This document shows positions 1-64,000 of a stretch of 64,000 nucleotides of DNA, one piece after another. This stretch comes from Halalkalibacter oceani (GTDB taxonomy: Bacteria > Bacillota > Bacilli > Bacillales > Bacillaceae_D): assembly GCF_023715605.1 (NCBI RefSeq), contig NZ_JAMBOL010000009.1, positions 62,001-126,000 on the forward strand. Reading direction: 5' to 3'. Position 1 is the first letter of the stretch. Every line of letters begins with the position of its first letter. Position numbers and translations under genes: made by a program. The notes beneath the pieces were generated by a model that had not been told where the DNA came from, did no database searches, and saw only the letters and a list, made by a program, of their open reading frames with translations.

Positions 1-22
1 GATGGCTTTTTTCGCTACGCAC

Positions 23-62
23 GCCCGGCGAGGAGAATGTTATGCCTCTCCGGGCTTTATTT
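23..62 (+). terminator. Intrinsic terminator at left edge
   Basis: GCCCGG (23-28) pairs with CCGGGC (50-55), with extra pairing inside, followed by TTTATTT. It would end a + strand transcript entering from the left, outside the window. Confidence 0.7.
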
Positions 63-104
63 AGAGTAGCACATCTACGCCCCATGCTGTATCCGCTTCC
101 AAAT

Positions 105-386
105 TTACGTAGCGGCCCGCCTCTTCGTAATAGCTGAAGTGACCGCGATTCCAATCATGGCAGTAATAAATAAAAAAAGAGGTGCCTGCCAGCCGACAAC
201 GACAAAAGCAAAGAGATACGTCACCATATTGAGCAACGTCGTCCCAAGAATATACTTGTTCTTTTTCTGCTGGTCAGATCCCGTGTATTCACAGTAATAC
301 CCTTTTACAATAGAGGACACGGCAATGACTGTGAAAAACGGCCAAAACAGGCCTTCATATAAAATAGCAAGCATAAAATTAATCAA
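105..386 (-). CDS. Small integral membrane protein, unknown function
   Basis: The 93-residue product has about three hydrophobic segments (residues ~4-27, 45-65 and 68-86) and a basic C-terminus, so it is probably a membrane protein. I recognise no family. The TTG start follows an AGGAGGAGG ribosome site closely; an ATG four codons in is the alternative. It is the last minus-strand gene before the terminator-like hairpin at the left edge. No function is proposed. Confidence 0.6.
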   Translation of the reverse strand: MINFMLAILYEGLFWPFFTVIAVSSIVKGYYCEYTGSDQQKKNKYILGTTLLNMVTYLFAFVVVGWQAPLFLFITAMIGIAVTSAITKRRAAT

Positions 387-439
387 GCCTCCTCCTCTCG
401 TGCCTTTTGTTTCTGTATCATCGTAAAAATAATGGCTGT

Positions 440-1132
440 TTACTTTTCAAGTAATTCACGAAGCTTTTCCATTTGTTCACCGAGCTCTTTGTTGCGGTAA
501 ACAGGGCAGTGGTGAACGAGCCCTTTATCATATACATAAATATGAAGATCCTCTTCATTTCCGACAAAATGAACTTTGACCCCATCCTGATTGACCAGTT
601 GGAAGGTTTGCAGGCAATGGGTCGGGTTCGTTTCCGCCGTTCGCCGATGGCGGCACAACCCGCTTTTCGCCGTGTGGCTAAAGCCGAGTCCTTCAATATA
701 GGAAAGCACGTTTTCAATCGTTTGATCGGTGACCGTCACATCATGATGATCGATCGGATGGTTAAGCAGGCTGATATCAACCTCGGTTTGAATCGTCACC
801 TTTTGATCCCCGAATGTGACCGGCAAATAGTACGGCAAGTAGACAGTAAATGGAACGACTTTTTCTTCATTGGCCTTTACTGTCAGTTCATCGGTAATTT
901 CTATTTCCAAAATCGGTTCGGTGATGTCCCGGAATTCCGTTGTATCATCTTCATCCTTATGAAATTCTGAATCGATATGAATATATATTTTGGAGATTTT
1001 CTGGTCTGTTTTCCCTCCAAATATATGGACTTCCCCTTTCATTTCTTTTCCGCGTTCAATCCGCTCTTCCAACAGCACTGTATTCACTTTTGCAGAACCA
1101 ACGCCGAAGCTTGACAATAATTTCTCAAACAT
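440..1132 (-). CDS. spo0M: Sporulation-control protein Spo0M
   Basis: The 230-residue product matches Spo0M, an arrestin-like beta-sandwich protein that influences sporulation and cell-envelope processes in Bacillus. The N-terminus MFEKLLSSFGVGSAKV is typical of the family and the middle is rich in beta strands (residues ~20-140). The frame is open further upstream, but the family N-terminus and a GGGAGAGGAG site eight bases away fix the start at 1132. Length is close to the usual 250 residues. It is transcribed alone, with tgl about 400 bp away on the other strand. Function is taken from the family. Confidence 0.88.
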   Translation of the reverse strand: MFEKLLSSFGVGSAKVNTVLLEERIERGKEMKGEVHIFGGKTDQKISKIYIHIDSEFHKDEDDTTEFRDITEPILEIEITDELTVKANEEKVVPFTVYLPYYLPVTFGDQKVTIQTEVDISLLNHPIDHHDVTVTDQTIENVLSYIEGLGFSHTAKSGLCRHRRTAETNPTHCLQTFQLVNQDGVKVHFVGNEEDLHIYVYDKGLVHHCPVYRNKELGEQMEKLRELLEK

Positions 1133-1541
1133 CTTTACTCCTCTCCCTCGCCTGTGACAAGTCAGCATTTTTTTGTCGCAACTCTCCCCGAATTTGTGAC
1201 AATAAAAGATCAATCCATTTTTACCCCTTGACTTTTTCGGTGGTTTGGACGTTCCTTCTGAACCATTATACCCCATCTTCCTGATTGGATAAAGCCACTC
1301 TCTGACGAATACCCGCACTATTTTTGCATTTTCGAAAAAAGTGACCGAAACATGGCCTTGTCCCCACCTATCTGAGTAAAGTCCGCTCTCACGTCCTTTT
1401 GCGACAGCTCTCTTACATACTATGCCGGCTTAGTCCGACCTGTCTGGATGATTGGACCAGCATACAAATGGAGAAATCGGTTCAGGTTTGGCAGTTGATT
1501 CATATCTATAAGAATGAGAAAAGAAAGGAGAGATTAGAGCA
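1133..1541. other. Divergent intergenic region spo0M / tgl
   Basis: No gene is seen. Near spo0M three similar boxes occur: TGTGACAA (1153-1160), TTGTCGCAA (1173-1181) and TTGTGACAA (1194-1202). The last two form an imperfect dyad. Before tgl, CATATCTATA (1501-1510) weakly resembles a sigma-K -10 element (CATAnnnTA), which would suit a spore-coat gene, but I see no convincing -35. Confidence 0.4.
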
Positions 1542-2381
1542 GTGATTGTCATGAATGGGCAAGCCGTTGACATAAATCAAGTGCAGTTGGCAGGTGTCGA
1601 TAATCAGCAGCTTAACATTTTAGAACGTTTAGGGGCTTCAAGCAGCGTTTATCGCTATGATTCCTACGACCAGCTTGCGTTCGAATTGCATATGAGGGTA
1701 GCTACCGTGCAGGCTGCTCTTCTCCTTCAGGAAAGTAACGCCAGCTTCGCCACGTTTGAAACAGCCAGATGCAACGAGCAATATTGGCAACTGACGCGCC
1801 AAGGAGGCTTCCGACTGAAGCCGAATGTCCTGCCGCAAATCGGGATTGACGATATTTTTCTTCAAGGTCATCAGTACGCCTTTGAATGCGCCGTCGCGAT
1901 TGTCATTATTTTTTATAAGGCGACGTTAGGATCGATTGATAAATCACTATTTAATCTGCTTTTCGCCAACCTTTATTTGTTTTCCTGGCAATATGACGAA
2001 GATCTCGATTTGCGCACTCACGAAGGAGACGATTTTATTCCCGGCGACTGTGTGTATTTCCGCAACCCGGATTATGACCCGGCCAGTCCCGAGTGGCAAG
2101 GAGAAAATGCGATTGTCATTGATCGCAATCTCTTTTTCGGCCATGGAATCGGCCTTAAGACACAGCAGGGAATGATCGACATTTTAAACACAAAACGGAG
2201 AAGGCTCTCCCAACAATCCGCCTATTTGGACCGACATATTACCCGACCGAACTACAACTATTTAAGTCAGTTTCGCTCGCTCGCTGACCGTCCACCTGTC
2301 CGCCTGTCCTTCTCGTCATCTGCTTCGCCTTTATCTGAGCTGATTTTCGCCCAGGTTGGCTCGCGCCTGTTTCTTGCGTAA
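1542..2381 (+). CDS. tgl: Protein-glutamine gamma-glutamyltransferase (spore coat transglutaminase)
   Basis: Tgl makes epsilon-(gamma-glutamyl)lysine isopeptide cross-links between spore coat proteins in the mother cell. The catalytic cysteine lies in AFECAVAIVII at residue 116, the position it has in B. subtilis Tgl. The partner glutamate (WQGENAI) and histidine (FFGHGIG) follow at ~190-205. The GTG start at 1542 has AAAGGAG 11 bases upstream and gives this numbering; the ATG nine bases later is poorly spaced. At 279 residues it is about 30 longer than B. subtilis Tgl, with a Ser/Pro-rich C-terminal extension. Confidence 0.93.
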   Translation: MIVMNGQAVDINQVQLAGVDNQQLNILERLGASSSVYRYDSYDQLAFELHMRVATVQAALLLQESNASFATFETARCNEQYWQLTRQGGFRLKPNVLPQIGIDDIFLQGHQYAFECAVAIVIIFYKATLGSIDKSLFNLLFANLYLFSWQYDEDLDLRTHEGDDFIPGDCVYFRNPDYDPASPEWQGENAIVIDRNLFFGHGIGLKTQQGMIDILNTKRRRLSQQSAYLDRHITRPNYNYLSQFRSLADRPPVRLSFSSSASPLSELIFAQVGSRLFLA

Positions 2382-2408
2382 GAAAAGCCGCTGCGCGGTT
2401 TTTCTTCT
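2382..2408 (+). terminator. Terminator after tgl
   Basis: GAAAAGCCG (2382-2390) pairs with CGGTTTTTC (2396-2404) with one G-T pair, and ends in a T-rich run. Confidence 0.7.
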
Positions 2409-2422
2409 TTCTTATCTTTTAT

Positions 2423-2471
2423 AAAAAAGAAGGTGTCCCGGGGTAATTCGTTTCCCCTTCAAGACACCTTC
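2423..2471 (-). terminator. Terminator of the TPP-enzyme gene
   Basis: GAAGGTGTC (2429-2437) pairs with GACACCTTC (2463-2471), with an inner GGGG/CCCC pair. The run of A at 2423-2428 reads as a U-tract on the minus strand, just past the stop at 2477. Confidence 0.85.
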
Positions 2472-2476
2472 CCTTA

Positions 2477-4123
2477 CTATTCGACCCGGTTCAAAATTGG
2501 CGGCACCTCATCAGGATCGACGATCACCTCAATCACGGTTGTTTCCTTGTTGGAAAGAGCCTGCTTGACGGCCGACTCGACCTCCGCCGCCGTCCGGCAG
2601 CATATCGCCGTCGCGCCCATTGATTCGGCGAATCCCGTCACATTCAGCCCGTGCTCGTAAATCGCTCCTACCGACTTGCCGAGCCAATGCTTCATCCCTT
2701 TTTCCACCATATCCAGCCGCTGATTATTCAGGACGAAAAAGAGAACCGGAGCCTGTTCGTTGACAGCGGTTGACACCGCTGTGCCGTGCATGAACATGCA
2801 ACCGTCACCCGTTACACATACGACTCTCCGCTCAGGCAAAGCGAGCTGGGCGCCAACGGCGTAGCCGATCGCATTGCCCATAGCGCCAAAGACATCGTCG
2901 AAGTGAAAGGTTCCCGGCTCCAAAATATCAAAATGCTTAATCGCGTAAAAGGAATGACTCCCATCATCGCTAAATAAAATTGCGTCTTGAGGCAATTGAC
3001 TTCTTAGTGCCTGAAGCGCTTCTGCTGCCGAAAGATAGACGGCGTTCTCCGGCACCGCCCCGCTTTCGATCGTTGCCGCAACAGAGGCTGGAAGCTCATA
3101 CTCCCGGGCGACCTGTTGACTGGCTGAATCAAGTTCCATTAAAGCCCAAATATTCGTCTTAATATCTCCTACGATTGCCAATGTTGGTACAGGCAATGAC
3201 TTTCCGATAAAGGTTGGATCGTAATCAAACTGAATGATTTGCTCCGGATACATATGCGGCTTAAAGCCTGCCAATGACATATCGCTCAGCTTCGTCCCGA
3301 CGACAATCATCAGATCGATGCCCCCTTCAAGATAAGCATGGGCTCTTTCATTGCCGCCAAGGCCAAAGCTTCCGAGCGAGAGCGGATGAGTCGTGACAAA
3401 CGCTCCTTTGCCGCCCGGCGTTGTCATCACCGGAAGCTGCCATCTTTCAGCGAATGAGCAGATTTCTTCATAGGCCCGGGAGGCATGGACCCCTTTCCCA
3501 ATGCACAGCACAGGCTTTTTCGCTTTGCCGAGAATCGGCAGGATGGCTTCCAGGTTAGAGGATTGCATATGCGGACTGTCAGCCGGGAGCTCCAGCTCAA
3601 ATGGGGATATTTCTTCAAGCAGCACTTCAAACGGAAGTGATAAATGGACAGGACCCCGTTTTCCAGTGAAAGCTTTTTCGATCGCATGTCTAAAATAGAG
3701 AGGGAATTGTTCGCTTCGCTCCACAGAAGCACTAAATAACGTAACCGGTTCAAACATTTTCACCAGATCCGTACCAAAGAAGCTCGAATCCTGACCTAGC
3801 GCCTTTCCACTTCCATTTACGGAAGGGTGACCCGTAATAAAAAGAGTCGGGCTGTTAAAAGCCTTCGCTTGTCCGGCTGCAGTCAGCATATTCGTTCCAC
3901 CAGGCCCGGAGGTTCCAACCGCTACCCCTAACGTGTTCTTCTTTAAAGCATAGCCACCAGCGCAAAATCCAGCTTCCGCTTCATGACGTGTCAGCACGAA
4001 CGAGAGTCCTTGTTCTTCCATTTCGATCAACAACGGAACAATCGGTTTACCAGGAATACCAAACGCATGAGTCACGCCCCATTTCTTTAAATGAGCCGCT
4101 ACTATTGAGGCAACTGTCATCAT
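2477..4123 (-). CDS. Acetolactate-synthase-like TPP-dependent enzyme
   Basis: This 548-residue protein belongs to the thiamine-pyrophosphate carboligase/decarboxylase superfamily (acetolactate synthase large subunit, oxalyl-CoA decarboxylase and relatives). The N-terminal pyrimidine-binding domain carries the conserved glutamate in TRHEAEAGFCAGGYA (~45-58). A central FAD/nucleotide-type domain follows. The C-terminal PP domain has the GDG...NN cofactor motif (GDGCMFMHG ... FVLNNQ, ~445-472). No ilvN-like small subunit is adjacent, so it is unlikely to be the biosynthetic IlvB. The start follows AGGAG by eight bases. The substrate cannot be read from sequence; a second enzyme of this family ends at the right edge of the window. 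Confidence 0.85.
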   Translation of the reverse strand: MMTVASIVAAHLKKWGVTHAFGIPGKPIVPLLIEMEEQGLSFVLTRHEAEAGFCAGGYALKKNTLGVAVGTSGPGGTNMLTAAGQAKAFNSPTLFITGHPSVNGSGKALGQDSSFFGTDLVKMFEPVTLFSASVERSEQFPLYFRHAIEKAFTGKRGPVHLSLPFEVLLEEISPFELELPADSPHMQSSNLEAILPILGKAKKPVLCIGKGVHASRAYEEICSFAERWQLPVMTTPGGKGAFVTTHPLSLGSFGLGGNERAHAYLEGGIDLMIVVGTKLSDMSLAGFKPHMYPEQIIQFDYDPTFIGKSLPVPTLAIVGDIKTNIWALMELDSASQQVAREYELPASVAATIESGAVPENAVYLSAAEALQALRSQLPQDAILFSDDGSHSFYAIKHFDILEPGTFHFDDVFGAMGNAIGYAVGAQLALPERRVVCVTGDGCMFMHGTAVSTAVNEQAPVLFFVLNNQRLDMVEKGMKHWLGKSVGAIYEHGLNVTGFAESMGATAICCRTAAEVESAVKQALSNKETTVIEVIVDPDEVPPILNRVE

Positions 4124-4370
4124 AGCACTTTCTCCTCTCTGTAATTTGTTGAATTTTGTCCTGCTACATAGATGGTACCACGAAATTGGAAGTAATTAAG
4201 AAAAAAACGCCAAAAAATGATAGTATTATGTTATTATTTGCATTATGGATAATTATTTCCATATGGTTTTACAGGAAAAAGTTCTGTTGACGCCCTTTCC
4301 GTTTAAATGCGACACTAGATTTACACCATGCTGACGGTGTTTAATGGAATAGATGAAAGGATAGACGACC

Positions 4371-5618
4371 TTGACTGAAACGTTACTGTTAAATCTCTTA
4401 TTTTTATTAATGCCTGTGTTTATGTTCTATGTCTTTTTCGAAAATAAAACAACTTTTTTTAATAGAGCCATTCTCGTATTGCTTTCCGCTTCTTCGATGA
4501 TTCTATGTATGACGTTTCCGATACATTTGCCGATCGGCTTTATTTATGATTTGCGCTACATCCCTTTTATTATCGCCGGATTGTTTGGCGGCTACCGGGT
4601 GGTTCTGCCTCTTTATGTCCTGTTAAATTTCTACCGGTTTATTATTGCGGGAGACGGCACCTATCTTTCTCTCATCTTCTCGACCTTTATACTAGCGGTC
4701 ATTTTACTGTCTCATCACAAATTTATCAAACTCACCCCCCGCAATCGGGTGATCTATGCGAGCGGATTGTCGCTGTTCACATTGATTTTGTATTTAACGA
4801 TTCTCGGACTGTTCTATTATGAATTGACTCAGGAATTTTTGCTGCTGTGCTTATCTTTTTTACTGACCCAGGTTGGAGGCGTGATGTTTATCATGCTGCT
4901 GATCGAACAGTTATTAAAAAATGTAAAAATACGCGAAAAGCTATTCGACACAGAACGCTTAAACACGATCAACCAGCTTTCAGCCAGTGTCGCTCATGAG
5001 ATTAGAAATCCTTTGACAGTGGCCAAAGGATTTCTGCAACTGCTGCAGCAGTCGCCTTCTTTTTCAGGGGAAGAAAAACGATATTTAACGTTTTCGCTCG
5101 ATGAAGTGAAACGAGCCGAAAAGATCGTCAGTGATTTTCTCACATTATCTTTGCCTCAATCAGAGAACATGGTGCATTCCACGCTGAAAGAGGAAGCGGA
5201 GCAAGTAAAGGAACATATCCTGCCATATGCTTCCTTTCATCAAGTCGAAGTAAAATTGAATTTCACCAATACGCTTGAGACGACCTATGACCGTAATCAG
5301 ATGGAACAATGTCTCCTGAATTTATGTAAAAACGGGGTTGAAGCGATGACGGAATCCGGCGGCATGTTAACGATTTCGATTTTTGAACAAAAGAAAAATA
5401 TCGCCGTGCAAATCGAGGATACCGGGGTTGGGATGAGTAAGGATCAATTAAAACGGCTGGGGAAGCCGTATTACTCCACAAAAGAAAAAGGGACGGGCCT
5501 CGGCATGCTCATTGTGTACAACACGATGAACAAACTCGGAGGAACGATTGAAGTGAGCAGTCAAAAAGGAAAAGGAACGACCTTTCTCCTTACGATTCCC
5601 CCGAATCCCACTGGTTGA
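4371..5618 (+). CDS. Membrane sensor histidine kinase, KinB-like
   Basis: The 415-residue kinase has six or so membrane segments (residues ~5-180) of the 5TM-Lyt (LytS/KinB) type. A HisKA domain follows with phospho-acceptor His209 in ASVAHEIRNPLT, then a HATPase domain with the N box (NLCKNGVEA), DTGVGM and GTGLGM. This is the layout of sporulation kinase B, which feeds phosphate to Spo0F in Bacillus. No response regulator is adjacent, as expected for an orphan phosphorelay kinase. Translation appears to begin at TTG 4371, ten bases after GAAAGG. Assignment to the phosphorelay is an inference from domain order. Confidence 0.87.
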   Translation: MTETLLLNLLFLLMPVFMFYVFFENKTTFFNRAILVLLSASSMILCMTFPIHLPIGFIYDLRYIPFIIAGLFGGYRVVLPLYVLLNFYRFIIAGDGTYLSLIFSTFILAVILLSHHKFIKLTPRNRVIYASGLSLFTLILYLTILGLFYYELTQEFLLLCLSFLLTQVGGVMFIMLLIEQLLKNVKIREKLFDTERLNTINQLSASVAHEIRNPLTVAKGFLQLLQQSPSFSGEEKRYLTFSLDEVKRAEKIVSDFLTLSLPQSENMVHSTLKEEAEQVKEHILPYASFHQVEVKLNFTNTLETTYDRNQMEQCLLNLCKNGVEAMTESGGMLTISIFEQKKNIAVQIEDTGVGMSKDQLKRLGKPYYSTKEKGTGLGMLIVYNTMNKLGGTIEVSSQKGKGTTFLLTIPPNPTG

Positions 5619-5632
5619 CCTGATGGAGACAT

Positions 5633-5904
5633 GACTCCACCTGCCGCTTCGGGGGTATGCCCAAAGGCGAAGACCAGCCTTTGGCCTTGGCTTCGCTCGC
5701 CACAATCCCGTTGTGAGAAACCCGCTCACAACGGGATTTTAAAAGATCGTGGCGGCTTCGCACTCTAGGGCGGCCGTTCCGTTCTGCACTAACGAAGCAG
5801 GGAAGAAGTTCACTTCCCTGCTTCGTTTTAAACCATTGTGCAGACTCCACCTGCCGCTTCGGGGGTATGCCCAAAGGCAAAGACCAGCCTTTGGGCATAC
5901 CCCC
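5633..5904. repeat. Structured intergenic repeat, copy A
   Basis: The region between the convergent kinase and gbsR genes is built of repeats. A 52-bp unit occurs at 5633-5684 and again at 5843-5894 with one mismatch. Between them lies the shared core (5688-5755, + orientation): CGCCAC, inner helix ATCCCGTTGTGAG/CTCACAACGGGAT, linker TTTTAAAAGATC, GTGGCG. A terminator-like hairpin follows: CGAAGCAGGGAAG (5793-5805) with CTTCCCTGCTTCG (5813-5825) plus TTTT. The right end is a perfect 18-bp inverted repeat (5861-5878 with 5887-5904) next to the gbsR stop. The core is shared with the other copies described below. Confidence 0.85.
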
Positions 5905-5906
5905 TT

Positions 5907-6446
5907 CTATTTTTTCGGGATGATTTTGAAGATTTCTTCGCTTTCGAATAAGGCAATGACTTCCTGGAGCCATTCATAATACCGTTGGGCGTGATCGAGC
6001 TTTGCGGTATCGGTTTCGATCGTTTTTTGCAATGTTTCGTCCTCGGTACCGCTTAGTTCCTCCAATGTGCTTCTTAATTTATTGACTGCCTTTAAATTGT
6101 TATCAACTGATGTTCGCCAGCGCTTCACAAAAACCGTGGAAAACGATTTGTACCAATCATTTTCAGTTTCATATAAATCCTTTCGAACCCCTTTTTGCCA
6201 GACTCGTTCAACCATGTTCGCTTCTAATAGCGCTCTTATTCCTGTGCTCATACTCGTTTTGCTCATTTTGAGCTCCTGGCTCATTTGATCAAGGGTCATT
6301 GGCGACTCGGCAAAAAGAACAGTTCCGTATAAGCGACCAACCGATTCAGAAATTCCGTATAAATAGATGTTTTTCGAAAGTTCATGAATAAACCGTTCTC
6401 TAGCTTCTTCCAGCCTCTGCCACTCATCCTCTTTGTTCTCTAACAT
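5907..6446 (-). CDS. GbsR/OpcR-type MarR-fold repressor of osmoprotectant import
   Basis: This 179-residue winged-helix protein is of the GbsR family, which in B. subtilis controls choline-to-betaine synthesis and betaine/choline uptake. The HTH is at ~50-95 (MTLDQMSQELKMSKTSMSTGIRALLE) and a helical dimer region follows. It is divergent from opuA across a region with a 36-bp palindrome, so OpuA control is the natural reading. B. subtilis opuA is not usually described as GbsR-regulated, so this pairing would be a local arrangement. The ribosome site AAAGGA is rather far from the ATG (about 12 bases). Confidence 0.87.
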   Translation of the reverse strand: MLENKEDEWQRLEEARERFIHELSKNIYLYGISESVGRLYGTVLFAESPMTLDQMSQELKMSKTSMSTGIRALLEANMVERVWQKGVRKDLYETENDWYKSFSTVFVKRWRTSVDNNLKAVNKLRSTLEELSGTEDETLQKTIETDTAKLDHAQRYYEWLQEVIALFESEEIFKIIPKK

Positions 6447-6577
6447 CTGCTGTCTGGTTCCTTTCTTTGTTTTCTACATAGAGTTAGTTAAAAGTCTAAC
6501 AAATGTGAGACCCGAATGGAAGTAGCCTTTTAGCGATGATGCTGGCGCATATCAAAGGAAATATAAGGATCAACCGC

Positions 6578-6613
6578 ATATACTATGTACAGTTTAAACT
6601 GTACATAGTATAT
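6578..6613. promoter_or_regulatory. 36-bp perfect palindrome, probable operator
   Basis: Two 18-bp arms meet without a spacer at 6595/6596; the centre reads TGTACAGTTTAAACTGTACA. It lies in the divergent region between the GbsR-type gene and opuAA, about 26 bp upstream of a candidate opuA -35. A full perfect palindrome of this length is a strong candidate binding site for a symmetric dimer or tetramer, most likely the adjacent regulator. Confidence 0.8.
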
Positions 6614-6638
6614 AAACGAAATAAACAGAATATACGGA

Positions 6639-6667
6639 TTGCCCGAAAATAAATTAAGCCGTATAGT
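6639..6667 (+). promoter_or_regulatory. Candidate sigma-A promoter of opuA
   Basis: TTGCCC (6639-6644) and TATAGT (6662-6667) are separated by 17 bp, ending 49 bp before the opuAA start and just downstream of the palindrome. Confidence 0.5.
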
Positions 6668-6716
6668 TAGATAGTCAGTCATATTGTTACAGGAATATTA
6701 CAAAGAGGTGTATGTA

Positions 6717-7934
6717 GTGTCAAAAATTAAAGTAGAGAATTTGACAAAAATTTTTGGCAAAAAACCAAAGCGCGCTTTAGAACTTCTCGCTCAGAAAAAA
6801 AGCAAGGATGAGATTCTAAAAGAAACCGGGATGACTGTCGGAGTCAACCAGGCGAACTTTGACGTTCAAAGCGGTGAAATTTTTGTCATTATGGGACTGT
6901 CAGGCAGCGGAAAGTCGACACTCGTCCGTTTATTAAACCGGCTGATTGAGCCTTCGGCGGGAAGCGTCTGGTTTGATGGGGTAGATCTCGCCAAGATGGA
7001 CGATAAAACATTACGAAATGTCCGCCGGCAAAAAATCGGCATGGTCTTTCAAAAATTCGGCTTATTTCCTTTCCGCTCAGTCGTGTCCAATGTTGAATAC
7101 GGGCTTGAAGTCCAGGGAATCCCGAAGCAGCAGCGCCACGAGAAAGCGCTTGAGGCATTAAAACTAGTCGGACTCGAGGGCTACGAAGAGAAATATCCGA
7201 ACGAGCTATCCGGCGGCATGCAGCAACGCGTCGGTCTCGCCCGCGCTCTGGCCAATGATCCCGACGTGCTGTTAATGGATGAAGCCTTTTCCGCACTGGA
7301 CCCCCTCATCCGCAAGGATATGCAGGACGAACTGCTCGACCTTCAAGTCAAAATGCAAAAAACGATCATCTTTATTACCCATGATCTTGATGAAGCGTTG
7401 CGGATCGGCGATCGGATCATGATTATGAGAGACGGGGCGATCGTCCAGATCGGGACACCGGAGGACATCTTAACAAACCCGAAAAATCATTACGTCGAGA
7501 AATTTATAGAAGACGTTGACCGGGCCAAAGTGCTCACTGCTGAACATGTAATGATTAAACCCGAAGTGCTTTATCCGGAAAAAGAAGGGCCCCGTGTCGC
7601 CCTGCAACGGATGAAGGATCGCGGCTTATCAAGCATCTTCGTTACGAAGCGCAACAAAGAACTGCTCGGGATCATCCATGCCAGTCAAGTGTCTGAGCTA
7701 ATTAAACAGCAGAAAAACAGCGTCGACAGCATCATTGTCGAAGATATTCCGCGCGTTCAGCTCGATACTCCGTTAAGTGAATTGCTTGATCAGTTAGCGG
7801 TAAGCTCTGTCCCCCTTGCCGTAGTGGACGAAGGAAAGCTGAAAGGAATTATTATTAGAGGCGCCGTGCTTGGTGCTCTTGCAGGAAGTGAGGTTGATTT
7901 TGATGAGTTCTATTCCACAACTTCCACTAGCTGA
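6717..7934 (+). CDS. opuAA: Glycine betaine ABC transporter, ATP-binding subunit OpuAA
   Basis: ATPase of the OpuA importer, which takes up glycine betaine under osmotic stress. It shows Walker A GLSGSGKST (~52-60), Q-loop, signature LSGGMQQRVGLARAL, Walker B VLLMDEAFSALDP and the H-loop FITHDLDEA. A C-terminal pair of CBS domains (~285-400) senses ionic strength in this family. GTG 6717 is chosen because AAAGAGGTG lies six bases upstream and the N-terminus (SKIKVENLTKIFG) matches the family; 405 residues is near the usual 418. The next gene starts inside its 3' end, implying translational coupling. Confidence 0.95.
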   Translation: MSKIKVENLTKIFGKKPKRALELLAQKKSKDEILKETGMTVGVNQANFDVQSGEIFVIMGLSGSGKSTLVRLLNRLIEPSAGSVWFDGVDLAKMDDKTLRNVRRQKIGMVFQKFGLFPFRSVVSNVEYGLEVQGIPKQQRHEKALEALKLVGLEGYEEKYPNELSGGMQQRVGLARALANDPDVLLMDEAFSALDPLIRKDMQDELLDLQVKMQKTIIFITHDLDEALRIGDRIMIMRDGAIVQIGTPEDILTNPKNHYVEKFIEDVDRAKVLTAEHVMIKPEVLYPEKEGPRVALQRMKDRGLSSIFVTKRNKELLGIIHASQVSELIKQQKNSVDSIIVEDIPRVQLDTPLSELLDQLAVSSVPLAVVDEGKLKGIIIRGAVLGALAGSEVDFDEFYSTTSTS

Positions 7935-8748
7935 TTGGATTGACGCGTTTGTTGAATGGCTGAAAAATGCCTCGGTTTTCTTCCAGTCGATCCGGACGAC
8001 GATTGAAAGCATTGTTGATTTCCTCGTGCTCGTGCTGGAGCTGCCGTCCGCGTGGCTGTTGATCCTGATTATCGGGGTAATCACATTTTTCACGAGCAAT
8101 CGCAAGGCAGGGTTAACGATTTTTTCGATTATCGGACTATTTCTTATTTATAACCTCGGTTATTGGGACGATATGATTCAAACTCTTTCCCTCGTCTTAA
8201 CAAGCTCTCTGATTTCTGTCATTGTCGGAATCCCGCTCGGCATTTGGATGGCGAAAAGTGAAATTGTCGCCAGTCTGCTTAAGCCGATTCTCGATTTGAT
8301 GCAAACGATGCCGGCCTTCGTCTATTTAATCCCTGCTGTCGCCTTCTTTGGGATTGGAATGGTACCTGGTGTTGTCGCTTCCGTTATTTTTGCGATGCCG
8401 CCAACTGTGCGGTTAACAAACCTCGGGATACGCCAGGTTTCGACTGAATTGGTAGAAGCCGCTGATGCATTCGGTTCAACCGGCTCCCAGCGTTTGTTCA
8501 AAGTTGAGCTGCCAATGGCAAAAGGAACGATCATGGCCGGAGTCAACCAAAGCATTATGCTCGCCCTTTCAATGGTCGTCATTGCCGCAATGATCGGGGC
8601 GAAGGGGCTCGGTCAGCAGGTTTATTATGCGGTCGGACAAAATAATGTCGGAAACGGCTTTGAAGCCGGACTGGCGATCGTCATACTCGCGATTATTTTA
8701 GACCGGATCACCCAAAGCTTTAACCGCGACAAGCGCAAAAGCGCGTAA
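7903..8748 (+). CDS. opuAB: Glycine betaine ABC transporter, permease OpuAB
   Basis: Membrane subunit of OpuA, 281 residues, almost the length of B. subtilis OpuAB (282). It has an N-terminal hydrophobic pair, then the BPD-type transmembrane domain. The cytoplasmic EAA loop reads VEAADAFGSTGSQRLFKVELP (~170-190) and contacts OpuAA. The ATG at 7903 overlaps opuAA by 32 bp and has AGTGAGG nine bases upstream. Confidence 0.95.
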   Translation: MSSIPQLPLADWIDAFVEWLKNASVFFQSIRTTIESIVDFLVLVLELPSAWLLILIIGVITFFTSNRKAGLTIFSIIGLFLIYNLGYWDDMIQTLSLVLTSSLISVIVGIPLGIWMAKSEIVASLLKPILDLMQTMPAFVYLIPAVAFFGIGMVPGVVASVIFAMPPTVRLTNLGIRQVSTELVEAADAFGSTGSQRLFKVELPMAKGTIMAGVNQSIMLALSMVVIAAMIGAKGLGQQVYYAVGQNNVGNGFEAGLAIVILAIILDRITQSFNRDKRKSA

Positions 8749-8770
8749 CGAGCGGAACGCCTGCCGCCAT

Positions 8771-8828
8771 TCGACGGGCGGTAAGGCTTCTAACGTCTTT
8801 TTCAGACGGACGCCTTACCGCCCGTTGA
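8771..8828 (+). promoter_or_regulatory. Long hairpin between opuAB and opuAC
   Basis: TCGACGGGCGGTAAGGC (8771-8787) pairs with GCCTTACCGCCCGTTGA (8812-8828), 17 bp with one G-T pair. A small inner stem (CGTCT/AGACG) caps it. No T-run follows on the + strand, so it is more likely an mRNA processing or stability element that sets the excess of binding protein than a terminator. Confidence 0.7.
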
Positions 8829-8880
8829 AGCAAATAGCGGGAGATAGACTACATTTAAATAAAAAAGGAGAGGTTCATTT

Positions 8881-9813
8881 ATGAAGAAAAACTGGAAACA
8901 TATCAGCCTGGCAATCGGGGTCGCCTTTTCATTGACATTGGCGGGCTGCGGCTCCTCAAATGAGGATACGACGTCAGACGGAGCGGACGAAAACGGGCAA
9001 GACTCCGCTGAAGAAACCGCAGCAGTCGGGGAAGCTTTGAACTACACAATTACCGGAATTGATGCCGGCGCAGGCGTTATGGCTGCAGCTCAAAATGCAA
9101 TAGAAGAATACGAGCTTGATGAGTACGAATTGCAGGCAAGCTCGGATGCCGCGATGACAAGCGCTCTGAATGAAGCGATCAGCAACGAAGAAGCGATCGT
9201 TGTCACAGGCTGGAATCCGCATTGGAAATTTTCTAAGTATGACTTAAAATATTTAGACGATCCAAAGGGTGTGTTCGGTGATGCCGAAAACATTCATACA
9301 ATGGCACGGCTTGGTTTAGAGGAAGATATGCCGGAAGCTTATCAAGTGCTCGACAACTTCCATTGGACAGAAGACGACATGGGTGAAATCATGGTCGCGA
9401 TTAACGAAGGACAGGATCCGGAAGAAGCAGCCGCCGAGTGGGTCGAAAACAATCCGGATAAAGTAGCAGAATGGACCGACGGAGTTGATTCTGTTGACGG
9501 TGAAACCATTGTCCTTGCTCTCGTAGCCTGGGATTCTGAAATTGCCTCCACGAACATGATCGCAAAAGTATTGGAGGGAATCGGCTATAACGTAGAAATC
9601 AGCCCGATGGAAGGCGGTTATATGTGGGCTGCCATCGCCAATGGCGAAGCGGACGCGATGGTTGCCGCCTGGCTGCCGGCGACACACGGCGCTTACTTTG
9701 AAGATTACCAGGACGATGTCATCGATCTTGGAACCAACCTGGAAGGCGCGAAAATCGGACTCGTTGTCCCTGCCTACATGGACATTGATTCCATCGAAGA
9801 TTTAAAAGAATAA
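8881..9813 (+). CDS. opuAC: Glycine betaine-binding lipoprotein OpuAC
   Basis: Lipid-anchored substrate-binding subunit of OpuA. A signal peptide ends in the lipobox LAGC (Cys23), followed by a long Ser/Glu/Asp-rich linker. The OpuAC fold has tryptophans in TGWNPHWKF, LVAWDSEIAS and MVAAWLPATHGAYF at positions where the family forms the aromatic cage around the trimethylammonium group. At 310 residues it is slightly longer than B. subtilis OpuAC (293) because of the linker. The mature protein is very acidic. AGGAGAGG precedes the ATG. Confidence 0.95.
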   Translation: MKKNWKHISLAIGVAFSLTLAGCGSSNEDTTSDGADENGQDSAEETAAVGEALNYTITGIDAGAGVMAAAQNAIEEYELDEYELQASSDAAMTSALNEAISNEEAIVVTGWNPHWKFSKYDLKYLDDPKGVFGDAENIHTMARLGLEEDMPEAYQVLDNFHWTEDDMGEIMVAINEGQDPEEAAAEWVENNPDKVAEWTDGVDSVDGETIVLALVAWDSEIASTNMIAKVLEGIGYNVEISPMEGGYMWAAIANGEADAMVAAWLPATHGAYFEDYQDDVIDLGTNLEGAKIGLVVPAYMDIDSIEDLKE

Positions 9814-9827
9814 TCTGCTAACACAGA

Positions 9828-9878
9828 AGAGCCTGAAGCAGAGGTGTTGTTCACCTTTTGTTTCAGGCTCTCTTTTTT
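9828..9878 (+). terminator. Terminator after opuAC
   Basis: AGAGCCTGAA (9828-9837) pairs with TTCAGGCTCT (9862-9871), followed by CTTTTTTGG. It sits between convergent genes and may also stop the MATE transcript. Confidence 0.88.
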
Positions 9879-9881
9879 GGT

Positions 9882-11258
9882 TTACTCCATATACTCCCCC
9901 GCATCGGCCTGCTTCTCTACCCGTCGCTGTACGACTCTCAGCCGCAGGAAAAAGCCAAGCGCAGCGCACGTTAAGCCTAATGTGATCCCGATCCAGAAGC
10001 CAAACGGCCCGAGCGCTGTCGCGGAGGCTAATAGATAGCCGGACGGAATGCCGATAAGCCAGTAGGAAATGAAGGCCGTCACAAAGGGTAGCTTCACATC
10101 CTTATAGCCGCGCAGCACCCCTTGAAGACCAGATTGAGCCGCATCAGAAATTTGATAAAAAATCGCAAAAATAAAAAACTGACTCGCCATGAGAACAACT
10201 TCCCGCTCAGTTGTATAAAGATAGGCAATCGGCTCACGCAAAAAGTAAAGAAACAACGCGCTGATGCCCAGTATGCCAATGCCGCTCAATACCCCGAGCT
10301 TGCCATACTGTTTGGCAGCCTGCAAATTACCAGCGCCTACCGAGAAGCCGACGACAATCGTCAGCGCCATTGAAATGCTTAGCGGAATCATGAAAATCAA
10401 CGACGTAAAGTTAAAAGCGATTTGATGTGCCGCCACCGTCACCGTCGCGAACATCCGCCCCATCATCAAGGTCACGACTGAAAAGATGCTCGCTTCAAAA
10501 AAGATCGACAGCCCCATCGGCACCCCAATCCGCAGCTGTTCTTTCCAGGCACGCAGCGAGGGCTTCACCCATTGCTGAAACAAGCGGTACTGTCTCAGCA
10601 CCCTGATCCGGAATGTCATCGTGACACTAATCACAAACATGATCCAATAGGTAATCGCTGTGGCGTATCCCGCGCCGATTCCACCAAGTGCCGGCAGGCC
10701 GAAATGACCAAAAATCAAACCGTAATTCAGCACTGCATTACAGGGCAGGGCCAGCACGGTAATAACCATTGTAATGCGCGTATAGCCTTGCGCATCGAAA
10801 AAATAACGCAGCACATTCGTGCAAAACAGCGGAATAATCCCGAGCGCCAATCCGGCTAAATAATGATAGGAAATGTAGGCGACATTCGGTTCAAGCTTCA
10901 TAAACGCAAGCACCGGCTCGAGAACCAGCCTACCTGCGCCGGCGACGGCAATCGCCAGCATAAGCGCGACATAAAGAGCTTGACGGACAGAATTGGCAAT
11001 CCGGTGGCGCTCGTTGCTGCCAATCAATTGGGCGACAATCGGCGTTACCGCAAGCAAAATTCCATTCATCCCGGTAAAAATCGGCATCCACAGACTGGCA
11101 CCAATCGCCACCCCGGCCAAATCAACTGTTCCGACACGCCCGGCCATCATCGTGTCGATTAGCTTCATCGCGAAAAAGCTTACTTGTGTAACAACAATCG
11201 GCCATAAGATTGTCAAAAACAGGCCGATTTTTTCTCTCCATGTCTCCGCATGGTACAT
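9882..11258 (-). CDS. MATE family efflux transporter (NorM type)
   Basis: A 458-residue, 12-helix polytopic protein of the multidrug and toxic-compound extrusion family, driven by Na+ or H+ antiport. The N-terminal repeat starts with WPIVVTQVSFFAMKLIDTMMAGRVG and the second half mirrors it (~240-450), as is characteristic of the fold. ATG 11258 has GGGAGAG just upstream; a GTG four codons earlier is less likely. It stands alone between opuA and the roc operon. Substrates cannot be inferred. Confidence 0.9.
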   Translation of the reverse strand: MYHAETWREKIGLFLTILWPIVVTQVSFFAMKLIDTMMAGRVGTVDLAGVAIGASLWMPIFTGMNGILLAVTPIVAQLIGSNERHRIANSVRQALYVALMLAIAVAGAGRLVLEPVLAFMKLEPNVAYISYHYLAGLALGIIPLFCTNVLRYFFDAQGYTRITMVITVLALPCNAVLNYGLIFGHFGLPALGGIGAGYATAITYWIMFVISVTMTFRIRVLRQYRLFQQWVKPSLRAWKEQLRIGVPMGLSIFFEASIFSVVTLMMGRMFATVTVAAHQIAFNFTSLIFMIPLSISMALTIVVGFSVGAGNLQAAKQYGKLGVLSGIGILGISALFLYFLREPIAYLYTTEREVVLMASQFFIFAIFYQISDAAQSGLQGVLRGYKDVKLPFVTAFISYWLIGIPSGYLLASATALGPFGFWIGITLGLTCAALGFFLRLRVVQRRVEKQADAGEYME

Positions 11259-11351
11259 ATTCTCTCCCACCTTATATGCTCTATCTTTCTATTCTTCTCT
11301 AGTATTCACAACAATAACTGGAAACGCAACCCCGTGAAAAGCGGTGTCTGT

Positions 11352-11421
11352 GCCACGATCCAAAAAGCCCGGAACAAAAGGTCACTTCCGACCATTTGTC
11401 CCGGGCCGCGGCCGCCATTGC
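11352..11421 (-). repeat. Divergent structured repeat, copy E, serving as putB terminator
   Basis: Read on the minus strand: GCAATGGC, GGCCGC, a strong inner helix (GCCCGGGACAAATGGTC with GACCTTTTGTTCCGGGC), then TTTTTGGATCGTGGC. The order, the GCAATGGC start and the GATCGTGGC end match the dispersed structured repeat, though the inner helix differs completely. The T-run after the helix lets it act as an intrinsic terminator 37 bp past the putB stop. Confidence 0.55.
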
Positions 11422-11442
11422 TGAATACCGCCCAACAACATT

Positions 11443-12360
11443 TTATTTTTTAAAAAGCCCTCTTAAGGCAAAGGCGACATTTTGCGGCCGCTCAGCTAAC
11501 CGTCGCATAAAGTAGCCATACCAGTCTTCCCCATATGGAACATAGACGCGCATCCGGTAGCCCTGAGCGGCAATTTCCCTTTGCAGGCCGGGACGGAAGC
11601 CGTACAGCATTTGAAATTCGTATTGCGATCTCGGAATGCGCTGCTCGCGGCAATAGTCCTTTACCTTTTTAATCATCCGATGATCATGACTCGCAATCGC
11701 CGTGTAGCTGCCACTATCGAGATGCTGCTTAATGATCCGGAAAAAGTTGTCATCGATCTCGCTTTTCTGCTGATACGCAACCGACTTCGGCTCTTTGTAG
11801 GCTCCTTTGACGAGACGGAGCGGCACGCCTTCGAGCTTCCGCAGATCATCAGCGGCGCAATGTAAATAAGCCTGAATCGCCGTTCCGACATTTTCATGCG
11901 AGTCCCGCAGCCGGGCAAGAATTTCCAACGTCGCTTCCCGGCGCGAATAATCCTCCATATCAATTTGGACAAAATTCCGCTTTGCCTCGGCGGCACGGAC
12001 GATCCGCTTCATATGATGCAGGCAGAGCTCCTGGTCAATGTCTAAGCCGAGCTGGGTCAATTTCACGGAAAGCTGACTATCGACGCCGGCGTCATCCAGC
12101 GCCTCGAGCGTTTGAATGCACACCTCCGCCGCAGCGCGCGCCTCCTCCTTTGTCGATACGAATTCGCCCAAGTGATCGACCGTACAGACGAGTCCCTGTT
12201 CATTCAGTGTTCGCACCGTTTGGACGACACTTTCAATCGTAGTGCCGGCCACGACTTGCGAGGCACCGAGCCGCAGGCCCCATCTCCGCGCACCTTTCGT
12301 CAGGAGCTTGTTTTTTGATAACGCGATAAAGAAGTGCCTTGATAGTTTGTCGACGACCAT
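11443..12360 (-). CDS. putB: Proline dehydrogenase
   Basis: FAD-dependent enzyme that oxidises L-proline to pyrroline-5-carboxylate and passes electrons to the respiratory chain. The single-domain monofunctional (PutB/FadM) form is ~305 residues, with conserved SVKLTQLGLDID, the RLVKGAYKE motif (~190) and the C-terminal RRLAERPQN signature. ATG 12360 suits the GGGGAGGGG ribosome site better than the ATG two codons upstream. It is the third gene of rocD-rocA-putB; its product is the substrate of the gene before it. Regulation is probably through the sigma-54 promoter upstream of rocD. Confidence 0.93.
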   Translation of the reverse strand: MVVDKLSRHFFIALSKNKLLTKGARRWGLRLGASQVVAGTTIESVVQTVRTLNEQGLVCTVDHLGEFVSTKEEARAAAEVCIQTLEALDDAGVDSQLSVKLTQLGLDIDQELCLHHMKRIVRAAEAKRNFVQIDMEDYSRREATLEILARLRDSHENVGTAIQAYLHCAADDLRKLEGVPLRLVKGAYKEPKSVAYQQKSEIDDNFFRIIKQHLDSGSYTAIASHDHRMIKKVKDYCREQRIPRSQYEFQMLYGFRPGLQREIAAQGYRMRVYVPYGEDWYGYFMRRLAERPQNVAFALRGLFKK

Positions 12361-12381
12361 CCGCATCCCCTCCCCGCCTGT

Positions 12382-13929
12382 TTAATACATTTCGGAAATG
12401 GTTTTCGCCTGCATGTGAAGAATGAGATAGTCAGGGCCGCCCGCTTTTGAATCCGTTCCCGACATCTTAAAGCCGCCGAACGGATGATAGCCGACAATCG
12501 CCCCGGTGCAATTACGGTTAAAGTAAAGATTGCCGACGTGAAAGTCACGCTTCGCCTGCTCAATCCGCTCGCGATTTGTCGTGATCACCGCGCCTGTTAA
12601 GCCGTATTCTGTGTTGTTGGCAATGTCCAGCGCCTCCTCGAAGTCACGCGCTTTGCTGAAGGCAAGCACAGGGCCAAAGATTTCCTCCTGCATAATGCGC
12701 GCTTTTGGGTCGGCATCAGCGAACACCGTCGGCTCGATAAAAAAGCCGTCCGCATTATCACCGCTTCCTCCGGCGACAAGACGGGCTTCCTGCTTGCCAA
12801 TTTCAATATATTCCATAATTTTCGTATATGCCGCCTGATCGATCACCGGTCCCATATAGACGTCGGCCGTAGTTGGCTCTCCGACGGACAGCGCCTTCGT
12901 CAATGCGACGACACGCTCAAGAACTTCATCATAAACCGCCTGATCGACAACAGCGCGCGACCCGGCCGAGCATTTCTGACCGGAGAAGCCGAAGGCCGAG
13001 GTGACGATCGCCTGCGCCGCCAGCTCTAAATCAGCTTCCTTATCGACAACGACTGTATCCTTGCCGCCCATCTCGACAATCACCCGCTTTAAATGCTGCT
13101 GCCCCGGCTGAACAGCGGCGGCGCGTTCATAAAGCCGGACCCCTACATCACGTGAGCCGGTAAACGTAATCAGAGTCGTTTTCGGGTGGTCAACAAGATA
13201 GTCGCCGATTTCACTGCCGCTGCCGGGCACGAAGTTCACGACGCCCGGAGGCAGGCCGGCCTCTTCCAGCACTTCGACAAACTTATAGGCGACGACCGGA
13301 GTCGCGCTCGCCGGCTTCAACAGGACGGTGTTTCCTGTTACGAGCGGCGCTACCGTTGTCCCGGCCATGATCGCAAAAGCGAAATTCCACGGAGAAATCG
13401 TCAGGCAGACCCCCGTTGGTGTATAGAGATAACGGTTATGCTCCCCGGCCCGGCTATTTACCGGCTTCCCGTCCTTTAAGGCAATCATTTGTCGCCCGTA
13501 ATATTCCATGAAATCAATCGCCTCCGCAGTATCGGCATCGGCTTCCTTCCACGGCTTTCCGGCCTCTTTTACAAGCCAGGCGGAAAATTCATGCTTCCGT
13601 CGTCTTACGATCGCCGCCGCCCGGATCAATAGATTGGCCCGCTCTTCCGGGCTGACCTTTCTCCAGCTTTGAAAGGCGGCATCTGCTGCCTCCATCGCCT
13701 GTTCTGCTTGCTCCTTGCCTGCTTTGGCGACGACCCCGATCACCTCGGACTTATTCGCCGGATTGCACGATGTGATCGTCTCCGCTGTCATTAGCCGTTT
13801 CCCTCCAATCACAAGCGGGTAGTCGGCACCAAGCTGCGCTTCGACCTTTTGTAAGGCAGCGGCAAAGGCGCTGCGGTTTTCCTCAATCGCAAAATCCGTA
13901 AATGGTTCATGGCTGTATGCTTGTAGCAT
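12382..13929 (-). CDS. rocA: L-glutamate gamma-semialdehyde dehydrogenase (P5C dehydrogenase)
   Basis: NAD-dependent oxidation of glutamate semialdehyde, from ornithine or proline, to glutamate. It is a 515-residue ALDH-fold protein, exactly the B. subtilis RocA length when ATG 13929 is used (AAAGGAG eight bases upstream). The N-terminal [10 protein letters not shown] is a RocA/PutC hallmark. The catalytic glutamate is in VEMGGKDT (~295) and the nucleophile cysteine in [13 protein letters not shown] (~325). It lies between rocD (35 bp gap) and putB (21 bp gap). It could equally be named putC. Confidence 0.95.
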
Positions 13930-13964
13930 GATCATCTCTCCTTTTCATTGTCATACGCATCCGG

Positions 13965-15155
13965 TTATGCAGAAAGCACCTTTTTAATCCGGGTCATCGC
14001 CCAATCAAGCTCTTCCCTCGTAATAATTAGCGGCGGCGCGAAACGAATCACATTGTCATGCGTTTCCTTGCAGAGAATGCCCTCTTCCATCAAACGCTCA
14101 CAATACGGGCGGGCTGCCCGATCAAGCTCGACGCCGATGAACAGCCCCCGTCCGCGAACCTCCTTAATGAAAGGCTGCTTCAGCTCTTTTAATTGCTGCT
14201 GCAAATAGTCCCCCTGTTCAAGAGAGCGCTGGACGAGCTGCTCTGTCTCCATCACATCAAGCGCGGCAACAGCAACAGCGCAGGCCAGCGGATTGCCGCC
14301 GAAGGTCGAGCCGTGTGAGCCCGGCTCAAACACCTCTAAAATCGCGCGGTCAGCAGCAACAACTGATATCGGAAAGACCCCGCCGCCGAGCGCCTTGCCG
14401 AGAATATACATATCGGGGACGACGTTCTCCCAGTCAGAGGCGAACATTTTCCCGCTGCGGCCAAGCCCTGATTGAATTTCATCAGCGATAAACAGCACAT
14501 TTTCCTGCCGGCACAAGGCAGCTGCCTCCTTTAGAAAACCGGCCGGTGGCATCCGGATCCCCGCTTCCCCCTGAATCGGTTCAAGTAGAAATGCGGCGGT
14601 ATGAGCGGTAATCGCCTGCTTTAATGCGTCCAAATCGCCGTAAGGGATCACTTTAATCCCCGGCAGCAGCGGTCCAAAGCCGCGCTGGTAGTCCTCATGA
14701 GAGGAAAGCGAGACCGCCGCCATCGTCCGGCCGTGGAAATTGTCTTCACAGACGATGATTTCCGCGCAGTTATCCGGCACTCCTTTCTTGTCATACGCCC
14801 AGCGTCGCGCCGCTTTAATCGCTGTCTCGACGGCCTCCGCTCCGGTATTCATCGGCAGCAGCATATTTTTCTTTGTCAGCCGCGAAACCTTTTCATAGAA
14901 AGGGGCAAGCTGGTCATGGTGAAAGGCGCGTGACGTCAACGTCACCTTCTCCGCCTGGCGCTTCAAGGCGCCAATAATCGCCGGATGGCAGTGGCCCTGA
15001 TTGACAGCCGAATAGGCACTCAACATATCTAGGTAGCGGTTTCCTTCCGGATCTTTCACCCAAACCCCCTTCGCTTCTGAAATGACAATCGGCAGCGGAT
15101 GGTAGTTCCGCGCCCCAAGCTGTTCTGTTCGCTGAATAATCTCTGGTGTTCTCAC
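13965..15155 (-). CDS. rocD: Ornithine aminotransferase
   Basis: PLP enzyme that transfers the delta-amino group of ornithine to 2-oxoglutarate, giving glutamate semialdehyde. The 396-residue class-III aminotransferase has [13 protein letters not shown] near the N-terminus, [13 protein letters not shown] (~103-115), [14 protein letters not shown] (~217-230) and the PLP-binding lysine in ILGKALGGG (~250). GTG 15155 follows AAGGAGGAG by five bases. It is the first gene of the rocD-rocA-putB operon. A textbook sigma-54 promoter lies 36 bp upstream. Confidence 0.95.
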
Positions 15156-15190
15156 CCAATCTCCTCCTTTTTCAATCCCACATCATTTAT

Positions 15191-15208
15191 TTGCAAGTCT
15201 TATGCCAA
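15191..15208 (-). promoter_or_regulatory. Sigma-54 (SigL) promoter of rocD-rocA-putB
   Basis: On the minus strand the sequence is TTGGCATAAGACTTGCAA: GG and GC are 12 bases apart, the exact -24/-12 geometry of sigma-54 promoters. Transcription would start about 12 bp nearer rocD, leaving a short leader before the GTG. Confidence 0.9.
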
Positions 15209-15240
15209 ACGTTTCTTCAGCATCTCTCACCTCATTCAGT

Positions 15241-15288
15241 GATAAGTGCCAATTTTTTTGTCGCAAACAATAATTTTTTTGCCTTATC
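15241..15288. promoter_or_regulatory. Candidate upstream activating sequence for rocD
   Basis: GATAAG (15241-15246) and CTTATC (15283-15288) form the ends of an imperfect dyad whose arms continue into TGCCAA...TTTGC, about 35-80 bp upstream of the -24 element. The position suits binding of a RocR-type enhancer protein. The sequence match to known RocR sites was not checked. Confidence 0.4.
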
Positions 15289-15399
15289 GAAAAATTTTTT
15301 GTCTATTTTCTTCTTACTTCCTATTTGCAGCGAAAAGGATATTTGCTATTTTCACATTTTCTTTTTAGACTGGAGGAAAGCAGCAGGAGGGCTTTAAAA

Positions 15400-16801
15400 A
15401 TGGATTCTTTAAAAATAGATGATTACTTGAAGCAAATTATGATATATGAGCAGCTGATCAATGAGATTGATGTCGGCATCCACGTCATTAACGAAGCCGG
15501 CAAAACGATTATTTATAATGAAAAAATGATGGAGATTGAGTCGCTTTCCAAGGAGGAGGTGTTGGAAAAGGATTTTCTCGATGTCTTTCTGTTCGAGGAA
15601 GGCCAGCGAAGCACATTACTTGATGCCCTTCATTCAAAAAAGGAAATTCGCAACGTCAAGCAAACGTATTTCACAAACAAGGGGAAAGAAATTAATACGA
15701 TCAACCATACATTTCCCGTCTACCGCAACGGTGCTGTGATGGGCGCCGTTGAAATCGCCAAAGACGTGACGAAGCTCGAGCAATTAATCCGCCAGCAGCA
15801 AGCCGAAAAAAGTCGCGGAACCCGCTTTACGTTTGACAGCCTGATCGGCAAAAGCCCGGTCATGACGGAGGTCATCGAGAATGCCAAACGGGCGACGCGC
15901 ACGCTTTCGTCCGTCTTAATCGTCGGCGAGACGGGCACCGGCAAGGAGCTGTTCGCCCAGAGCATTCACAATGGCAGCGACCGCCAGCAGGCTCCTTTTA
16001 TTTCACAAAATTGTGCGGCAATGCCCGAGACGTTAATAGAAGGACTGCTTTTCGGCACGAAAAAAGGCGCCTTTACCGGGGCGGCCGAACGGCCGGGCCT
16101 GTTTGAACAAGCCGAGGGTGGAACATTGCTTCTTGATGAAATTAACTCGCTCAGCCCACTCCTGCAGGCAAAGCTGCTGCGGGCGATTCAGGAGAAATCC
16201 ATTCGCCGGATCGGCGATACCGTCGATCGAAAGGTCAATGTCCGGATTTTGTCGACGATCAATGAAGACCCTGTTGAAGCGATAGCGGCCAACCGGTTGC
16301 GCAAGGATTTATGTCGTTTCTTTGTTTATACCGCCATTACGCGAGCGCCGAGAGGACATTCTGCTGCTGGCTGACCATTTTATTCATAAATACAATGTCA
16401 TCTTTCAAATGGAGGTCAAAGGATTGGACGAGGACGTTGCCGAACTGTTTCTCCAGTACGACTGGCCAGGGAATGTCCGTGAGCTGGAGCATGTCATTGA
16501 AGGCGCGATGAATTTACTCATCGGCGAAGAACAGATCAGCTGGATTCACCTCCCGTATCACTTCCGGCACCGGACCCAGCTCACTCCACCGAATCACCCC
16601 CTCCCCGCCCTTCAGGAGGAACACGCTTATCAGGCGCGTCCTCTGAAAGATTACTTGGCTGAGGCCGAAAAGCTCTATATTCAGAAGGCGCTTGAGCGCC
16701 ATCACGGACACATCACGAACACAGCGCAGGAGCTGGGGCTAAGCCGCCAAACGCTGCAATACCGGATGAAACGGCTGAATGTAGCGGGGAAGAAAGGATA
16801 A
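15400..16801 (+). pseudogene. rocR: RocR-type sigma-54 activator, broken by a 14-nt deletion
   Basis: Intact RocR is a PAS-AAA+-Fis regulator that activates roc operons from sigma-54 promoters when ornithine or citrulline is present. Here residues 1-305 read normally: PAS-like sensor (~1-125), Walker A GETGTGKE, the sigma-54 contact motif GAFTGA and Walker B GGTLLLDEI. After RLRKDL the frame shifts at ~16311. The correct reading resumes at 16313 as VVSLFIPPLRERREDI, and continues to a Fis-type HTH (NTAQELGLSRQTLQYRMKRL). The conserved YYRLN (15 nt) between them is replaced by one base, a net loss of 14. The first frame ends at 16374, without the arginine-finger side of the AAA+ domain or the DNA-binding domain. 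The start ATG 15400 follows AGGAGG. Confidence 0.88.
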
Positions 16802-16818
16802 ATAACGAGATGATAAAG

Positions 16819-16857
16819 AGCCTGAGCAAAAGGTCGGGTTCCCTTCTGTCTCAGGCT
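16819..16857. terminator. Hairpin between rocR and the acetyltransferase gene
   Basis: AGCCTGAG (16819-16826) pairs with CTCAGGCT (16850-16857). On the minus strand it is followed by CTTTATC. It probably terminates one or both convergent genes, though the T-run is short. Confidence 0.5.
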
Positions 16858-16911
16858 TGATAGTTGCGCAGACTTTGTGTTGCCGCGGCCATACCTGACG
16901 TTTCAAAAGCC

Positions 16912-17421
16912 TTACACCGTCCACTTATAATAGATAAACTTTACGCTTTTCCCATTTATGTTAAATTCCTGATTACTTGTCGAGATGTACTCAAATCCGT
17001 TTTTCTCGAGCACCCTTTGGGAAGCGATGTTATCAGTCGTCGTCTTCGCGGAAATTTGTGTAATGGATTGCCTGTCAATTATGCTTAGTAACAGCTGGAC
17101 GGCTCGACTAGCAATTCCTTTTCCTGTATACGCTTCTCCCACCCGATAGCCGATAAAGCCCAATTGACGAGATAAATCGATATCTACTATGTTCATCCGG
17201 CCAATAATTAAACCGTTTTTGTCCTTTATTAAATAATAGATAGCCTGTCCTTTTCTTTGCTCTTCCAATAATGCGTTGTGCCTTATTTGATAGGTGTCGA
17301 AATGATAGTAATCCTCCCCACGGTCCGGTACCATTTTTTCAAAATACGCTCTGTTTTCAAGCTCAAATTCATATAATTTCTTTGCGTCATCCTGCTTCAA
17401 TATTTCCAGTATGATGTCCAT
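16912..17421 (-). CDS. GNAT family N-acetyltransferase (RimJ-like)
   Basis: A 169-residue acetyltransferase of the RimJ/RimL type, which transfers acetyl from acetyl-CoA to amines, often ribosomal-protein N-termini or small molecules. The acetyl-CoA site is in GYRVGEAYTGKGIASRAVQLLL (~95-115, Q/R-x-x-G-x-A like). The family ending TTDNIASQRVLEKNGFE (~127-143) follows. ATG 17421 sits after GAGAGGAAA. Substrate unknown; single gene downstream of the lipoprotein below, 42 bp apart, so possibly co-transcribed. Confidence 0.85.
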   Translation of the reverse strand: MDIILEILKQDDAKKLYEFELENRAYFEKMVPDRGEDYYHFDTYQIRHNALLEEQRKGQAIYYLIKDKNGLIIGRMNIVDIDLSRQLGFIGYRVGEAYTGKGIASRAVQLLLSIIDRQSITQISAKTTTDNIASQRVLEKNGFEYISTSNQEFNINGKSVKFIYYKWTV

Positions 17422-17463
17422 TTTCCTCTCCACTCTATTTGATTTCCAAAGGGAAAAACCGTA

Positions 17464-18132
17464 TTATTCTAATTCCTGAATGATCTGTTTAAACTCATCA
17501 ACCGCCATCCCTTTAACGGAGCGGCTTTTTTCCGGATCAAAAGCGTTAAGGCTTACAGAAGATTCTTCAGGAGAAAAGGGATTCTCAACCGAATGAACTT
17601 GTTCATTTACCACTGCAAATTTCCCATGATATTCACCGGTTATGGAATAAACATTTTTCTGAGAAGGATGCGGATCGAGAAACAAAATATATCTTTCCTT
17701 GCTTTCCATTAGTGGATTGTCACGTAGAACATACACTTCTCCACTGCCTTCATCTTCTTCCATGATTCCAACCTGATTAACCTGGATTTCTTTCGTGGAA
17801 AGCTCTCCTTTTAAAACGTCTAGCACTCTTGCATTGTAATAAGTAGTATCTTCAGACTCCACTTCTTTTTCAACACCTGTAATCTCCACTTCCGCTATCA
17901 CGTTAGTATCAGCATAAAGCTCTGTTAATGAATCATAATACTTTTGCAAACTCATTTGACTCACTCTGACTGTTTCTACTGAATCAGGAAGGTCGTCGGG
18001 AATGAAATCTAGCTTTCCAACCTTTTCTCCAGAGCCTTCCATCAATTCCTCCGTTGATTGTTGACTTTCAGCCTGTGTACCACAACCAGTCAATAGAAGA
18101 CCTAATGCTACTAAGAGATATAGACGGTTCAT
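17464..18132 (-). CDS. Acidic lipoprotein, unknown function
   Basis: The 222-residue product has a type-II signal peptide with lipobox LTGC (Cys17) and a very acidic mature part. Residues ~75-165 look like a small beta-barrel repeated in exported Bacillus proteins that respond to cell-surface conditions (VIAEVEITGVEKE ... YILFLDPHP), but I assign no family. GGAGGAACAG precedes the ATG. It may share a transcript with the acetyltransferase. Confidence 0.7.
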   Translation of the reverse strand: MNRLYLLVALGLLLTGCGTQAESQQSTEELMEGSGEKVGKLDFIPDDLPDSVETVRVSQMSLQKYYDSLTELYADTNVIAEVEITGVEKEVESEDTTYYNARVLDVLKGELSTKEIQVNQVGIMEEDEGSGEVYVLRDNPLMESKERYILFLDPHPSQKNVYSITGEYHGKFAVVNEQVHSVENPFSPEESSVSLNAFDPEKSRSVKGMAVDEFKQIIQELE

Positions 18133-18325
18133 TCTGTTCCTCCTTTTAAAAATTAATATGTAAGGCCACTTTTGCAGCTTTTGATAAGACTTTCATGGTC
18201 AAATCTCCTCAATATGTTTTATTTTATAACCATTTCCTGTATGGGGATAAAAATCTGGTAAATAAACATACTTTTTAGCAATAATTACATATTCCATAAG
18301 GCTGAGTTGCTTTAATTTCCATGAG

Positions 18326-18363
18326 AAAGCCGCATTGCTCCACTGAACAATGCGGCTTTTTGA
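18326..18363 (-). terminator. Terminator of the DUF2935 gene
   Basis: AAAGCCGCATTG (18326-18337) pairs with CAATGCGGCTTT (18348-18359). T-rich sequence follows on either strand, so it can act in both directions. Confidence 0.75.
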
Positions 18364-18400
18364 ATTTAGGTTGGCTCCTGGTACAACTGGGATAACGCTC

Positions 18401-18823
18401 TTATTGATAAAGGATCGTTTGCGCCACACCAATAAAATACTCGGATTCTACAATAATATGGTTTAACACAACTTTCGCTGTCGGATTGGCACTGACGGGT
18501 CGACTTTCTTCCATAATTGTCCGGCAGAGATTAATAAATTCATTGCTTTGCTCTAAGCAAAAGGCCGTAAGCTGCATAATATCCTGGTAGAGTGCCTGAG
18601 AAACTTGTCCTTTTGAACGGTTGACCGTTTCGATATATCTTATGACACGGTGATGCGTTTCCGCAAAGGCACCCTCCCATTCCTTTAAGGCGTTTACATA
18701 TTCCTGTTCGAGATTTCCTACAAGCTCCCTAATGACAACCGTATGCTCTTCCTCCTGATGCTTCCAAAACTCCGCCTCATCAAGAACACGCAGCGGCATT
18801 TGATTTCCGTAATAAAATTGCAT
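18401..18823 (-). CDS. Single-domain DUF2935 protein
   Basis: A 140-residue all-helical protein resembling one half of DUF2935 proteins, metal-binding four-helix bundles found in Bacilli and Clostridia. Typical pieces are LDEAEFWKHQEEEHTVVIREL (~12-32, E and H spaced as metal ligands) and LNHIIVESEYFIGVAQTIL near the C-terminus. Most members have two tandem copies (~270 residues), so this is a half-length version. ATG 18823 follows a weak GGGGG site; the frame is open 16 codons further. Function unknown. Confidence 0.72.
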   Translation of the reverse strand: MQFYYGNQMPLRVLDEAEFWKHQEEEHTVVIRELVGNLEQEYVNALKEWEGAFAETHHRVIRYIETVNRSKGQVSQALYQDIMQLTAFCLEQSNEFINLCRTIMEESRPVSANPTAKVVLNHIIVESEYFIGVAQTILYQ

Positions 18824-18922
18824 ATAACGAACCCCCGTCCTCGTTAATCTCTCGATACTAACACTATTCAAAGGACGTGGAAATAGAACAGTTTATGAGG
18901 AAAATCTGACGGCAAAGCCGAA

Positions 18923-19330
18923 TCGGAACGCAGTCAAAATGGCAATGGCTTCGTTCGCTACACGTCCGTTGTGAAAAATCCACTCACACCAGACTTTAAA
19001 AGATCGTGGCGGTTACTTCGGATTCTTCCTAGCAGCGACTCCGCCCGGCGCGCGGCCAGAAGGAAAGAAAACCACTTTCCTTCTGACCTTTAAAATATTG
19101 CGCCGGCTCCACACGCTGTTCGGAACGCAGTCAAAAAGATTCCAAGGCTGGGCAATGGCTTCACTCGCCACACGTCCGTTGTGAAAAATCCACTCACACC
19201 GGACTTTAAAAGATCGTGGCGGTTACTTCGGATTCTTCCTAGCAGCGACTCCGCCCGGCGCGCGGTCAGAAGGAAAGAAAACCACTTTCCTTCTGCCTTT
19301 AAAACATTGCGCCGGCTCCACACGCTGTTC
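18923..19330 (+). repeat. Tandem pair of structured repeats, copies B1 and B2
   Basis: Two units of ~198 and ~209 bp follow head to tail (each starts CGGAACGCAGTCAAAA, at 18923 and 19121; a third start is at 19330). They are nearly identical except for an 11-14 bp insertion near the start of B2. Each holds the core (18945-19013 and 19156-19222) with GTCCG/CGGAC and TGTGA/TCACA helices, the linker TTTAAAAGATC and GTGGCG. A hairpin AGAAGGAAAG/CTTTCCTTCT follows. No open reading frame in the block looks real. Confidence 0.85.
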
Positions 19331-19370
19331 GGAACGCAGTCAAAAGGAAAAGCACTTTTGACTGCGTTCC
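19331..19370. repeat. 16-bp inverted repeat at the 3' end of rocF
   Basis: GGAACGCAGTCAAAAG (19331-19346) pairs perfectly with 19355-19370, three bases past the rocF stop. The left arm is the start of a third repeat unit. There is no T-run on the minus strand, so it may protect the mRNA end rather than terminate. Confidence 0.75.
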
Positions 19371-19372
19371 TC

Positions 19373-20272
19373 CTACAATAGTTTTTTGCCTAGTAGGGAG
19401 GTGATGAGGGCGACGGCTACGTCGGCTGTGTGGTTTTTGACATCGAGGATCGGGTTTACTTCGACGAATTCGGCTGAGGTGATCAGCTCTGCTTCGGCCA
19501 GCATTTCCAAAGCAAGATGGCTTTCGCGGTAGGTCAGTCCTCCAAGTACAGGGGTCCCGACACCCGGCGCTTCCTGCGGGTCAAGCCCGTCGAGGTCGAG
19601 ACTGAGATGAACACCGTCTGTTTTTTCCGCCAGGTAGGTAATCGTATCTTCCATTACCCGCTGCATGCCGAGACGGTCGACCTCGTGCATCGTAAAGACT
19701 TTTATCCCCAGCCTTTTAATCATTTCACGCTCTCCTTCATCAATATCGCGCGCGCCGATAATGACGACGTTCTCCGGCTTCAGCTTTGGCGCATAGCCGC
19801 CAATCGTTGTCAGCTTCGGGTGGCCGACGCCTAAATTGACGGCGAGCGGCATCCCGTGAATGTTGCCGGATGGCGACGTTTCAGCTGTATTCATATCAGG
19901 ATGAGCATCGTACCAAATGACACCGAGGTTTTTATAGCGCTTACTAATCCCGGCGATCGAGCCGATGCTCATGCTGTGGTCTCCTCCGAGAATGAGCGGA
20001 AAACTGTCTTTCTCTTGAATCGCCGTTACCTGCTGCTGCAATTTCTCACTTGCTTCAATGACTTCCTTTATATTTCTTAGTTCCTGCGTATCATCGGAAC
20101 CCGGTCGGTCAATCGCGATATCGCCATAGTCGCGAACGTTAAAACCGAGTTTCTCCAGTTCCTCAATCAATCCAGCATATCTCATCGCACTTGGCCCCAT
20201 GTCGACCCCGCGCCTCTTCTGTCCCAAATCCATCGGCATCCCAATCACCGATATCGTTTGCTCTTTTTTCAT
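19373..20272 (-). CDS. rocF: Arginase
   Basis: Mn2+ enzyme that hydrolyses arginine to ornithine and urea, the entry step of the Roc pathway. Of 299 residues, the family length, it carries the three metal motifs GGDHS (~96-100), DAHPD (~122-126) and SLDLDGLDP (~222-230), plus the substrate-loop SGNIHGMP. ATG 20272 follows GGGGGA by eight bases; the frame is open nine codons further. It is alone, 4 kb from the rocD operon, but has its own sigma-54 promoter. Its product ornithine is the RocD substrate. Confidence 0.96.
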   Translation of the reverse strand: MKKEQTISVIGMPMDLGQKRRGVDMGPSAMRYAGLIEELEKLGFNVRDYGDIAIDRPGSDDTQELRNIKEVIEASEKLQQQVTAIQEKDSFPLILGGDHSMSIGSIAGISKRYKNLGVIWYDAHPDMNTAETSPSGNIHGMPLAVNLGVGHPKLTTIGGYAPKLKPENVVIIGARDIDEGEREMIKRLGIKVFTMHEVDRLGMQRVMEDTITYLAEKTDGVHLSLDLDGLDPQEAPGVGTPVLGGLTYRESHLALEMLAEAELITSAEFVEVNPILDVKNHTADVAVALITSLLGKKLL

Positions 20273-20307
20273 AGTTGCTTCCCCCTTCGTTCTCTTCACC
20301 TTTTATA

Positions 20308-20325
20308 ATGCAATTACCGTGCCAA
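20308..20325 (-). promoter_or_regulatory. Sigma-54 (SigL) promoter of rocF
   Basis: Minus-strand sequence TTGGCACGGTAATTGCAT is essentially the sigma-54 consensus with GG and GC 12 bases apart. It lies 36 bp upstream of the rocF ATG. Confidence 0.93.
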
Positions 20326-20424
20326 CAATTACTCTCTCTGCTCCGTCCAACCATTTCCATTCTCAGATTGAATCGTTTCTCTATTTGTTATTTATCATAT
20401 ATACTATCGTCCGTTGAAAGGAAC

Positions 20425-20459
20425 AACTTTTTCATGATATAACCTGACATCAAAAAGTT
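20425..20459. promoter_or_regulatory. Candidate enhancer dyad for rocF
   Basis: AACTTTTTCATG (20425-20436) and CATCAAAAAGTT (20448-20459) match as inverted repeats at 11 of 12 positions. The dyad is centred ~115 bp upstream of the rocF -24 element, a usual enhancer distance, and ~100 bp before the divergent amidohydrolase gene. Confidence 0.45.
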
Positions 20460-20543
20460 TTATACCAGGCATAAAGATTTTTATTTTTCATTTATTTCAT
20501 CATTCAATATACTGAAAATTATCATAATTCAGGAGGGACAACG

Positions 20544-21734
20544 ATGAACCTGCATCCGCAAAAAATAGTAATTAAGGAAACAATCGAAGCAACGAAACAA
20601 AAATGGATTGATTTATCCTTAAAAATTCATGCTCATCCGGAGCTCAGTTTTGAAGAGTTTCAGGCGAGCCAATGGCTGACCGAACCGCTTGAAGAGGCGG
20701 GCTTCACGGTTAAGCGTCAGCTGCTGCCCGAGCTTCCGACTTCCTTCCATGCTGAGTGGACGGGAACAAAAAGCGGGCCGACGATTGTCCTTTTAGCAGA
20801 GTATGACGCCCTCGCTGAGCTCGGTCATGCGTGTGGCCATAACATCATCGGTACATCAGCTGTCTGCGCTGCTGTTTCGCTTAAACAGGCGCTGGGCGAT
20901 ATTGCCGGAAAATTGATCGTACTCGGCACTCCGGCTGAAGAAGAAGGTGGCGGGAAAATTTTGCTGGCGGAAAACGGCTGGTTTGACGATGCCGATGCCG
21001 CGTTAATGTGCCATCCCCGCGATAAGACAATGATTTTCCGCGGCAGTCTGGCCTGCGTCGATGTTGATATTACGTTTAAAGGGAAGTCTGCTCATGCCGC
21101 CGCCAATCCCGATCAAGGAATCAGCGCGCTCGACGCGATGCTGCACAGCTTCGCTGCGATCAAACAGCTGTTGCCTGCCTTGCATAAATCAGCAAACGTC
21201 CACGGAATCATTCGCAAAGGCGGAGACGCGACCAATATTATCCCCGATCATTGCGAAGCGAGCTTCCTCTTACGGGCGAAAACACGGGAAGAGCTCGCCC
21301 TCGTTAAAAAACGCGTTTATCAAGCGATTACCAGCTCAACCGAAGCCATCGGAGCAACTTGCACGATGGAGGAAGGCCTTACCTATGCAGAACGGATCAA
21401 CAACCGCGTGCTCAGCCATCTATTTAAGGACAATTTAGAGGCCATCGGCGTTGAAGTCGATGCTTCCGATATTCAATCAGGCATCGGCTCATCGGATATC
21501 GGGAATGTCAGCCAGCTCGTGCCGACGATTCATCCTTATATAAAAATTGGCGAGGCGATTACGCACACGCCGGCTTTTACGGAGGCAACAAAGTCAGAAG
21601 AAGGCATGCAGGGCTTGCTGCAAGCCGCAACGGCGCTCGCCTTAACAGCCTATGACGTATTTGAGCAGCCGGAATTGGCCAAGCAGGCCAAAGAAGAGCT
21701 GGCCGCGACTTTATCCACTAAAGGAGGAATCTAA
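20544..21734 (+). CDS. M20 family amidohydrolase
   Basis: A 396-residue zinc hydrolase of the M20D type (N-acyl-amino-acid amidohydrolase / aminobenzoyl-glutamate hydrolase relatives). Metal and catalytic motifs: EYDALAELGHACGHN (~88-102), PAEEEGGGK (~134-142) and a C-terminal histidine in AITHTPAF. The dimerisation domain lies at ~175-290. Start ATG follows AGGAGGG. The stop is one base before the carrier gene, so they form an operon that may release amino acids from acylated or peptide substrates and transport them. Its position beside rocF hints at arginine-type substrates (inference). Confidence 0.88.
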   Translation: MNLHPQKIVIKETIEATKQKWIDLSLKIHAHPELSFEEFQASQWLTEPLEEAGFTVKRQLLPELPTSFHAEWTGTKSGPTIVLLAEYDALAELGHACGHNIIGTSAVCAAVSLKQALGDIAGKLIVLGTPAEEEGGGKILLAENGWFDDADAALMCHPRDKTMIFRGSLACVDVDITFKGKSAHAAANPDQGISALDAMLHSFAAIKQLLPALHKSANVHGIIRKGGDATNIIPDHCEASFLLRAKTREELALVKKRVYQAITSSTEAIGATCTMEEGLTYAERINNRVLSHLFKDNLEAIGVEVDASDIQSGIGSSDIGNVSQLVPTIHPYIKIGEAITHTPAFTEATKSEEGMQGLLQAATALALTAYDVFEQPELAKQAKEELAATLSTKGGI

Positions 21735-21735
21735 T

Positions 21736-23163
21736 ATGTCCGAACCGAAGCAACCCGGGGCAGGAAGCGGATTGCGAAAGCTTCTCGTGATGCCCCACAC
21801 GTATGTCTTGCTCGTTATCATCATTTTACTCGCCGCCCTGCTCACTTATGTGATCCCGGCAGGTGAGTTTGAGCGGGCCGAGGACGTCAATTCAGGGCGG
21901 ACGGTCGTCGTACCAGGGAGCTATGAAGAAACCGAGGCTTCCCCATTTAATCCGCTCCTGTTCCCTGTTTCAATTGTTGAAGGCTTTAATGATTCAAGTG
22001 ATATTATTTTCTTTATTTTAATTATTGGCGGTACATTCCAGATCATTATGTCGACAGGAGCGATTGACGCAGTCACCGGCCGGACGACCAGGCTGTTTTC
22101 GAAACGCTCGGCCTTTGTCATTCCCGCTTTTTTAGCGTTGTTTTCTGTCGGCGGCTTTACAATGGGAATGAGCACGGAATCAATGGTATTCGTGCCGATC
22201 GGGATTCTCATCGCCCGGTCGCTCGGTTACGATGCGATCACCGGAACGGCAATGGTCATTTTAGGGAGCAACATCGGCTTTACCGCGGGGCTGCTCAACC
22301 CATTCAGCGTCGGTGTCGCCCAGTCGATTGCCGAAGTTCCACTTTTTTCGGGGATGTGGCTGCGCGCCATTATTCTGATCCTGCTGCTGATCATTACGTC
22401 GCTTTACATCATTCGTTACGCAAATAAAGTGAAGCAGGATCAACGCAACAGTCTCGTCTATGAGCTGGAAACAGAACAAAATCAAGCTGACATCGAAGGA
22501 GTCGCCGTCGATTCAACGATTACAGGAAAACATATGATGGCGATCTCCGTCTTTCTGATTGGAATTATCGTTTTGCTTTGGGGTGTTTCCGTTCATGAAT
22601 GGTATATTCTTGAGATTTCCTCGCTCTTCTTAGCGATGGGGATTGTGGCAGGACTTGTCTCCGGCTACGGACCAAGCCGAATATCGAAGGAATTTGTAAA
22701 AGGAGCAAAAAGTATCGTGATGGGCGCTTTAATGATCGGTCTGGCCAGAGCAGTTATCGTCGTTCTGGAAGATGGCGCCATTATTGATACAATCGTTTTC
22801 TATGCTTCCACTGTCGTCGATACAATGCCAAGCTCCTTGCAAGTACTCGGAATGTATCTCTTCCAAGTATTCGTTAATTTATTTATTACATCAGGCTCCG
22901 GTCAGGCGGCGATTACGATGCCAATCATGACGCCGCTCGGCGACCTGCTCGGCGTCACGCGCCAAACCGGGGTGCTCGCGTTTCAGCTCGGTGACGGCTT
23001 CACTAATTTGATCAATCCGACCTCCTCCACGTTAATGGGAGCACTCGCCGTCTCAGGAATCGCCTTTCAAAAATGGTTCCGCTTCGCCTGGCCGCTTATC
23101 GTTATCTGGATCGTGTTCGGCGGCATCATGGTCGTCATTGCCAACTTGATTCATTACCAGTAA
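21736..23163 (+). CDS. YfcC-family basic amino acid / dicarboxylate carrier
   Basis: A 475-residue protein with ~12 membrane segments of the YfcC (arginine/ornithine antiporter-like, C4-dicarboxylate anaerobic carrier) family. It begins with a cytosolic basic stretch, then MPHTYVLLVIIILLAALLTYVIPAGEF, the family N-terminus. Re-entrant motifs are GSNIGFTAGLLNPFSVGVAQ (~175-195) and LGDGFTNLINPTSS (~418-432). AAGGAGGA precedes ATG 21736. The gene follows the amidohydrolase directly. Confidence 0.88.
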   Translation: MSEPKQPGAGSGLRKLLVMPHTYVLLVIIILLAALLTYVIPAGEFERAEDVNSGRTVVVPGSYEETEASPFNPLLFPVSIVEGFNDSSDIIFFILIIGGTFQIIMSTGAIDAVTGRTTRLFSKRSAFVIPAFLALFSVGGFTMGMSTESMVFVPIGILIARSLGYDAITGTAMVILGSNIGFTAGLLNPFSVGVAQSIAEVPLFSGMWLRAIILILLLIITSLYIIRYANKVKQDQRNSLVYELETEQNQADIEGVAVDSTITGKHMMAISVFLIGIIVLLWGVSVHEWYILEISSLFLAMGIVAGLVSGYGPSRISKEFVKGAKSIVMGALMIGLARAVIVVLEDGAIIDTIVFYASTVVDTMPSSLQVLGMYLFQVFVNLFITSGSGQAAITMPIMTPLGDLLGVTRQTGVLAFQLGDGFTNLINPTSSTLMGALAVSGIAFQKWFRFAWPLIVIWIVFGGIMVVIANLIHYQ

Positions 23164-23215
23164 GCCCGCGCACCGGTTTTAAAAGGAGAAGTGACGCCCA
23201 CTGCTTTTTAATGAG

Positions 23216-23262
23216 AAGAGTGGCCCCCGAGCATTGACGTTTTCGGGCGCCACTCTTCTTTC
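23216..23262 (+). terminator. Terminator after the YfcC carrier
   Basis: AAGAGTGGCCCCCGA (23216-23230) pairs with TCGGGCGCCACTCTT (23243-23257) with one mismatch, followed by CTTTCC. Confidence 0.8.
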
Positions 23263-23305
23263 CTTTCCGCTCTTCGTCTATAATGAGGAAAAGGAGACGA
23301 GATTG

Positions 23306-24226
23306 ATGAACGAGAAAGATTGCTTAATGCTGACCTATTTAGAACACGAGCCTAATATTACGCAGGCAGCCAAGCGGCTCTTCACAACGCAGCCGGCCCT
23401 CGCCTACCGCATCAAGCAAATTGAGGAAGAGTTCGGGATTGACTTATTTTACCGTGAAGGCAAAACGCCGACTTTGACGCCTGAAGGCCGCTCCTTAATA
23501 CACTATGCCCATAAGCAGCTCCAGCTGTTGCGCGAAACGAAGGATCAGCTGCGTGAGCTGGCCAACGCCGGAAACCTGCGTATCGGCGTGAACAGCTATG
23601 TATGCAATTCGCTGTTCCCTCCTCTGTTAAGTCAATTCCATCGCCAGCATCCAGAGATCCAATATTATATCCATTCCGGGATGAGCTCGGAAATTTTCAA
23701 GAAATTGCAGAGCGGGGATATTAACCTGGCGATTGTCCGCGGGGATTTTGCCTGGACTGGCGAGAAGCAGCTGTTGCATGAGGATGAAGTCGGCATTGTC
23801 TCAAGCTCGCCTATCACGCTGGCTTCCCTCCCTGACGAACCGAGAATCTGTTTCCAGGAGCCTGACTACCTTTCTCAAATTCCTAATCATACAAAGATCA
23901 CAATTGAGGATATGATCAAGCGATGGTGGGGAGAGCATTTTACCGATGAGCCGAAAGCATTCATGAAAGTGGACAGCTATGAGACCTGTGTCCGGATGGT
24001 CGATGCCGGACTGGGCTACGCTATCGTACCGAAGCTTTTTTTGCTTCAGCACGCCCATCTCCCATTTCAGCCGCTTCACTTTAAGGATGGAACTGTCGCT
24101 TCGCGGCGCATGTGGGTCTATTATCGTGCAAACAGCCTGACGCTGAGGGCGGTGAAGACCTTTCTATCCTTTTTGTTAAACTACTTTGCCGAAAACATAC
24201 CTGGTGAGAAAAGAGAAGAGAACTGA
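23306..24226 (+). CDS. LysR family transcriptional regulator
   Basis: A 306-residue LTTR with N-terminal winged HTH (ITQAAKRLFTTQPALAYRIKQIEEEFG, ~15-40) and a periplasmic-binding-like effector domain (~90-295). ATG 23306 follows AAAGGAG well; the open frame upstream runs through the preceding terminator. It is 140 bp downstream of the amidohydrolase/YfcC operon in the same direction, and its stop overlaps the ydcF-like gene by one base (TGATG). Its target genes are unknown. Confidence 0.88.
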   Translation: MNEKDCLMLTYLEHEPNITQAAKRLFTTQPALAYRIKQIEEEFGIDLFYREGKTPTLTPEGRSLIHYAHKQLQLLRETKDQLRELANAGNLRIGVNSYVCNSLFPPLLSQFHRQHPEIQYYIHSGMSSEIFKKLQSGDINLAIVRGDFAWTGEKQLLHEDEVGIVSSSPITLASLPDEPRICFQEPDYLSQIPNHTKITIEDMIKRWWGEHFTDEPKAFMKVDSYETCVRMVDAGLGYAIVPKLFLLQHAHLPFQPLHFKDGTVASRRMWVYYRANSLTLRAVKTFLSFLLNYFAENIPGEKREEN

Positions 24227-24804
24227 TGCTAAGGACAAGATGGATAAAAGGAAGTGGACTGCTTCTGCTCGTCCTGCTTCTCTGGTTTATAATTCATTCC
24301 GCCATCATGATCGCCGACGGCTTGCAGGATGATGCCCGGCAAACCGATGTTGCCGTCGTATTAGGAAACAAAGTCGATGATAATGGTCAACCCGCCCATC
24401 GCCTGCAGGCGAGATTGGACAAAGCCGCCGACCTTTATCAGCAGGGCTACTTTCCTTTCATTATCGTCAGTGGAGGAGTAGGGAAAGAAGGCTTTGATGA
24501 AGCAGAAGTGATGAAAGATTATTTAATGAACCGCGGCATCCCAGCCGAACAAATTCTTACAGATTCAGCTGGAAACAATACGTTTTTAACAGCGAAGCAT
24601 ACAGACGCGATCATGAACGATTCGGGATTTACGTCTGTCACCGTCATCAGCCAGTATTTTCACATTACAAGGACGAAGCTCGCTTTTCACAAAGCCGGCA
24701 TTGAAAACGTCTCCGGCGCCCATGCCGACCTCTTTGAATGGCGCGACCTTTACTCCATTTTTCGCGAATGGCCGGCTTTTTATAAATATCTTCTGTTCTA
24801 TTAA
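24226..24804 (+). CDS. YdcF family (DUF218) membrane-anchored protein
   Basis: 192 residues: one N-terminal transmembrane helix (~10-30), then a DUF218 domain with VAVVLGNKVDDNGQP, FPFIIVSGGVGKEG, TFLTAKHTDAI and VISQYFHITRTKLAF. Relatives are SanA and YdcF, envelope-linked proteins of unclear function that bind nucleotide-like ligands. Translationally coupled to the LysR gene. It overlaps the convergent ctaG stop by four bases. Confidence 0.85.
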   Translation: MLRTRWIKGSGLLLLVLLLWFIIHSAIMIADGLQDDARQTDVAVVLGNKVDDNGQPAHRLQARLDKAADLYQQGYFPFIIVSGGVGKEGFDEAEVMKDYLMNRGIPAEQILTDSAGNNTFLTAKHTDAIMNDSGFTSVTVISQYFHITRTKLAFHKAGIENVSGAHADLFEWRDLYSIFREWPAFYKYLLFY

Positions 24805-25622
24805 TACGCTGATTCCACCACTGCTGCTCTCGGTCTCGTTGCGCGATACACCTGGGCGCAGAATAGAAAGATGAGAACAGCGTCGATCAAATCCCCGCCA
24901 TAATACATCAGCATCGCCCCTGCCTCGGCCTCGGCAGGCGGTACACCGTCAGGGGGATAGGCATACAAATATTTTGCCAGGATGCCATGCGCCGCCAGGG
25001 CAAGCAGCAGGACAACTGCCCTGTATCGCACACTCGCCTGATGCGGGGCCGGATCGATCGAAATGATCGCCGCGGTAAACAGATAACCGGCGATAAAGAC
25101 GTGGAGATGAATAAATAGATGCAACAATAGCGAGTCATGCATCGCGTTAAACAAATTTGTCGTATAGAGCAGCCACAGCCCGCCGATATTGAGCAGAGTC
25201 GCCACCACCGGATCACTGACAAATCGGGCCGGGCGGCTTTTTAACACTCTCGATAAAGCGCGGGCCCACGGTACAGACAGCGATCGCAGCGCCAATGTCA
25301 TCGGGGCAGCCAGCACCATCAGCAGCGGGGCGAGCATCCCTAAAAACAGGTGCCCGGTCATATGCGCGGCAAAATCGTGATGCGACTTCTCCGCCAGTGG
25401 ACCGATAACCGCTACTAAAGCGCACCCAACTCCGGCGATCCATAATACGGTTCGGTGAAGCGGCCAGCGTCTAAAACGGTGATTCGTAAAGAACACCGCA
25501 CTGACATAAAAAATGAGCGCGAGCACGAATGGCAAGGCAAGCAGAAGCTGTGCAAGCAGGGTGATCTCCACATGAATTCCGGCCATTTCATGCCCATGAT
25601 GAAGGGAATGTGCAGCCGGCAT
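24801..25622 (-). CDS. ctaG: Cytochrome c oxidase assembly factor CtaG
   Basis: A 273-residue, seven-helix membrane protein of the caa3_CtaG family, needed for forming active caa3 oxidase, with a role in copper delivery proposed for the family. Histidine-rich N-terminus (HSLHHGHEM, residues 5-13), HHDFAAHMTGHLFLGMLAPLL (~82-102) and HLFIHLHVFIAGYL (~168-182) carry the likely metal ligands. The ATG shares a base with the stop of the preceding DUF2243 gene, so the two are translated together. No cta structural genes are in the window. Confidence 0.88.
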   Translation of the reverse strand: MPAAHSLHHGHEMAGIHVEITLLAQLLLALPFVLALIFYVSAVFFTNHRFRRWPLHRTVLWIAGVGCALVAVIGPLAEKSHHDFAAHMTGHLFLGMLAPLLMVLAAPMTLALRSLSVPWARALSRVLKSRPARFVSDPVVATLLNIGGLWLLYTTNLFNAMHDSLLLHLFIHLHVFIAGYLFTAAIISIDPAPHQASVRYRAVVLLLALAAHGILAKYLYAYPPDGVPPAEAEAGAMLMYYGGDLIDAVLIFLFCAQVYRATRPRAAVVESAY

Positions 25623-26125
25623 CAAAACTGAACCTTCCTTTCTGTGGTGGCCTGCCTTTTTGATCGGCGAAGCAACACGAGGCCGATGGCAATCATTACA
25701 AGCGCCAGGACATTCCAGATCAGATCGTAAACGATGACATTGTCGACGTAGCGGATCTGGTGAATCCTCATCAACTTATGCTGGATGACGCCATCATATA
25801 ATTGGAATCCTCCGCCGCCAACAAGGACGCCGCCCCACCATGTGCCGCGGGATAAGGCATTCCTTCTCCGCAAATCGGCGAACAAAAAAAGGCCGGCGAT
25901 CGTCGCAAACCAGCTGAAAGCATGAAAGAGACCATCTGAGATTAAGCCAATTTCGGTTGTTGCTCTATCATAGAAGTGATGCCAGTGCAGCAGCTGGTGA
26001 AAGACCGCCTCATCAAAAAACGCGACAAGACCAAGACCAAACAAAATCCCTGACCACAGGTTCCGCGCACCATAGCGCGAAGAGGCATTCCCGCCTGCTT
26101 CACTTTGATTCACCTTTTTACTCAT
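25622..26125 (-). CDS. DUF2243 integral membrane protein
   Basis: 167 residues with four membrane helices and conserved histidines near the membrane face (FFDEAVFHQLLHWHHFYD, ~35-52; DGVIQHKLMRIHQIR, ~112-126), the signature of DUF2243. It is translationally coupled to ctaG, suggesting a joint role in oxidase or copper handling, but the biochemical function is not known. Confidence 0.85.
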   Translation of the reverse strand: MSKKVNQSEAGGNASSRYGARNLWSGILFGLGLVAFFDEAVFHQLLHWHHFYDRATTEIGLISDGLFHAFSWFATIAGLFLFADLRRRNALSRGTWWGGVLVGGGGFQLYDGVIQHKLMRIHQIRYVDNVIVYDLIWNVLALVMIAIGLVLLRRSKRQATTERKVQF

Positions 26126-26199
26126 AGCATTCGCTCACTTTCAACCCAATTGATAAACTCCTTTCTTACTCTACCCAAAAATAGCTGCGCTAAACAACA

Positions 26200-26700
26200 T
26201 CATCCAAGCCCGACTTTGTTGCTCCGTCTCTCTAACAGCACTGTATCCCGCCAAATCCCATTAAGCTGGGCAATTCGTTCCCGTCTGCCGATTTCCCGAA
26301 AACCATTCTTTTTATGTAGATGAAGACTGGCCTCATTTTCCGGAAAAACAGTTGCCTGTAATGTCCAATAGCCGTTTTCTTCTGTTACATTGATCAGGTC
26401 CCGCAGCAAACGAGCACCGATACCGATACCGCGCGCCTCCACTTTGACATAAACACTGACCTCGCCGACGCCTGCGTAAACACGCCGTTCGGAGACAGGA
26501 GACGCCTTGCTCCACCCAATAATCGTTTGCTCCTGCACCGCGACAAGACAGCAGGCCGGATTCGTTTGCTTAAGCCAGTTGTCATATTCCTCAGGGACTT
26601 TCGTTTCAAAGGTTGCCTTTCCCGTTTCAATTCCTGCCTCGTAGATCGCTCTCACCTGCTCCCAATCATCTCGCTTCATGGTCCGGATCGCAATGGTCAC
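26200..26700 (-). CDS. GNAT acetyltransferase, phosphinothricin-acetyltransferase-like
   Basis: 166-residue acetyltransferase of the Pat/YncA group. Motifs: IRTMKRDDWEQVRAIYEAGI at the N-terminus, VSVYVKVEARGIGIGARLLRDLI (~85-107, acetyl-CoA loop) and FPENEASLHLHKKNGF (~120-135). GTG 26700 has GGAGAG seven bases upstream; 18 further codons upstream are open but lack a ribosome site. Members acetylate phosphinothricin, methionine sulfoximine or similar amino acid analogues. Divergent from marR. Confidence 0.87.
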   Translation of the reverse strand: MTIAIRTMKRDDWEQVRAIYEAGIETGKATFETKVPEEYDNWLKQTNPACCLVAVQEQTIIGWSKASPVSERRVYAGVGEVSVYVKVEARGIGIGARLLRDLINVTEENGYWTLQATVFPENEASLHLHKKNGFREIGRRERIAQLNGIWRDTVLLERRSNKVGLG

Positions 26701-26748
26701 TTGTATCTCTCCTCTCAAAAAACGTTCCATTCTTAAAGTATACAACAC

Positions 26749-26777
26749 TTGCAAAATACAAATAAATAGAGTATAAC
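26749..26777 (+). promoter_or_regulatory. Promoter of marR with overlapping repeated motif
   Basis: TTGCAA (26749-26754) and TATAAC (26772-26777) are 17 bp apart. The segment TTGCAAAATACAAATAAATA (26749-26768) is almost repeated before the flavoprotein gene (27302-27321), differing only in three central bases, so it is a candidate MarR operator. Confidence 0.65.
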
Positions 26778-26796
26778 CATTTATAGGAGGTGCAAG

Positions 26797-27243
26797 ATGG
26801 AAAACAAAAGAGAATTATTCCAAACGATGACAAGGCGCTTTGGATTCCTCGACAAAAATTGCTGTTCCATTGGCGACGTCGATCTCTCCCTCGCTCAAAG
26901 TCATATCCTGTACGAAATTGATAAACAGCACGAACCATCAATGCAGCAAATTGCCGAAACGCTGGCAATGGACATTACAACCTTCAGCCGGCAAATTCAA
27001 ACACTTATTAAGCGCAACCTCGTTCTGAAAACACCCTCGGCGCACGACAAACGGGTATCAATCCTCTCGCTTACCGCGGAAGGAACATATGTCGCAACAG
27101 TAATCGACGAACGAATGAATGCTTATTTAGAAGAAGTGTTTTCTGATATGAATGAATTTGAAAAAGAAGTCGTCCTCCGTTCGATCAAACGTTTAAACGA
27201 AGCGATGGCAAAGGCGACGGTTTGCTGCCAGCCTTTGCTATAG
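26797..27243 (+). CDS. MarR family regulator with cysteine pair
   Basis: 148-residue winged-helix repressor: HTH and wing at ~45-95 (PSMQQIAETLAMDITTFSRQIQTLI ... HDKRVSILSLTAEG). Unusual cysteines are Cys22-Cys23 (DKNCCSIG) near the N-terminus and a CC pair near the C-terminus (TVCCQP). These suggest thiol or metal(loid) sensing. AGGAGGTG precedes the ATG. The flavoprotein gene follows 92 bp later in the same direction with the same upstream motif. Confidence 0.83.
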   Translation: MENKRELFQTMTRRFGFLDKNCCSIGDVDLSLAQSHILYEIDKQHEPSMQQIAETLAMDITTFSRQIQTLIKRNLVLKTPSAHDKRVSILSLTAEGTYVATVIDERMNAYLEEVFSDMNEFEKEVVLRSIKRLNEAMAKATVCCQPLL

Positions 27244-27301
27244 CACAATGAAGACAACGACAAGGCGCACCATTCCGGGCGCCCCTCCCCCTCTCATATA
27301 T

Positions 27302-27321
27302 TTGCATTTTACAAATAAATA
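27302..27321 (+). promoter_or_regulatory. Second copy of the MarR-associated motif
   Basis: TTGCATTTTACAAATAAATA directly before the ribosome site of the flavoprotein gene; 17 of 20 bases match the copy at 26749. The first 13 bases are an imperfect palindrome (TTGCA...TACAA). Confidence 0.55.
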
Positions 27322-27335
27322 ATAAGGAGTTTATG

Positions 27336-28709
27336 ATGAAAACAAAGCTTGAAATCCCTTTAACAACTAGCTGCTGTGAGCCGATCAGAAAACCGTTCTT
27401 CGAGGAACAAACCAGGCAGCCAGACCCGTCCCTCCCTGTAGCAATTATCGGCGCAGGACCAGTTGGGCTAGCCGCGGCCGCTCATTTAGCTGAGCGCGGG
27501 CACCCGTTTCTCATGTTTGAAGCGGGCAGCCAAGTCGGACACAACATCCACCAATGGGGACATGTCCGCCTCTTCTCCCCGTGGCGCTACAATATTGATA
27601 AAATTTCAGCAAAGCTGCTTTCCAGGCACGGCTGGAGCGTGCCGGACAAAGATGCTCTCCCCCTTGGCAAAGAGCTTGTGGAGCACTATTTGCGACCTCT
27701 CGCCGACCTGCCTGAAATCAAGCCATATCTATTCTTGAATACACGGGTAACGGCAATCAGCAAACAAAACAGCGATAAAATGAAAAATGCGAAGCGCCAT
27801 CAAACCCCTTTTGTAATCTATACCGAAAATAATAAAGGCCAGACAGAACGTCACCACGCAAAGGCCGTCATCGACGCCACCGGCACCTGGGGACAGCCAA
27901 ATCCCGCTTATGCCGATCAAGTCTGGACGAAGGAGGAACGCAGCCTTTCCGCTCATCTCACTTACGGAATTCCCGATATTTCCGGCAAAAACGAAAAGCG
28001 TTACCGCGGCAAACGAATTGCCGTCGTCGGAAGCGGTCATTCTGCCTTAAATACCCTGCTCGACCTCGCCAAATTAAAGGAATCCGCACCAGCGACCGAC
28101 ATCATTTGGCTGATGCGCAAGCAGCAGGTTGAGCAGGCATACGGAGGCGAAGAAAAGGATGCTTTACAGGCCCGGGGCGAGCTCGGCACCCGCATCCATC
28201 AGCTTGTTGACTCCGGCCTGATCGACGTCAAAACTTCCTGCTCTATTCAAGAGCTGAAAAAGGAGAATGGGACAGTGACAATCCACGCTCAAATCGACGA
28301 GCAGTCGACAACGATTCAATCGATCGATGAAATCATCGTCAATGCCGGCAGCCGGCCTGATTTTTCCTTTCTGCGCGAACTCCGGCTAAGCATTGATTCG
28401 GTGACGGAAAGCGTCGAAGCACTCGCTCCGCTCATTGATCCGAACTTGCACAGCTGCGGAACGGTTCGACCTCACGGGGAGCTGGAACTAAAGCAGCCGG
28501 AGGAACATTTTTATATCGCCGGCATGAAAAGCTACGGACGTGCCCCGACTTTCTTAATGGCAACCGGCTATGAACAAATCCGCTCGATCACCGCCTACCT
28601 TTGCGGTGATACCAGCGCCGCAAGACAGGTCGAGCTTGATTTGCCGGAAACCGGCGTCTGCCGTGTCACCCTCCCGGTAAATGACAGTCAGGCGGATTGC
28701 TGCAGCTAG
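27336..28709 (+). CDS. CzcO/ArsO-like FAD-dependent oxidoreductase with terminal cysteine pairs
   Basis: 457-residue flavoprotein of the NAD(P)-binding monooxygenase group (COG2072-like). FAD-binding GAGPVGLAAAAHLAERG at ~37-53, a central ATGTWGQPNP (~187-196) and NADPH-binding VVGSGHSALNTLLDLAKL (~230-247) are clear. The protein begins with a TSCCEP pair and ends in ADCCS, both outside the catalytic fold. Such pairs bind soft metals or metalloids. Relatives occur next to arsenic or cadmium/zinc/cobalt resistance genes, but none of those are here. The second of two adjacent ATGs (27336) is better spaced from AAGGAG. Confidence 0.83.
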   Translation: MKTKLEIPLTTSCCEPIRKPFFEEQTRQPDPSLPVAIIGAGPVGLAAAAHLAERGHPFLMFEAGSQVGHNIHQWGHVRLFSPWRYNIDKISAKLLSRHGWSVPDKDALPLGKELVEHYLRPLADLPEIKPYLFLNTRVTAISKQNSDKMKNAKRHQTPFVIYTENNKGQTERHHAKAVIDATGTWGQPNPAYADQVWTKEERSLSAHLTYGIPDISGKNEKRYRGKRIAVVGSGHSALNTLLDLAKLKESAPATDIIWLMRKQQVEQAYGGEEKDALQARGELGTRIHQLVDSGLIDVKTSCSIQELKKENGTVTIHAQIDEQSTTIQSIDEIIVNAGSRPDFSFLRELRLSIDSVTESVEALAPLIDPNLHSCGTVRPHGELELKQPEEHFYIAGMKSYGRAPTFLMATGYEQIRSITAYLCGDTSAARQVELDLPETGVCRVTLPVNDSQADCCS

Positions 28710-28737
28710 AGACAAGCGCGCTTTTCTTCACTGTAAC

Positions 28738-28792
28738 GTGGGAAGTCGACTTCCTTCTTCATTTTAAAAAACTGTAGTCCGGCGAGGCAGGT
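28738..28792 (+). repeat. Remnant of the repeat's terminator module
   Basis: GGGAAG-TCGA-CTTCC, then TTCATTTTAAAAAACTG and CCGGCGAGGCAGG, resembles the second half of copies A and B (hairpin, TTTTAAA, then CTCCACCTGCC-like). No core is present. Confidence 0.35.
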
Positions 28793-28873
28793 AATTAAGC
28801 GCCATCCCCTTCTACGTAACACTCTTCGCATCAGAAAACAAGCGCCGTTCCCTGATTACTTCTACTCACACAA

Positions 28874-28903
28874 AAACTCCCCTACCATCATGTAAGGGAG
28901 TTT
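28874..28903 (-). terminator. Terminator of the 53-aa gene
   Basis: AAACTCCC (28874-28881) pairs with GGGAGTTT (28896-28903); the minus strand continues with a U-rich tail. Confidence 0.7.
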
Positions 28904-28913
28904 CTTCAATCCT

Positions 28914-29075
28914 TCATTTACTCGCGATTGTCTTGACCTTCATTTGGAAATAGGCGAGTTGTCTTTGCTTTGCTTCTTTGTTTTTGCGTTTGATCTTTTC
29001 TTCGAGCAACTCGGGCTTTACATATTCCTCATTGACAACCTTCTCCTGCCATTCATCCCAGTTTTGTTTCATCAT
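28914..29075 (-). CDS. Small basic protein, 53 aa, unknown
   Basis: A short gene with its own ribosome site (AGAGGTG, four to seven bases before two adjacent ATGs) and terminator. The product starts MMKQNWDEWQEK and is helical and lysine-rich in its second half (EEKIKRKNKEAKQRQLAYFQ). In size and charge it recalls the small basic FbpB-type proteins of Bacillus, but I cannot confirm the family and see no Fur box. It lies downstream of gdhA on the same strand. Confidence 0.6.
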   Translation of the reverse strand: MMKQNWDEWQEKVVNEEYVKPELLEEKIKRKNKEAKQRQLAYFQMKVKTIASK

Positions 29076-29199
29076 TTATCACCTCTTTTTTGTCAGAATA
29101 ATCAGTCTTTTTAATTTAGTATCATGTTCACATTTATGTCGTCGCGAAAGAATCGTGTTCAAAAAGTCGTTCATGACCAATCGCTTTGCTTGTTAGTCA

Positions 29200-29230
29200 C
29201 CTGGAGAGAAGAGATTCGCTTCTCTCCAGG
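29200..29230 (-). terminator. Terminator of gdhA
   Basis: CCTGGAGAGAAG (29200-29211) pairs perfectly with CTTCTCTCCAGG (29219-29230) around a seven-base loop, 28 bp past the gdhA stop. The T-run is weak. Confidence 0.65.
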
Positions 29231-29258
29231 CTTTCCCATTGCTTTGATTACGCGTTCT

Positions 29259-30680
<1,422 letters not shown>

Positions 30681-30731
30681 CTATATTTAATTTTGATTTC
30701 CGAATATTTTTATTTTAATTTCATTTTATAC

Positions 30732-30788
30732 TGTTACAATAATCGTAACAATATAAATAAAAGATGAAATCAATCTCATTATGAGATT
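30732..30788. promoter_or_regulatory. Two dyads in the gdhA / gltC-like intergenic region
   Basis: TGTTAC...GTAACA (30732-30750) and AATCTCATTATGAGATT (30772-30788). The second contains ATCTC-N5-GAGAT, a T-N11-A LysR-type box close to what is known for GltC. It is 20 bp before the regulator's GTG and ~130 bp before gdhA. Confidence 0.65.
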
Positions 30789-30807
30789 AATTGAAGGAGA
30801 GGTCGCG

Positions 30808-31701
30808 GTGGAGTTTAGACAGATTCTTTATTTTATGGAAGTTGCCAAGCTTGAACATATGACAGAGGCAGCTGAAAGTCTGCTTGTCGCTCAGTCGGCG
30901 ATCAGCCGGCAAATCGCCAATCTGGAAGAGGAACTGGGCGTAAAGCTGTTTGTCCGGCAAGGAAGACGTCTGCGGTTAACGCCGACGGGACGGATGTTTT
31001 ATGCGCGGATGAGCAATGCGATGAGGCTGATTGAGCAGGCCAAGCGGGAGATTGCCGAAGAGCTCGAGCCGGAAAAAGGGACGGTGCGGATCGCCTTTCC
31101 AATCAGCTTGGCTGCCTATATGCTGCCGATGGTGATTTCGGCTTTCCGCAAGCAGTACCCCGATACAAAATTCCAGCTGAAGCAGAGCAGCTATCGCACT
31201 GTCATTGAGGAAGTGATGAATGGCGATTTTAATATGGGTTTAGTTGGTCCCGTACCGACTGAAGATACGCGCGTCAACGGCTCAATTTTGTTTACGGAAA
31301 ACATCGTGGCCCTCGTGCCGATCACTCACCCGCTCGCCGGCCGCTCGGCGATCCGCCTGCCTCAGCTTGAAGGCGAGCCATTAATTTTGCTGTCAAAAGG
31401 GCTCGTTTTTCGCGATATGATCGTTTCCGCCTGCGTGAAAGAAGGCTTTGAACCGACCGTCGCCTTTGAAGGAGATGATGTCGATGCGTTAAAGGGACTG
31501 GCCTCGGCCGGACTTGGCATTTCGCTCATCCCGGAAGTTACGATGCTCGACAACGTCCCGCGCTCAACCGTAAAAATCCCGATTGTCGATCCCTCAATCC
31601 CGCGTACGATCGGCGTCGTGACACCCGTTGACCGCGAGCTGCTGCCAACGGAGACGCTCTTTTACAACTTCATTCATTCGTTCTATAAAGCGGGCTCGTA
31701 A
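30808..31701 (+). CDS. GltC-like LysR regulator
   Basis: 297-residue LTTR closely resembling B. subtilis GltC, which activates glutamate synthase in response to 2-oxoglutarate. N-terminus VEFRQILYFMEVAKLEHMTEAAE and QSAISRQIANLEEELGVKLFVRQGR match GltC nearly word for word. The effector domain covers ~90-290 (GLVGPVPT, FTENIVALVPITHPLA). GTG 30808 follows AAGGAGAGG. In B. subtilis the neighbour is gltAB; here it is gdhA, divergent, so gdhA may be its target. Confidence 0.87.
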   Translation: MEFRQILYFMEVAKLEHMTEAAESLLVAQSAISRQIANLEEELGVKLFVRQGRRLRLTPTGRMFYARMSNAMRLIEQAKREIAEELEPEKGTVRIAFPISLAAYMLPMVISAFRKQYPDTKFQLKQSSYRTVIEEVMNGDFNMGLVGPVPTEDTRVNGSILFTENIVALVPITHPLAGRSAIRLPQLEGEPLILLSKGLVFRDMIVSACVKEGFEPTVAFEGDDVDALKGLASAGLGISLIPEVTMLDNVPRSTVKIPIVDPSIPRTIGVVTPVDRELLPTETLFYNFIHSFYKAGS

Positions 31702-31793
31702 CAAGAGCAGCCTGATGTTGAATCATGCTGTGATTTATGTTCTACCATAGTCCAGCGATCAAATGGGTCGTTTGACTTGTTTTGCAAGAATTT

Positions 31794-31818
31794 GTTTCAC
31801 CTTTACCAAGTCGGGTAA
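31794..31818 (+). promoter_or_regulatory. Candidate sigma-B promoter of Mn catalase
   Basis: GTTTCA (31794-31799), 13 bp, GGGTAA (31813-31818) fits the sigma-B pattern GTTTAA-N12-15-GGGTAT. B. subtilis YdbD, a Mn catalase, is a known general-stress protein, so this is consistent. The leader then contains AAGACATG/CATGTCTT (31832-31859). Confidence 0.6.
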
Positions 31819-31934
31819 CAAAAGAAAGCAGAAGACATGCCGGCTCAGCAACATGTCTTACAGGAGGACAACTGACTGCAGTCAAAACCCTCTTTAACCT
31901 GCAAAACCGACAACAGTGAAGGAGGCTTATTCTT

Positions 31935-32774
31935 ATGTTTCGACATCAAAAAGAACTGCAATTTGAAGTGAAAGTGGAAGGTCCGGATCCGATGCTGGCC
32001 CGGCAAATTCAGGAGGTGCTCGGCGGTCAGTTCGGTGAAATGACCGTCATGATGCAATATCTTTTCCAAGGCTTTAATTGCCGTGGCGAGGAGAAATACA
32101 AGGATATGCTGATGGATATTGGGACTGAAGAAATCGGGCATGTTGAGATGCTCTGTTCTCTTATCAGCCAATTGCTCGACGGCGCTTCTCCGGAAGACCA
32201 GGCAGAAGCGGCGAAGGACCCGGCCACTGCAGCGATTATGGGAGGAATAAACCCGCAGCACCTGCTCGTTAGCGGGCTTGGCGCGATGCCGACCAACTCA
32301 AACGGCGTTCCTTGGAATGGGGCATATATTGTGGCCAGCGGTAATTTATTGGCAGACATGCGTTCCAACCTGCATGCTGAAAGTCAGGGCAGACTTCAGG
32401 TTGCCCGTTTGTATCATATGACAAAAGACGAAGGCGTCAGAAAAACATTCCGCAAAATGCTTGCCCGCGACCGCTATCATCAATACCAATGGCTTGCTGC
32501 GATTGAAGAGCTGGAAGAAAAGAAAGGCATTGTCGTCCCGGCTTCCTTTCCGCCGGAAGCCGAACAGGAAGCTCAGCCTGAGGCCTATGAATTCTGGAGT
32601 TTATCGGAAGGAGATGCTTCATCCAAGGGCCCATGGGCAACAGGCAGCGCTCCCGATGGAAGCGGGGAATTCGTCTATATTGCAGAGCCGGTGCCAAAGG
32701 GACATGCTCCAAACCCTCCTGTTCCGGCAACCGAACTGCATCATGACCTTGATGAGAAAAAAATACAAAAATAA
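31935..32774 (+). CDS. Manganese (non-haem) catalase
   Basis: 279-residue di-manganese catalase that splits H2O2. The four-helix ferritin-like core has the metal-ligand glutamates and histidines in GGQFGEMTVMMQYLFQGF (~30-47), GTEEIGHVEMLCSLI (~63-77) and HAESQGRLQVARLYHMTKDEGV (~143-164). The C-terminal tail (~220-279) wraps the neighbouring subunit in this family. GAAGGAGG precedes the ATG. Monocistronic, likely a stress gene (see promoter). Confidence 0.92.
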   Translation: MFRHQKELQFEVKVEGPDPMLARQIQEVLGGQFGEMTVMMQYLFQGFNCRGEEKYKDMLMDIGTEEIGHVEMLCSLISQLLDGASPEDQAEAAKDPATAAIMGGINPQHLLVSGLGAMPTNSNGVPWNGAYIVASGNLLADMRSNLHAESQGRLQVARLYHMTKDEGVRKTFRKMLARDRYHQYQWLAAIEELEEKKGIVVPASFPPEAEQEAQPEAYEFWSLSEGDASSKGPWATGSAPDGSGEFVYIAEPVPKGHAPNPPVPATELHHDLDEKKIQK

Positions 32775-32786
32775 TCAACAGTTGCG

Positions 32787-32931
32787 GAGGCTGGGACAAA
32801 AGGTTGTTTTTTCCCAGCCTCTAAGCAGTGAGCGGAACCGCCACGATCCTTTGTGAGTAGGTTTCTCACAACGGGCTTGTGGCGTGTGAAGCCATTGCCA
32901 GTAGGTCCAAAGCTAGTTTTGTCTCAAGCTC
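32787..32931 (-). repeat. Structured intergenic repeat, copy C1
   Basis: Lies between the convergent Mn-catalase and TOPRIM genes, oriented on the minus strand. It contains the end GAGCTTGAGACAAAACTAGC, GCAATGGCTTC, CGCCAC, an inner helix, GATC, GTGGCG and a final hairpin (GAGGCTGGGA 32787-32796 with TCCCAGCCTC). Compared with copy C2 it has lost ~11 bases in the inner helix and linker, leaving a weaker stem. The hairpin can also terminate the + strand catalase gene. Confidence 0.85.
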
Positions 32932-32946
32932 CTGTTTTTCTCATTT

Positions 32947-33279
32947 TCACTTGTACGGTTCCTTCACTTTAAAATATCCTCTCAATAATCCGGTAAGGTA
33001 TCCTAAAGGGGTCGTTTCCACTTGCCCATATTCCTTCTGGGTGTACAAATGAGTTGCATTGGGCAGCTCCCGTTTCAACTGTTTCCGCAAGCTTTCCCCG
33101 GCCTCATCGGCATCGACTAATATGTAGACATCCTTGTCTTCAATCGGCAAAATTAAATCCTCAAGCTTTGTGACGCTCAATGTACCATACGTGCAAATCA
33201 CATCTACCGGCTCATTTAACACCCGCTTTACCCGTTTCCTGTCATTCGTTCCTTCTACGATCAACACTTTCTCCACCAT
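32947..33279 (-). CDS. TOPRIM-domain protein (YusF-like)
   Basis: 110 residues forming a stand-alone TOPRIM fold: conserved glutamate in VLIVEGTND (~3-11) and the DxD pair in YILVDADEAGESLRKQLK (~53-70). The fold occurs in RNase M5, primases and topoisomerases; short solo forms such as YusF have unknown roles. ATG 33279 gives a nine-base spacing from AAAGG; the ATG three codons earlier touches it. Confidence 0.8.
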   Translation of the reverse strand: MVEKVLIVEGTNDRKRVKRVLNEPVDVICTYGTLSVTKLEDLILPIEDKDVYILVDADEAGESLRKQLKRELPNATHLYTQKEYGQVETTPLGYLTGLLRGYFKVKEPYK

Positions 33280-33373
33280 CCGGCTCATCCTTTGCTCGCG
33301 TTGTTCATACTTCTAGTATGCCGCAGCCTGCTCATCCTAACAAGCGAAGAAGAGAAAGAGAAGAACATCTGGC

Positions 33374-35275
33374 TCACCGAAGGTAACGCTTAAACCAGCC
33401 GACAACCCGCTTCATCCCATCAATCTGGTGAGCCTCTTCCGTAAGAACGTGTCCTTCCCCTTGATATTTCACATAGTCAACCGGAACGTTCAATGCTTTC
33501 AACGCGGCATAAAATTCATCCGCCTGAGCAGCAGGAATTTTCTGATCCTGTTCACCATGCAACAGCAGGCTTGGAGTTTGCACATTTTGAACAAAGTGTA
33601 TCGGAGAACGCTTGATCAGCCTTTCCGGGTTTTGATAAGCGATCAGCCGATTGCCCCAGTGAATAGATGCCCACTGTCGCGCCATAGCCGACTGTCCTTG
33701 CCAGCTAATCCAGTTCACGATGGAAGCGCCGATCACCGCCGCCTTAAAACGTTTTGTTTGCGTAATCGCCCAAGCGGCCAAAAAGCCTCCATAGCTCCAG
33801 CCGGCGATTCCCAACTGCTCCGGATCGGCATATCCGCGCGCTATCATATCATCGACACCAGTGAGGACATCCGCTAAATCTGCACCGCCTAAATCACAGC
33901 TGTTTGCCCGGACAAATTCCGCTCCCCTGCCGCTGCTGCCCCTCGGGTTCGGTAACAGCACTAGATACCCTTGATTGGCCAGGAGCTGAGCCCAGGAATG
34001 GCCGAGATAGCACGTATTCCACCAGGAACGGCGCGGTCCTCCGTGAATTTCAACAACTAATGGATAGCTCCGCCCCTCTACATAATCAACCGGCTTAATC
34101 AATAGCCCGTGAATATCGAGACCATCCGGCGCCATCCAGCTTAACTCCTCCACCTCTCCCAGCGTCATGTTTTTGATGTCGCTATTATAATCGGTAATTC
34201 GTTGCGGGCTTACATTCCAGCTTCCGGTAACAACATTTCCGGGTTCGGCCGGTCCTGAACAGGTCGTTGCATAGCGCTGTCCATCCTCGCTTACTGAGAC
34301 GGTAAACTGCGAGAAACTTCCGCTCCCAAGTGAACCGGAATCTAACTGGAAAGGATCCACTAGCGTCTCGACCCTGCCGCCATCGAGCCGAACCGCATAA
34401 ATCCCTACGCGAAACTGCTTGAGCGCGGCAAAAACGAGCCGGCCATCACGTAAAAAGCCGATCCATTTGATACTGCCTGGAAAATCGGCACAAAACGGCA
34501 TAGTGATAACCGGGTCTGCTTCGAGCCGGAAGAGTTGGATTTGCCCTATTCCCGCTGTGTGCTCACGGCCACACCAGACAATGGTCTGCCCATCCGGGGA
34601 CCAAGCAAGCTGGATCGTCACATCAGAAACCGTCGCAAGAAAACGCTGCTGACTTTCATTCATCGTCAGCACATACAACTTCTCTGCGTTCGGCTCAGCA
34701 GACGCGACAGCCGTAACGGCGAGCTGCCTGCTGTCGGGGGACCACGTATAGCTAGATATTGAATGGCGGGCGATTGTTTTGCTCACCAAGCGGCCGCTTT
34801 GCAGGCAGTAAAGGTGCAACCGCACTTCGGAGACAGCAGAGCCAGCAACATCAATCGTTGAACCTGTTGCTTCTGCAGCCGGCTGACGGGATAAAAAGCT
34901 GAGGAATCGTCCGTCAGGGGACCACTCGAGCCGCTGCGCCTCCTGCGGAATGGCGATGTCCGTTCTCTTGTTCGTCAGTTGATTGATGATCGTTAAGGAA
35001 ACCGCGGGAGTACACGTAATAAACGCTAACAAGTTGCCATCGCGCGACCATCGCGGCTCCTTGGCTGGTCCATCGCCCAAAAGCTGCGGCTGTTTCTGTC
35101 CTTCTGCATCAGCGATCATGATGCGGCTTCCAGCCACTCCTTCTCGTTTTGCCATTGTTCCTTCGACGTACGCGACCAGCTTTCCATCCGGTGATAAACA
35201 GACGTCGCTGACAGTTGTGAATCTCGCTATTTCCTCAGGCTGTGGCGCCCGCTTTTCGTTGACAGCATACTCCAT
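33374..35275 (-). CDS. S9 family prolyl-oligopeptidase-like hydrolase
   Basis: 633 residues: an N-terminal beta-propeller (~10-370) with repeated WSPDG/SPDG blades (CLSPDGKLVAY, LEWSPDGRFL, YTWSPDSRQLA, LAWSPDGQTI), and a C-terminal alpha/beta-hydrolase. The catalytic Ser is in GIAGWSYGGF, Asp in LLLHGEQDQKIP and His in YQGEGHVLT. Dipeptidyl- and acylaminoacyl-peptidases have this layout. No signal peptide. It follows the siderophore-binding lipoprotein by 21 bp, so it is probably Fur-controlled; breakdown of an iron chelate is possible but unproven. ATG 35275 has GGAAGGGAT upstream. Confidence 0.87.
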   Translation of the reverse strand: MEYAVNEKRAPQPEEIARFTTVSDVCLSPDGKLVAYVEGTMAKREGVAGSRIMIADAEGQKQPQLLGDGPAKEPRWSRDGNLLAFITCTPAVSLTIINQLTNKRTDIAIPQEAQRLEWSPDGRFLSFLSRQPAAEATGSTIDVAGSAVSEVRLHLYCLQSGRLVSKTIARHSISSYTWSPDSRQLAVTAVASAEPNAEKLYVLTMNESQQRFLATVSDVTIQLAWSPDGQTIVWCGREHTAGIGQIQLFRLEADPVITMPFCADFPGSIKWIGFLRDGRLVFAALKQFRVGIYAVRLDGGRVETLVDPFQLDSGSLGSGSFSQFTVSVSEDGQRYATTCSGPAEPGNVVTGSWNVSPQRITDYNSDIKNMTLGEVEELSWMAPDGLDIHGLLIKPVDYVEGRSYPLVVEIHGGPRRSWWNTCYLGHSWAQLLANQGYLVLLPNPRGSSGRGAEFVRANSCDLGGADLADVLTGVDDMIARGYADPEQLGIAGWSYGGFLAAWAITQTKRFKAAVIGASIVNWISWQGQSAMARQWASIHWGNRLIAYQNPERLIKRSPIHFVQNVQTPSLLLHGEQDQKIPAAQADEFYAALKALNVPVDYVKYQGEGHVLTEEAHQIDGMKRVVGWFKRYLR

Positions 35276-35296
35276 TTTATTTATCCCTTCCACCGA

Positions 35297-36301
35297 TTAT
35301 TTTGTCAGCTTTTCGACGGCATCTTCAACGATCAACGAGCTGCCAATCGGACCAAAGCCTTGAAACCACAGCTCATAGTCAACCTGATATACATTCCCTT
35401 CCCGCACCGCCGTTAAGTTTTCCCAAATGCTGTTTCCTTCCACTAATTCAAGATTCTCTTCTTGATCACTTAACAGAAAAATATGATCGGGATCAATCTC
35501 CGGCAAAATTTCAAGCGAAATAGGAGCAAATGTATCTTCATTACCCGGAAAATCAACAGGTGGCTGCAGAGCTAAATCGCCATAAAGCACATCGAAGTTT
35601 TTCTGACCGTAATAACGCAGCTCTTTATCAGTCACTCGTAAAAACATCACCGACTCCTGACCGATAGCCCGTTCAATCTCCTGTTTCGCTTCTTCCACCT
35701 GCTGATCATATGAGGCAATGACCTGTTCGGCTTTTTCCTCCTCGCCGATAATCCCCGCTGTTTCGATAAACGTTTGGCGCCAATCCTTGATCCCCTCTTC
35801 CGTTTCCACGACATCTAATAAAATCGTTGGCGCAATTTTCTCAAGACTGCTATAAACTTGATCAAGGTTTGGCAGCCCTAAAATTAAATCCGGCTCGGCC
35901 TGTAAAAGCGCCTCAAAGTTCGGCTCGGTAAACCAACCGACACTCGTCGTCCCTTCAAGCTGATCGGCATAGTACCACGTAAATTCCTCAGCATCCGGTC
36001 CAGCTGTCGATACAGCGATCGGCGTTATCTCAAGCGCGAGCAGGAAATCAGTAAAGCGTGGAAAGAGAGAAGCAATCTGCTTTGGCTCTCCTTCAATGAT
36101 CGTTTCCCCCATATGATGGACAATCGTTTTCGCTGTTTCGTCAATCTCCGGCTGTTTAGCTCCCTCGCCCACTGTTTCCCCCGGGTCAGTGTTTGGTTGT
36201 TTTGCCGTCCCCTCTTGTTGTTCCGTTCCACACGCAGCTACTACCAATAAAAACAAAACAGCCAGTCCAAGCGCCATCATTGTCTTTTTTAGATGTATCA
36301 T
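35297..36301 (-). CDS. Iron(III)-siderophore-binding lipoprotein
   Basis: 334-residue class III substrate-binding lipoprotein of the FecB/FeuA/YfiY group. Signal peptide with lipobox VAAC (Cys24), an acidic Thr/Gln/Glu-rich linker (~25-60), then the two-lobed fold (PKQIASLFPRFTDFLLALEITPIAV ~76-100; GWFTEPNFEALLQAEPDLILGLP ~126-148). GGAGGG precedes ATG. A Fur box lies 25 bp upstream. No permease or ATPase gene is adjacent, so the receptor must work with a transporter encoded elsewhere. Confidence 0.9.
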   Translation of the reverse strand: MIHLKKTMMALGLAVLFLLVVAACGTEQQEGTAKQPNTDPGETVGEGAKQPEIDETAKTIVHHMGETIIEGEPKQIASLFPRFTDFLLALEITPIAVSTAGPDAEEFTWYYADQLEGTTSVGWFTEPNFEALLQAEPDLILGLPNLDQVYSSLEKIAPTILLDVVETEEGIKDWRQTFIETAGIIGEEEKAEQVIASYDQQVEEAKQEIERAIGQESVMFLRVTDKELRYYGQKNFDVLYGDLALQPPVDFPGNEDTFAPISLEILPEIDPDHIFLLSDQEENLELVEGNSIWENLTAVREGNVYQVDYELWFQGFGPIGSSLIVEDAVEKLTK

Positions 36302-36320
36302 GACTATCCCTCCATGCTTT

Positions 36321-36349
36321 TAATTGATAATGATAATAATTATCAATTA
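36321..36349. promoter_or_regulatory. Fur box upstream of the siderophore-binding gene
   Basis: GATAATGATAATAATTATC (36326-36344) differs from the 19-bp Fur consensus at only two or three positions and is embedded in a wider palindrome TAATTGATAAT...ATTATCAATTA. It lies between the lipoprotein gene and the btr-like gene stop. Confidence 0.9.
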
Positions 36350-36391
36350 AAGTGTAACGAAGCGTTTCTCCCACGACAATGGAAAGAATCA

Positions 36392-38050
36392 TCAAATATC
36401 ATGGACAAATTTATCATCGATCCTTTTTATCGCCGTCATTCGTTCAACAATTTGGTCTAATGCCTCCGAATTGACCAGCGGCGCGTGAGAATTAAAGCGG
36501 TCCTCCAATTCATACACCTGAGCTTGCTTAACCGCTGGCAGTTCCCTCCACCAATTGCTTTGGCGCAGCTCAGTCAGCTTTCTTTCCGCCGCCTTATCCT
36601 GACCTGCCAGCAAAATGATATGCGCTGCCTGATAATGAGCTAGCTCGTCGCTATTCACTGTAATAAAATGGTCTTCGGGGCTGATTTCGTTCGGCATGGC
36701 GAGTCCTAAATCCTTATAGAGTACAGCTCCAAGCTGGCGTTTTCCACCATATACACGAATCTCCTCCTGAATAATGCGGATGAGCAGCACCGACTCCCCC
36801 GCGGCTAAAATTGGATGAAGCTTCCTCCGGGCTGCGGCCGCCTGTTGCTCATAGTCAGCCAGCCAGCTTCTCGCTTCTTCCTCCTTGCCGATTAGCATAG
36901 CAATCCGCTTCAGCAGCCGCTTCCAATCATCATCCCAAAAGGAAGCAGTAGGGGCAATTTCCGTGTAACGGTCCGTGCAGCCACGATGAATGCGCCGATT
37001 ATCCGTTAAAATCAAATCAGGCTCCGCTTTTACTATCGCCGTTTTGCTTGGTGTATACAGTGCACCAACAATCTTCGTCCCCTTCAACTGCTCGGCGATA
37101 TGCGGCGGATAGCCGTTAATATTGTCGGGCTTATCATAGGCCGTCGTCGCGACTGGCTTGACACCAAGCGCAAGCAAATAATCACTGAACGAGACATTCA
37201 ATGTAGCGATCTTCGTCCGGTGTTTGTGCACATAAACTGTCGGCGTTACTCCGACAATTTTTTTAAAGACACGGCTAAAATAAAGCTCATCCTGATAGCC
37301 GACGCTTTTCGCAATTGTTTTTAGACGATGATTGCTTAAAACAAGCAGCTCCTTCGCCCGGTTGATCCGCAGCTTGGTCAAATAATCAATCGGTCTCTGT
37401 CCGGCGACCTTCTTAAACTCCCTCGAAAAATTAGATGTACTCAGGCCAGCCATTTGCGCCAATGCGTTCATTTTCAACTCTTCCATATAGTGCTGTTTCA
37501 TATAGTGCATGACCTGCGTCACGCTATACTCTGTCCTCCCTAAATAAAAGGACTGAAGCTGGTCTTCGGCGATCGTCCATAGTACTTCTTGAAAAAGAAT
37601 ATTTTTGCGCATAGTAGCCAATCGCTTTTTCTTTTGATGCCATTGCTTGATTTGTTCGAGTAGATGGATGATTTGCGGCAAACATTGGATCATCACTTCT
37701 TCCTGAAAAGGAAAGGCTTGCTCTTCTTGATCAGCATCACCCAGCGCCTCGTGATCATTGCGCACCTCCTGCATAGCAAAAGGCAGCAAATAATATTCAG
37801 CCTGACTGTCAGCCGACCCTTCAGCGGCGACCATCGTTCCTGGCTTGATAAAGTAGACCTTTCCCGGCTCTGCATGGTAGGTCATTTTATTGATATGCAG
37901 CAATGCTTTTCCAGCCACCGGACAGCACATCGTCAATCGATGGACAAGGCGGGGCTTAAGCTGCCAATCGTTGATCTCCTTTACATGAAACATTTTGGCC
38001 AGCCTGACATACATATGTGGCAAACGGTTCAGGAGGTCGTCCATGTTCAT
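36392..38050 (-). CDS. btr: Btr-like AraC regulator with siderophore-binding domain
   Basis: 552-residue one-component sensor: an N-terminal cupin-like part (~1-150), a double AraC HTH (~175-275: MNALAQMAGLSTSNFSREFKKVAG ... IAKSVGYQDELYFSRVFKKIVGVTP), then a FeuA-like periplasmic-binding fold (~285-540) that lacks a signal peptide. In B. subtilis Btr binds Fe-bacillibactin in the cytoplasm and activates feuABC. Here it presumably activates the adjacent lipoprotein gene. ATG 38050 follows GAGGTGAG; a Fur box is 26 bp upstream. The ortholog call is by architecture. Confidence 0.88.
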   Translation of the reverse strand: MNMDDLLNRLPHMYVRLAKMFHVKEINDWQLKPRLVHRLTMCCPVAGKALLHINKMTYHAEPGKVYFIKPGTMVAAEGSADSQAEYYLLPFAMQEVRNDHEALGDADQEEQAFPFQEEVMIQCLPQIIHLLEQIKQWHQKKKRLATMRKNILFQEVLWTIAEDQLQSFYLGRTEYSVTQVMHYMKQHYMEELKMNALAQMAGLSTSNFSREFKKVAGQRPIDYLTKLRINRAKELLVLSNHRLKTIAKSVGYQDELYFSRVFKKIVGVTPTVYVHKHRTKIATLNVSFSDYLLALGVKPVATTAYDKPDNINGYPPHIAEQLKGTKIVGALYTPSKTAIVKAEPDLILTDNRRIHRGCTDRYTEIAPTASFWDDDWKRLLKRIAMLIGKEEEARSWLADYEQQAAAARRKLHPILAAGESVLLIRIIQEEIRVYGGKRQLGAVLYKDLGLAMPNEISPEDHFITVNSDELAHYQAAHIILLAGQDKAAERKLTELRQSNWWRELPAVKQAQVYELEDRFNSHAPLVNSEALDQIVERMTAIKRIDDKFVHDI

Positions 38051-38075
38051 CGTGCGCTCACCTCTTGATTGATTT

Positions 38076-38090
38076 TGATAATCATTTTCA
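38076..38090. promoter_or_regulatory. Fur box upstream of btr
   Basis: TGATAATCATTTTCA matches the 7-1-7 Fur motif TGATAATNATTATCA at all but one position, 26 bp before the btr start. Confidence 0.85.
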
Positions 38091-38138
38091 TTTATAGCTT
38101 TAGTTTACCATACGCTTCTCTGTCTGTCGTACAGCGGG

Positions 38139-38167
38139 TTGACAGCGGCCTCAATCTTCTTTAAAGT
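38139..38167 (+). promoter_or_regulatory. Sigma-A promoter of the ABC-F gene
   Basis: TTGACA (38139-38144), 17 bp, TAAAGT (38162-38167). Transcription would begin near 38175, giving a leader of ~290 nt before the ABC-F start. Confidence 0.85.
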
Positions 38168-38203
38168 AAAACCTAACACAAACGAAAGGGTGAGCCTACG
38201 ACA

Positions 38204-38215
38204 ATGAAGTTTTAA
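38204..38215 (+). CDS. Three-codon leader micro-ORF (Met-Lys-Phe)
   Basis: ATG-AAG-TTT-TAA lies ~29 nt after the predicted start of transcription, with AAAGGGTGAG (38185-38194) nine bases upstream. Very short translated leaders of this kind occur before antibiotic-responsive ABC-F genes, where a drug-stalled ribosome alters leader folding. Translation is inferred from the ribosome site. Confidence 0.55.
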   Translation: MKF

Positions 38216-38301
38216 TCCTATTTTATCGAAAACAAGGTATTGGGAGACAGGAATAAGTAGTAGGAGCAGTCTGCTTTTTTCCGTCTTCGCAACGCTGTTT
38301 T

Positions 38302-38440
38302 CAGAATAGGATTCGCTTCAGCACATGGGCTCTCAGGCCGAAAACCGGGTATGGATTCATGCTCGTGTTTCGCTGGCTGTACCCGTATACCGCGCTGTCT
38401 CCTATTCTGTTCAGCAGATGGGAGACTTTTTTTGTCTCCC
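38302..38440 (+). promoter_or_regulatory. Transcription attenuator of the ABC-F gene
   Basis: Two exclusive structures can be read. Terminator: GTCTCC (38397-38402) with GGAGAC (38421-38426), then seven T (38427-38433), just before the ribosome site. Anti-terminator: CAGAATAGGA (38302-38311) pairs perfectly over 10 bp with TCCTATTCTG (38400-38409), overlapping the left arm of the terminator. A small helix CGGGTA/TACCCG (38346-38351 with 38380-38385) lies inside. GGGAGAC can also pair with GTCTCCC (38434-38440). Confidence 0.8.
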
Positions 38441-38466
38441 GAACCGATAGTAAAGGAGATGAAAAT

Positions 38467-40041
38467 ATGCATTTGATCGAGGCGCAAAAGATAAAGCTAT
38501 ACGCGAAGGACCGCCTTTTACTTGACATAGAACGGTTACAGATAGAGGCCGGAGACCGAATCGGCCTTGTCGGACGAAACGGCAGCGGCAAGACAACGTT
38601 ACTACACGCGCTTGCCGGTGAACGCCGGCCTGATGCCGGGGAGATCAAGGCAAGGGCAACAAGACGACTCCTGCCCCAGCTTAAAAACACGAACACGCAT
38701 AAAAGCGGCGGCGAAGTCACCCAGGCTTACATCCAGGAAGCGGTGGCCGCCGCACCCGCCCTGCTGTTCGCCGATGAACCAACGACAAATCTCGATACCG
38801 CCCATATTGAATGGATTGAATCAATCCTGCGTGAATGGCAGGGAGCCTTCATTCTCGTTTCCCATGACCGTGCCTTTCTCGACGCTCTCTGTACGAAAAT
38901 ATGGGAAATTGAAGATGGCAAACTGGCAGAATACAAAGGCGGCTATTCAGATTACGCTGCGCAGAAGGAGCTTCAGCGCCGCAGCCAGCAGCAGGCTTAT
39001 GAGCAATATCAGAAAAAGAAGCGGCAGCTGGAAGAAGCGTTGAAGGAGAAAGAACGCAAGGCAGCCCGCGCCACGAAAAAGCCGAAGCGGGTCAGCGCCT
39101 CCGAGGCAAGCATCATCGGCGCCAAGCCGTATTTCGCCAAAAAGCAGAAAAAGCTTCAGCAAAACGCCAAAGCGATCGAAACACGGATTGACCAGCTCGA
39201 AAAGGTGGAAAAGGTGAAGGATCTGCCGGCAATCCGGATGCAGGCCGCGGATGAACCGGCGCTCAAAAAGCAAATCATCATCCGCGCTGAACAGGTCGAG
39301 GGTGTCGTTGGCGGCAAGACTCTTTGGAACAAGACGAGCTTTTACGTCCGTGGCGGCGATAAGCTGGCGATCCTCGGCGCCAACGGAAGCGGCAAAACGA
39401 CACTCGTCAAAAAAATCATCAACGGGAGCGATGGCATTACGATTTCCCCTGCAATCCGCGTCGGCTATTTCAGTCAAAACTTGTCGACGCTCGACACTGG
39501 GCAAACGATCTTAGCCAATGTCAGCGAGAACTCCCCCTATGAGGAGTCGTTCATCAGGACGATGCTCGCCCGCCTCCTCTTCTTTCGCGAGGACGTCCTG
39601 AAGCCGGTCTCCGTCTTGAGCGGCGGCGAACGGGTGAAAGTCGCCCTTGCCAAACTGCTGGCAAGCGGCTGTCAGGCACTCATTCTGGATGAGCCGACGA
39701 ATTTTCTCGATATTGCGTCGGTTGAAGCGCTCGAAAGCCTGTTACAGGAATTCAGCGGGACCGTCATTTTCGTCTCGCACGACCGACAATTTGTCGCCAA
39801 TATTGCCACCCGCCTGCTCGTTATCGAGAATCGTACGATTACCGCTTTTGATGGGAGCTATCAGGAGTATCGGGAGGCACAGGAGAAACCGCCAGCCACA
39901 TCCGACGCCGACGACCTGCTCGTCATCGAGCAAAAAATAACCGAGGTGCTCAGCCGCCTCAGCCTCGACCCATCGGAGGAGCTGGAGACGGAATTCCAGC
40001 GGCTTTTGCAGAAAAAACGCGCCCTGATTCATGAAAGCTAA
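38467..40041 (+). CDS. ABC-F ribosome-protection / translation factor (Vga/VmlR-like)
   Basis: 524-residue soluble twin ATPase without membrane domain. First domain: Walker A GRNGSGKTT (~36-44), signature HKSGGE, Walker B LLFADEPTTNLD. A ~90-residue charged linker follows (P-site-tRNA interaction motif, KKRQLEEALKEKERKAARATKKPKR). Second domain: Walker A GANGSGKTT (~304-312), LSGGERVKVALAKLL, LILDEPTNFLD. The short first domain and long basic linker fit the antibiotic-resistance ABC-F group (Vga, Lsa, VmlR), which dislodges lincosamides, streptogramin A and pleuromutilins. ATG 38467 follows AAAGGAG; the frame is open upstream through the attenuator. Resistance itself is inferred. Confidence 0.9.
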   Translation: MHLIEAQKIKLYAKDRLLLDIERLQIEAGDRIGLVGRNGSGKTTLLHALAGERRPDAGEIKARATRRLLPQLKNTNTHKSGGEVTQAYIQEAVAAAPALLFADEPTTNLDTAHIEWIESILREWQGAFILVSHDRAFLDALCTKIWEIEDGKLAEYKGGYSDYAAQKELQRRSQQQAYEQYQKKKRQLEEALKEKERKAARATKKPKRVSASEASIIGAKPYFAKKQKKLQQNAKAIETRIDQLEKVEKVKDLPAIRMQAADEPALKKQIIIRAEQVEGVVGGKTLWNKTSFYVRGGDKLAILGANGSGKTTLVKKIINGSDGITISPAIRVGYFSQNLSTLDTGQTILANVSENSPYEESFIRTMLARLLFFREDVLKPVSVLSGGERVKVALAKLLASGCQALILDEPTNFLDIASVEALESLLQEFSGTVIFVSHDRQFVANIATRLLVIENRTITAFDGSYQEYREAQEKPPATSDADDLLVIEQKITEVLSRLSLDPSEELETEFQRLLQKKRALIHES

Positions 40042-40049
40042 CAGGCTGT

Positions 40050-40092
40050 CTGAGTCGCTGCATCATCAATTGCAGCGACTCAGGCCTTTTTT
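40050..40092 (+). terminator. Terminator after the ABC-F gene
   Basis: CTGAGTCGCTGCA (40050-40062) pairs with TGCAGCGACTCAG (40071-40083), followed by GCCTTTTTT. Confidence 0.95.
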
Positions 40093-40128
40093 CTGTTTAT
40101 GAACAGTACCGCAATCGAACTGGGGAAA

Positions 40129-40191
40129 TGTCCAAATCTATTGACATATTTGCCGAAGTTGTTACAATCAACATGTCCAATACTTTAGACA
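40129..40191 (+). promoter_or_regulatory. Promoter and twin operators of the HTH-deformylase operon
   Basis: TTGACA (40141-40146), 16 bp, TACAAT (40163-40168). Two 18-bp inverted repeats of the form TGTCCAA-N7-8-GACA flank it: 40129-40146 covers the -35 and 40174-40191 covers the transcription start. This is the layout of autorepression by the HTH protein encoded next. Confidence 0.8.
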
Positions 40192-40203
40192 AAGGTGATC
40201 TCC

Positions 40204-40395
40204 ATGAAAAATAAACTGAAAGCAATCCGAAAACAGCTTGGGATAACCCAAGAGCAACTTGCAAAGGAATGTGGAGTCGTACGACAAACGATTAATTGTA
40301 TCGAGAATGATAAATATGATCCTACGTTGGAAGTAGCATTCAAATTAGCGAAAACTTTACATGTAAAGGTAGATGAGTTGTTTATTTATGAATAA
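40204..40395 (+). CDS. Small Cro/C1-type HTH regulator
   Basis: 63 residues, almost only an Xre-type helix-turn-helix: MKNKLKAIRKQLGITQEQLAKECGVVRQTINCIENDKYDPTLEVAFKLA. Relatives act as repressors of their own operons. AAAGGTGATC precedes ATG 40204. The stop overlaps or lies just before the deformylase gene, so the two form an operon. Confidence 0.88.
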   Translation: MKNKLKAIRKQLGITQEQLAKECGVVRQTINCIENDKYDPTLEVAFKLAKTLHVKVDELFIYE

Positions 40396-40411
40396 ATTTC
40401 ATTCAAATTAT

Positions 40412-40966
40412 ATGATCACAATGAAGGATATTGTGCGCGAAGGAACCCCGATTCTCCATCAAGCAACAGAGAATGTAAGGATACCGCCTTCCACAGAGGA
40501 TAAAGAAACATTAGGCTGCATGATGCGCTTCTTGAAAAACAGTCAAAATCCGCAATTAGCAAAAACATACAAGCTTCGGGCCGGTGTGGGTCTATCAGCG
40601 AATCAGATCGGCTTGAATAAACGGATGTTTGTCGCCTATTTAACAGATGAGAAGGGGCAAGAACATGAATATACCTTTCTCAATCCGAAAATAATGAGTC
40701 ATTCTCTGTCGATGATTTATTTGCCGCAAGGAGAAGGCTGTCTCTCTGTTAATCGCAAGATAAAAGGGTTTGTTCCAAGATATGAGCGGATTAAAGTGAA
40801 AGGATTTAATATAGAGGGAGAAGAAATAGAAGCAAAGCTCAGTGGGTATCCCTCGATTGTCATTCAACATGAAATAGACCATCTAAATGGAATTATGTTT
40901 TATGATCGTATTCATAAAGAGCATCCATTTAAACTGCCGGAAAATAGCAAGAGTCTATACGAATGA
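40412..40966 (+). CDS. Peptide deformylase (second type, DefB-like)
   Basis: Removes the formyl group from nascent N-terminal methionine using Fe2+ or Zn2+. All three motifs are present: GVGLSANQIG (motif 1, where GAAxQ is usual), EGCLSV (metal Cys) and QHEIDHLNG (metal His, catalytic Glu). The start at 40412 gives MITMKDIVREG and 184 residues, as in B. subtilis DefB. No good ribosome site is seen, and an ATG at 40388 overlapping the HTH stop could instead allow coupling. Control by a dedicated HTH repressor is unusual for this housekeeping activity. Confidence 0.9.
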   Translation: MITMKDIVREGTPILHQATENVRIPPSTEDKETLGCMMRFLKNSQNPQLAKTYKLRAGVGLSANQIGLNKRMFVAYLTDEKGQEHEYTFLNPKIMSHSLSMIYLPQGEGCLSVNRKIKGFVPRYERIKVKGFNIEGEEIEAKLSGYPSIVIQHEIDHLNGIMFYDRIHKEHPFKLPENSKSLYE

Positions 40967-41086
40967 CAAAAACATTTCAGTAGAGTTTTCTCCCCTAAAA
41001 CCGCTTATGAAAAACGCGTAGTATCCTTTCTCGACTGAACCCGAAAGTTTTATCTTTTCTTATCTTTTAAAAAAAGGAGAACTCGC

Positions 41087-41869
41087 ATGATCGATGCCCA
41101 TATCCACCTCGACCACTATGACTCACACAATCTGTATGATGAGATTGAACGCTGGCACGAGGCTGGCATTACCGGCGTAATTGCCGTCAGCAAAGACCTG
41201 CCCTCCTCCTACCAGACTCTCGCCCTGCAGCAGCGCTTCCCGGATTTTGTCCACGCCTGCATCGGCTTCCATCCTGAATATCCGCTGCCCGGTGCCCGTG
41301 ATTTTGCGGAGTGGCGAAGACTGCTGCAAGCAGAGCGCGCGCGGATCACGGCAATCGGAGAAATTGGCCTGCCACATTATGAACTGGCGAATTTGCCAGA
41401 CCGGCTTGAGGATCACCTCGCTTTTGTCAGTCAGATCCTTGATGAGGCCGTCGCTCACGGGCTTCCTGTCGCCCTCCATGCTGTTCATGACAAGGCGGCG
41501 CTCATGCTCCAGCTACTGCAAACGAAGGGCATCGCCGAAGCGCATTTTCACTGGCTGAAGGCTCCGCCAGCTGTCGTCCGTCAAATAGCCGCTGCCGGCT
41601 ACTACATTTCACTGACCCCGGAAGTCTGCTACCGCCAGCGTGACCAGCAACTGGCCCGCCTCGTGCCAGCCCGGCAACTACTGATTGAAACGGACGGTCC
41701 ATGGCGATATGACGGGCCGTTTTCCGGTCAGGAGACGACACCGCTTTTCCTGCAGTCTGTCGTCCAGCAGCTCGCCGCCCTTTTCGGAACAGCGGAAAGC
41801 ACCATCCGCGTGCAAATCATCCGCAATACGCACAGCTGCTACCGGCTTGAGCCTCGCTTCACCTCATAA
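41087..41869 (+). CDS. TatD family metal-dependent hydrolase
   Basis: 260 residues, amidohydrolase-type TIM barrel. Metal ligands: DAHIHLD (3-9), IGEIGLPHYE (~93-102), HAVHD (~130-134), HFHW (~150) and the C-terminal aspartate in LLIETDGPW (~203-211). TatD-type enzymes act as 3'-5' nucleases or on other phosphoesters. It is shorter and more divergent than housekeeping YabD. AAAGGAG precedes the ATG. Its last 11 bp overlap the convergent GGCT-like gene. Confidence 0.87.
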   Translation: MIDAHIHLDHYDSHNLYDEIERWHEAGITGVIAVSKDLPSSYQTLALQQRFPDFVHACIGFHPEYPLPGARDFAEWRRLLQAERARITAIGEIGLPHYELANLPDRLEDHLAFVSQILDEAVAHGLPVALHAVHDKAALMLQLLQTKGIAEAHFHWLKAPPAVVRQIAAAGYYISLTPEVCYRQRDQQLARLVPARQLLIETDGPWRYDGPFSGQETTPLFLQSVVQQLAALFGTAESTIRVQIIRNTHSCYRLEPRFTS

Positions 41870-42479
41870 GCTGCTCAAGCTCTTCCTTTGTGTATTCGCC
41901 GATAATCCCCGGCTTTGTGAGTAAATAATTTATAATGTCAGCATGGCGCAGCCCTTCAACGGTCTTCAATCCTTCGATGATCATTGAGACGTATGGCACA
42001 GAAGGCTTCGTGAACGCGACGTTCAGCCCCCAGTCAGCTGTAAACGTGAAAACTGGAATGCCATCATGCTGTCCAAGATGAATAATCGTTCCATACCATG
42101 ATTCGCGTACTTTTTGATAGCGCCCGCTAATGATCTCATCAAAATTCAGCTCCAGCTCCGCGCCATTATTCTCCTGTTTGACAACATCATGAAATTGTTC
42201 TGCTGTAATCAAATAGCGTTTGCTGAACGTCTGGGCATCCTCCTCCTCGTCCAAGCCGATAAAGGCCACTCCCTGCTTCTGCCACCGGCTTGAACGTTTC
42301 GCGAAATAGAGCGGGTAATGGATGATATCAACCTCTTCCTTAAGAGGAGGGGTCTTGTCCCGGCAGCCAACCTCGGTCTTCTCAGATCCCTTCGGCCTGC
42401 CTCCCTCGATGTAGCACATAAAACGTTCCCTGTTCAAGTTCGAGCCGTAGCTCGCATACCAGATATATGTTTCTTTCAT
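41859..42479 (-). CDS. GGCT-fold (gamma-glutamylcyclotransferase-like) protein
   Basis: 206 residues starting MKETYIWYASYGSNLNRERF; the YGSNL motif binds substrate in gamma-glutamylcyclotransferase/AIG2-fold proteins. A long insertion (~28-80) follows, with GVAFIGLDEEED. Relatives in Bacilli have no assigned role and some were mislabelled in databases. The ribosome site AAAGGAG is ~14 bases away. On this strand the gene is preceded by a structured repeat (copy D) and a short GC hairpin. Confidence 0.7.
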   Translation of the reverse strand: MKETYIWYASYGSNLNRERFMCYIEGGRPKGSEKTEVGCRDKTPPLKEEVDIIHYPLYFAKRSSRWQKQGVAFIGLDEEEDAQTFSKRYLITAEQFHDVVKQENNGAELELNFDEIISGRYQKVRESWYGTIIHLGQHDGIPVFTFTADWGLNVAFTKPSVPYVSMIIEGLKTVEGLRHADIINYLLTKPGIIGEYTKEELEQLMR

Positions 42480-42506
42480 AGTAAGTACATGCTCCTTTCT
42501 TTAAGA

Positions 42507-42617
42507 AAACCGCATAGCGGCTTTTTTTAGAAGCACTGTGCGGAGCCGTTACAACGATCTTTGTTCTCGATGAATGCGGGGTTCTTTCAGCGAGAACGTA
42601 ACGTGCAGAGCCAGTGC
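42507..42617 (-). repeat. Structured repeat copy D in the leader of the GGCT-like gene
   Basis: On the minus strand three nested helices appear: GCACTG/CAGTGC (42612-42617 with 42533-42538), CGTTAC/GTAACG (42598-42603 with 42547-42552) and GTTCTCG/CGAGAAC (42591-42597 with 42563-42569). The linker AAAGATC and the segment GGCTCCGC lie in the same places as in copies A-C, but the stem sequences differ with pairing kept. It is followed by AAAGCCGC-TAT-GCGGTTTT (42507-42527) and then the ribosome site. Confidence 0.75.
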
Positions 42618-42651
42618 CCCTCCTTGTCATTCCCCTAAATCATTGAACAAA

Positions 42652-42688
42652 GGGTGTACCAAAAAATTACTTTTCTTTTGGTACACCC
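42652..42688. terminator. Hairpin after the 128-aa gene
   Basis: GGGTGTACCAAAA (42652-42664) pairs perfectly with TTTTGGTACACCC (42676-42688). Short T-runs on both sides allow either direction. Confidence 0.65.
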
Positions 42689-42789
42689 TAAAACGGCCAA
42701 TAGATCTGTGCTTATGCTTCCATTTCATCTATGCTTCCCCCAGTGTCGCTTCCACCCCAACATAGCTTACTTATATACGGTCATAAAAT

Positions 42790-43176
42790 TTAGAGGTTAT
42801 CTTTAAGCTCCTTATTGGAAAGTTCATCATCAATCGCTTGAACAGCGACCTTCATTGCTTTCAACCTTCTTGCCAAAAGCGTTCTTTGGGGACTGCCCAC
42901 CCTTGACTTAGCATAATTGTTCTCGATTGACGGGAATAAACCAGTAAGAACCTTACGGGCTTCTGCTAAATCTGTCCCCGTGTATAGATGAGGGTTTTCA
43001 TACCACCTGTCTTCCAAGACTGCTAATCCGACGGAAACCGCTTTAAATCGTTTCTGTACCAAGGTCGTGTTTGCGCCCTTTTGAGTCATCTGGGACATGG
43101 CGTTTTCTAGTTTATTCCTTGTCGATAACAAAGACTTTACCGATTCCAATTTATCTTCATTGAATATATTCTCCAT
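42790..43176 (-). CDS. Hypothetical helical protein, 128 aa
   Basis: No family recognised. The product is predicted mostly helical, basic in the second half (SRVGSPQRTLLARRLKAMKVAVQAIDDEL), with no signal peptide or membrane segment. The ribosome site AAAGGAC is ~12 bases from the ATG. Its intergenic flanks are longer than average and it is transcribed alone. Confidence 0.6.
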   Translation of the reverse strand: MENIFNEDKLESVKSLLSTRNKLENAMSQMTQKGANTTLVQKRFKAVSVGLAVLEDRWYENPHLYTGTDLAEARKVLTGLFPSIENNYAKSRVGSPQRTLLARRLKAMKVAVQAIDDELSNKELKDNL

Positions 43177-43303
43177 GTAAAAATTGTCCTTTCGTGATCC
43201 TCTAATTTTTGGACCTTTGTTGAAGTAAGCTAAACTTTTCTATCTTTTTAGCATAACATCGATCAATCCAATTCCATACATTAAAGCAGACAAATGAGAC
43301 GAT

Positions 43304-43336
43304 AAAAAAGCCTCGTCTCTGATTTCGAGACAAGGC
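43304..43336 (-). terminator. Terminator of the AGCS symporter gene
   Basis: GCCTCGTCTC (43310-43319) pairs with GAGACAAGGC (43327-43336); the A-run 43304-43309 is the U-tract on the minus strand. Confidence 0.88.
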
Positions 43337-43367
43337 ACTACTGTAAATCACACAAGGCATTTCATCT

Positions 43368-44813
43368 TTACTCGCTTTTCTCCTTCTCCTGATCATCCCA
43401 GCTTTCCAGATTAGAGACACCTTGAATGCTGTCGCGGTAGAAAACAGGATCAATCCCGTTGCGAGCCTGGTCCTGGAAGTGCTTCAGCGCCTTGAAGGCA
43501 ATCGGCGCGAGCAGGGCAACAGCAATTAAATTGACAACGGCCATCGAACCCATAAAGAGATCGGCCAGCGCCCAGATGATCTCGAGATCACTTGTTGCGC
43601 CTACGACAATCATTGCGAGGAAGGCGATGCGGAAAAACAACAGATAAATCGGCTTTTCAGTAATAAACTCAATGTTAGCCTGCCCGTAATAATAGTTTCC
43701 AAGCAAGGAGCTGAAAGCGAAGAAAAAGATTGCCACCGTCACAAAAATCGTCGACCATTCGCCTATATGAACAGCCAATGCCGTTTGCGTCAATTGAATT
43801 CCTTCCATTTCCCCGACCGTATACACATCCGTCAGCAAAATAATAAAAGCCGTCGCGCTGCAAATCACAATCGTATCGATCAACACACTTAACGACTGAA
43901 TCAGCCCCTGCTTCACCGGATGACTGACGTAGACCGTCGCAGCAGCATTCGGCGCGCTTCCCATTCCCGCTTCATTGGAAAACAGGCCCCGCTGCACACC
44001 GTTCATAATCGCCGCCCCAATTCCACCGCCGATCATTTCTTCCAGCCCGAAAGCATGAGAAAAAATTAGCGCAAACACAGCCGGCACTTGAGAAATGTTC
44101 ATAAACGTAATGATTAAAGCCGCAATCACATATGTAATAGCAAAAATTGGTACAATCACTTCAGCGACAACCGCAATCCGACGCACTCCGCCAAAAATAA
44201 TAAACGCCATCAAAACTGCGATCACAATCCCAACGACAGCCGGATTTACATCATAAGCGCCGGCAAAAGCATCGGAAATCGTATGCGTCTGAACTCCATT
44301 GAAAATCAACCCAAAACAGAGAATCATTAAAATCGCAAAAAGAATCCCCATTCCCCGCGAGCGAAGTCCTTTTTCCATGTAATAGGCCGGGCCGCCGCGA
44401 AAGCCATCCTTATCCCGCACTTTATAAATTTGCGCCAGCGTGCTCTCGACAAACCCGGTCGCCGCTCCAATCAAAGCAACAATCCACATCCAAAATATTG
44501 CTCCCGGACCGCCGACCGATATCGCGATCGCCACCCCGGCCAAATTTCCTGTACCGACCCGCGCCGCCGTACTGATCGCAAACGCTTGAAACGGCGTCGT
44601 TCCTTTTCTCTGCTTAAATGCTGTCCGGTCCGTTCCTTCAATGAGTTCACGAATCATCGTCGGCAGCAAACGAAACTGAACAAAATTCATCCTAATCGTT
44701 AAATAAAACCCCAAAAGCAGAAGAAAGCCTACGAGCACGTATGTCCAAAGAATGTCATTCCCTATGCCTATCCATTCAGCCAGCCACGTATCGGTTGAAA
44801 ACCACTCTTCCAT
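43368..44813 (-). CDS. Sodium:alanine/glutamine symporter (AGCS, AlsT-like)
   Basis: 481 residues, about 11 membrane helices, AGCS family. Family signatures: STAARVGTGNLAGVAIAISVGGPGAIFWMW (~80-110), GGPAYYMEKGL and GLFSNEAGMGSAPNAAA (~290-306). Members couple uptake of alanine, glycine or glutamine to Na+. AGGATGAGGGG precedes the ATG. It fits a chromosome that uses sodium-coupled amino acid uptake (see GltS). Confidence 0.9.
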   Translation of the reverse strand: MEEWFSTDTWLAEWIGIGNDILWTYVLVGFLLLLGFYLTIRMNFVQFRLLPTMIRELIEGTDRTAFKQRKGTTPFQAFAISTAARVGTGNLAGVAIAISVGGPGAIFWMWIVALIGAATGFVESTLAQIYKVRDKDGFRGGPAYYMEKGLRSRGMGILFAILMILCFGLIFNGVQTHTISDAFAGAYDVNPAVVGIVIAVLMAFIIFGGVRRIAVVAEVIVPIFAITYVIAALIITFMNISQVPAVFALIFSHAFGLEEMIGGGIGAAIMNGVQRGLFSNEAGMGSAPNAAATVYVSHPVKQGLIQSLSVLIDTIVICSATAFIILLTDVYTVGEMEGIQLTQTALAVHIGEWSTIFVTVAIFFFAFSSLLGNYYYGQANIEFITEKPIYLLFFRIAFLAMIVVGATSDLEIIWALADLFMGSMAVVNLIAVALLAPIAFKALKHFQDQARNGIDPVFYRDSIQGVSNLESWDDQEKEKSE

Positions 44814-44903
44814 CCCCTCATCCTTTCAAATTAACGTAAAAAATCCCACTCTATTCCTTCCCTCTTTCGCCGGCTAGTAAACCCTTTCCCATTCGGCGCG
44901 TCA

Positions 44904-44954
44904 AGAAGAGGCCGGGATTGAAAGGTTGCTCTTCCTTTTTCACCAGCCTCTTCT
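44904..44954 (-). terminator. Terminator of the dioxygenase gene
   Basis: AGAAGAGGC (44904-44912) pairs with GCCTCTTCT (44946-44954) with additional G-C pairs inside. It lies ~60 bp past the stop at 45015. Confidence 0.6.
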
Positions 44955-45014
44955 AAGTATGGAATTTAAATCCTGTAACAGTCAAGTTTTTTTACTCGAC
45001 TTCCAGCCTTGCTG

Positions 45015-45992
45015 TTATTCTTTTACAAACTCCTTTGTACTGCGCACCGTATCAATCGGCCGGACCATGCGTTCAATTTGCTCCCGTCTCCCTTCCAAAA
45101 ATGGCGGGAGGGAGAGCTTTTCTCCAAGAGTCTCATATGGCTCGTCGCCCATAAAACCCGGCCCGTCCGTCGCCAGCTCAAACAAGATTTGCGGCGCAAC
45201 CCGCGCATACAACGATTCAAAGAAGAAACGGTCGACATATCCCGATGTTTGCAGTCCAAAGCGGGGCAGTCTGTTAATCCATTCCTCCAGCACGCCCCGG
45301 TCTTCCACCCGAAATGCAACATGGTGAACTGTACCGAAGCCTTGACGCGCCTGGGGAAGTACCGTGTTATGCTCCACGATGATCTGCGCCCCGTTTCCGC
45401 CTTCCCCTACCTCAAACAGGTGGAAAGAATCCTCCTGGGCAATCTCTTTAAACAGCATTACCTTTTCGAGCAGCTCTTTAAAAGCATCAAAATTAGCGAT
45501 TCTGATAAAGATCGGGCCAAGCCCTGTAATCGCATATTCCAATGGAACCGGCCCCTTTTGCCAAGGCGTACCGGATGCTACACCGGAGTTGTTTTCATCT
45601 GAAATGAGCTGATAATGCTGATCATCAAAATCAACGAATGACAACGTCTTTTTACCAAACTGCTCCTTAATTCCCGTATGCTTCACTTCCAGCCGGTCAA
45701 AACGCTTTACCCAATAATCAAGCGCCGCGTCGCTCGGAACACGGAATGATGTTTTTGAAATCTCATTCGTTCCATGAGAACCTTTTGGAATTCCCGGAAA
45801 GTCAAAAAACGTCATATCTGTTCCCGGACTTCCTGTATCATCGGCAAAAAACAAGTGATACGTTCGAATATCATCCTGGTTAACTGTTTTCTTTACGAGG
45901 CGCATGCCAAGCACATACGTAAAAAACTGATAATTTTCTTCCGCGCTGCTCGTAATCGCCGTAACATGATGCACCCCTTTTAGCTCGTTCAT
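45015..45992 (-). CDS. Glyoxalase/bleomycin-type ring-cleaving dioxygenase (MhqO/MhqA-like)
   Basis: 325-residue two-domain vicinal-oxygen-chelate dioxygenase. Start MNELKGVHHVTAIT and VLGMRLVKKTVNQDD match B. subtilis MhqA/MhqO, which act on hydroquinone-type electrophiles. Metal ligands: His in GVHHVTA, His in GTVHHVAF (~220) and Glu in ILFELATDGPGF (~270). The reading frame is open 75 codons further upstream, but that stretch is repeat C2; ATG 45992 has GGAGG eight bases away. No MhqR regulator is adjacent. Confidence 0.88.
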   Translation of the reverse strand: MNELKGVHHVTAITSSAEENYQFFTYVLGMRLVKKTVNQDDIRTYHLFFADDTGSPGTDMTFFDFPGIPKGSHGTNEISKTSFRVPSDAALDYWVKRFDRLEVKHTGIKEQFGKKTLSFVDFDDQHYQLISDENNSGVASGTPWQKGPVPLEYAITGLGPIFIRIANFDAFKELLEKVMLFKEIAQEDSFHLFEVGEGGNGAQIIVEHNTVLPQARQGFGTVHHVAFRVEDRGVLEEWINRLPRFGLQTSGYVDRFFFESLYARVAPQILFELATDGPGFMGDEPYETLGEKLSLPPFLEGRREQIERMVRPIDTVRSTKEFVKE

Positions 45993-46124
45993 CTCCATTA
46001 CCTCCATATCATTTATCTCGAATTTGAAATAATTATATCGCTTTTGTCTTTTTCTGTCAACCTGAAGGACCGGGAACGAGGGGACACTTGATTTTGACCA
46101 TGAGTTAAAGAAGCGGGCCATCGT

Positions 46125-46279
46125 GAGGCTGGGACAAAAGGTTGTTTTTTCCCAGCCTCTAAGCAATGAGCGGAACCGCCACGATCTTTTAAAGCCCGTT
46201 GTGAGTGGGTTTCTCACAACGGGCTTGTGGCGTGTGAAGCCATTGCCAGTAGGTCCAAAGCTAGTTTTGTCTCAAGCTC
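46125..46279 (-). repeat. Structured intergenic repeat, copy C2
   Basis: The most complete copy. On the minus strand: GAGCTTGAGAC at 46279-46269, GCAATG (pairs with CATTGC), CGCCAC (with GTGGCG), inner helix GCCCGTTGTGAG/CTCACAACGGGC, linker TTTAAAAGATC, and final hairpin GAGGCTGGGA (46125-46134) with TCCCAGCCTC (46150-46159). It follows the anti-sigma gene and precedes the dioxygenase gene in the same direction. Nearly identical to C1 outside the C1 deletion. Confidence 0.88.
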
Positions 46280-46289
46280 AGGCTTTCTT

Positions 46290-46973
46290 TTAATAAGAGG
46301 CTTGTAACGTGTGAACATGCTCCAGCGTTGCCTTAACCTGATCATACTCCGCCCGCAGCTCGGCCGGAATGCGCTCCCGCCCGATTCCCTCACTTGTATT
46401 GATGCCGCTTTTCGCCATAATCGTTTGGTGCTTCATCACCGCCTCAATATAGGCATCCATTTCTGCCTCTGTCAGCAATGTTTCCAGCACAGGAAGATCA
46501 TTCAGACGGTCAAAATAAGGCTGCGCTGCTATTAAAGTCGCTTTTTCTGCTTCATATAGATCAGCTGGCAGCTGGTCGTAATTTATATTTCCATAGGGAT
46601 CGCCATACTCCATCTTGGCGTTGATAATCGAACGCGCCAGCTCTTTAAATGTTTCATATTCTTCCTGACCGAGCACGCCCTTGGCTTGCGCCAGCTTGGC
46701 ATCAATCAGCAAATAGCTCTTCATCGTAAAGCCGGCAATATGCTTCTGGACAGTTTCAAATGAGCCGTAAACGTCATCGGCCAGCAACATTTGATACGCG
46801 AACGCGCCAGTCGGCAAAACAATGAGCGCCGCCAGCAGCAAACCAGCCACACGCTTTGGAAGCTTCCGGCTTACCCCCGCCCGCCGCAGCACTTTTTCTT
46901 TTAACTCCGACGGCGCTTCTATTTCCTCTGCCTTTTTCTTCAGTACGTGACGGATACGCTCCTCTGTATTCAT
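46290..46973 (-). CDS. Anti-sigma factor with DUF3600 extracellular domain
   Basis: 227 residues: short N-terminal cytosolic part (~1-42), one membrane helix (RVAGLLLAALIVLPTGAFAYQML, ~41-63), and an external DUF3600 domain (DDVYGSFETVQKHIAGFT ... YGDPYGNINYDQLPADL). In Bacillus such proteins are encoded after ECF sigma genes and restrain them. The gene overlaps the sigma gene stop by four bases. The external signal is unknown. Confidence 0.87.
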   Translation of the reverse strand: MNTEERIRHVLKKKAEEIEAPSELKEKVLRRAGVSRKLPKRVAGLLLAALIVLPTGAFAYQMLLADDVYGSFETVQKHIAGFTMKSYLLIDAKLAQAKGVLGQEEYETFKELARSIINAKMEYGDPYGNINYDQLPADLYEAEKATLIAAQPYFDRLNDLPVLETLLTEAEMDAYIEAVMKHQTIMAKSGINTSEGIGRERIPAELRAEYDQVKATLEHVHTLQASY

Positions 46974-47551
46974 TGAACATTCCTCACTTTCTTAGCATCG
47001 TTTTGCCTGATCTCTTCTTTTTGCCGAAGCTTTTTCAAGGCCGCATGAACGCGGGATTTCACCGTTCCAAGCGGGATATCAAGAATACCGGCAACAACCT
47101 CCTGAGAATAATCGTTTAAATAGTGGAGAATCACGACCTGCTTCAGCTTAAATGGCAGCTGTTCAATCGAGCGGAACAAGTCATCATTAGCAAGTCTCTC
47201 ATCCGCCTGATTATAAAGAAGGCTCTCCTTGCCTATTTCCTGTTCCTCCACCCGCCTTATCGTCCGCAGCCTCATCCATTTTTTCCGGCGATACGCATGA
47301 ACCTGCTTAATCGCAATCCCGAGCAGCCACGGCTTGAACGGCCGCTCCATATCGTACTTGTCCAATGCCTTAAAAGCCTGAATAAAGCTATCCTGCACGA
47401 TATCATCGACATCCGTTTTATTGTCTGACAGGAAATGAACGGTTTTGTACACATCCTGGACGGTCCGCTCATACAACTCGCTGTAAGCCTCCTGTCTACC
47501 CATCCGGATTTGCCTGACGAATACCGCCAACTGCTGCTGCTCATCATCCAA
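46970..47551 (-). CDS. ECF-type RNA polymerase sigma factor
   Basis: 193 residues. Region 2 contains DVDDIVQDSFIQAFKALDKYD (~45-65), and region 4 has LPFKLKQVVILHYLNDYSQEVVAGILDIPLGTVKSRVHAALKKL (~132-175). Start is TTG 47551, with AGGAGGGGAGAG well spaced. It pairs with the DUF3600 anti-sigma gene. ECF systems normally activate their own promoter; the upstream region has candidate AAC/CGNN elements but I do not assign one. Confidence 0.9.
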   Translation of the reverse strand: MDDEQQQLAVFVRQIRMGRQEAYSELYERTVQDVYKTVHFLSDNKTDVDDIVQDSFIQAFKALDKYDMERPFKPWLLGIAIKQVHAYRRKKWMRLRTIRRVEEQEIGKESLLYNQADERLANDDLFRSIEQLPFKLKQVVILHYLNDYSQEVVAGILDIPLGTVKSRVHAALKKLRQKEEIRQNDAKKVRNVQ

Positions 47552-47668
47552 AGCTCTCCCCTCCTTTTTCTTTTTTCACTTCATATTGGTCAGAGCCGGT
47601 CGATTTCGTTCGTTTTTCCGAAAAAAAAATTTATGTAATGTGTTCATTTTAGCTGAAAACGGCAACGA

Positions 47669-47735
47669 GAGCTTGAGACAAAACTAGCTTAGGGGCTGGG
47701 CAAAAGGTAAAAAAACAACCTTTTGTCCCAGCCTC
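47669..47735 (+). repeat. Core-less repeat remnant, copy C3
   Basis: GAGCTTGAGACAAAACTAGC (47669-47688) is joined directly to GGGGCTGGG...CCCAGCCTC (47692-47735). These are the two ends of C1/C2; the ~90 bp structured core between them is missing. The remaining hairpin can terminate the nitroreductase or neighbouring transcripts. Confidence 0.8.
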
Positions 47736-47753
47736 GCCAGGTAGCGAAAAGCG

Positions 47754-48350
47754 TTATATCAATGTTTCAAACTCATTCTCTTCTGTCAGCCAAGTCGTCA
47801 CTTCAGTGAGCGGACGGCGTTTTCCTTCATGCGGCTCCCGCTTCGGATAGCCAAAATAGAGAAAGCCGGCAATTTCTTCATGATCGCCCAGGCCAAACAG
47901 CTTTTTCATCGTCGGGTGATACGCCGGAGCCCCGGTGCGCCAATAACCGGCTACGCCAAGTCCATGCGCGGCAAGCAGCATATTTTGAATCGCCGCGTAG
48001 ACGGCGCCTGCCTCCTCCAGCTTCAGCGCCTTCGGATTGTCGCTCGGACGGATCGCAACGGTGATGATCACAGGTGCACGAAATGGCTTTTCGGCGACCT
48101 TCTCTAGTTTTTTCTGATTTGTTTCGCTCGTTGGATCGTCCATTTCTTCCTTAGCGATCTCAACAAGTGCGTTCCCAAGTGCTTTTCTTGCTTCCCCCTC
48201 GATGACGAAAAAATGCCACGGCTCTGTCCGGTAATGACTCGGAGCCCACGTTCCAGCTTCAATAATTTTCTCGATCGTTTCCTTTTCGAGTGGGTTTTCC
48301 TTCACAAGTCCGATACTTCTGCGGGAGCGAATTGCTTCCAATACGTCCAT
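47754..48350 (-). CDS. Nitroreductase family protein (YfhC/YdjA-like)
   Basis: 198-residue FMN-dependent oxidoreductase. RSRRSIGLVKENPLEKETIEKIIEAGTWAPSHYRTEPWHFFVIEG (1-51) binds FMN phosphate, and the C-terminal half has AAIQNMLLAAHGLGVAGYWRTG (~115-137). Members reduce nitro-aromatics or quinones with NAD(P)H. AGGAGGTG precedes the ATG. It lies one gene from the aromatic dioxygenase and ECF pair, but shared control is not shown. Confidence 0.88.
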   Translation of the reverse strand: MDVLEAIRSRRSIGLVKENPLEKETIEKIIEAGTWAPSHYRTEPWHFFVIEGEARKALGNALVEIAKEEMDDPTSETNQKKLEKVAEKPFRAPVIITVAIRPSDNPKALKLEEAGAVYAAIQNMLLAAHGLGVAGYWRTGAPAYHPTMKKLFGLGDHEEIAGFLYFGYPKREPHEGKRRPLTEVTTWLTEENEFETLI

Positions 48351-48570
48351 CGTGATGCACCTCCTGCGTTTACTTTTTAAACTAAAATGTATAAAAAGCA
48401 GGTAGTTAAATTAGACCATAAGAAAGCCGGAAATGCAATTAGTAATACTTGAGCCATCCAGAGCGGCCGCTCTTACTGCTGCTCCCTTTAGACTTTCATT
48501 GTCGAGGTTTTAACTCGTCTTCTCATGGTTATCAGTGTAGTAATACGCAAAGAGGAGGACAAATGCCCCT

Positions 48571-49965
48571 ATGTCACCAGAAGTCGTCGGATTCAGTTTT
48601 ATTATTCTAGGTATCTTGTTGATCATCGGCAAATGGATACGTGTGTTCACGCCGTTTTTGCAGACGATCTTCATCCCAAGCTCGATTATCGCCGGTCTGC
48701 TCGGCTTATTGCTCGGTCCGGAAGTGCTCGGCCGCTTCTTTCATCTGTTTGATGAAGGCGGTTTGTTTCCGGAAGCGATGGTTTCCGTTTGGGAAACGCT
48801 GCCCGAGCTTTTGATCAGTGTCATTTTTGCTTCCTTGTTTCTCGGCAAAACGATTCCTTCACTTAAAAAAATATGGCGGATTTCCGGTCCACAAATTACG
48901 TTCGCCCATATTCTCTCATGGGGGCAATATGTCGTCGGCTCGCTGCTGGCCCTGCTGCTTTTCATTCCTTTGCTCGGGATGAATCCAGCCGTTGGCGCGC
49001 TGCTGGAGATCAGCTTTGTCGGCGGGCACGGAACCGCGGCTGGTCTTTCCGGCACATTTTCGGCTGTCGGCTTTGAAGAAGGCCGGGATCTCGCTGTCGG
49101 CTTAGCGACAATCGGGGTGCTGTCAGGAGTTGTCCTCGGGATGATTTTGCTTAACTGGGGAGCGCGCAACGGAAAAACAGAAGTGCTGCAAAGTCCCGAT
49201 GACATCTCCACCGAGCAGAGAAAAGGCCTGATCAAGCAGGAGAACCAGGAAGACGCCCCTGCCGGACACCAGACTACCCGCCCGGAGGTCATTGAATCAT
49301 TCACCGTTCACTTCGCCTACATCGGCATTGCGATCGCGGTCGGTTACGTCATCCTGCAAGGACTGATTTTCATCGAAGAGCTGCTCTGGGGAGACACGAT
49401 TGAACTGCTTGTCCATCTGCCTCTCTTTCCACTGGCCATGGTCGGAGCGGTCATTGTCCAGCTGATCGTAAGCAAGTTCGTAAAGAGGAGCATTCTCGAC
49501 CGCGGTCTGATTAACCGCATTCAAGGCCTGGCTCTTGATCTGTTAATTGTCGCGGCGATTGCGACGCTCTCCCTCTCTGTTTTAGGCGATTACCTCCTGC
49601 CGTTTCTCATCATGTCAGTAGCGGCGATCGCCTGGAACGTCGTCGCCTTTCTGTTCATTGCGCCACGCATCATGCCGGATTACTGGTTTGAACGGGCAAT
49701 TGGCGATCTTGGCCAAGCAATGGGAATGAGCGCCGCCGGATTATTGCTGATCAAACTCGCTGACGCCCATGACGAAACGCCGGCAAAAGAGGGCTTCAGC
49801 TACAAGCAGCTGCTGCTTGATATTTTCGTCGGCGGCGGAATTGTCACCGCTGCGTCTGTACCGTTAATCGTCGCCTTTGGCCCTGTCGCTTTCCTCTGCT
49901 TTGCCGCCGTCATCATGGCCGGCTGGCTCGCCCTCGGTCTATTTCATTTTAGGAAGATGGAATAG
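48571..49965 (+). CDS. gltS: Sodium/glutamate symporter GltS
   Basis: 464 residues with ~10-11 membrane helices and a central cytosolic loop (~200-245, acidic, QENQEDAPAG). GltS-family repeats: FIPSSIIAGLLGLLLGPEVLG (~35-55), SFVGGHGTAAGLSGTF (~148-163) and GDLGQAMGMSAAGLLLIKLAD (~370-390). The carrier takes up glutamate with Na+. AGGAGG is 12 bases before the ATG. It supplies the same glutamate pool as the Roc genes. Confidence 0.88.
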   Translation: MSPEVVGFSFIILGILLIIGKWIRVFTPFLQTIFIPSSIIAGLLGLLLGPEVLGRFFHLFDEGGLFPEAMVSVWETLPELLISVIFASLFLGKTIPSLKKIWRISGPQITFAHILSWGQYVVGSLLALLLFIPLLGMNPAVGALLEISFVGGHGTAAGLSGTFSAVGFEEGRDLAVGLATIGVLSGVVLGMILLNWGARNGKTEVLQSPDDISTEQRKGLIKQENQEDAPAGHQTTRPEVIESFTVHFAYIGIAIAVGYVILQGLIFIEELLWGDTIELLVHLPLFPLAMVGAVIVQLIVSKFVKRSILDRGLINRIQGLALDLLIVAAIATLSLSVLGDYLLPFLIMSVAAIAWNVVAFLFIAPRIMPDYWFERAIGDLGQAMGMSAAGLLLIKLADAHDETPAKEGFSYKQLLLDIFVGGGIVTAASVPLIVAFGPVAFLCFAAVIMAGWLALGLFHFRKME

Positions 49966-49978
49966 AGAAATGTCCCGC

Positions 49979-50043
49979 AATGAGCCGAGTCGCTGCAAGG
50001 AGCCCGCAAGAAACGGACTTCCTTTGACAGCCCCCGGCTCATT
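49979..50043 (+). terminator. Terminator-like hairpin after gltS
   Basis: AATGAGCCG (49979-49987) pairs with CGGCTCATT (50035-50043) around a long loop, followed by pyrimidine-rich sequence. Confidence 0.55.
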
Positions 50044-50173
50044 CTCCTCTTTACAAATCTTGTAATCTAAACTACTGTAATAAAAACAAAAAATAATAAT
50101 GCATCTCTACCCTACATATGATGATACTACCTCCTGCTGACTTCGATGCATTTAATGAAATGAGGGTCCTCTA

Positions 50174-50461
50174 TTGTTTCATAAAGATTTACATGATGTC
50201 CGCATTCCACTCATCCTCCTAGCAGTGTTTGTCATTTTTATTTTTTACTATTTAACCTGCTTCCTTCTTTACCGATGGACGAGTCTCGAAAAGGAAGTTA
50301 GTCAGGTTATCACCGGAGCCATCCTGCTTTTGGTCATCACCATCATTTCATTTCTTTTGCCGATCGAAAATGGTTTTATCCTACTGGGCTGGTTAGCTCT
50401 GTTTCTACTAGGTGTACAAGTCTTTAGAAAGAAGACGCAGCGCTTTAGGGACAAGGATTGA
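50174..50461 (+). CDS. Small three-helix membrane protein
   Basis: 95 residues with hydrophobic segments at ~12-33, 44-62 and 66-83 and a basic C-terminus (FRKKTQRFRDKD). Family unknown. TTG start eight bases after GAGGG. The next lipoprotein gene begins 19 bp later with a strong ribosome site, so they likely form an operon. Confidence 0.62.
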   Translation: MFHKDLHDVRIPLILLAVFVIFIFYYLTCFLLYRWTSLEKEVSQVITGAILLLVITIISFLLPIENGFILLGWLALFLLGVQVFRKKTQRFRDKD

Positions 50462-50480
50462 TTATTAAAGGAGGGAAAAC

Positions 50481-51023
50481 ATGACACGTCCACATTATTG
50501 CTTTTGTCTGTTTATGATGCTTGCTTTCGTTGCTCTGTCAGGCTGCCAAAGGGAAAACACGGAAGAAATCGAATCGATTTCCGCACCAGCGATCACGATT
50601 TTGCATCATGAGACGGACAGCGGCGAAGGAAAGAAACTCGAACAAATGTTAGAAAAACAGAAAATCGGGGTCGTGTATGCAGAAAGTGTGGAAGAAATAG
50701 CTGAAAACAGTATTGTTTTTTCGTTCTTTGATGATGAGCTGGACAGAGAGAAGACGACGACAACTCTAGATGGTCATGAGACGGCAAGAGTTTTATTTAC
50801 GGTTACTCCGGACAGTGACTACTACCCTTTACTTGAACAAATTGCGATTGAAATCGAAGAACGTTACCCGGGAATCCCCCGTGGCCTGATCCTTAGTGAG
50901 GAACAGGGCTTGAGCGATGAGGTAATTTATATCGCTGTCGGGGGACCTGAGAATACGGCCGCGGAAAAGGAGTCGACGATCGCGATCCTGTCTGACTATT
51001 TCGTGCATTATTTCGCTGAGTAA
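50481..51023 (+). CDS. Acidic lipoprotein, unknown
   Basis: 180 residues with lipobox LSGC (Cys22) after a short signal peptide. The mature chain is rich in Glu and Asp; residues ~35-95 and 150-178 may form a small alpha/beta domain (ITILHHETDSGEGKKLEQML, IYIAVGGPENTAAEKESTIAIL). No known family. AAAGGAGGG precedes the ATG. Confidence 0.68.
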   Translation: MTRPHYCFCLFMMLAFVALSGCQRENTEEIESISAPAITILHHETDSGEGKKLEQMLEKQKIGVVYAESVEEIAENSIVFSFFDDELDREKTTTTLDGHETARVLFTVTPDSDYYPLLEQIAIEIEERYPGIPRGLILSEEQGLSDEVIYIAVGGPENTAAEKESTIAILSDYFVHYFAE

Positions 51024-51036
51024 CCAAAAGAAGAGC

Positions 51037-51061
51037 CCGGGGAGGTTGCTTTTCACCCCGG
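51037..51061. terminator. Hairpin between convergent lipoprotein and cls genes
   Basis: CCGGGG (51037-51042) pairs with CCCCGG (51056-51061). Little T-run. Confidence 0.4.
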
Positions 51062-51097
51062 ACTGACGTCTGCGACTTTCTCGAATTGGAACAGGAC

Positions 51098-52549
51098 TTA
51101 CAAAATCGGCGAAAGCAGCCGTGAAATCGATTCCTTAAAGCGGATTATCTTCGATCGTTCATTGTATTTGGCCTGCGTCAATTCAGTTGAAAAATGGATA
51201 TCTTTCTCAAAGTAGGTGACGAGCTTTTGCGCTACGTCCACGTCATATAGAAAAGCATTCACTTCAAAATTCAGCTTGAAGCTCCGCATGTCAATATTGG
51301 CAGTTCCGACAGAACTGACTTCGCTGTCGATCACGATCATCTTGGCATGGATGAAGCCTTTTTCATAAATATATACTTTTGCTCCGACCTTCAATAATTC
51401 ACCGACATGGGAAAGTGTCGCCCAATAAACAAAAGGATGATCGGGACGGTTTGGAATCATCAAGTGAACCTCTTTGCCTGATAAGCAGGCAATCCGCAAC
51501 GCATCCAGTAAGCTTTGATCAGGAATGAAATATGGCGTTTGAATATAAATCGAGCGCTTCGCCGACATGATCATTTTGATGTACCCGTTTTTGACCTGTT
51601 CCCATTCGGCATCCGGACCACTTGATACAATCTGAATCATCGCCCTGCCGTTTGTCCGTTTCTCCGGGAAGTAGCTTGGGTCATAATGAATCAAATGCTG
51701 CTTTGATGCCTGATTCCAGTCGAGGATAAATCTCGTTTGGATCGCGTCGACAGCCGGTCCTTTGATCCTAAGATGCGTATCGCGCCAGTAACCGAATTTC
51801 TTTTTTAGGCCAAGGTATTCATTACCGACATTAAACCCGCCAATATAGCCGATCTGGCCGTCGATATTGACCAGCTTCCGGTGATTGCGGTAATTCATCC
51901 GGAAGTTGATCAACGCCAGACGGGATGGAAAGAACACACCAACCTCCCCGCCATGGGCGACGACCTCCGCGAAATTCTTTCTTCTTAGTTTTCGCGAGCC
52001 CAGATCATCATACAATACCCGGACTTTGACCCCTTCCTTCGCCTTTTTTTCAAGAGCGCGAATAATTCGTTTCCCTAACTGATCATTTCTAAAAATATAA
52101 TATTGTAAATGAATAAAGTGCTCTGCGCTTTCAATGTCCGCTAACAGCGTCTGGAATTTCTCTTCCCCGTCGACGAGGATATCGACCTCGTTTTTTTCGG
52201 TCAGCAGGGCATCATTATTAATTAAATGCATATAAATCAAGTCGCGGTACCGTTCCATTTCCGGCTCATCAAATGAAATAGTTGAATCCCGCATTTGCTG
52301 CATCTGGCTGGCGATCGCATCTTCAATTCCGATTTTTTGCATATCCTCCCAGTCAAACATTCTTCTCCTCGTTAAGTTCTGCCCGAGAAACAGATACACA
52401 ATAAAACCGAGAAATGGGATGAACATCAAGATCATCAGCCAGGCCCACGTCGCCCCCGCATCCTTTCGTTCAATAAAGATGATGACGACCGCAAAAAGTA
52501 AATTGACAATAAAAAGAATGATCCCCATCATCATCATAAATAACTCCAT
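51098..52549 (-). CDS. cls: Cardiolipin synthase
   Basis: 483-residue membrane enzyme that condenses two phosphatidylglycerols to cardiolipin and glycerol. Two N-terminal membrane helices (~3-55) are followed by two phospholipase-D HxKxxxxD motifs: HRKLVNIDGQIGYIGG (~218-233) and HAKMIVIDSEVSSVGTANID (~398-417). Length and layout match Bacillus ClsA/YwnE types. The ATG follows a GGGAGA site. Confidence 0.94.
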   Translation of the reverse strand: MELFMMMMGIILFIVNLLFAVVIIFIERKDAGATWAWLMILMFIPFLGFIVYLFLGQNLTRRRMFDWEDMQKIGIEDAIASQMQQMRDSTISFDEPEMERYRDLIYMHLINNDALLTEKNEVDILVDGEEKFQTLLADIESAEHFIHLQYYIFRNDQLGKRIIRALEKKAKEGVKVRVLYDDLGSRKLRRKNFAEVVAHGGEVGVFFPSRLALINFRMNYRNHRKLVNIDGQIGYIGGFNVGNEYLGLKKKFGYWRDTHLRIKGPAVDAIQTRFILDWNQASKQHLIHYDPSYFPEKRTNGRAMIQIVSSGPDAEWEQVKNGYIKMIMSAKRSIYIQTPYFIPDQSLLDALRIACLSGKEVHLMIPNRPDHPFVYWATLSHVGELLKVGAKVYIYEKGFIHAKMIVIDSEVSSVGTANIDMRSFKLNFEVNAFLYDVDVAQKLVTYFEKDIHFSTELTQAKYNERSKIIRFKESISRLLSPIL

Positions 52550-52665
52550 CGTTTCTCCCTACCTTCCATCATCGCCACTTCTTTTCGCGCACCATTCATT
52601 GTCACGATTCGACATACAGACTGATTATACCACGGGTCATACAAACAGTGGACGAAATCAAAAGA

Positions 52666-52706
52666 AGGCTGGCCGATAAGGATAATGTACCCTAATCGGC
52701 CAGCCT
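52666..52706 (-). terminator. Terminator of the ABC exporter operon
   Basis: AGGCTGGCCGAT (52666-52677) pairs with ATCGGCCAGCCT (52695-52706). On the minus strand it continues TCTTTTG. Confidence 0.8.
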
Positions 52707-52713
52707 CGTATGC

Positions 52714-55311
52714 TTATATATTTTCCTGCTTCAAAGTATCAATAATATTTTCTTTCCTAATTTTTGCAATGGAATAGAGCATCGCCGCCCCGACAATCGC
52801 GAAAACCGCAATCACAACATAGAGCATACTGAGCCATGGCAGGCTGAAATCGTACGCAAACGTATGATTCACGGAGCGGTGAATCAGATACATCACAAGA
52901 ATGCTGAGCGGCAACCCGTACAACAGCGCCTTCACTCCGTAGAAAATACTTTCATAATTGATCATTTTATTAAATGACTTCGGCGTCATGCCAATTGATT
53001 TCAGCATCGCGAATTCCCGCTTGCGCAAGGCAATGCTCGTCGAAATCGTATTGAAAATATTCGCAACGGAGATCAGCGTGATCAGCGTAATGAAGCCGTA
53101 GGTGAACACTCTCATGATCAGCACCATCTGCTGCTCCTGCTGCCTCATCTGGTGGACGTTGTAGACGTAGAACGAGGATCCCCCAAGTTCATCGATCTCC
53201 TCCTGGGTCGTCGCCGGATCACTTGTTTGCAGATGCAGAGTCGTCGTCATCGGCATATTGGTAAACTCGTCGGTCAGTCCGTCAAACACCTGCTCGGATA
53301 CGACGATATTCAAGCTGCCGAGTCCATTCATCACTGCCCCCATCGGCTGCTCGTCGGTCAGCGCCAGCACTTCCACAGAAATAGCATCGATTTTTTCAGC
53401 CTGATCGCCAATCCACTCTTCATAAAATAAATCGAATGTCTCGCCAACCGCGGTCTGAATTGCTTTCGTTTCGACAAACTTTCCCTCATCGTAGTCAGTG
53501 TAAGAGATCGTATCGACAGCGATCGCTTTCAGGTTGCCCTCTTCCATTAGCTGTTCCGGATCGATTCCGACCTGCTCGGCATAAGCAGTCAGGCTCGGCT
53601 CATCCAGGGCAATAACATTCATCGCATAACGATACTCGCCCTCCTCAAGCTGATCGGGAATTTGCTTTAGCTCCTCCGCGATTTTCGTTTCATCCACCAT
53701 TGCTGACAGATAAATTTCTTTCCCAAGGGTGTAGTTCGTCACATCTCCAAGTGAAGGGATTTCATCCAACAGCTGCCGGGATTCCTCGGTCTCCTGCGTT
53801 TGCTGGACGCGAATATCAAAATCCACTCCATCCTGGGACATGTCCACTGATTTCACTAAGCTGTCCGTAAAAAACGCCACCGTCAAAAATAAAACAATGC
53901 TAATCACAAGTGAAAACACCGTTACTTGGTACCTGCGTTTATGGCGCTTTAAATTTTTCAGACCGATATCCGCTTCCACTCCGAACACGTTACGGATCAG
54001 AAATGATGTTTTGACCGCTTTGCCGCTCAGCTTGACGTCCTGACTTTGACGAATCGCATCAATCGCCGAAATGCGGGAAGCCCTCAGTGCCGGAATATAG
54101 GTCGAAATAAAAATCGTCGCGACCGAAATCCCTGCCGCTGTCAACAAAGAGCCCGGCGTGACGACAAGGCGCAAGCCGTTGCCAAGATAAAGCGCCTCCT
54201 GCAAAACCCCGTTAATAAAGAAGAAGGTGATGCCAATTCCCACGACACCGGCCAGAAGCCCGAGCGGGATGCTGACAAGACCGATTAAAAATCCTTCAAA
54301 GAAAACCGAGTTCCGCTTTTGCCGCTTTGTCGCCCCGACGCTCGAGAGCATTCCTAAATGGCGGGAACGCTCGGACACAGAAATCGCGAAAGCATTAAAA
54401 ATTAACGCGACCGAGCCGATGACAATGACGGCAATGATGATGCCGAGCAACGAATAAAGGGTGCGATGCAGGTTGTCCTGGTCCGTGACGCCATAATAGC
54501 GCAATAACTCGCTATGATAGCTGACATTGCTAATGTTATGCGCCTGTGCCAACGCCTCCGCCTCAGCAAATAAAGCATTGCTCACGTCAGCAAGAACGAC
54601 CGACGCATCAACAGGATCCGCTTCCGTCACGCTTGCCGGATCGACGTAGGAAATAACGGTATAGCCCGGAGACCATGACGGTTCCCAATGTGGGCTTTCA
54701 ATCACGCCGACGATCGTATAGCTTCGTTCCTCCTGATTGATTAATGTCTCGACATTTTCTCCTTCTTCATTCATCACGAGAGAGGTTGTTTGACTAAGTA
54801 GCTGCTCGCTTGCCTGCCCTTCCGCAAAGCGCTCCCCGATCTCAAGTGTCAGCTCATCTCCAATTTGATACGATACTTGCGCGTTTTTCGCGATTTCCTC
54901 AGAAATGACGATTTCATTTTCAGTCTGCGGGAGACGACCCTCCTTCACGTTGACCGAGAATCGCTCAAAGCCTTCTTCATCCAAGTCCTTGACGAACAAA
55001 TATGGTTTATAGCGATTTGCCGGACTTCCTTCAAGCCAGGCATAACCCCTGTCTCTTGAAAGAGACACTGCCTCCGTGTTGTCCTCGGCTTTAATCACTT
55101 CCAGCTGTGCTTTGTCCACTTCATGATAAGCAACATGCCACTCGCCATTCCTGTCCATCGTCTCGCGCTGAAACAAATCCATAAAGGACATGCCGAGTGT
55201 GGCGACCGCGGTCACCATCGCGACGGAAATAATCGTTCCGATAATCGTGACAAGGGTCCGCCTTTTATTTTGCTTTAAATGACGAAAGGTCACCTTATTG
55301 ACGATGTTCAT
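52714..55311 (-). CDS. Large FtsX/MacB-type ABC permease
   Basis: 865 residues with two FtsX-type membrane modules. The first has one helix (~18-40), an acidic extracellular part (~45-275) and three helices (~280-420). The second repeats this (~460-480, external ~485-730, helices ~750-855). Conserved cores are HLGMLSSVGATKRQKRNSVFFEGF and REFAMLKSIGMTPKSFNKMINYES. This is larger than BceB-type (~650) permeases and lacks a single central loop. It overlaps its ATPase gene by four bases and is probably switched on by the adjacent two-component system. Confidence 0.88.
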   Translation of the reverse strand: MNIVNKVTFRHLKQNKRRTLVTIIGTIISVAMVTAVATLGMSFMDLFQRETMDRNGEWHVAYHEVDKAQLEVIKAEDNTEAVSLSRDRGYAWLEGSPANRYKPYLFVKDLDEEGFERFSVNVKEGRLPQTENEIVISEEIAKNAQVSYQIGDELTLEIGERFAEGQASEQLLSQTTSLVMNEEGENVETLINQEERSYTIVGVIESPHWEPSWSPGYTVISYVDPASVTEADPVDASVVLADVSNALFAEAEALAQAHNISNVSYHSELLRYYGVTDQDNLHRTLYSLLGIIIAVIVIGSVALIFNAFAISVSERSRHLGMLSSVGATKRQKRNSVFFEGFLIGLVSIPLGLLAGVVGIGITFFFINGVLQEALYLGNGLRLVVTPGSLLTAAGISVATIFISTYIPALRASRISAIDAIRQSQDVKLSGKAVKTSFLIRNVFGVEADIGLKNLKRHKRRYQVTVFSLVISIVLFLTVAFFTDSLVKSVDMSQDGVDFDIRVQQTQETEESRQLLDEIPSLGDVTNYTLGKEIYLSAMVDETKIAEELKQIPDQLEEGEYRYAMNVIALDEPSLTAYAEQVGIDPEQLMEEGNLKAIAVDTISYTDYDEGKFVETKAIQTAVGETFDLFYEEWIGDQAEKIDAISVEVLALTDEQPMGAVMNGLGSLNIVVSEQVFDGLTDEFTNMPMTTTLHLQTSDPATTQEEIDELGGSSFYVYNVHQMRQQEQQMVLIMRVFTYGFITLITLISVANIFNTISTSIALRKREFAMLKSIGMTPKSFNKMINYESIFYGVKALLYGLPLSILVMYLIHRSVNHTFAYDFSLPWLSMLYVVIAVFAIVGAAMLYSIAKIRKENIIDTLKQENI

Positions 55312-55991
55312 GGACGGATCACCTCATCCTTGGCGACCTTCCCGTCTTCGATGGAAATGATCCGGTCAGCCTGAAGGGCAATCCGGTCATCATGCGTAAT
55401 CACGACAAGCGTCTGGTTGTATGTTTTGTTAAACATTTTTAACAGGTCAATGATTTCGCGGCTGTTCTTGCTGTCTAAATTTCCCGTCGGCTCATCTGCA
55501 AGCATAATCGCCGGGTTGCTGATTAACGCCCGTCCGATTGACACACGCTGCTGCTGCCCGCCCGACAGCTGATTCGGCAAATGCTGCAAACGCTCCTTCA
55601 GCTTCAAAATGCCAACGATATCGTCGAATTGCTTCTGATCAACCTTATGATCATCAAGCAAAAGCGGCAGCGTAATATTCTCTTCCACCGTTAAAATCGG
55701 GATCAAATTGTAAAACTGATAAATCAGGCCGATTTGTCGCCGTCTGAAAATCGCCAGCTGCGTTTCATTCAATTGGTACATATCCGTGTTATCAACGAGC
55801 ACTTTCCCGCTTGTCGGCCGGTCGACGCCCCCGAGCAAATGCAGAAGCGTTGATTTCCCCGAGCCTGACGGACCGATAATCGCGACAAACTCACCTTTTT
55901 GGACAGAAAATGAAACATTATCGAGCGCTTTGACAGCCGTTTCCCCTTTTCCATACACTTTCGAAAGATTTTCGATTTTTAAGATTTCCAT
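55308..55991 (-). CDS. ABC transporter ATP-binding protein (LolD/MacB type)
   Basis: 227 residues. Walker A GPSGSGKSTLLHLLGG (~39-54), Q-loop YQFYNL, signature LSGGQQQRVSIGRALI and Walker B AIMLADEPTGNLD. The GEFVAIIGPSGSGKST and DEPTGNLD forms are typical of ATPases that drive FtsX-type permeases by mechanotransmission. AGGTGGAGG precedes the ATG. Confidence 0.93.
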   Translation of the reverse strand: MEILKIENLSKVYGKGETAVKALDNVSFSVQKGEFVAIIGPSGSGKSTLLHLLGGVDRPTSGKVLVDNTDMYQLNETQLAIFRRRQIGLIYQFYNLIPILTVEENITLPLLLDDHKVDQKQFDDIVGILKLKERLQHLPNQLSGGQQQRVSIGRALISNPAIMLADEPTGNLDSKNSREIIDLLKMFNKTYNQTLVVITHDDRIALQADRIISIEDGKVAKDEVIRP

Positions 55992-56145
55992 TAGTAGACC
56001 TCCACCTGTTTCTTAGATGGTTCTAAGTATAGCGGCCTCATATGACTGTGAAGTGACTGCCAAAGTGACAATTTCGTCACCTCGCTGCCGGCGACCTGCT
56101 TTTAAGCGAGGGGGCAGTCGATTCATTCAAAAAATTTGCTGGTTA

Positions 56146-57150
56146 TTATTGCTTATAAAATTTCAGCATGAAAGTCGTCCCTTTTTCAGGTTCGCTCGTC
56201 ACTTCAATATCGCCGTTTTGACTTGTGATAATGCTGTGTGCCATCGCCAGTCCAATGCCGATGCTGCCTTCGCTGGCATTTTTTCCTTTATAAAACCGTT
56301 TGAAAATATACGGAAGGTCATCCTTGGCAATCCCTTTGCCATTATCGGCGATGATGATTTCACTGTAGAGCGCATTGTCGGAAAAGGACACGGCAATCTC
56401 TCCTCCCTCTCCTGTATGCTCCACCCCATTTTTCAAAATATTAATCAACGCTTCGACCGTCCAGTTCGCGTCAACACCGATTGAAACTGCTCCGTCACCA
56501 GCAAGCCTTAGACGCTGTTCCTTAATATCCATCGGAATTAACAGCGGTTCAACCGCCCTGCTTATCAATTCCTCCATCGCAATCGGCTCTTTTTTAAAGT
56601 GAATCGTGCCGGCATCGATTTTCGACAGTTTTAATAAGGATGAAACGAGCCATTCAATCCGTTCAAGCTGAATGCGGATATTATTTGTAAATTCCGCCCG
56701 TTTTTCAGTCGAGAGCTCGGCGTCGCTGAGCAAGTCAGACATGACCATCATCGACGTTAACGGTGTTTTTAATTGATGAGAAATATCCGAGATCGCATCG
56801 GTCAGTTTGCTTTTATCACGGGCCAGACTGTTTCCTTGCTCTGACAGCATTTGTGTCACTTTATATATTTCGTTTTTCAGCAGGCTCAGCTCTCCCTCTT
56901 CATTATCGCGGACATCGAGCGCGTAATCGCCCGCCGTGATCTGCCGCAAATAGCGTGAAAGCTTTCCCATCTCCCGATAGCGCCAGCGCGCATACACAAG
57001 ATTGCTGACGCACAGCAGCAAAGCGGCAACGGCCACTACACTTGCCGCAATTGCTGAAAAAAAGCTCACCACGCCAACGGCAATGGTGCTGAAGACGACT
57101 TGAAACAAAACAAAATAGCGGAACTCGCGATTTCTGAACATCTTACTCAC
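56146..57150 (-). CDS. Sensor histidine kinase
   Basis: 334 residues: two membrane helices with almost no extracellular loop (~12-55), a HAMP-like segment (~58-110), phospho-acceptor His in DAISDISHQLKTPLTSM (~118-134), N box EALINILKNGVEHT, G1 IADNGKGI, F box PYIFKRFYKG and G2 GSIGIGLAMAHS. The short sensor region resembles intramembrane-sensing kinases that receive their signal from a partner transporter. It overlaps the response regulator gene by eight bases and is ~150 bp before the ABC genes. Confidence 0.9.
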   Translation of the reverse strand: MSKMFRNREFRYFVLFQVVFSTIAVGVVSFFSAIAASVVAVAALLLCVSNLVYARWRYREMGKLSRYLRQITAGDYALDVRDNEEGELSLLKNEIYKVTQMLSEQGNSLARDKSKLTDAISDISHQLKTPLTSMMVMSDLLSDAELSTEKRAEFTNNIRIQLERIEWLVSSLLKLSKIDAGTIHFKKEPIAMEELISRAVEPLLIPMDIKEQRLRLAGDGAVSIGVDANWTVEALINILKNGVEHTGEGGEIAVSFSDNALYSEIIIADNGKGIAKDDLPYIFKRFYKGKNASEGSIGIGLAMAHSIITSQNGDIEVTSEPEKGTTFMLKFYKQ

Positions 57151-57829
57151 CGACCTTATAGCCGAGACCGCGCACGGTCTTTATTAAGTGCGGCTGCTGC
57201 GGATCATCCTCAAGCTTTTCGCGCAGGCGCTTAATGTAAACCGTTAATGTATTATCATTGACGAAATCACCAGCCACATCCCAAATCTGCTCCAGCAGCT
57301 GCTGTCGGGAAAGAACGTGGCCAATATGATTGGCAAAGATCATCAGCAGGCGATATTCCAGCGCCGTCAGCAGCACTTCCGTTCCCCGCTTGTACACCTT
57401 TCCTTCAAGCGTGTGAATCCGGACATCGCCAAGCTCAATCACCGACCTTGCCTGAGGTACCTGCTTCTGATAACGGCGGAGAACCGATTTAATCCGCGAT
57501 AAAAGCTCGCGTACGCGAAACGGCTTCGTAATATAATCATCCGCTCCCATATCAAGCCCCATCACGACATTCACTTCCTCGTCCATCGCCGTTAAAAAAA
57601 TGACCGGAATATCGCTCTGCTCCTTCACAAGCTGGCACAGTTCATATCCGCTGCCATCAGGAAGGGATAAATCGAACAAGCATAATTGAATATGATGAAG
57701 CTCGTTGGCGAGCACATGCTTCGCCGACTCGGCATCATAGCATAAAATCGTCGTAAACTGATCCTGCTGCAACGAATACTCCAGCCCGGCCGCGATCGTT
57801 TTATCATCCTCCACAAGTAAAATCGCCAT
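57143..57829 (-). CDS. OmpR/PhoB-type response regulator
   Basis: 228 residues. Receiver domain with the acidic pocket VEDD (6-9), phospho-acceptor Asp53 (LFDLSLPDGSG), T/K pair LTAMDEE and ITKPFRVREL. A C-terminal winged HTH follows (ALEYRLLMIFANHIGHVLSRQQLLEQIW ... NTLTVYIKRLREKLEDDPQQPHLIKTVRGLGYKV). GGAGGAG precedes the ATG. A 26-bp palindrome is ~22 bp upstream. Confidence 0.94.
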   Translation of the reverse strand: MAILLVEDDKTIAAGLEYSLQQDQFTTILCYDAESAKHVLANELHHIQLCLFDLSLPDGSGYELCQLVKEQSDIPVIFLTAMDEEVNVVMGLDMGADDYITKPFRVRELLSRIKSVLRRYQKQVPQARSVIELGDVRIHTLEGKVYKRGTEVLLTALEYRLLMIFANHIGHVLSRQQLLEQIWDVAGDFVNDNTLTVYIKRLREKLEDDPQQPHLIKTVRGLGYKVGE

Positions 57830-57850
57830 CTTCTCTCCTCCAAAAAAATA

Positions 57851-57876
57851 GTAGGGTATAATTCATTATACCCTAC
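57851..57876. promoter_or_regulatory. 26-bp palindrome upstream of the response regulator
   Basis: GTAGGGTATAAT (57851-57862) and ATTATACCCTAC (57865-57876) are perfect inverted repeats around two bases. On the minus strand seven T follow, so it may be the chemoreceptor gene's terminator, an operator, or both. Confidence 0.6.
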
Positions 57877-58035
57877 ACAGGCTGTCGCCAAAGTCGATCG
57901 GCTTTTTTGTTTCGTAGTCGGGGTTTTGCTCTTCGACCATCCCGCCGCTTTTCTAGTGGGATCAAATAAAGACAGGTGATCCGTTCTTTTCTATCGGGAG
58001 GAACGATGCCCATCGATGCAGGCGCCAAGAAAACA

Positions 58036-59817
58036 TCACAGCTTAAAATGGTCAATTCTTTCCTTTAATTGTTCCGCGAGCTGCGCCAGTTCAGCCGCGC
58101 GACTTGACACCTCTTCAATGGAATCGCTCGATTGCTCTGCTGATTCGGCCGCCTGCTCTACCCCGGCAGCCAGCTCTTCAGAAACCGAGGCGATATCATC
58201 GACCGCACCAACCATTTCCTCGTTATCACGCGAAATATCTTTAAGATTGTTGGAAATCGCCGCAATTTTGCTGACGATTTCGTTCACCGACTGATTGATC
58301 TGCTTAAACGTCTCACCCGTCACCGCGATTTGATGAGAGCCTTCATCAACCACTTTATAACCGTCCTCCAGCGAGACGGCGACATCATTCGATTCGCTTT
58401 GAATCTTTGTCACAATATCCGTAATATCCCCGACCGAATCATTCACCTGCTCCGACAGCTTGCGAACCTCGTCCGCAACAACAGCGAATCCTTTCCCATG
58501 CTCGCCGGCCCGCGCCGCTTCAATCGCCGCATTTAATGCCAGCAAATTTGTCCGTTCAGCGACTTCCCGGATCACGTTAACCAATGCTGAAATCTCCTGT
58601 GACTGTTGATCCAGTCCTCTTACTTTTTCAACCGCATCGTGCACGATCTGATTGATATTGTTCATCTGTGTGACTGATGCCGTCATTAACTGGCTGCCTT
58701 CTTCCGTCACCGCCAGCATTCCTTTGGAAACGCGGGCGACCTCTTCCCCGTTCTGATAAGCGTGTTCGATCTCACTTGTAAACCGCTCCATGAATTCAGC
58801 CAAATCAGCAGCGCGATTTGCCTGTGTTTCGGTTCCTGAGGATAATTGCTGCATCGTCGCTGCAATCTGCTCACTGCCTTCCTTCACCTCGTTCGCCGCC
58901 CCGGTTAACTCCTGGCTTTGCTCTGTCACATGTCTGGATGCGTCCGCCATCTCACGGACAATATGATGGAGGCTATCTTTCATTGCGTTCACAGACTGCG
59001 CCAGTCCGTTAAATTCATCTTTCGTTTTCAAAACAATCGGCTCAGTCGACAGATCTCCCTCAGCGACCCTGTTCATTTCCTCATTCATGATCTGTACGTT
59101 TTTAACGAGGCCTTTGACGAACAATAACACACAAACAAGACCGAGGATGACGGAAACAACAGCCGTCAACATCGTCGCTCCAAGAATCTCGTGGCACAAT
59201 TCCGTTGCCAGCTTCGACATTTCAAAATCCATGCCGACCACCCCGATCACCGTGCCCTGCTCACTTTCGACCGTCATCGCCAGGGTAATCGTCGACTTTC
59301 CGGTGGCGGTATCAAAATACGGCTCTGTCCAAATCACCTCGCCCCGGGCCGCTTCAGCCTGCGTGTACCAAGCCGTCGTCCGCGGGTCATAGCTTGTCAG
59401 ATCGACTTCTGCCGGCGGAATATGATCTAAATAAAGCGCCCCTGTATTCGTTCCGATGTAAAGGTTGATTAAATAATCGTCACCCTGGGAAAGCTCCTGC
59501 AAATACTCTTCATAAAAAGCCGTCAGCGCCGGTTCGTTCGCTGCCGGCATATTCTGATAATTTGCGGCGCCCGAGGCCTCGACTGCTTCATATTGTACTT
59601 CCGGCAATTCTGCGATGCGCTTCAATTCTTCTTCATAATCGAGAAAAATCGCTTCGATTGTCGACGACATACTTTCCAAGTCTTCTTTCTGGATTATTGC
59701 TTTTTCAAGGATAGCGGTTTTCTGATATAAAAACAGCGCGACAAATACTAATGGAATAACGAGTAAAACAATCATAAAAAAGTTTAATTTGAACTTTATT
59801 GATTTTCCTTTTATCAT
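58036..59817 (-). CDS. Methyl-accepting chemotaxis protein
   Basis: 593-residue chemoreceptor: first membrane helix (~12-32), a Cache-type extracellular sensor (~35-210, with [12 protein letters not shown] and [14 protein letters not shown]), second helix (~218-240), HAMP (~240-292), and a coiled-coil signalling domain whose tip reads [40 protein letters not shown]. Cache domains of this type bind amino acids or small organic acids. No other chemotaxis genes are nearby. Ligand unknown. Confidence 0.92.
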
Positions 59818-59993
59818 TTTTCATTGTCCCCTCTTCAAAATATATGCTACCAATAAAATGAATCAGGAACATTTTACCACTATTTTTTAACCATTTCGAC
59901 AATTTTTCATTATCTAATAATAATAAAACGCTTACTTTTTCACTCTTTCTGACACACGCTATCAGACGCCTCAATCACTTTCATACAATAATG

Positions 59994-60044
59994 AAAAAAA
60001 GCCTAAGACAGCAGGTTGACTTTTCCCATTTTCGTCTTAAGCTT
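59994..60044 (-). terminator. Terminator of the CD3324-type gene
   Basis: AAGCCTAAGAC (59999-60009) pairs with GTCTTAAGCTT (60034-60044) with one mismatch; A-run 59994-60000 is the minus-strand U-tract. Confidence 0.85.
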
Positions 60045-60070
60045 TGGCAAATCGACTTCCTTATTTTTTC

Positions 60071-60340
60071 TCATGAGCGCTTTGAGTAAATAATTTTTTT
60101 AATTGTATCCACTGAAAGACAGTGCCGCGCCGCCAATTCAGCGACGCTTCTCCCGTCAGCATAGCTTTGTCTGATCGCGTCATTGCGGCGATCAATCCGC
60201 TTTCTTTCCCCAGACTGACTGCCCCACCGTTCGCGACTGGCTGCAGGCTTCGGAATGTAAATCATATCACCTTGGACGTATTTTTGAATTTCCTTTATCA
60301 GTTTTTCTGGTAAAACATGACTTGCTTTCACATACTTCAT
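60071..60340 (-). CDS. CD3324 family protein with Mor-like HTH
   Basis: 89 residues: N-terminal MKYVKASHVLPEKLIKEIQKYVQGDMIYIPK, a charged middle (ERWGSQSGERKRIDRRN), and a C-terminal resolvase-like HTH (SVAELAARHCLSVDTIKKII). The family is small and widespread in Firmicutes and related to the Mor activator, but its targets are unknown. GGAGCTGG lies before the ATG. Divergent from guaC. Confidence 0.82.
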   Translation of the reverse strand: MKYVKASHVLPEKLIKEIQKYVQGDMIYIPKPAASRERWGSQSGERKRIDRRNDAIRQSYADGRSVAELAARHCLSVDTIKKIIYSKRS

Positions 60341-60381
60341 ATAGAGCCAGCTCCTTATTCATAGTTGCAAAATAAATAAGG

Positions 60382-60465
60382 TGCAAAGCCTCTATCAAAA
60401 CGGCGATCTCCTATACGATCATTTCGCCCCATGCAAAGGATCGCCCATTCATCAAAGGCTTTGCA
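60382..60465. other. Nested dyad between CD3324 gene and guaC
   Basis: The divergent region of ~330 bp has no gene. TGCAAAGCCT (60382-60391) pairs with AGGCTTTGCA (60456-60465), and inside GGCGATC (60402-60408) pairs with GATCGCC (60439-60445). On the minus strand this is the leader of the CD3324-type gene. No known riboswitch consensus fits. Confidence 0.55.
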
Positions 60466-60579
60466 TGAGTAACTGAAGACGTAGGCAAAAAAGAATTTGC
60501 CATCCGAAACCCTCCCCTGCTTTGTGTCGTCTGCTTTATTATACAATAATAGACGGCCGGAGATGGAAACAGAAAAGCT

Positions 60580-60608
60580 TTGACATTTGCCGCAAAATGA
60601 TATACATT
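60580..60608 (+). promoter_or_regulatory. Promoter of guaC
   Basis: TTGACA (60580-60585), 17 bp, TACATT (60603-60608); ~63 bp before the start codon. Confidence 0.65.
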
Positions 60609-60671
60609 ACCAAATGGTCGAACATTTACTAATGAGTCGATCTTCAATATTCGTATTTAGGAGTGAATAGC

Positions 60672-61655
60672 ATGGAAAATGTGTTTGATTACGAAGATAT
60701 TCAGTTAATTCCAGCAAAATGTGTGGTATCGAGCCGTTCTGAATGCGATACATCGATCACGTTAGGTAACTATACATTTAAAATGCCGGTCGTCCCCGCG
60801 AACATGCAGACGATCATTGACGAAAGCATCGCGCTGTACTTGGCCGAAAACGGTTACTTTTATATTATGCACCGCTTCGAACCTGAAAAGCGCCAGGTAT
60901 TTGTACAAGACATGAAAAGCAAAGGCCTTATCGCTTCGATCAGCGTTGGGGTGAAGGATGAGGAATATCCATTTATTGAGGAATTGGCCGCAGCCGAGTT
61001 GGTGCCTGAGTACATTACAATTGATATCGCTCACGGGCATTCAAATGCTGTGATCCGGATGATTCAGCATATTAAAAAGCATCTACCTGAAAGCTTTGTC
61101 ATTGCCGGAAATGTCGGCACGCCGGAAGCGGTCAGAGAATTAGAAAACGCCGGGGCCGATGCCACAAAGGTTGGCATTGGACCAGGAAAAGTATGCATCA
61201 CCAAAGTGAAAACCGGTTTCGGCACGGGCGGCTGGCAATTGGCCGCATTACGCTGGTGCGCCAAAGCGGCCAGCAAGCCAATTATTGCCGATGGCGGAAT
61301 TCGCACACACGGAGACATTGCCAAATCAATCCGGTTCGGCGCTTCAATGGTGATGATCGGTTCGCTTTTTGCCGGACATGAGGAATCCCCGGGCCAAACG
61401 ATTGAAATCGACGGCAAGCTTTACAAAGAATATTTCGGTTCCGCCTCAGAATTCCAAAAAGGCGAAAAGAAAAATGTAGAAGGAAAGAAAATCTTAATGG
61501 AGCACAAAGGTTCCTTAAAAGATACATTAATTGAAATGGAACAGGACCTGCAATCTTCCATTTCCTATGCAGGCGGAACTAAGCTGCTCGCCATTCGCAA
61601 TGTCGATTATGTCGTCGTCAAAAATTCCATCTTCAACGGCGACCAGAATCATTAA
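60672..61655 (+). CDS. guaC: GMP reductase
   Basis: NADPH-dependent deamination of GMP to IMP in purine salvage. 327 residues against 326 in B. subtilis GuaC. IMPDH/GMPR barrel with [16 protein letters not shown] at the N-terminus, catalytic cysteine in [11 protein letters not shown] (~175) and the family loop [21 protein letters not shown]. No CBS domains, which separates it from IMP dehydrogenase. ATG 60672 has AGGAG eight bases upstream. Confidence 0.96.
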
Positions 61656-61703
61656 GAAAGACGGCACCAGGCATCTTTTTCTGGAAATTTTTATTTTAAA
61701 AAA

Positions 61704-61749
61704 AGCCCTCCACACTTGCTTTGTCTCTTTACATTGCAAGTGGGGGGCT
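61704..61749 (+). terminator. Terminator after guaC
   Basis: AGCCCTCCACACTTGC (61704-61719) pairs with GCAAGTG-GGGGGCT (61736-61749), followed by CTTTATT. Confidence 0.88.
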
Positions 61750-61798
61750 CTTTATTATTATTGAGCAGACCGAAAGCTTCTTGATAACCAATTTTCAT

Positions 61799-62458
61799 TC
61801 ATTCTTTCCACCTCACCTTGTTTCCGTTCAAATGCTCAATAAAATCCCGCAACCTTCCGATGTCGGTCAGATGCTGATTGCAGCTCAAACTGTCCTGACA
61901 AATATAATTTCCTCGCTTTACATACGCCCCGTCGGCAGTTGCCTTCGTTTCCGCCATAAAAAGACCTACCTTCGTATGCTCGTGACAGAGCATGCAAATC
62001 CCCTTATCCCGAACAGGGGTAAACATACCGTACACGCCTTGCCAATGCCCTTCCTCACAGGCAAGCAGAAACTTCCGCTTCGTGCCTGTATCCTCCCATC
62101 CGAGATAGGAAAGCTCCTTGCGCTCCTCTTCCAGTACGGCAGGCAGCTTGAGCTTTTTCACCTTAGGAAAGACCTTCTTTACCAAATTTGCTGTTACAAC
62201 TGGAAAGGGAATAACATACGGCTTCAATGTCAGCAAAAAGGCCTCGCTCTTCTCCCGATCATCAACGCTACGAATCTCTTTCAACAAACGTGATTGTTCT
62301 TCACTTAGCTGTTCAAAAACTGCTGTCACTTTATCATCAACCGAGGCTCGAACAGCTTCAAGCACCCGGCTGTCATTCACATTGGCATGGCTGTTAACGA
62401 CTATTTGCGCCTGCTTCCTAATAAATTGATATTGGTGAACATGAATAAATGGTTCCAT
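61799..62458 (-). CDS. EF-G-binding protein (FusB/FusC-like)
   Basis: 219 residues. N-terminal helical bundle (~1-80) and a C-terminal FBP-type domain with a zinc site: CMLCHEHTK (~159-167) and CQDSLSC (~191-197), with the EF-G-contacting strand NYICQ. FusB-type proteins bind EF-G, release it from the ribosome and give fusidic acid resistance; chromosomal homologues occur widely in Firmicutes. Start ATG follows GGAGGGG. Confidence 0.88.
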   Translation of the reverse strand: MEPFIHVHQYQFIRKQAQIVVNSHANVNDSRVLEAVRASVDDKVTAVFEQLSEEQSRLLKEIRSVDDREKSEAFLLTLKPYVIPFPVVTANLVKKVFPKVKKLKLPAVLEEERKELSYLGWEDTGTKRKFLLACEEGHWQGVYGMFTPVRDKGICMLCHEHTKVGLFMAETKATADGAYVKRGNYICQDSLSCNQHLTDIGRLRDFIEHLNGNKVRWKE

Positions 62459-62704
62459 CCTTACCCCTCCTTGCTGTCTTTCATTTTAAGGGGATTCCTC
62501 ACAAGCCGGATAGGGAAAAAATAATTTTAATTAAACTTTACATAGACGAAGACGCCTCCGCAGCAAATCTTTTTTTCAGCCTTTCTTTTTACAGCTCCTC
62601 AACGAGCCTCTTGATCGTTTCTTTGATGGACAATGCCGCCTATTAACAATTGGTAGAACAAAGAAAAAAACCCTGCATTTCGACAGGATTTCTTTCTTAA
62701 CATG
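62459..62704. other. Intergenic region with M20 terminator
   Basis: AAACCCTG (62668-62675) with CAGGATTT (62684-62691) and the flanking A-run forms a minus-strand terminator for the M20 gene. Beyond it, 16 codons ending in IKRLVEEL (minus strand, ~62592-62640) resemble an M20 C-terminus but are preceded at once by a stop codon. Nothing else is seen. Confidence 0.5.
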
Positions 62705-63850
62705 CTATAGCTCCTCCAGTAATCTGACAAGCAAAGCAATGCGTTCAGCCATTTTATCTTTGAGGATATGTTCATAAACAGCGTGGGCGCCATCACCGAC
62801 CGGGCCTAAGCCATCCAGTGTCGGCACCCCTTGAGCAGCAGTTAAATTACCATCACTGATCGCTCCTGTGGAAGCTTCAGGTAATGGATAACCTAACTCT
62901 TCCGCTAATTGCTTAGCTTTACGATAGAGCTTGGCCACACCTTCCGTGCGGTCTAATGGTGGACGTTTGATCAGCGTATAAACGTCCAGCACCGCTCCCG
63001 GCAATACCGGCTTTCGTCCTTCAATTTCCTGCTTCAGCTTCTCAACCTCACCCTGGTTTGCCACCCGCGCATCAATTTCGACGGCAGCCTCAGCTGGAAT
63101 AACATTCGTTCTCGTGCCCCCATGAACAATTCCAGAGCTGACCGTTGTGCCTGTATCATAATTGGTCAGTTTCTGGATTTCGACAATTTGATGCGCCAGT
63201 TCTTCAATCGCGTTGATTCCTTTTTCATGATCCATTCCGGCGTGACTTGACTTGCCTTTCGCCGTCAGCTTGAAGTACATTATGCCTTTTCTCGCCGTAA
63301 TTACTGCCTCACCAACGCCGCCTTCCAGAATAAGAACGGAATCAGCTTTGTCTGCTTCTATTCTAATAATCTCACGTGATGTCGCACTGTTCATTTCTTC
63401 ATCGGAATTAAACAGACATGTGACTGGTCGCTTCGTTCTTCTCCCCAGATCCTTTATCACTTTCAAAGCAGTCAGGATAAAGGCGATAGCTCCTTTCATA
63501 TCGAAAGTGCCTGGACCATAGATTTTGTTGCCTTCTATTTTGAAAGGCATTTCTTGTAAAGTTCCTTTTTTCCAAACAGTATCCATATGGGCAATGACAA
63601 GGATCGGTTTTAAAGTCGGATTGCTGCCGCCGAATCTCGCTACAAGATGGTCCCCACGATCCTCCGTCCCCGAAGGAATAACTTCTGTTATCCCTCCTAA
63701 TTCATGCACCCTTTTCGTTAACAGGGCAGCAACTTCATTTACTGCATCACGATCATACGTAGGTGACTCGATTTCAACAATTTCCTTTAAAAAGCTGATG
63801 ATCTCCGGTTCCAAGCCTGCAATATATTTAATCAGACCATTATTATTCAT
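62705..63850 (-). CDS. M20 family metallopeptidase (carboxypeptidase G2-like)
   Basis: 381 residues, di-zinc exopeptidase. Metal and catalytic residues: ILVIAHMDTVW (His and Asp, ~83-93), YGPGTFDMKGAIA (bridging Asp, ~110-122), LFNSDEEMNS (catalytic Glu, ~146-155) and LEGG. The dimerisation domain is at ~185-295 (SSHAGMDHEKGINAI). The group includes glutamate carboxypeptidase. GGGGGAGA precedes the ATG. It follows a TPP-enzyme gene by 19 bp and is likely in the same operon. Confidence 0.88.
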   Translation of the reverse strand: MNNNGLIKYIAGLEPEIISFLKEIVEIESPTYDRDAVNEVAALLTKRVHELGGITEVIPSGTEDRGDHLVARFGGSNPTLKPILVIAHMDTVWKKGTLQEMPFKIEGNKIYGPGTFDMKGAIAFILTALKVIKDLGRRTKRPVTCLFNSDEEMNSATSREIIRIEADKADSVLILEGGVGEAVITARKGIMYFKLTAKGKSSHAGMDHEKGINAIEELAHQIVEIQKLTNYDTGTTVSSGIVHGGTRTNVIPAEAAVEIDARVANQGEVEKLKQEIEGRKPVLPGAVLDVYTLIKRPPLDRTEGVAKLYRKAKQLAEELGYPLPEASTGAISDGNLTAAQGVPTLDGLGPVGDGAHAVYEHILKDKMAERIALLVRLLEEL

Positions 63851-63869
63851 ATATGTCTCCCCCTTCAGT

Positions 63870-64000
63870 CTTATTTGCGAGCCGCGTTTCTAAGCTCTGT
63901 AATCGTTGACTGCACCGAAATGTTCTCAGGGTTACACATAATTTCGATCATCGCAGGTCTCCCGCTATCAAGCGCCTTCGACAGCGCATCCTCAAAATCG
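63870..64000 (-). CDS. C-terminus of a TPP-dependent acetolactate-synthase-like enzyme (partial)
   Basis: The last ~43 codons of a gene that continues beyond the right edge: DFEDALSKALDSGRPAMIEI then MCNPENISVQSTITELRNAARK and stop. The pattern (EDAL..AL.SG.PA.IEI) is the end of the PP domain in acetolactate-synthase-type enzymes. It is upstream of and close to the M20 peptidase gene. The catalytic parts are outside the window, so the reaction is not assigned. Confidence 0.65.

Follow-up and report, generated by a model that had tools for sequence, protein, structure and literature searches.

A MarR-family regulator encoded in the window (i.e., the 64 kb stretch of Halalkalibacter oceani DNA analysed here) is probably an unrecognised arsenic sensor, because its relatives in Firmicutes share four cysteines and a DNA site with it and adjoin genes that make, expel or destroy organoarsenicals. 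Judging from the sequence, we think it rather likely that this protein is a repressor that lets go of its DNA when it meets a trivalent arsenical, probably an organic one, and that it would govern three genes: marR itself, a gene for an ArsV-like oxidase and a gene for an ArsN1-like acetyltransferase. Release by such a compound is suggested by the thiols conserved near either end of the protein, by a predicted operator on the regulator's own promoter and by targets that share a substrate class.

The marR gene (26797-27243, plus strand) encodes a protein of 148 aa and is followed on the same strand by a gene (27333-28709) for a FAD/NAD(P)-binding flavoprotein of 458 aa, the proposed ArsV-like oxidase. 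Both proteins carry the vicinal cysteine pairs claimed for them in the preliminary description of this DNA, at Cys22-Cys23 (DKNCCS) and Cys143-Cys144 (VCCQP) in MarR and at Cys14-Cys15 (TSCCEP) and Cys456-Cys457 (ADCCS) in the flavoprotein. Divergent from marR is a gene for an ArsN1-like GNAT acetyltransferase (26200-26700, minus strand), a third part of the module that the preliminary description had missed. We infer that this gene starts at a GTG at 26700; the ORF listing put its start at a TTG at 26754 (minus strand), which would overlap the first operator described below. Gene order is identical in H. oceani P106 (locus L006), where the flavoprotein and MarR are 87% and 89% identical to those of the window.

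MarR membership was supported by Pfam, with 40.5 bits for PF01047 (cut-off 24.6) and 39.3 bits for PF12802 (cut-off 27). Scores stayed below the cut-offs for HTH_metalloreg (19.1 bits, cut-off 55), which leaves the protein outside ArsR/SmtB, for the AdcR-type zinc MarR model NF038251 (37.3 bits, cut-off 175) and for OhrR (26.5 bits, cut-off 200). A sample of 398 genomes from the class contained homologues (E <= 1e-15) in 85; they also occurred in 20 of 299 genomes sampled from the phylum (a few of these within the class) and in 33 plasmid records. The class survey yielded 98 marR places, of which 80 were used (the window's own and 79 others) and the 18 weakest were left out as loci of their own. 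L051_4 and L053_1, which had first clustered with MarR, proved to be other MarRs lacking the cysteines and were left out of the set.

Conservation of the cysteines in orthologues had been set beforehand as a test that could refute the idea, and MarR withstood it. In an alignment of 93 homologues drawn from 91 loci, Cys22 was kept in 90, Cys23 in all 93, Cys143 in 88 and Cys144 in 83. Random placement of four cysteines would give two adjacent pairs with P = 0.0017, and the four further proteins from this genome that are clearly MarR (L207, L208, L209 and L211) lack any CC pair. By their conservation, the four residues are candidates for binding trivalent arsenic. Because the alignment supplied to AlphaFold2 was limited to two sequences (window and L006), the resulting models were of low quality, with a mean pLDDT of 51.3 for MarR and 49.9 for the flavoprotein, too poor to place the cysteines.

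A duplicated motif had been described before each gene, with one copy overlapping the marR promoter, and we confirmed both points. TTGCAAAATACAAATAAATA lies at 26749-26768 and a 17/20 copy at 27302-27321, beginning 48 and 31 bp before the start codons of marR and the flavoprotein gene, respectively. With up to three mismatches allowed, these were the only two matches in the window (shuffled mean 0.00) and two of five places genome-wide (backward control, 0). In L006, the first copy is identical to that of the window at 20/20 positions, and the second has the core TTGCAATTTACAA. The palindrome TTGCA-N3-TACAA underlies both copies, and this arrangement recurs across the MarR family. The 20-mer was dropped as the unit in favour of a 13-bp palindromic operator; the middle three bases vary across loci, and the arms are constant. 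The predicted operators are thus O1 (TTGCAAAATACAA, 26749-26761), of the form TTGYA-N3-TRCAA and situated between marR and the ArsN1-like gene, and O2 (TTGCATTTTACAA, 27302-27314), situated in the gap between marR and the flavoprotein gene directly 5' of the flavoprotein ribosome-binding site. The palindrome TTGYANNNTRCAA is neither rarer nor commoner in the window's genome than its backward control (11 versus 10 places); what is special about it is its position, with one copy at the start of each gene and the two only 553 bp apart, and its conservation.

O1 is a predicted operator that overlaps the promoter of its own regulator gene and is conserved in homologues. The pattern occurs exactly within 150 bp upstream of 71 of the 93 marR homologues and at one mismatch in 8 more, against 3/1860 (0.16%) in a shuffle control and 5.4% upstream of 705 other ORFs at the same loci, a figure that includes second operators. 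It mostly lies 46-53 bp before the marR start codon, and its first hexamer, TTGCAA, is the -35 box of marR. In 64 of 78 loci, O1 is followed 16-18 bp later by a -10 hexamer (5-6 of 6 matches to TATAAT); the proposed -10 box in the window is TATAAC at 26772-26777 (plus strand), 17 bp after TTGCAA. On the minus strand, TATACT at 26737-26742, a hexamer also present in L006, may be the -10 box of the ArsN1-like gene, which would possibly place O1 within the divergent promoter. A generic scan of 26600-27400 returned one promoter-like site (0.9 expected) and reported neither the marR promoter nor a terminator. Five more distant MarR homologues beside the flavoprotein (L046, L049, L052, L054 and L055; 32-35% identity) keep the cysteines, and the TTGYA-N3-TRCAA operator is absent from them.

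Among the 85 homologues with 44% identity or more, 64 carry an exact O2 just 3' of marR, compared with 0.28% of shuffles. It recurs irrespective of the gene that follows, being exact before the flavoprotein in 23 of 25 cases, before ArsP in 19 of 20 and before ArsM in 8 of 9, but before the GNAT in 1 of 9. We ruled out O2 as a promoter in which the operator serves as the -35 box, since a good -10 (5-6 matches) stood behind it in 0 of 66 loci. A -10 in front of O2 is possible in 31% of loci, with none found at the usual spacing. O2 abuts the next ribosome-binding site, often with AATAC in front, and may act as a road block, as a start-site operator or as part of a longer site. RNA folding of the 46 nt before O2 (mean z -1.19; 20 of 66 under -1.5, the window at just -0.8) is suggestive of structure, which we do not claim.

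Genes next to marR homologues act on organic arsenic compounds (ArsM makes them), with the reaction of ArsO being unsettled and the GNAT labels denoting cluster membership. Among the 93 marR homologues, the first downstream gene codes for the flavoprotein 28 times, for an ArsP-family permease 20 times, for a GNAT from the ArsN1 cluster 14 times and for ArsM 9 times; the rest comprise an ArsO-like flavoprotein (3), ArsR (2), ArsI (1), unlabelled genes (3) and no gene (13). A flavoprotein, ArsP, ArsM, ArsN1-like, ArsO-like or ArsI gene thus adjoins marR in 75 of 93 cases. Identities were assigned by HMM on representatives, with ArsM scoring 362.1 and 369.4 bits against NF008823 (cut-off 263) and ArsI 157.5 bits against NF041414 (cut-off 116). 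The ArsP-family permease scored 164.4 bits against PF03773 (cut-off 32.3), which also contains other permeases, and a TPFCSCS motif is conserved in 22 aligned ArsP-family permeases. In the downstream runs of the 93 homologues, ArsC appears in 15 and ArsB in 10. The earlier idea of a thiol- or metal(loid)-responsive module is therefore supported by the relatives and sharpened to arsenic, with mostly organoarsenical genes; for Cd(II), Cu(I) and diamide, which had been suggested as compounds to try, this analysis gave no indication.

Loci from outside the class, which were not used in finding the pattern, agree with it. Among 16 such loci, tblastn (1e-6) recovered MarR in 9, and the other 7, matches of 33-35% identity, were left out. 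All eight loci with at least 47% identity have an exact O1 and CC pairs near both ends; O2 matches exactly in 4, or in 7 if one mismatch is allowed, and ArsM is the next gene in 7, the eighth having ArsP further downstream. In the ninth locus (32% identity), both CC pairs are present, the sites match with one mismatch and ArsP is the next gene. On a tree of 85 MarR proteins, the kind of next gene changes at least 18 times over 66 labelled rows (shuffled mean 34.6); the well-supported branches of this tree, which is built on a short alignment, force just 2-3 changes per next-gene kind.

The flavoprotein passes Pfam Pyr_redox_3 (68.4 bits, cut-off 30). Its best curated match by E-value, ArsO NF040505, reached 56.6 bits (cut-off 425), and the bacillithiol disulfide reductase YpdA (TIGR04018) reached 48.7 bits (cut-off 339.9), so that it is assigned to neither; no ArsV model was among its NCBIfam matches. 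Across 70 long homologues, Cys375 and Cys443 are invariant and Cys456 and Cys457 are each kept in 65, but the two N-terminal residues are kept in 33 and 35 (i.e., about half), so the test of cysteine conservation was passed by the C-terminal pair and not by the N-terminal one. Of 299 genomes sampled from the order, 35 contain the flavoprotein, and tblastn located relatives in 126 plasmid records, including those of Streptomyces, Rhodococcus and Rhizobiales.

Comparison of 37 flavoprotein loci (the window, L006 and 35 others) over seven ORFs placed the protein in arsenic gene clusters. A core ars gene (ArsR, ArsB, ArsC, ArsA, ArsD or Acr3) lies within this distance in 32 of them, the five exceptions being the window, L006, L048, L050 and L058. 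A GNAT that clusters with the ArsN1-like protein of the window is present in 19, this kind of MarR in 16 and an MFS exporter (by Pfam) in 10. Examples on plasmids are GNAT-ArsR-flavoprotein-ArsK in Ensifer, ArsR-flavoprotein-MFS in Shinella, MarR-ArsN1-flavoprotein-ArsD-ArsA in Pseudomonas nitroreducens, and flavoprotein-MFS in Roseomonas (with PadR), Rhodococcus and Streptomyces. Within two genes upstream of the flavoprotein, the regulator is this MarR in 16 loci, an ArsR bearing a CC pair close to the C-terminus in 13 and a regulator of another kind in 8. Because two unrelated CC-bearing families occupy the same seat, these data support a shared inducer. The window has neither a core ars gene nor an MFS exporter within seven ORFs of the flavoprotein, and the preliminary statement that the usual ars genes are missing is almost literally correct at this locus. 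It is nevertheless misleading, because of the ArsN1-like neighbour and the core ars genes of the homologous loci. The MarR-flavoprotein pair does not stand outside ars systems, as its homologues are located in or next to ars operons.

The acetyltransferase of the window matched ArsN1a (NF040503) best among curated models, at 144.6 bits, below the cut-off of 170; in the same cluster, L037 (206.1) and L170 (220.5) pass this cut-off and L185 (127.6) fails it. ArsN1 confers arsinothricin resistance (PMC6465285). The window's genome has two ars loci elsewhere and includes an ArsR(CC)-ArsI-ArsB-ArsC locus, and a search run without a positive control found no ArsM or ArsP homologue in this genome. 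These two observations suggest that the organism would be exposed to methylated arsenic or arsinothricin produced by neighbours.

The nearest described enzyme in function is, we propose, ArsV, a likeness drawn from function and context and not from sequence. ArsV of Paracoccus sp. SY is cited as an NADPH-dependent flavin monooxygenase that oxidises organoarsenicals and antimonite and is paired with the exporter ArsW. The flavoprotein likewise occurs in ars loci and often beside an MFS exporter, including on alphaproteobacterial and actinobacterial plasmids; the flavoprotein of the window differs in having no adjoining MFS exporter and in having a MarR as its regulator. ArsO is found in the same ars loci, but ArsO-like proteins of ~350 aa are distinct as a group, and some loci (L042, L048, L133 and L145) contain both them and the 458-aa kind.

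Several regulators resemble MarR in part. AdcR and ZitR are MarR-family metal sensors whose repression is assisted by zinc as a co-repressor; they resemble the regulator studied here in family, but it falls below the cut-off of their model and the ligands differ. A C-terminal cysteine pair is given as the mark of methylarsenite-binding ArsR (PMC6514093), and ArsR proteins with such a pair take the place of MarR before the flavoprotein in 13 of the 37 loci. They belong to another protein family, however, and MarR differs in carrying a CC pair towards each of its two ends. NemR is a TetR-family repressor selective for trivalent organoarsenicals (PMC10080717). It is thus a non-ArsR repressor with an organoarsenical inducer, as we propose for MarR, but it belongs to enterobacteria and regulates nemA.

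Together, these data suggest the following model. A MarR dimer would bind O1, which covers the -35 box of marR, as well as O2 before the flavoprotein gene, repressing marR, the flavoprotein gene and, through O1, the divergent ArsN1-like gene. The inducer would be a trivalent arsenical, most likely organic (e.g., methylarsenite or reduced arsinothricin), bound by the CC pairs near both chain ends, which we would place in the dimerisation part of the fold; the dimer would then leave the DNA. The flavoprotein, as ArsV does, may use NAD(P)H, FAD and oxygen to oxidise the trivalent organoarsenical to its far less toxic pentavalent form, with its C-terminal cysteine pair delivering the substrate. 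Compounds of the arsinothricin type would be disarmed by the acetyltransferase.

Alternatively, the regulator might sense inorganic As(III) (and Sb(III)). Four thiols at the dimer interface would then provide a three-sulphur site for As(III), and the organoarsenical genes would belong to a general arsenic response. ArsR-type As(III) sensors also use neighbouring cysteines, ArsM takes As(III) as its substrate, and some marR copies precede ArsR-ArsB/Acr3-ArsC genes. Yet efflux and reductase genes in many marR loci lie alongside under a separate and often divergent ArsR (e.g., L141, L147, L148, L168 and L170), most genes that immediately follow marR are organoarsenical ones, and the window's genome keeps its ArsR-ArsB genes elsewhere under their own ArsR. 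We regard inorganic arsenic as the less likely inducer. A general sensor of thiol redox state or electrophiles, coupled to a flavin disulfide reductase, is far less credible. OhrR, QsrR and HypR are MarR-type sensors of this sort, vicinal cysteines can form disulfides, and the flavoprotein does match the YpdA model weakly; but MarR scores below the OhrR cut-off and the flavoprotein far below that of YpdA, and arsenic genes are overwhelmingly the neighbours.

The sensor could also be right and the enzyme wrong: with MarR still sensing an arsenical, the flavoprotein might catalyse another reaction, such as reducing or cleaving arsenic-thiol adducts. Its four conserved cysteines could serve reductive chemistry, its best curated neighbour, ArsO, is without a firmly known reaction in PMC12607644, and another ars flavoenzyme, ArsH, is reported to act in the reductive direction in Paracoccus (PMC9137774). 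The pairing with MFS exporters, seen across several other phyla as well, instead resembles that of ArsV with ArsW, and we consider such another role doubtful next to the proposed oxidation of trivalent organoarsenicals.

Organoarsenical sensing by ArsR and by the TetR-family protein NemR is already known, as are metal sensors of the MarR family; no MarR-family organoarsenical sensor was described among the literature matches listed, which cover sources other than subscription papers. We lean, by a small degree, towards the view that these MarR proteins constitute an undescribed, Firmicutes-wide family of four-cysteine organoarsenical sensors, the third such family after ArsR and NemR. Its members would form a portable operator-marR-operator-effector cassette whose effector position would have been filled repeatedly with different organoarsenical functions (a flavin oxidase, the exporter ArsP, the methyltransferase ArsM, ArsN1, ArsO-like or ArsI), and in many Firmicutes the family would act as the principal switch of arsM and arsP. 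Methylarsenite is thought to be an arsenic-based antibiotic between soil microbes. Arsinothricin is thought of in the same way (PMC6465285). If the family is indeed a sensor, how Firmicutes sense such compounds and switch arsM, arsP and the newer flavin oxidases would become directly testable. The same reading, if true, would allow a flavoprotein now annotated as 'NAD(P)-binding domain-containing protein' to be named and assigned a role, and would provide a new part for arsenic biosensors.

The divergent GNAT gene of the window lies at 26200-26754 on the minus strand if its listed TTG start is used, and that start would overlap O1, the putative operator before marR. The GTG at 26700, which is preceded by GGAGAG, is the more likely start and is preferred here over the TTG. 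On the other side of marR, many of the comparison loci (numbered with the prefix L) carry a predicted stem-loop ahead of O2, the putative operator between marR and the flavoprotein gene, at a similar position but with a sequence that differs between loci; examples in the marR-O2 interval are found in the H. oceani P106 locus (L006, 4915-4970) and in L136, L138, L141 and L146. Folding of this region gave a mean z of -1.19, with z < -1.5 in 20 of 66 cases and -0.8 in the window, and the stem-loop could possibly be an attenuator or a processing site between regulator and effector genes.

Regulators with adjacent cysteine pairs also occur near the flavoprotein gene outside the window's MarR group. 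In L046, L049, L052, L054 and L055, the MarR beside the flavoprotein belongs to a separate and less closely related group, with 32-35% identity, that has such pairs or single cysteines; a different palindrome, TTGAC-N4-TCAA-like, lies upstream of the marR genes of this group, over the -35 box. A MarR with a pair near both ends, on a Pseudomonas nitroreducens plasmid (L205, 4916-5413), precedes ArsN1-flavoprotein-ArsD-ArsA, and a Roseomonas PadR with one pair (L091, 6520-6942) precedes flavoprotein-MFS; these two are additional regulator families with cysteine pairs in the same seat before flavoprotein genes.

Behind the flavoprotein, seven loci encode a conserved protein of ~70-80 aa, MVINxGGxLxKEYFxxYxxLIMN... 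(L037, 7714-7935; L038, 7669-7914; L045, 7677-7901; and four further loci), and the one member searched had no Pfam match. Elsewhere in the window's genome are two additional ars loci: contig C31 (L075, 8178-10840) encodes an ArsR with a C-terminal cysteine pair, an ArsI/CadI-family VOC protein, ArsB and ArsC, and contig C28 (L076, 8348-10037) encodes ArsR-ArsB.

The flavoprotein is also carried on plasmids. Records CP065518.1 and CP031730.1 (L093), labelled Stenotrophomonas rhizophila, encode a MarR and a flavoprotein with 67% and 57% identity, respectively, to those of the window's Bacillota locus, which may reflect either recent transfer or a mislabelled record. Staphylococcal plasmids from poultry litter, chicken and duck (L089, L206 and plasmid match H20) carry the flavoprotein as well, and we speculate that these poultry sources are connected with organoarsenical feed additives.
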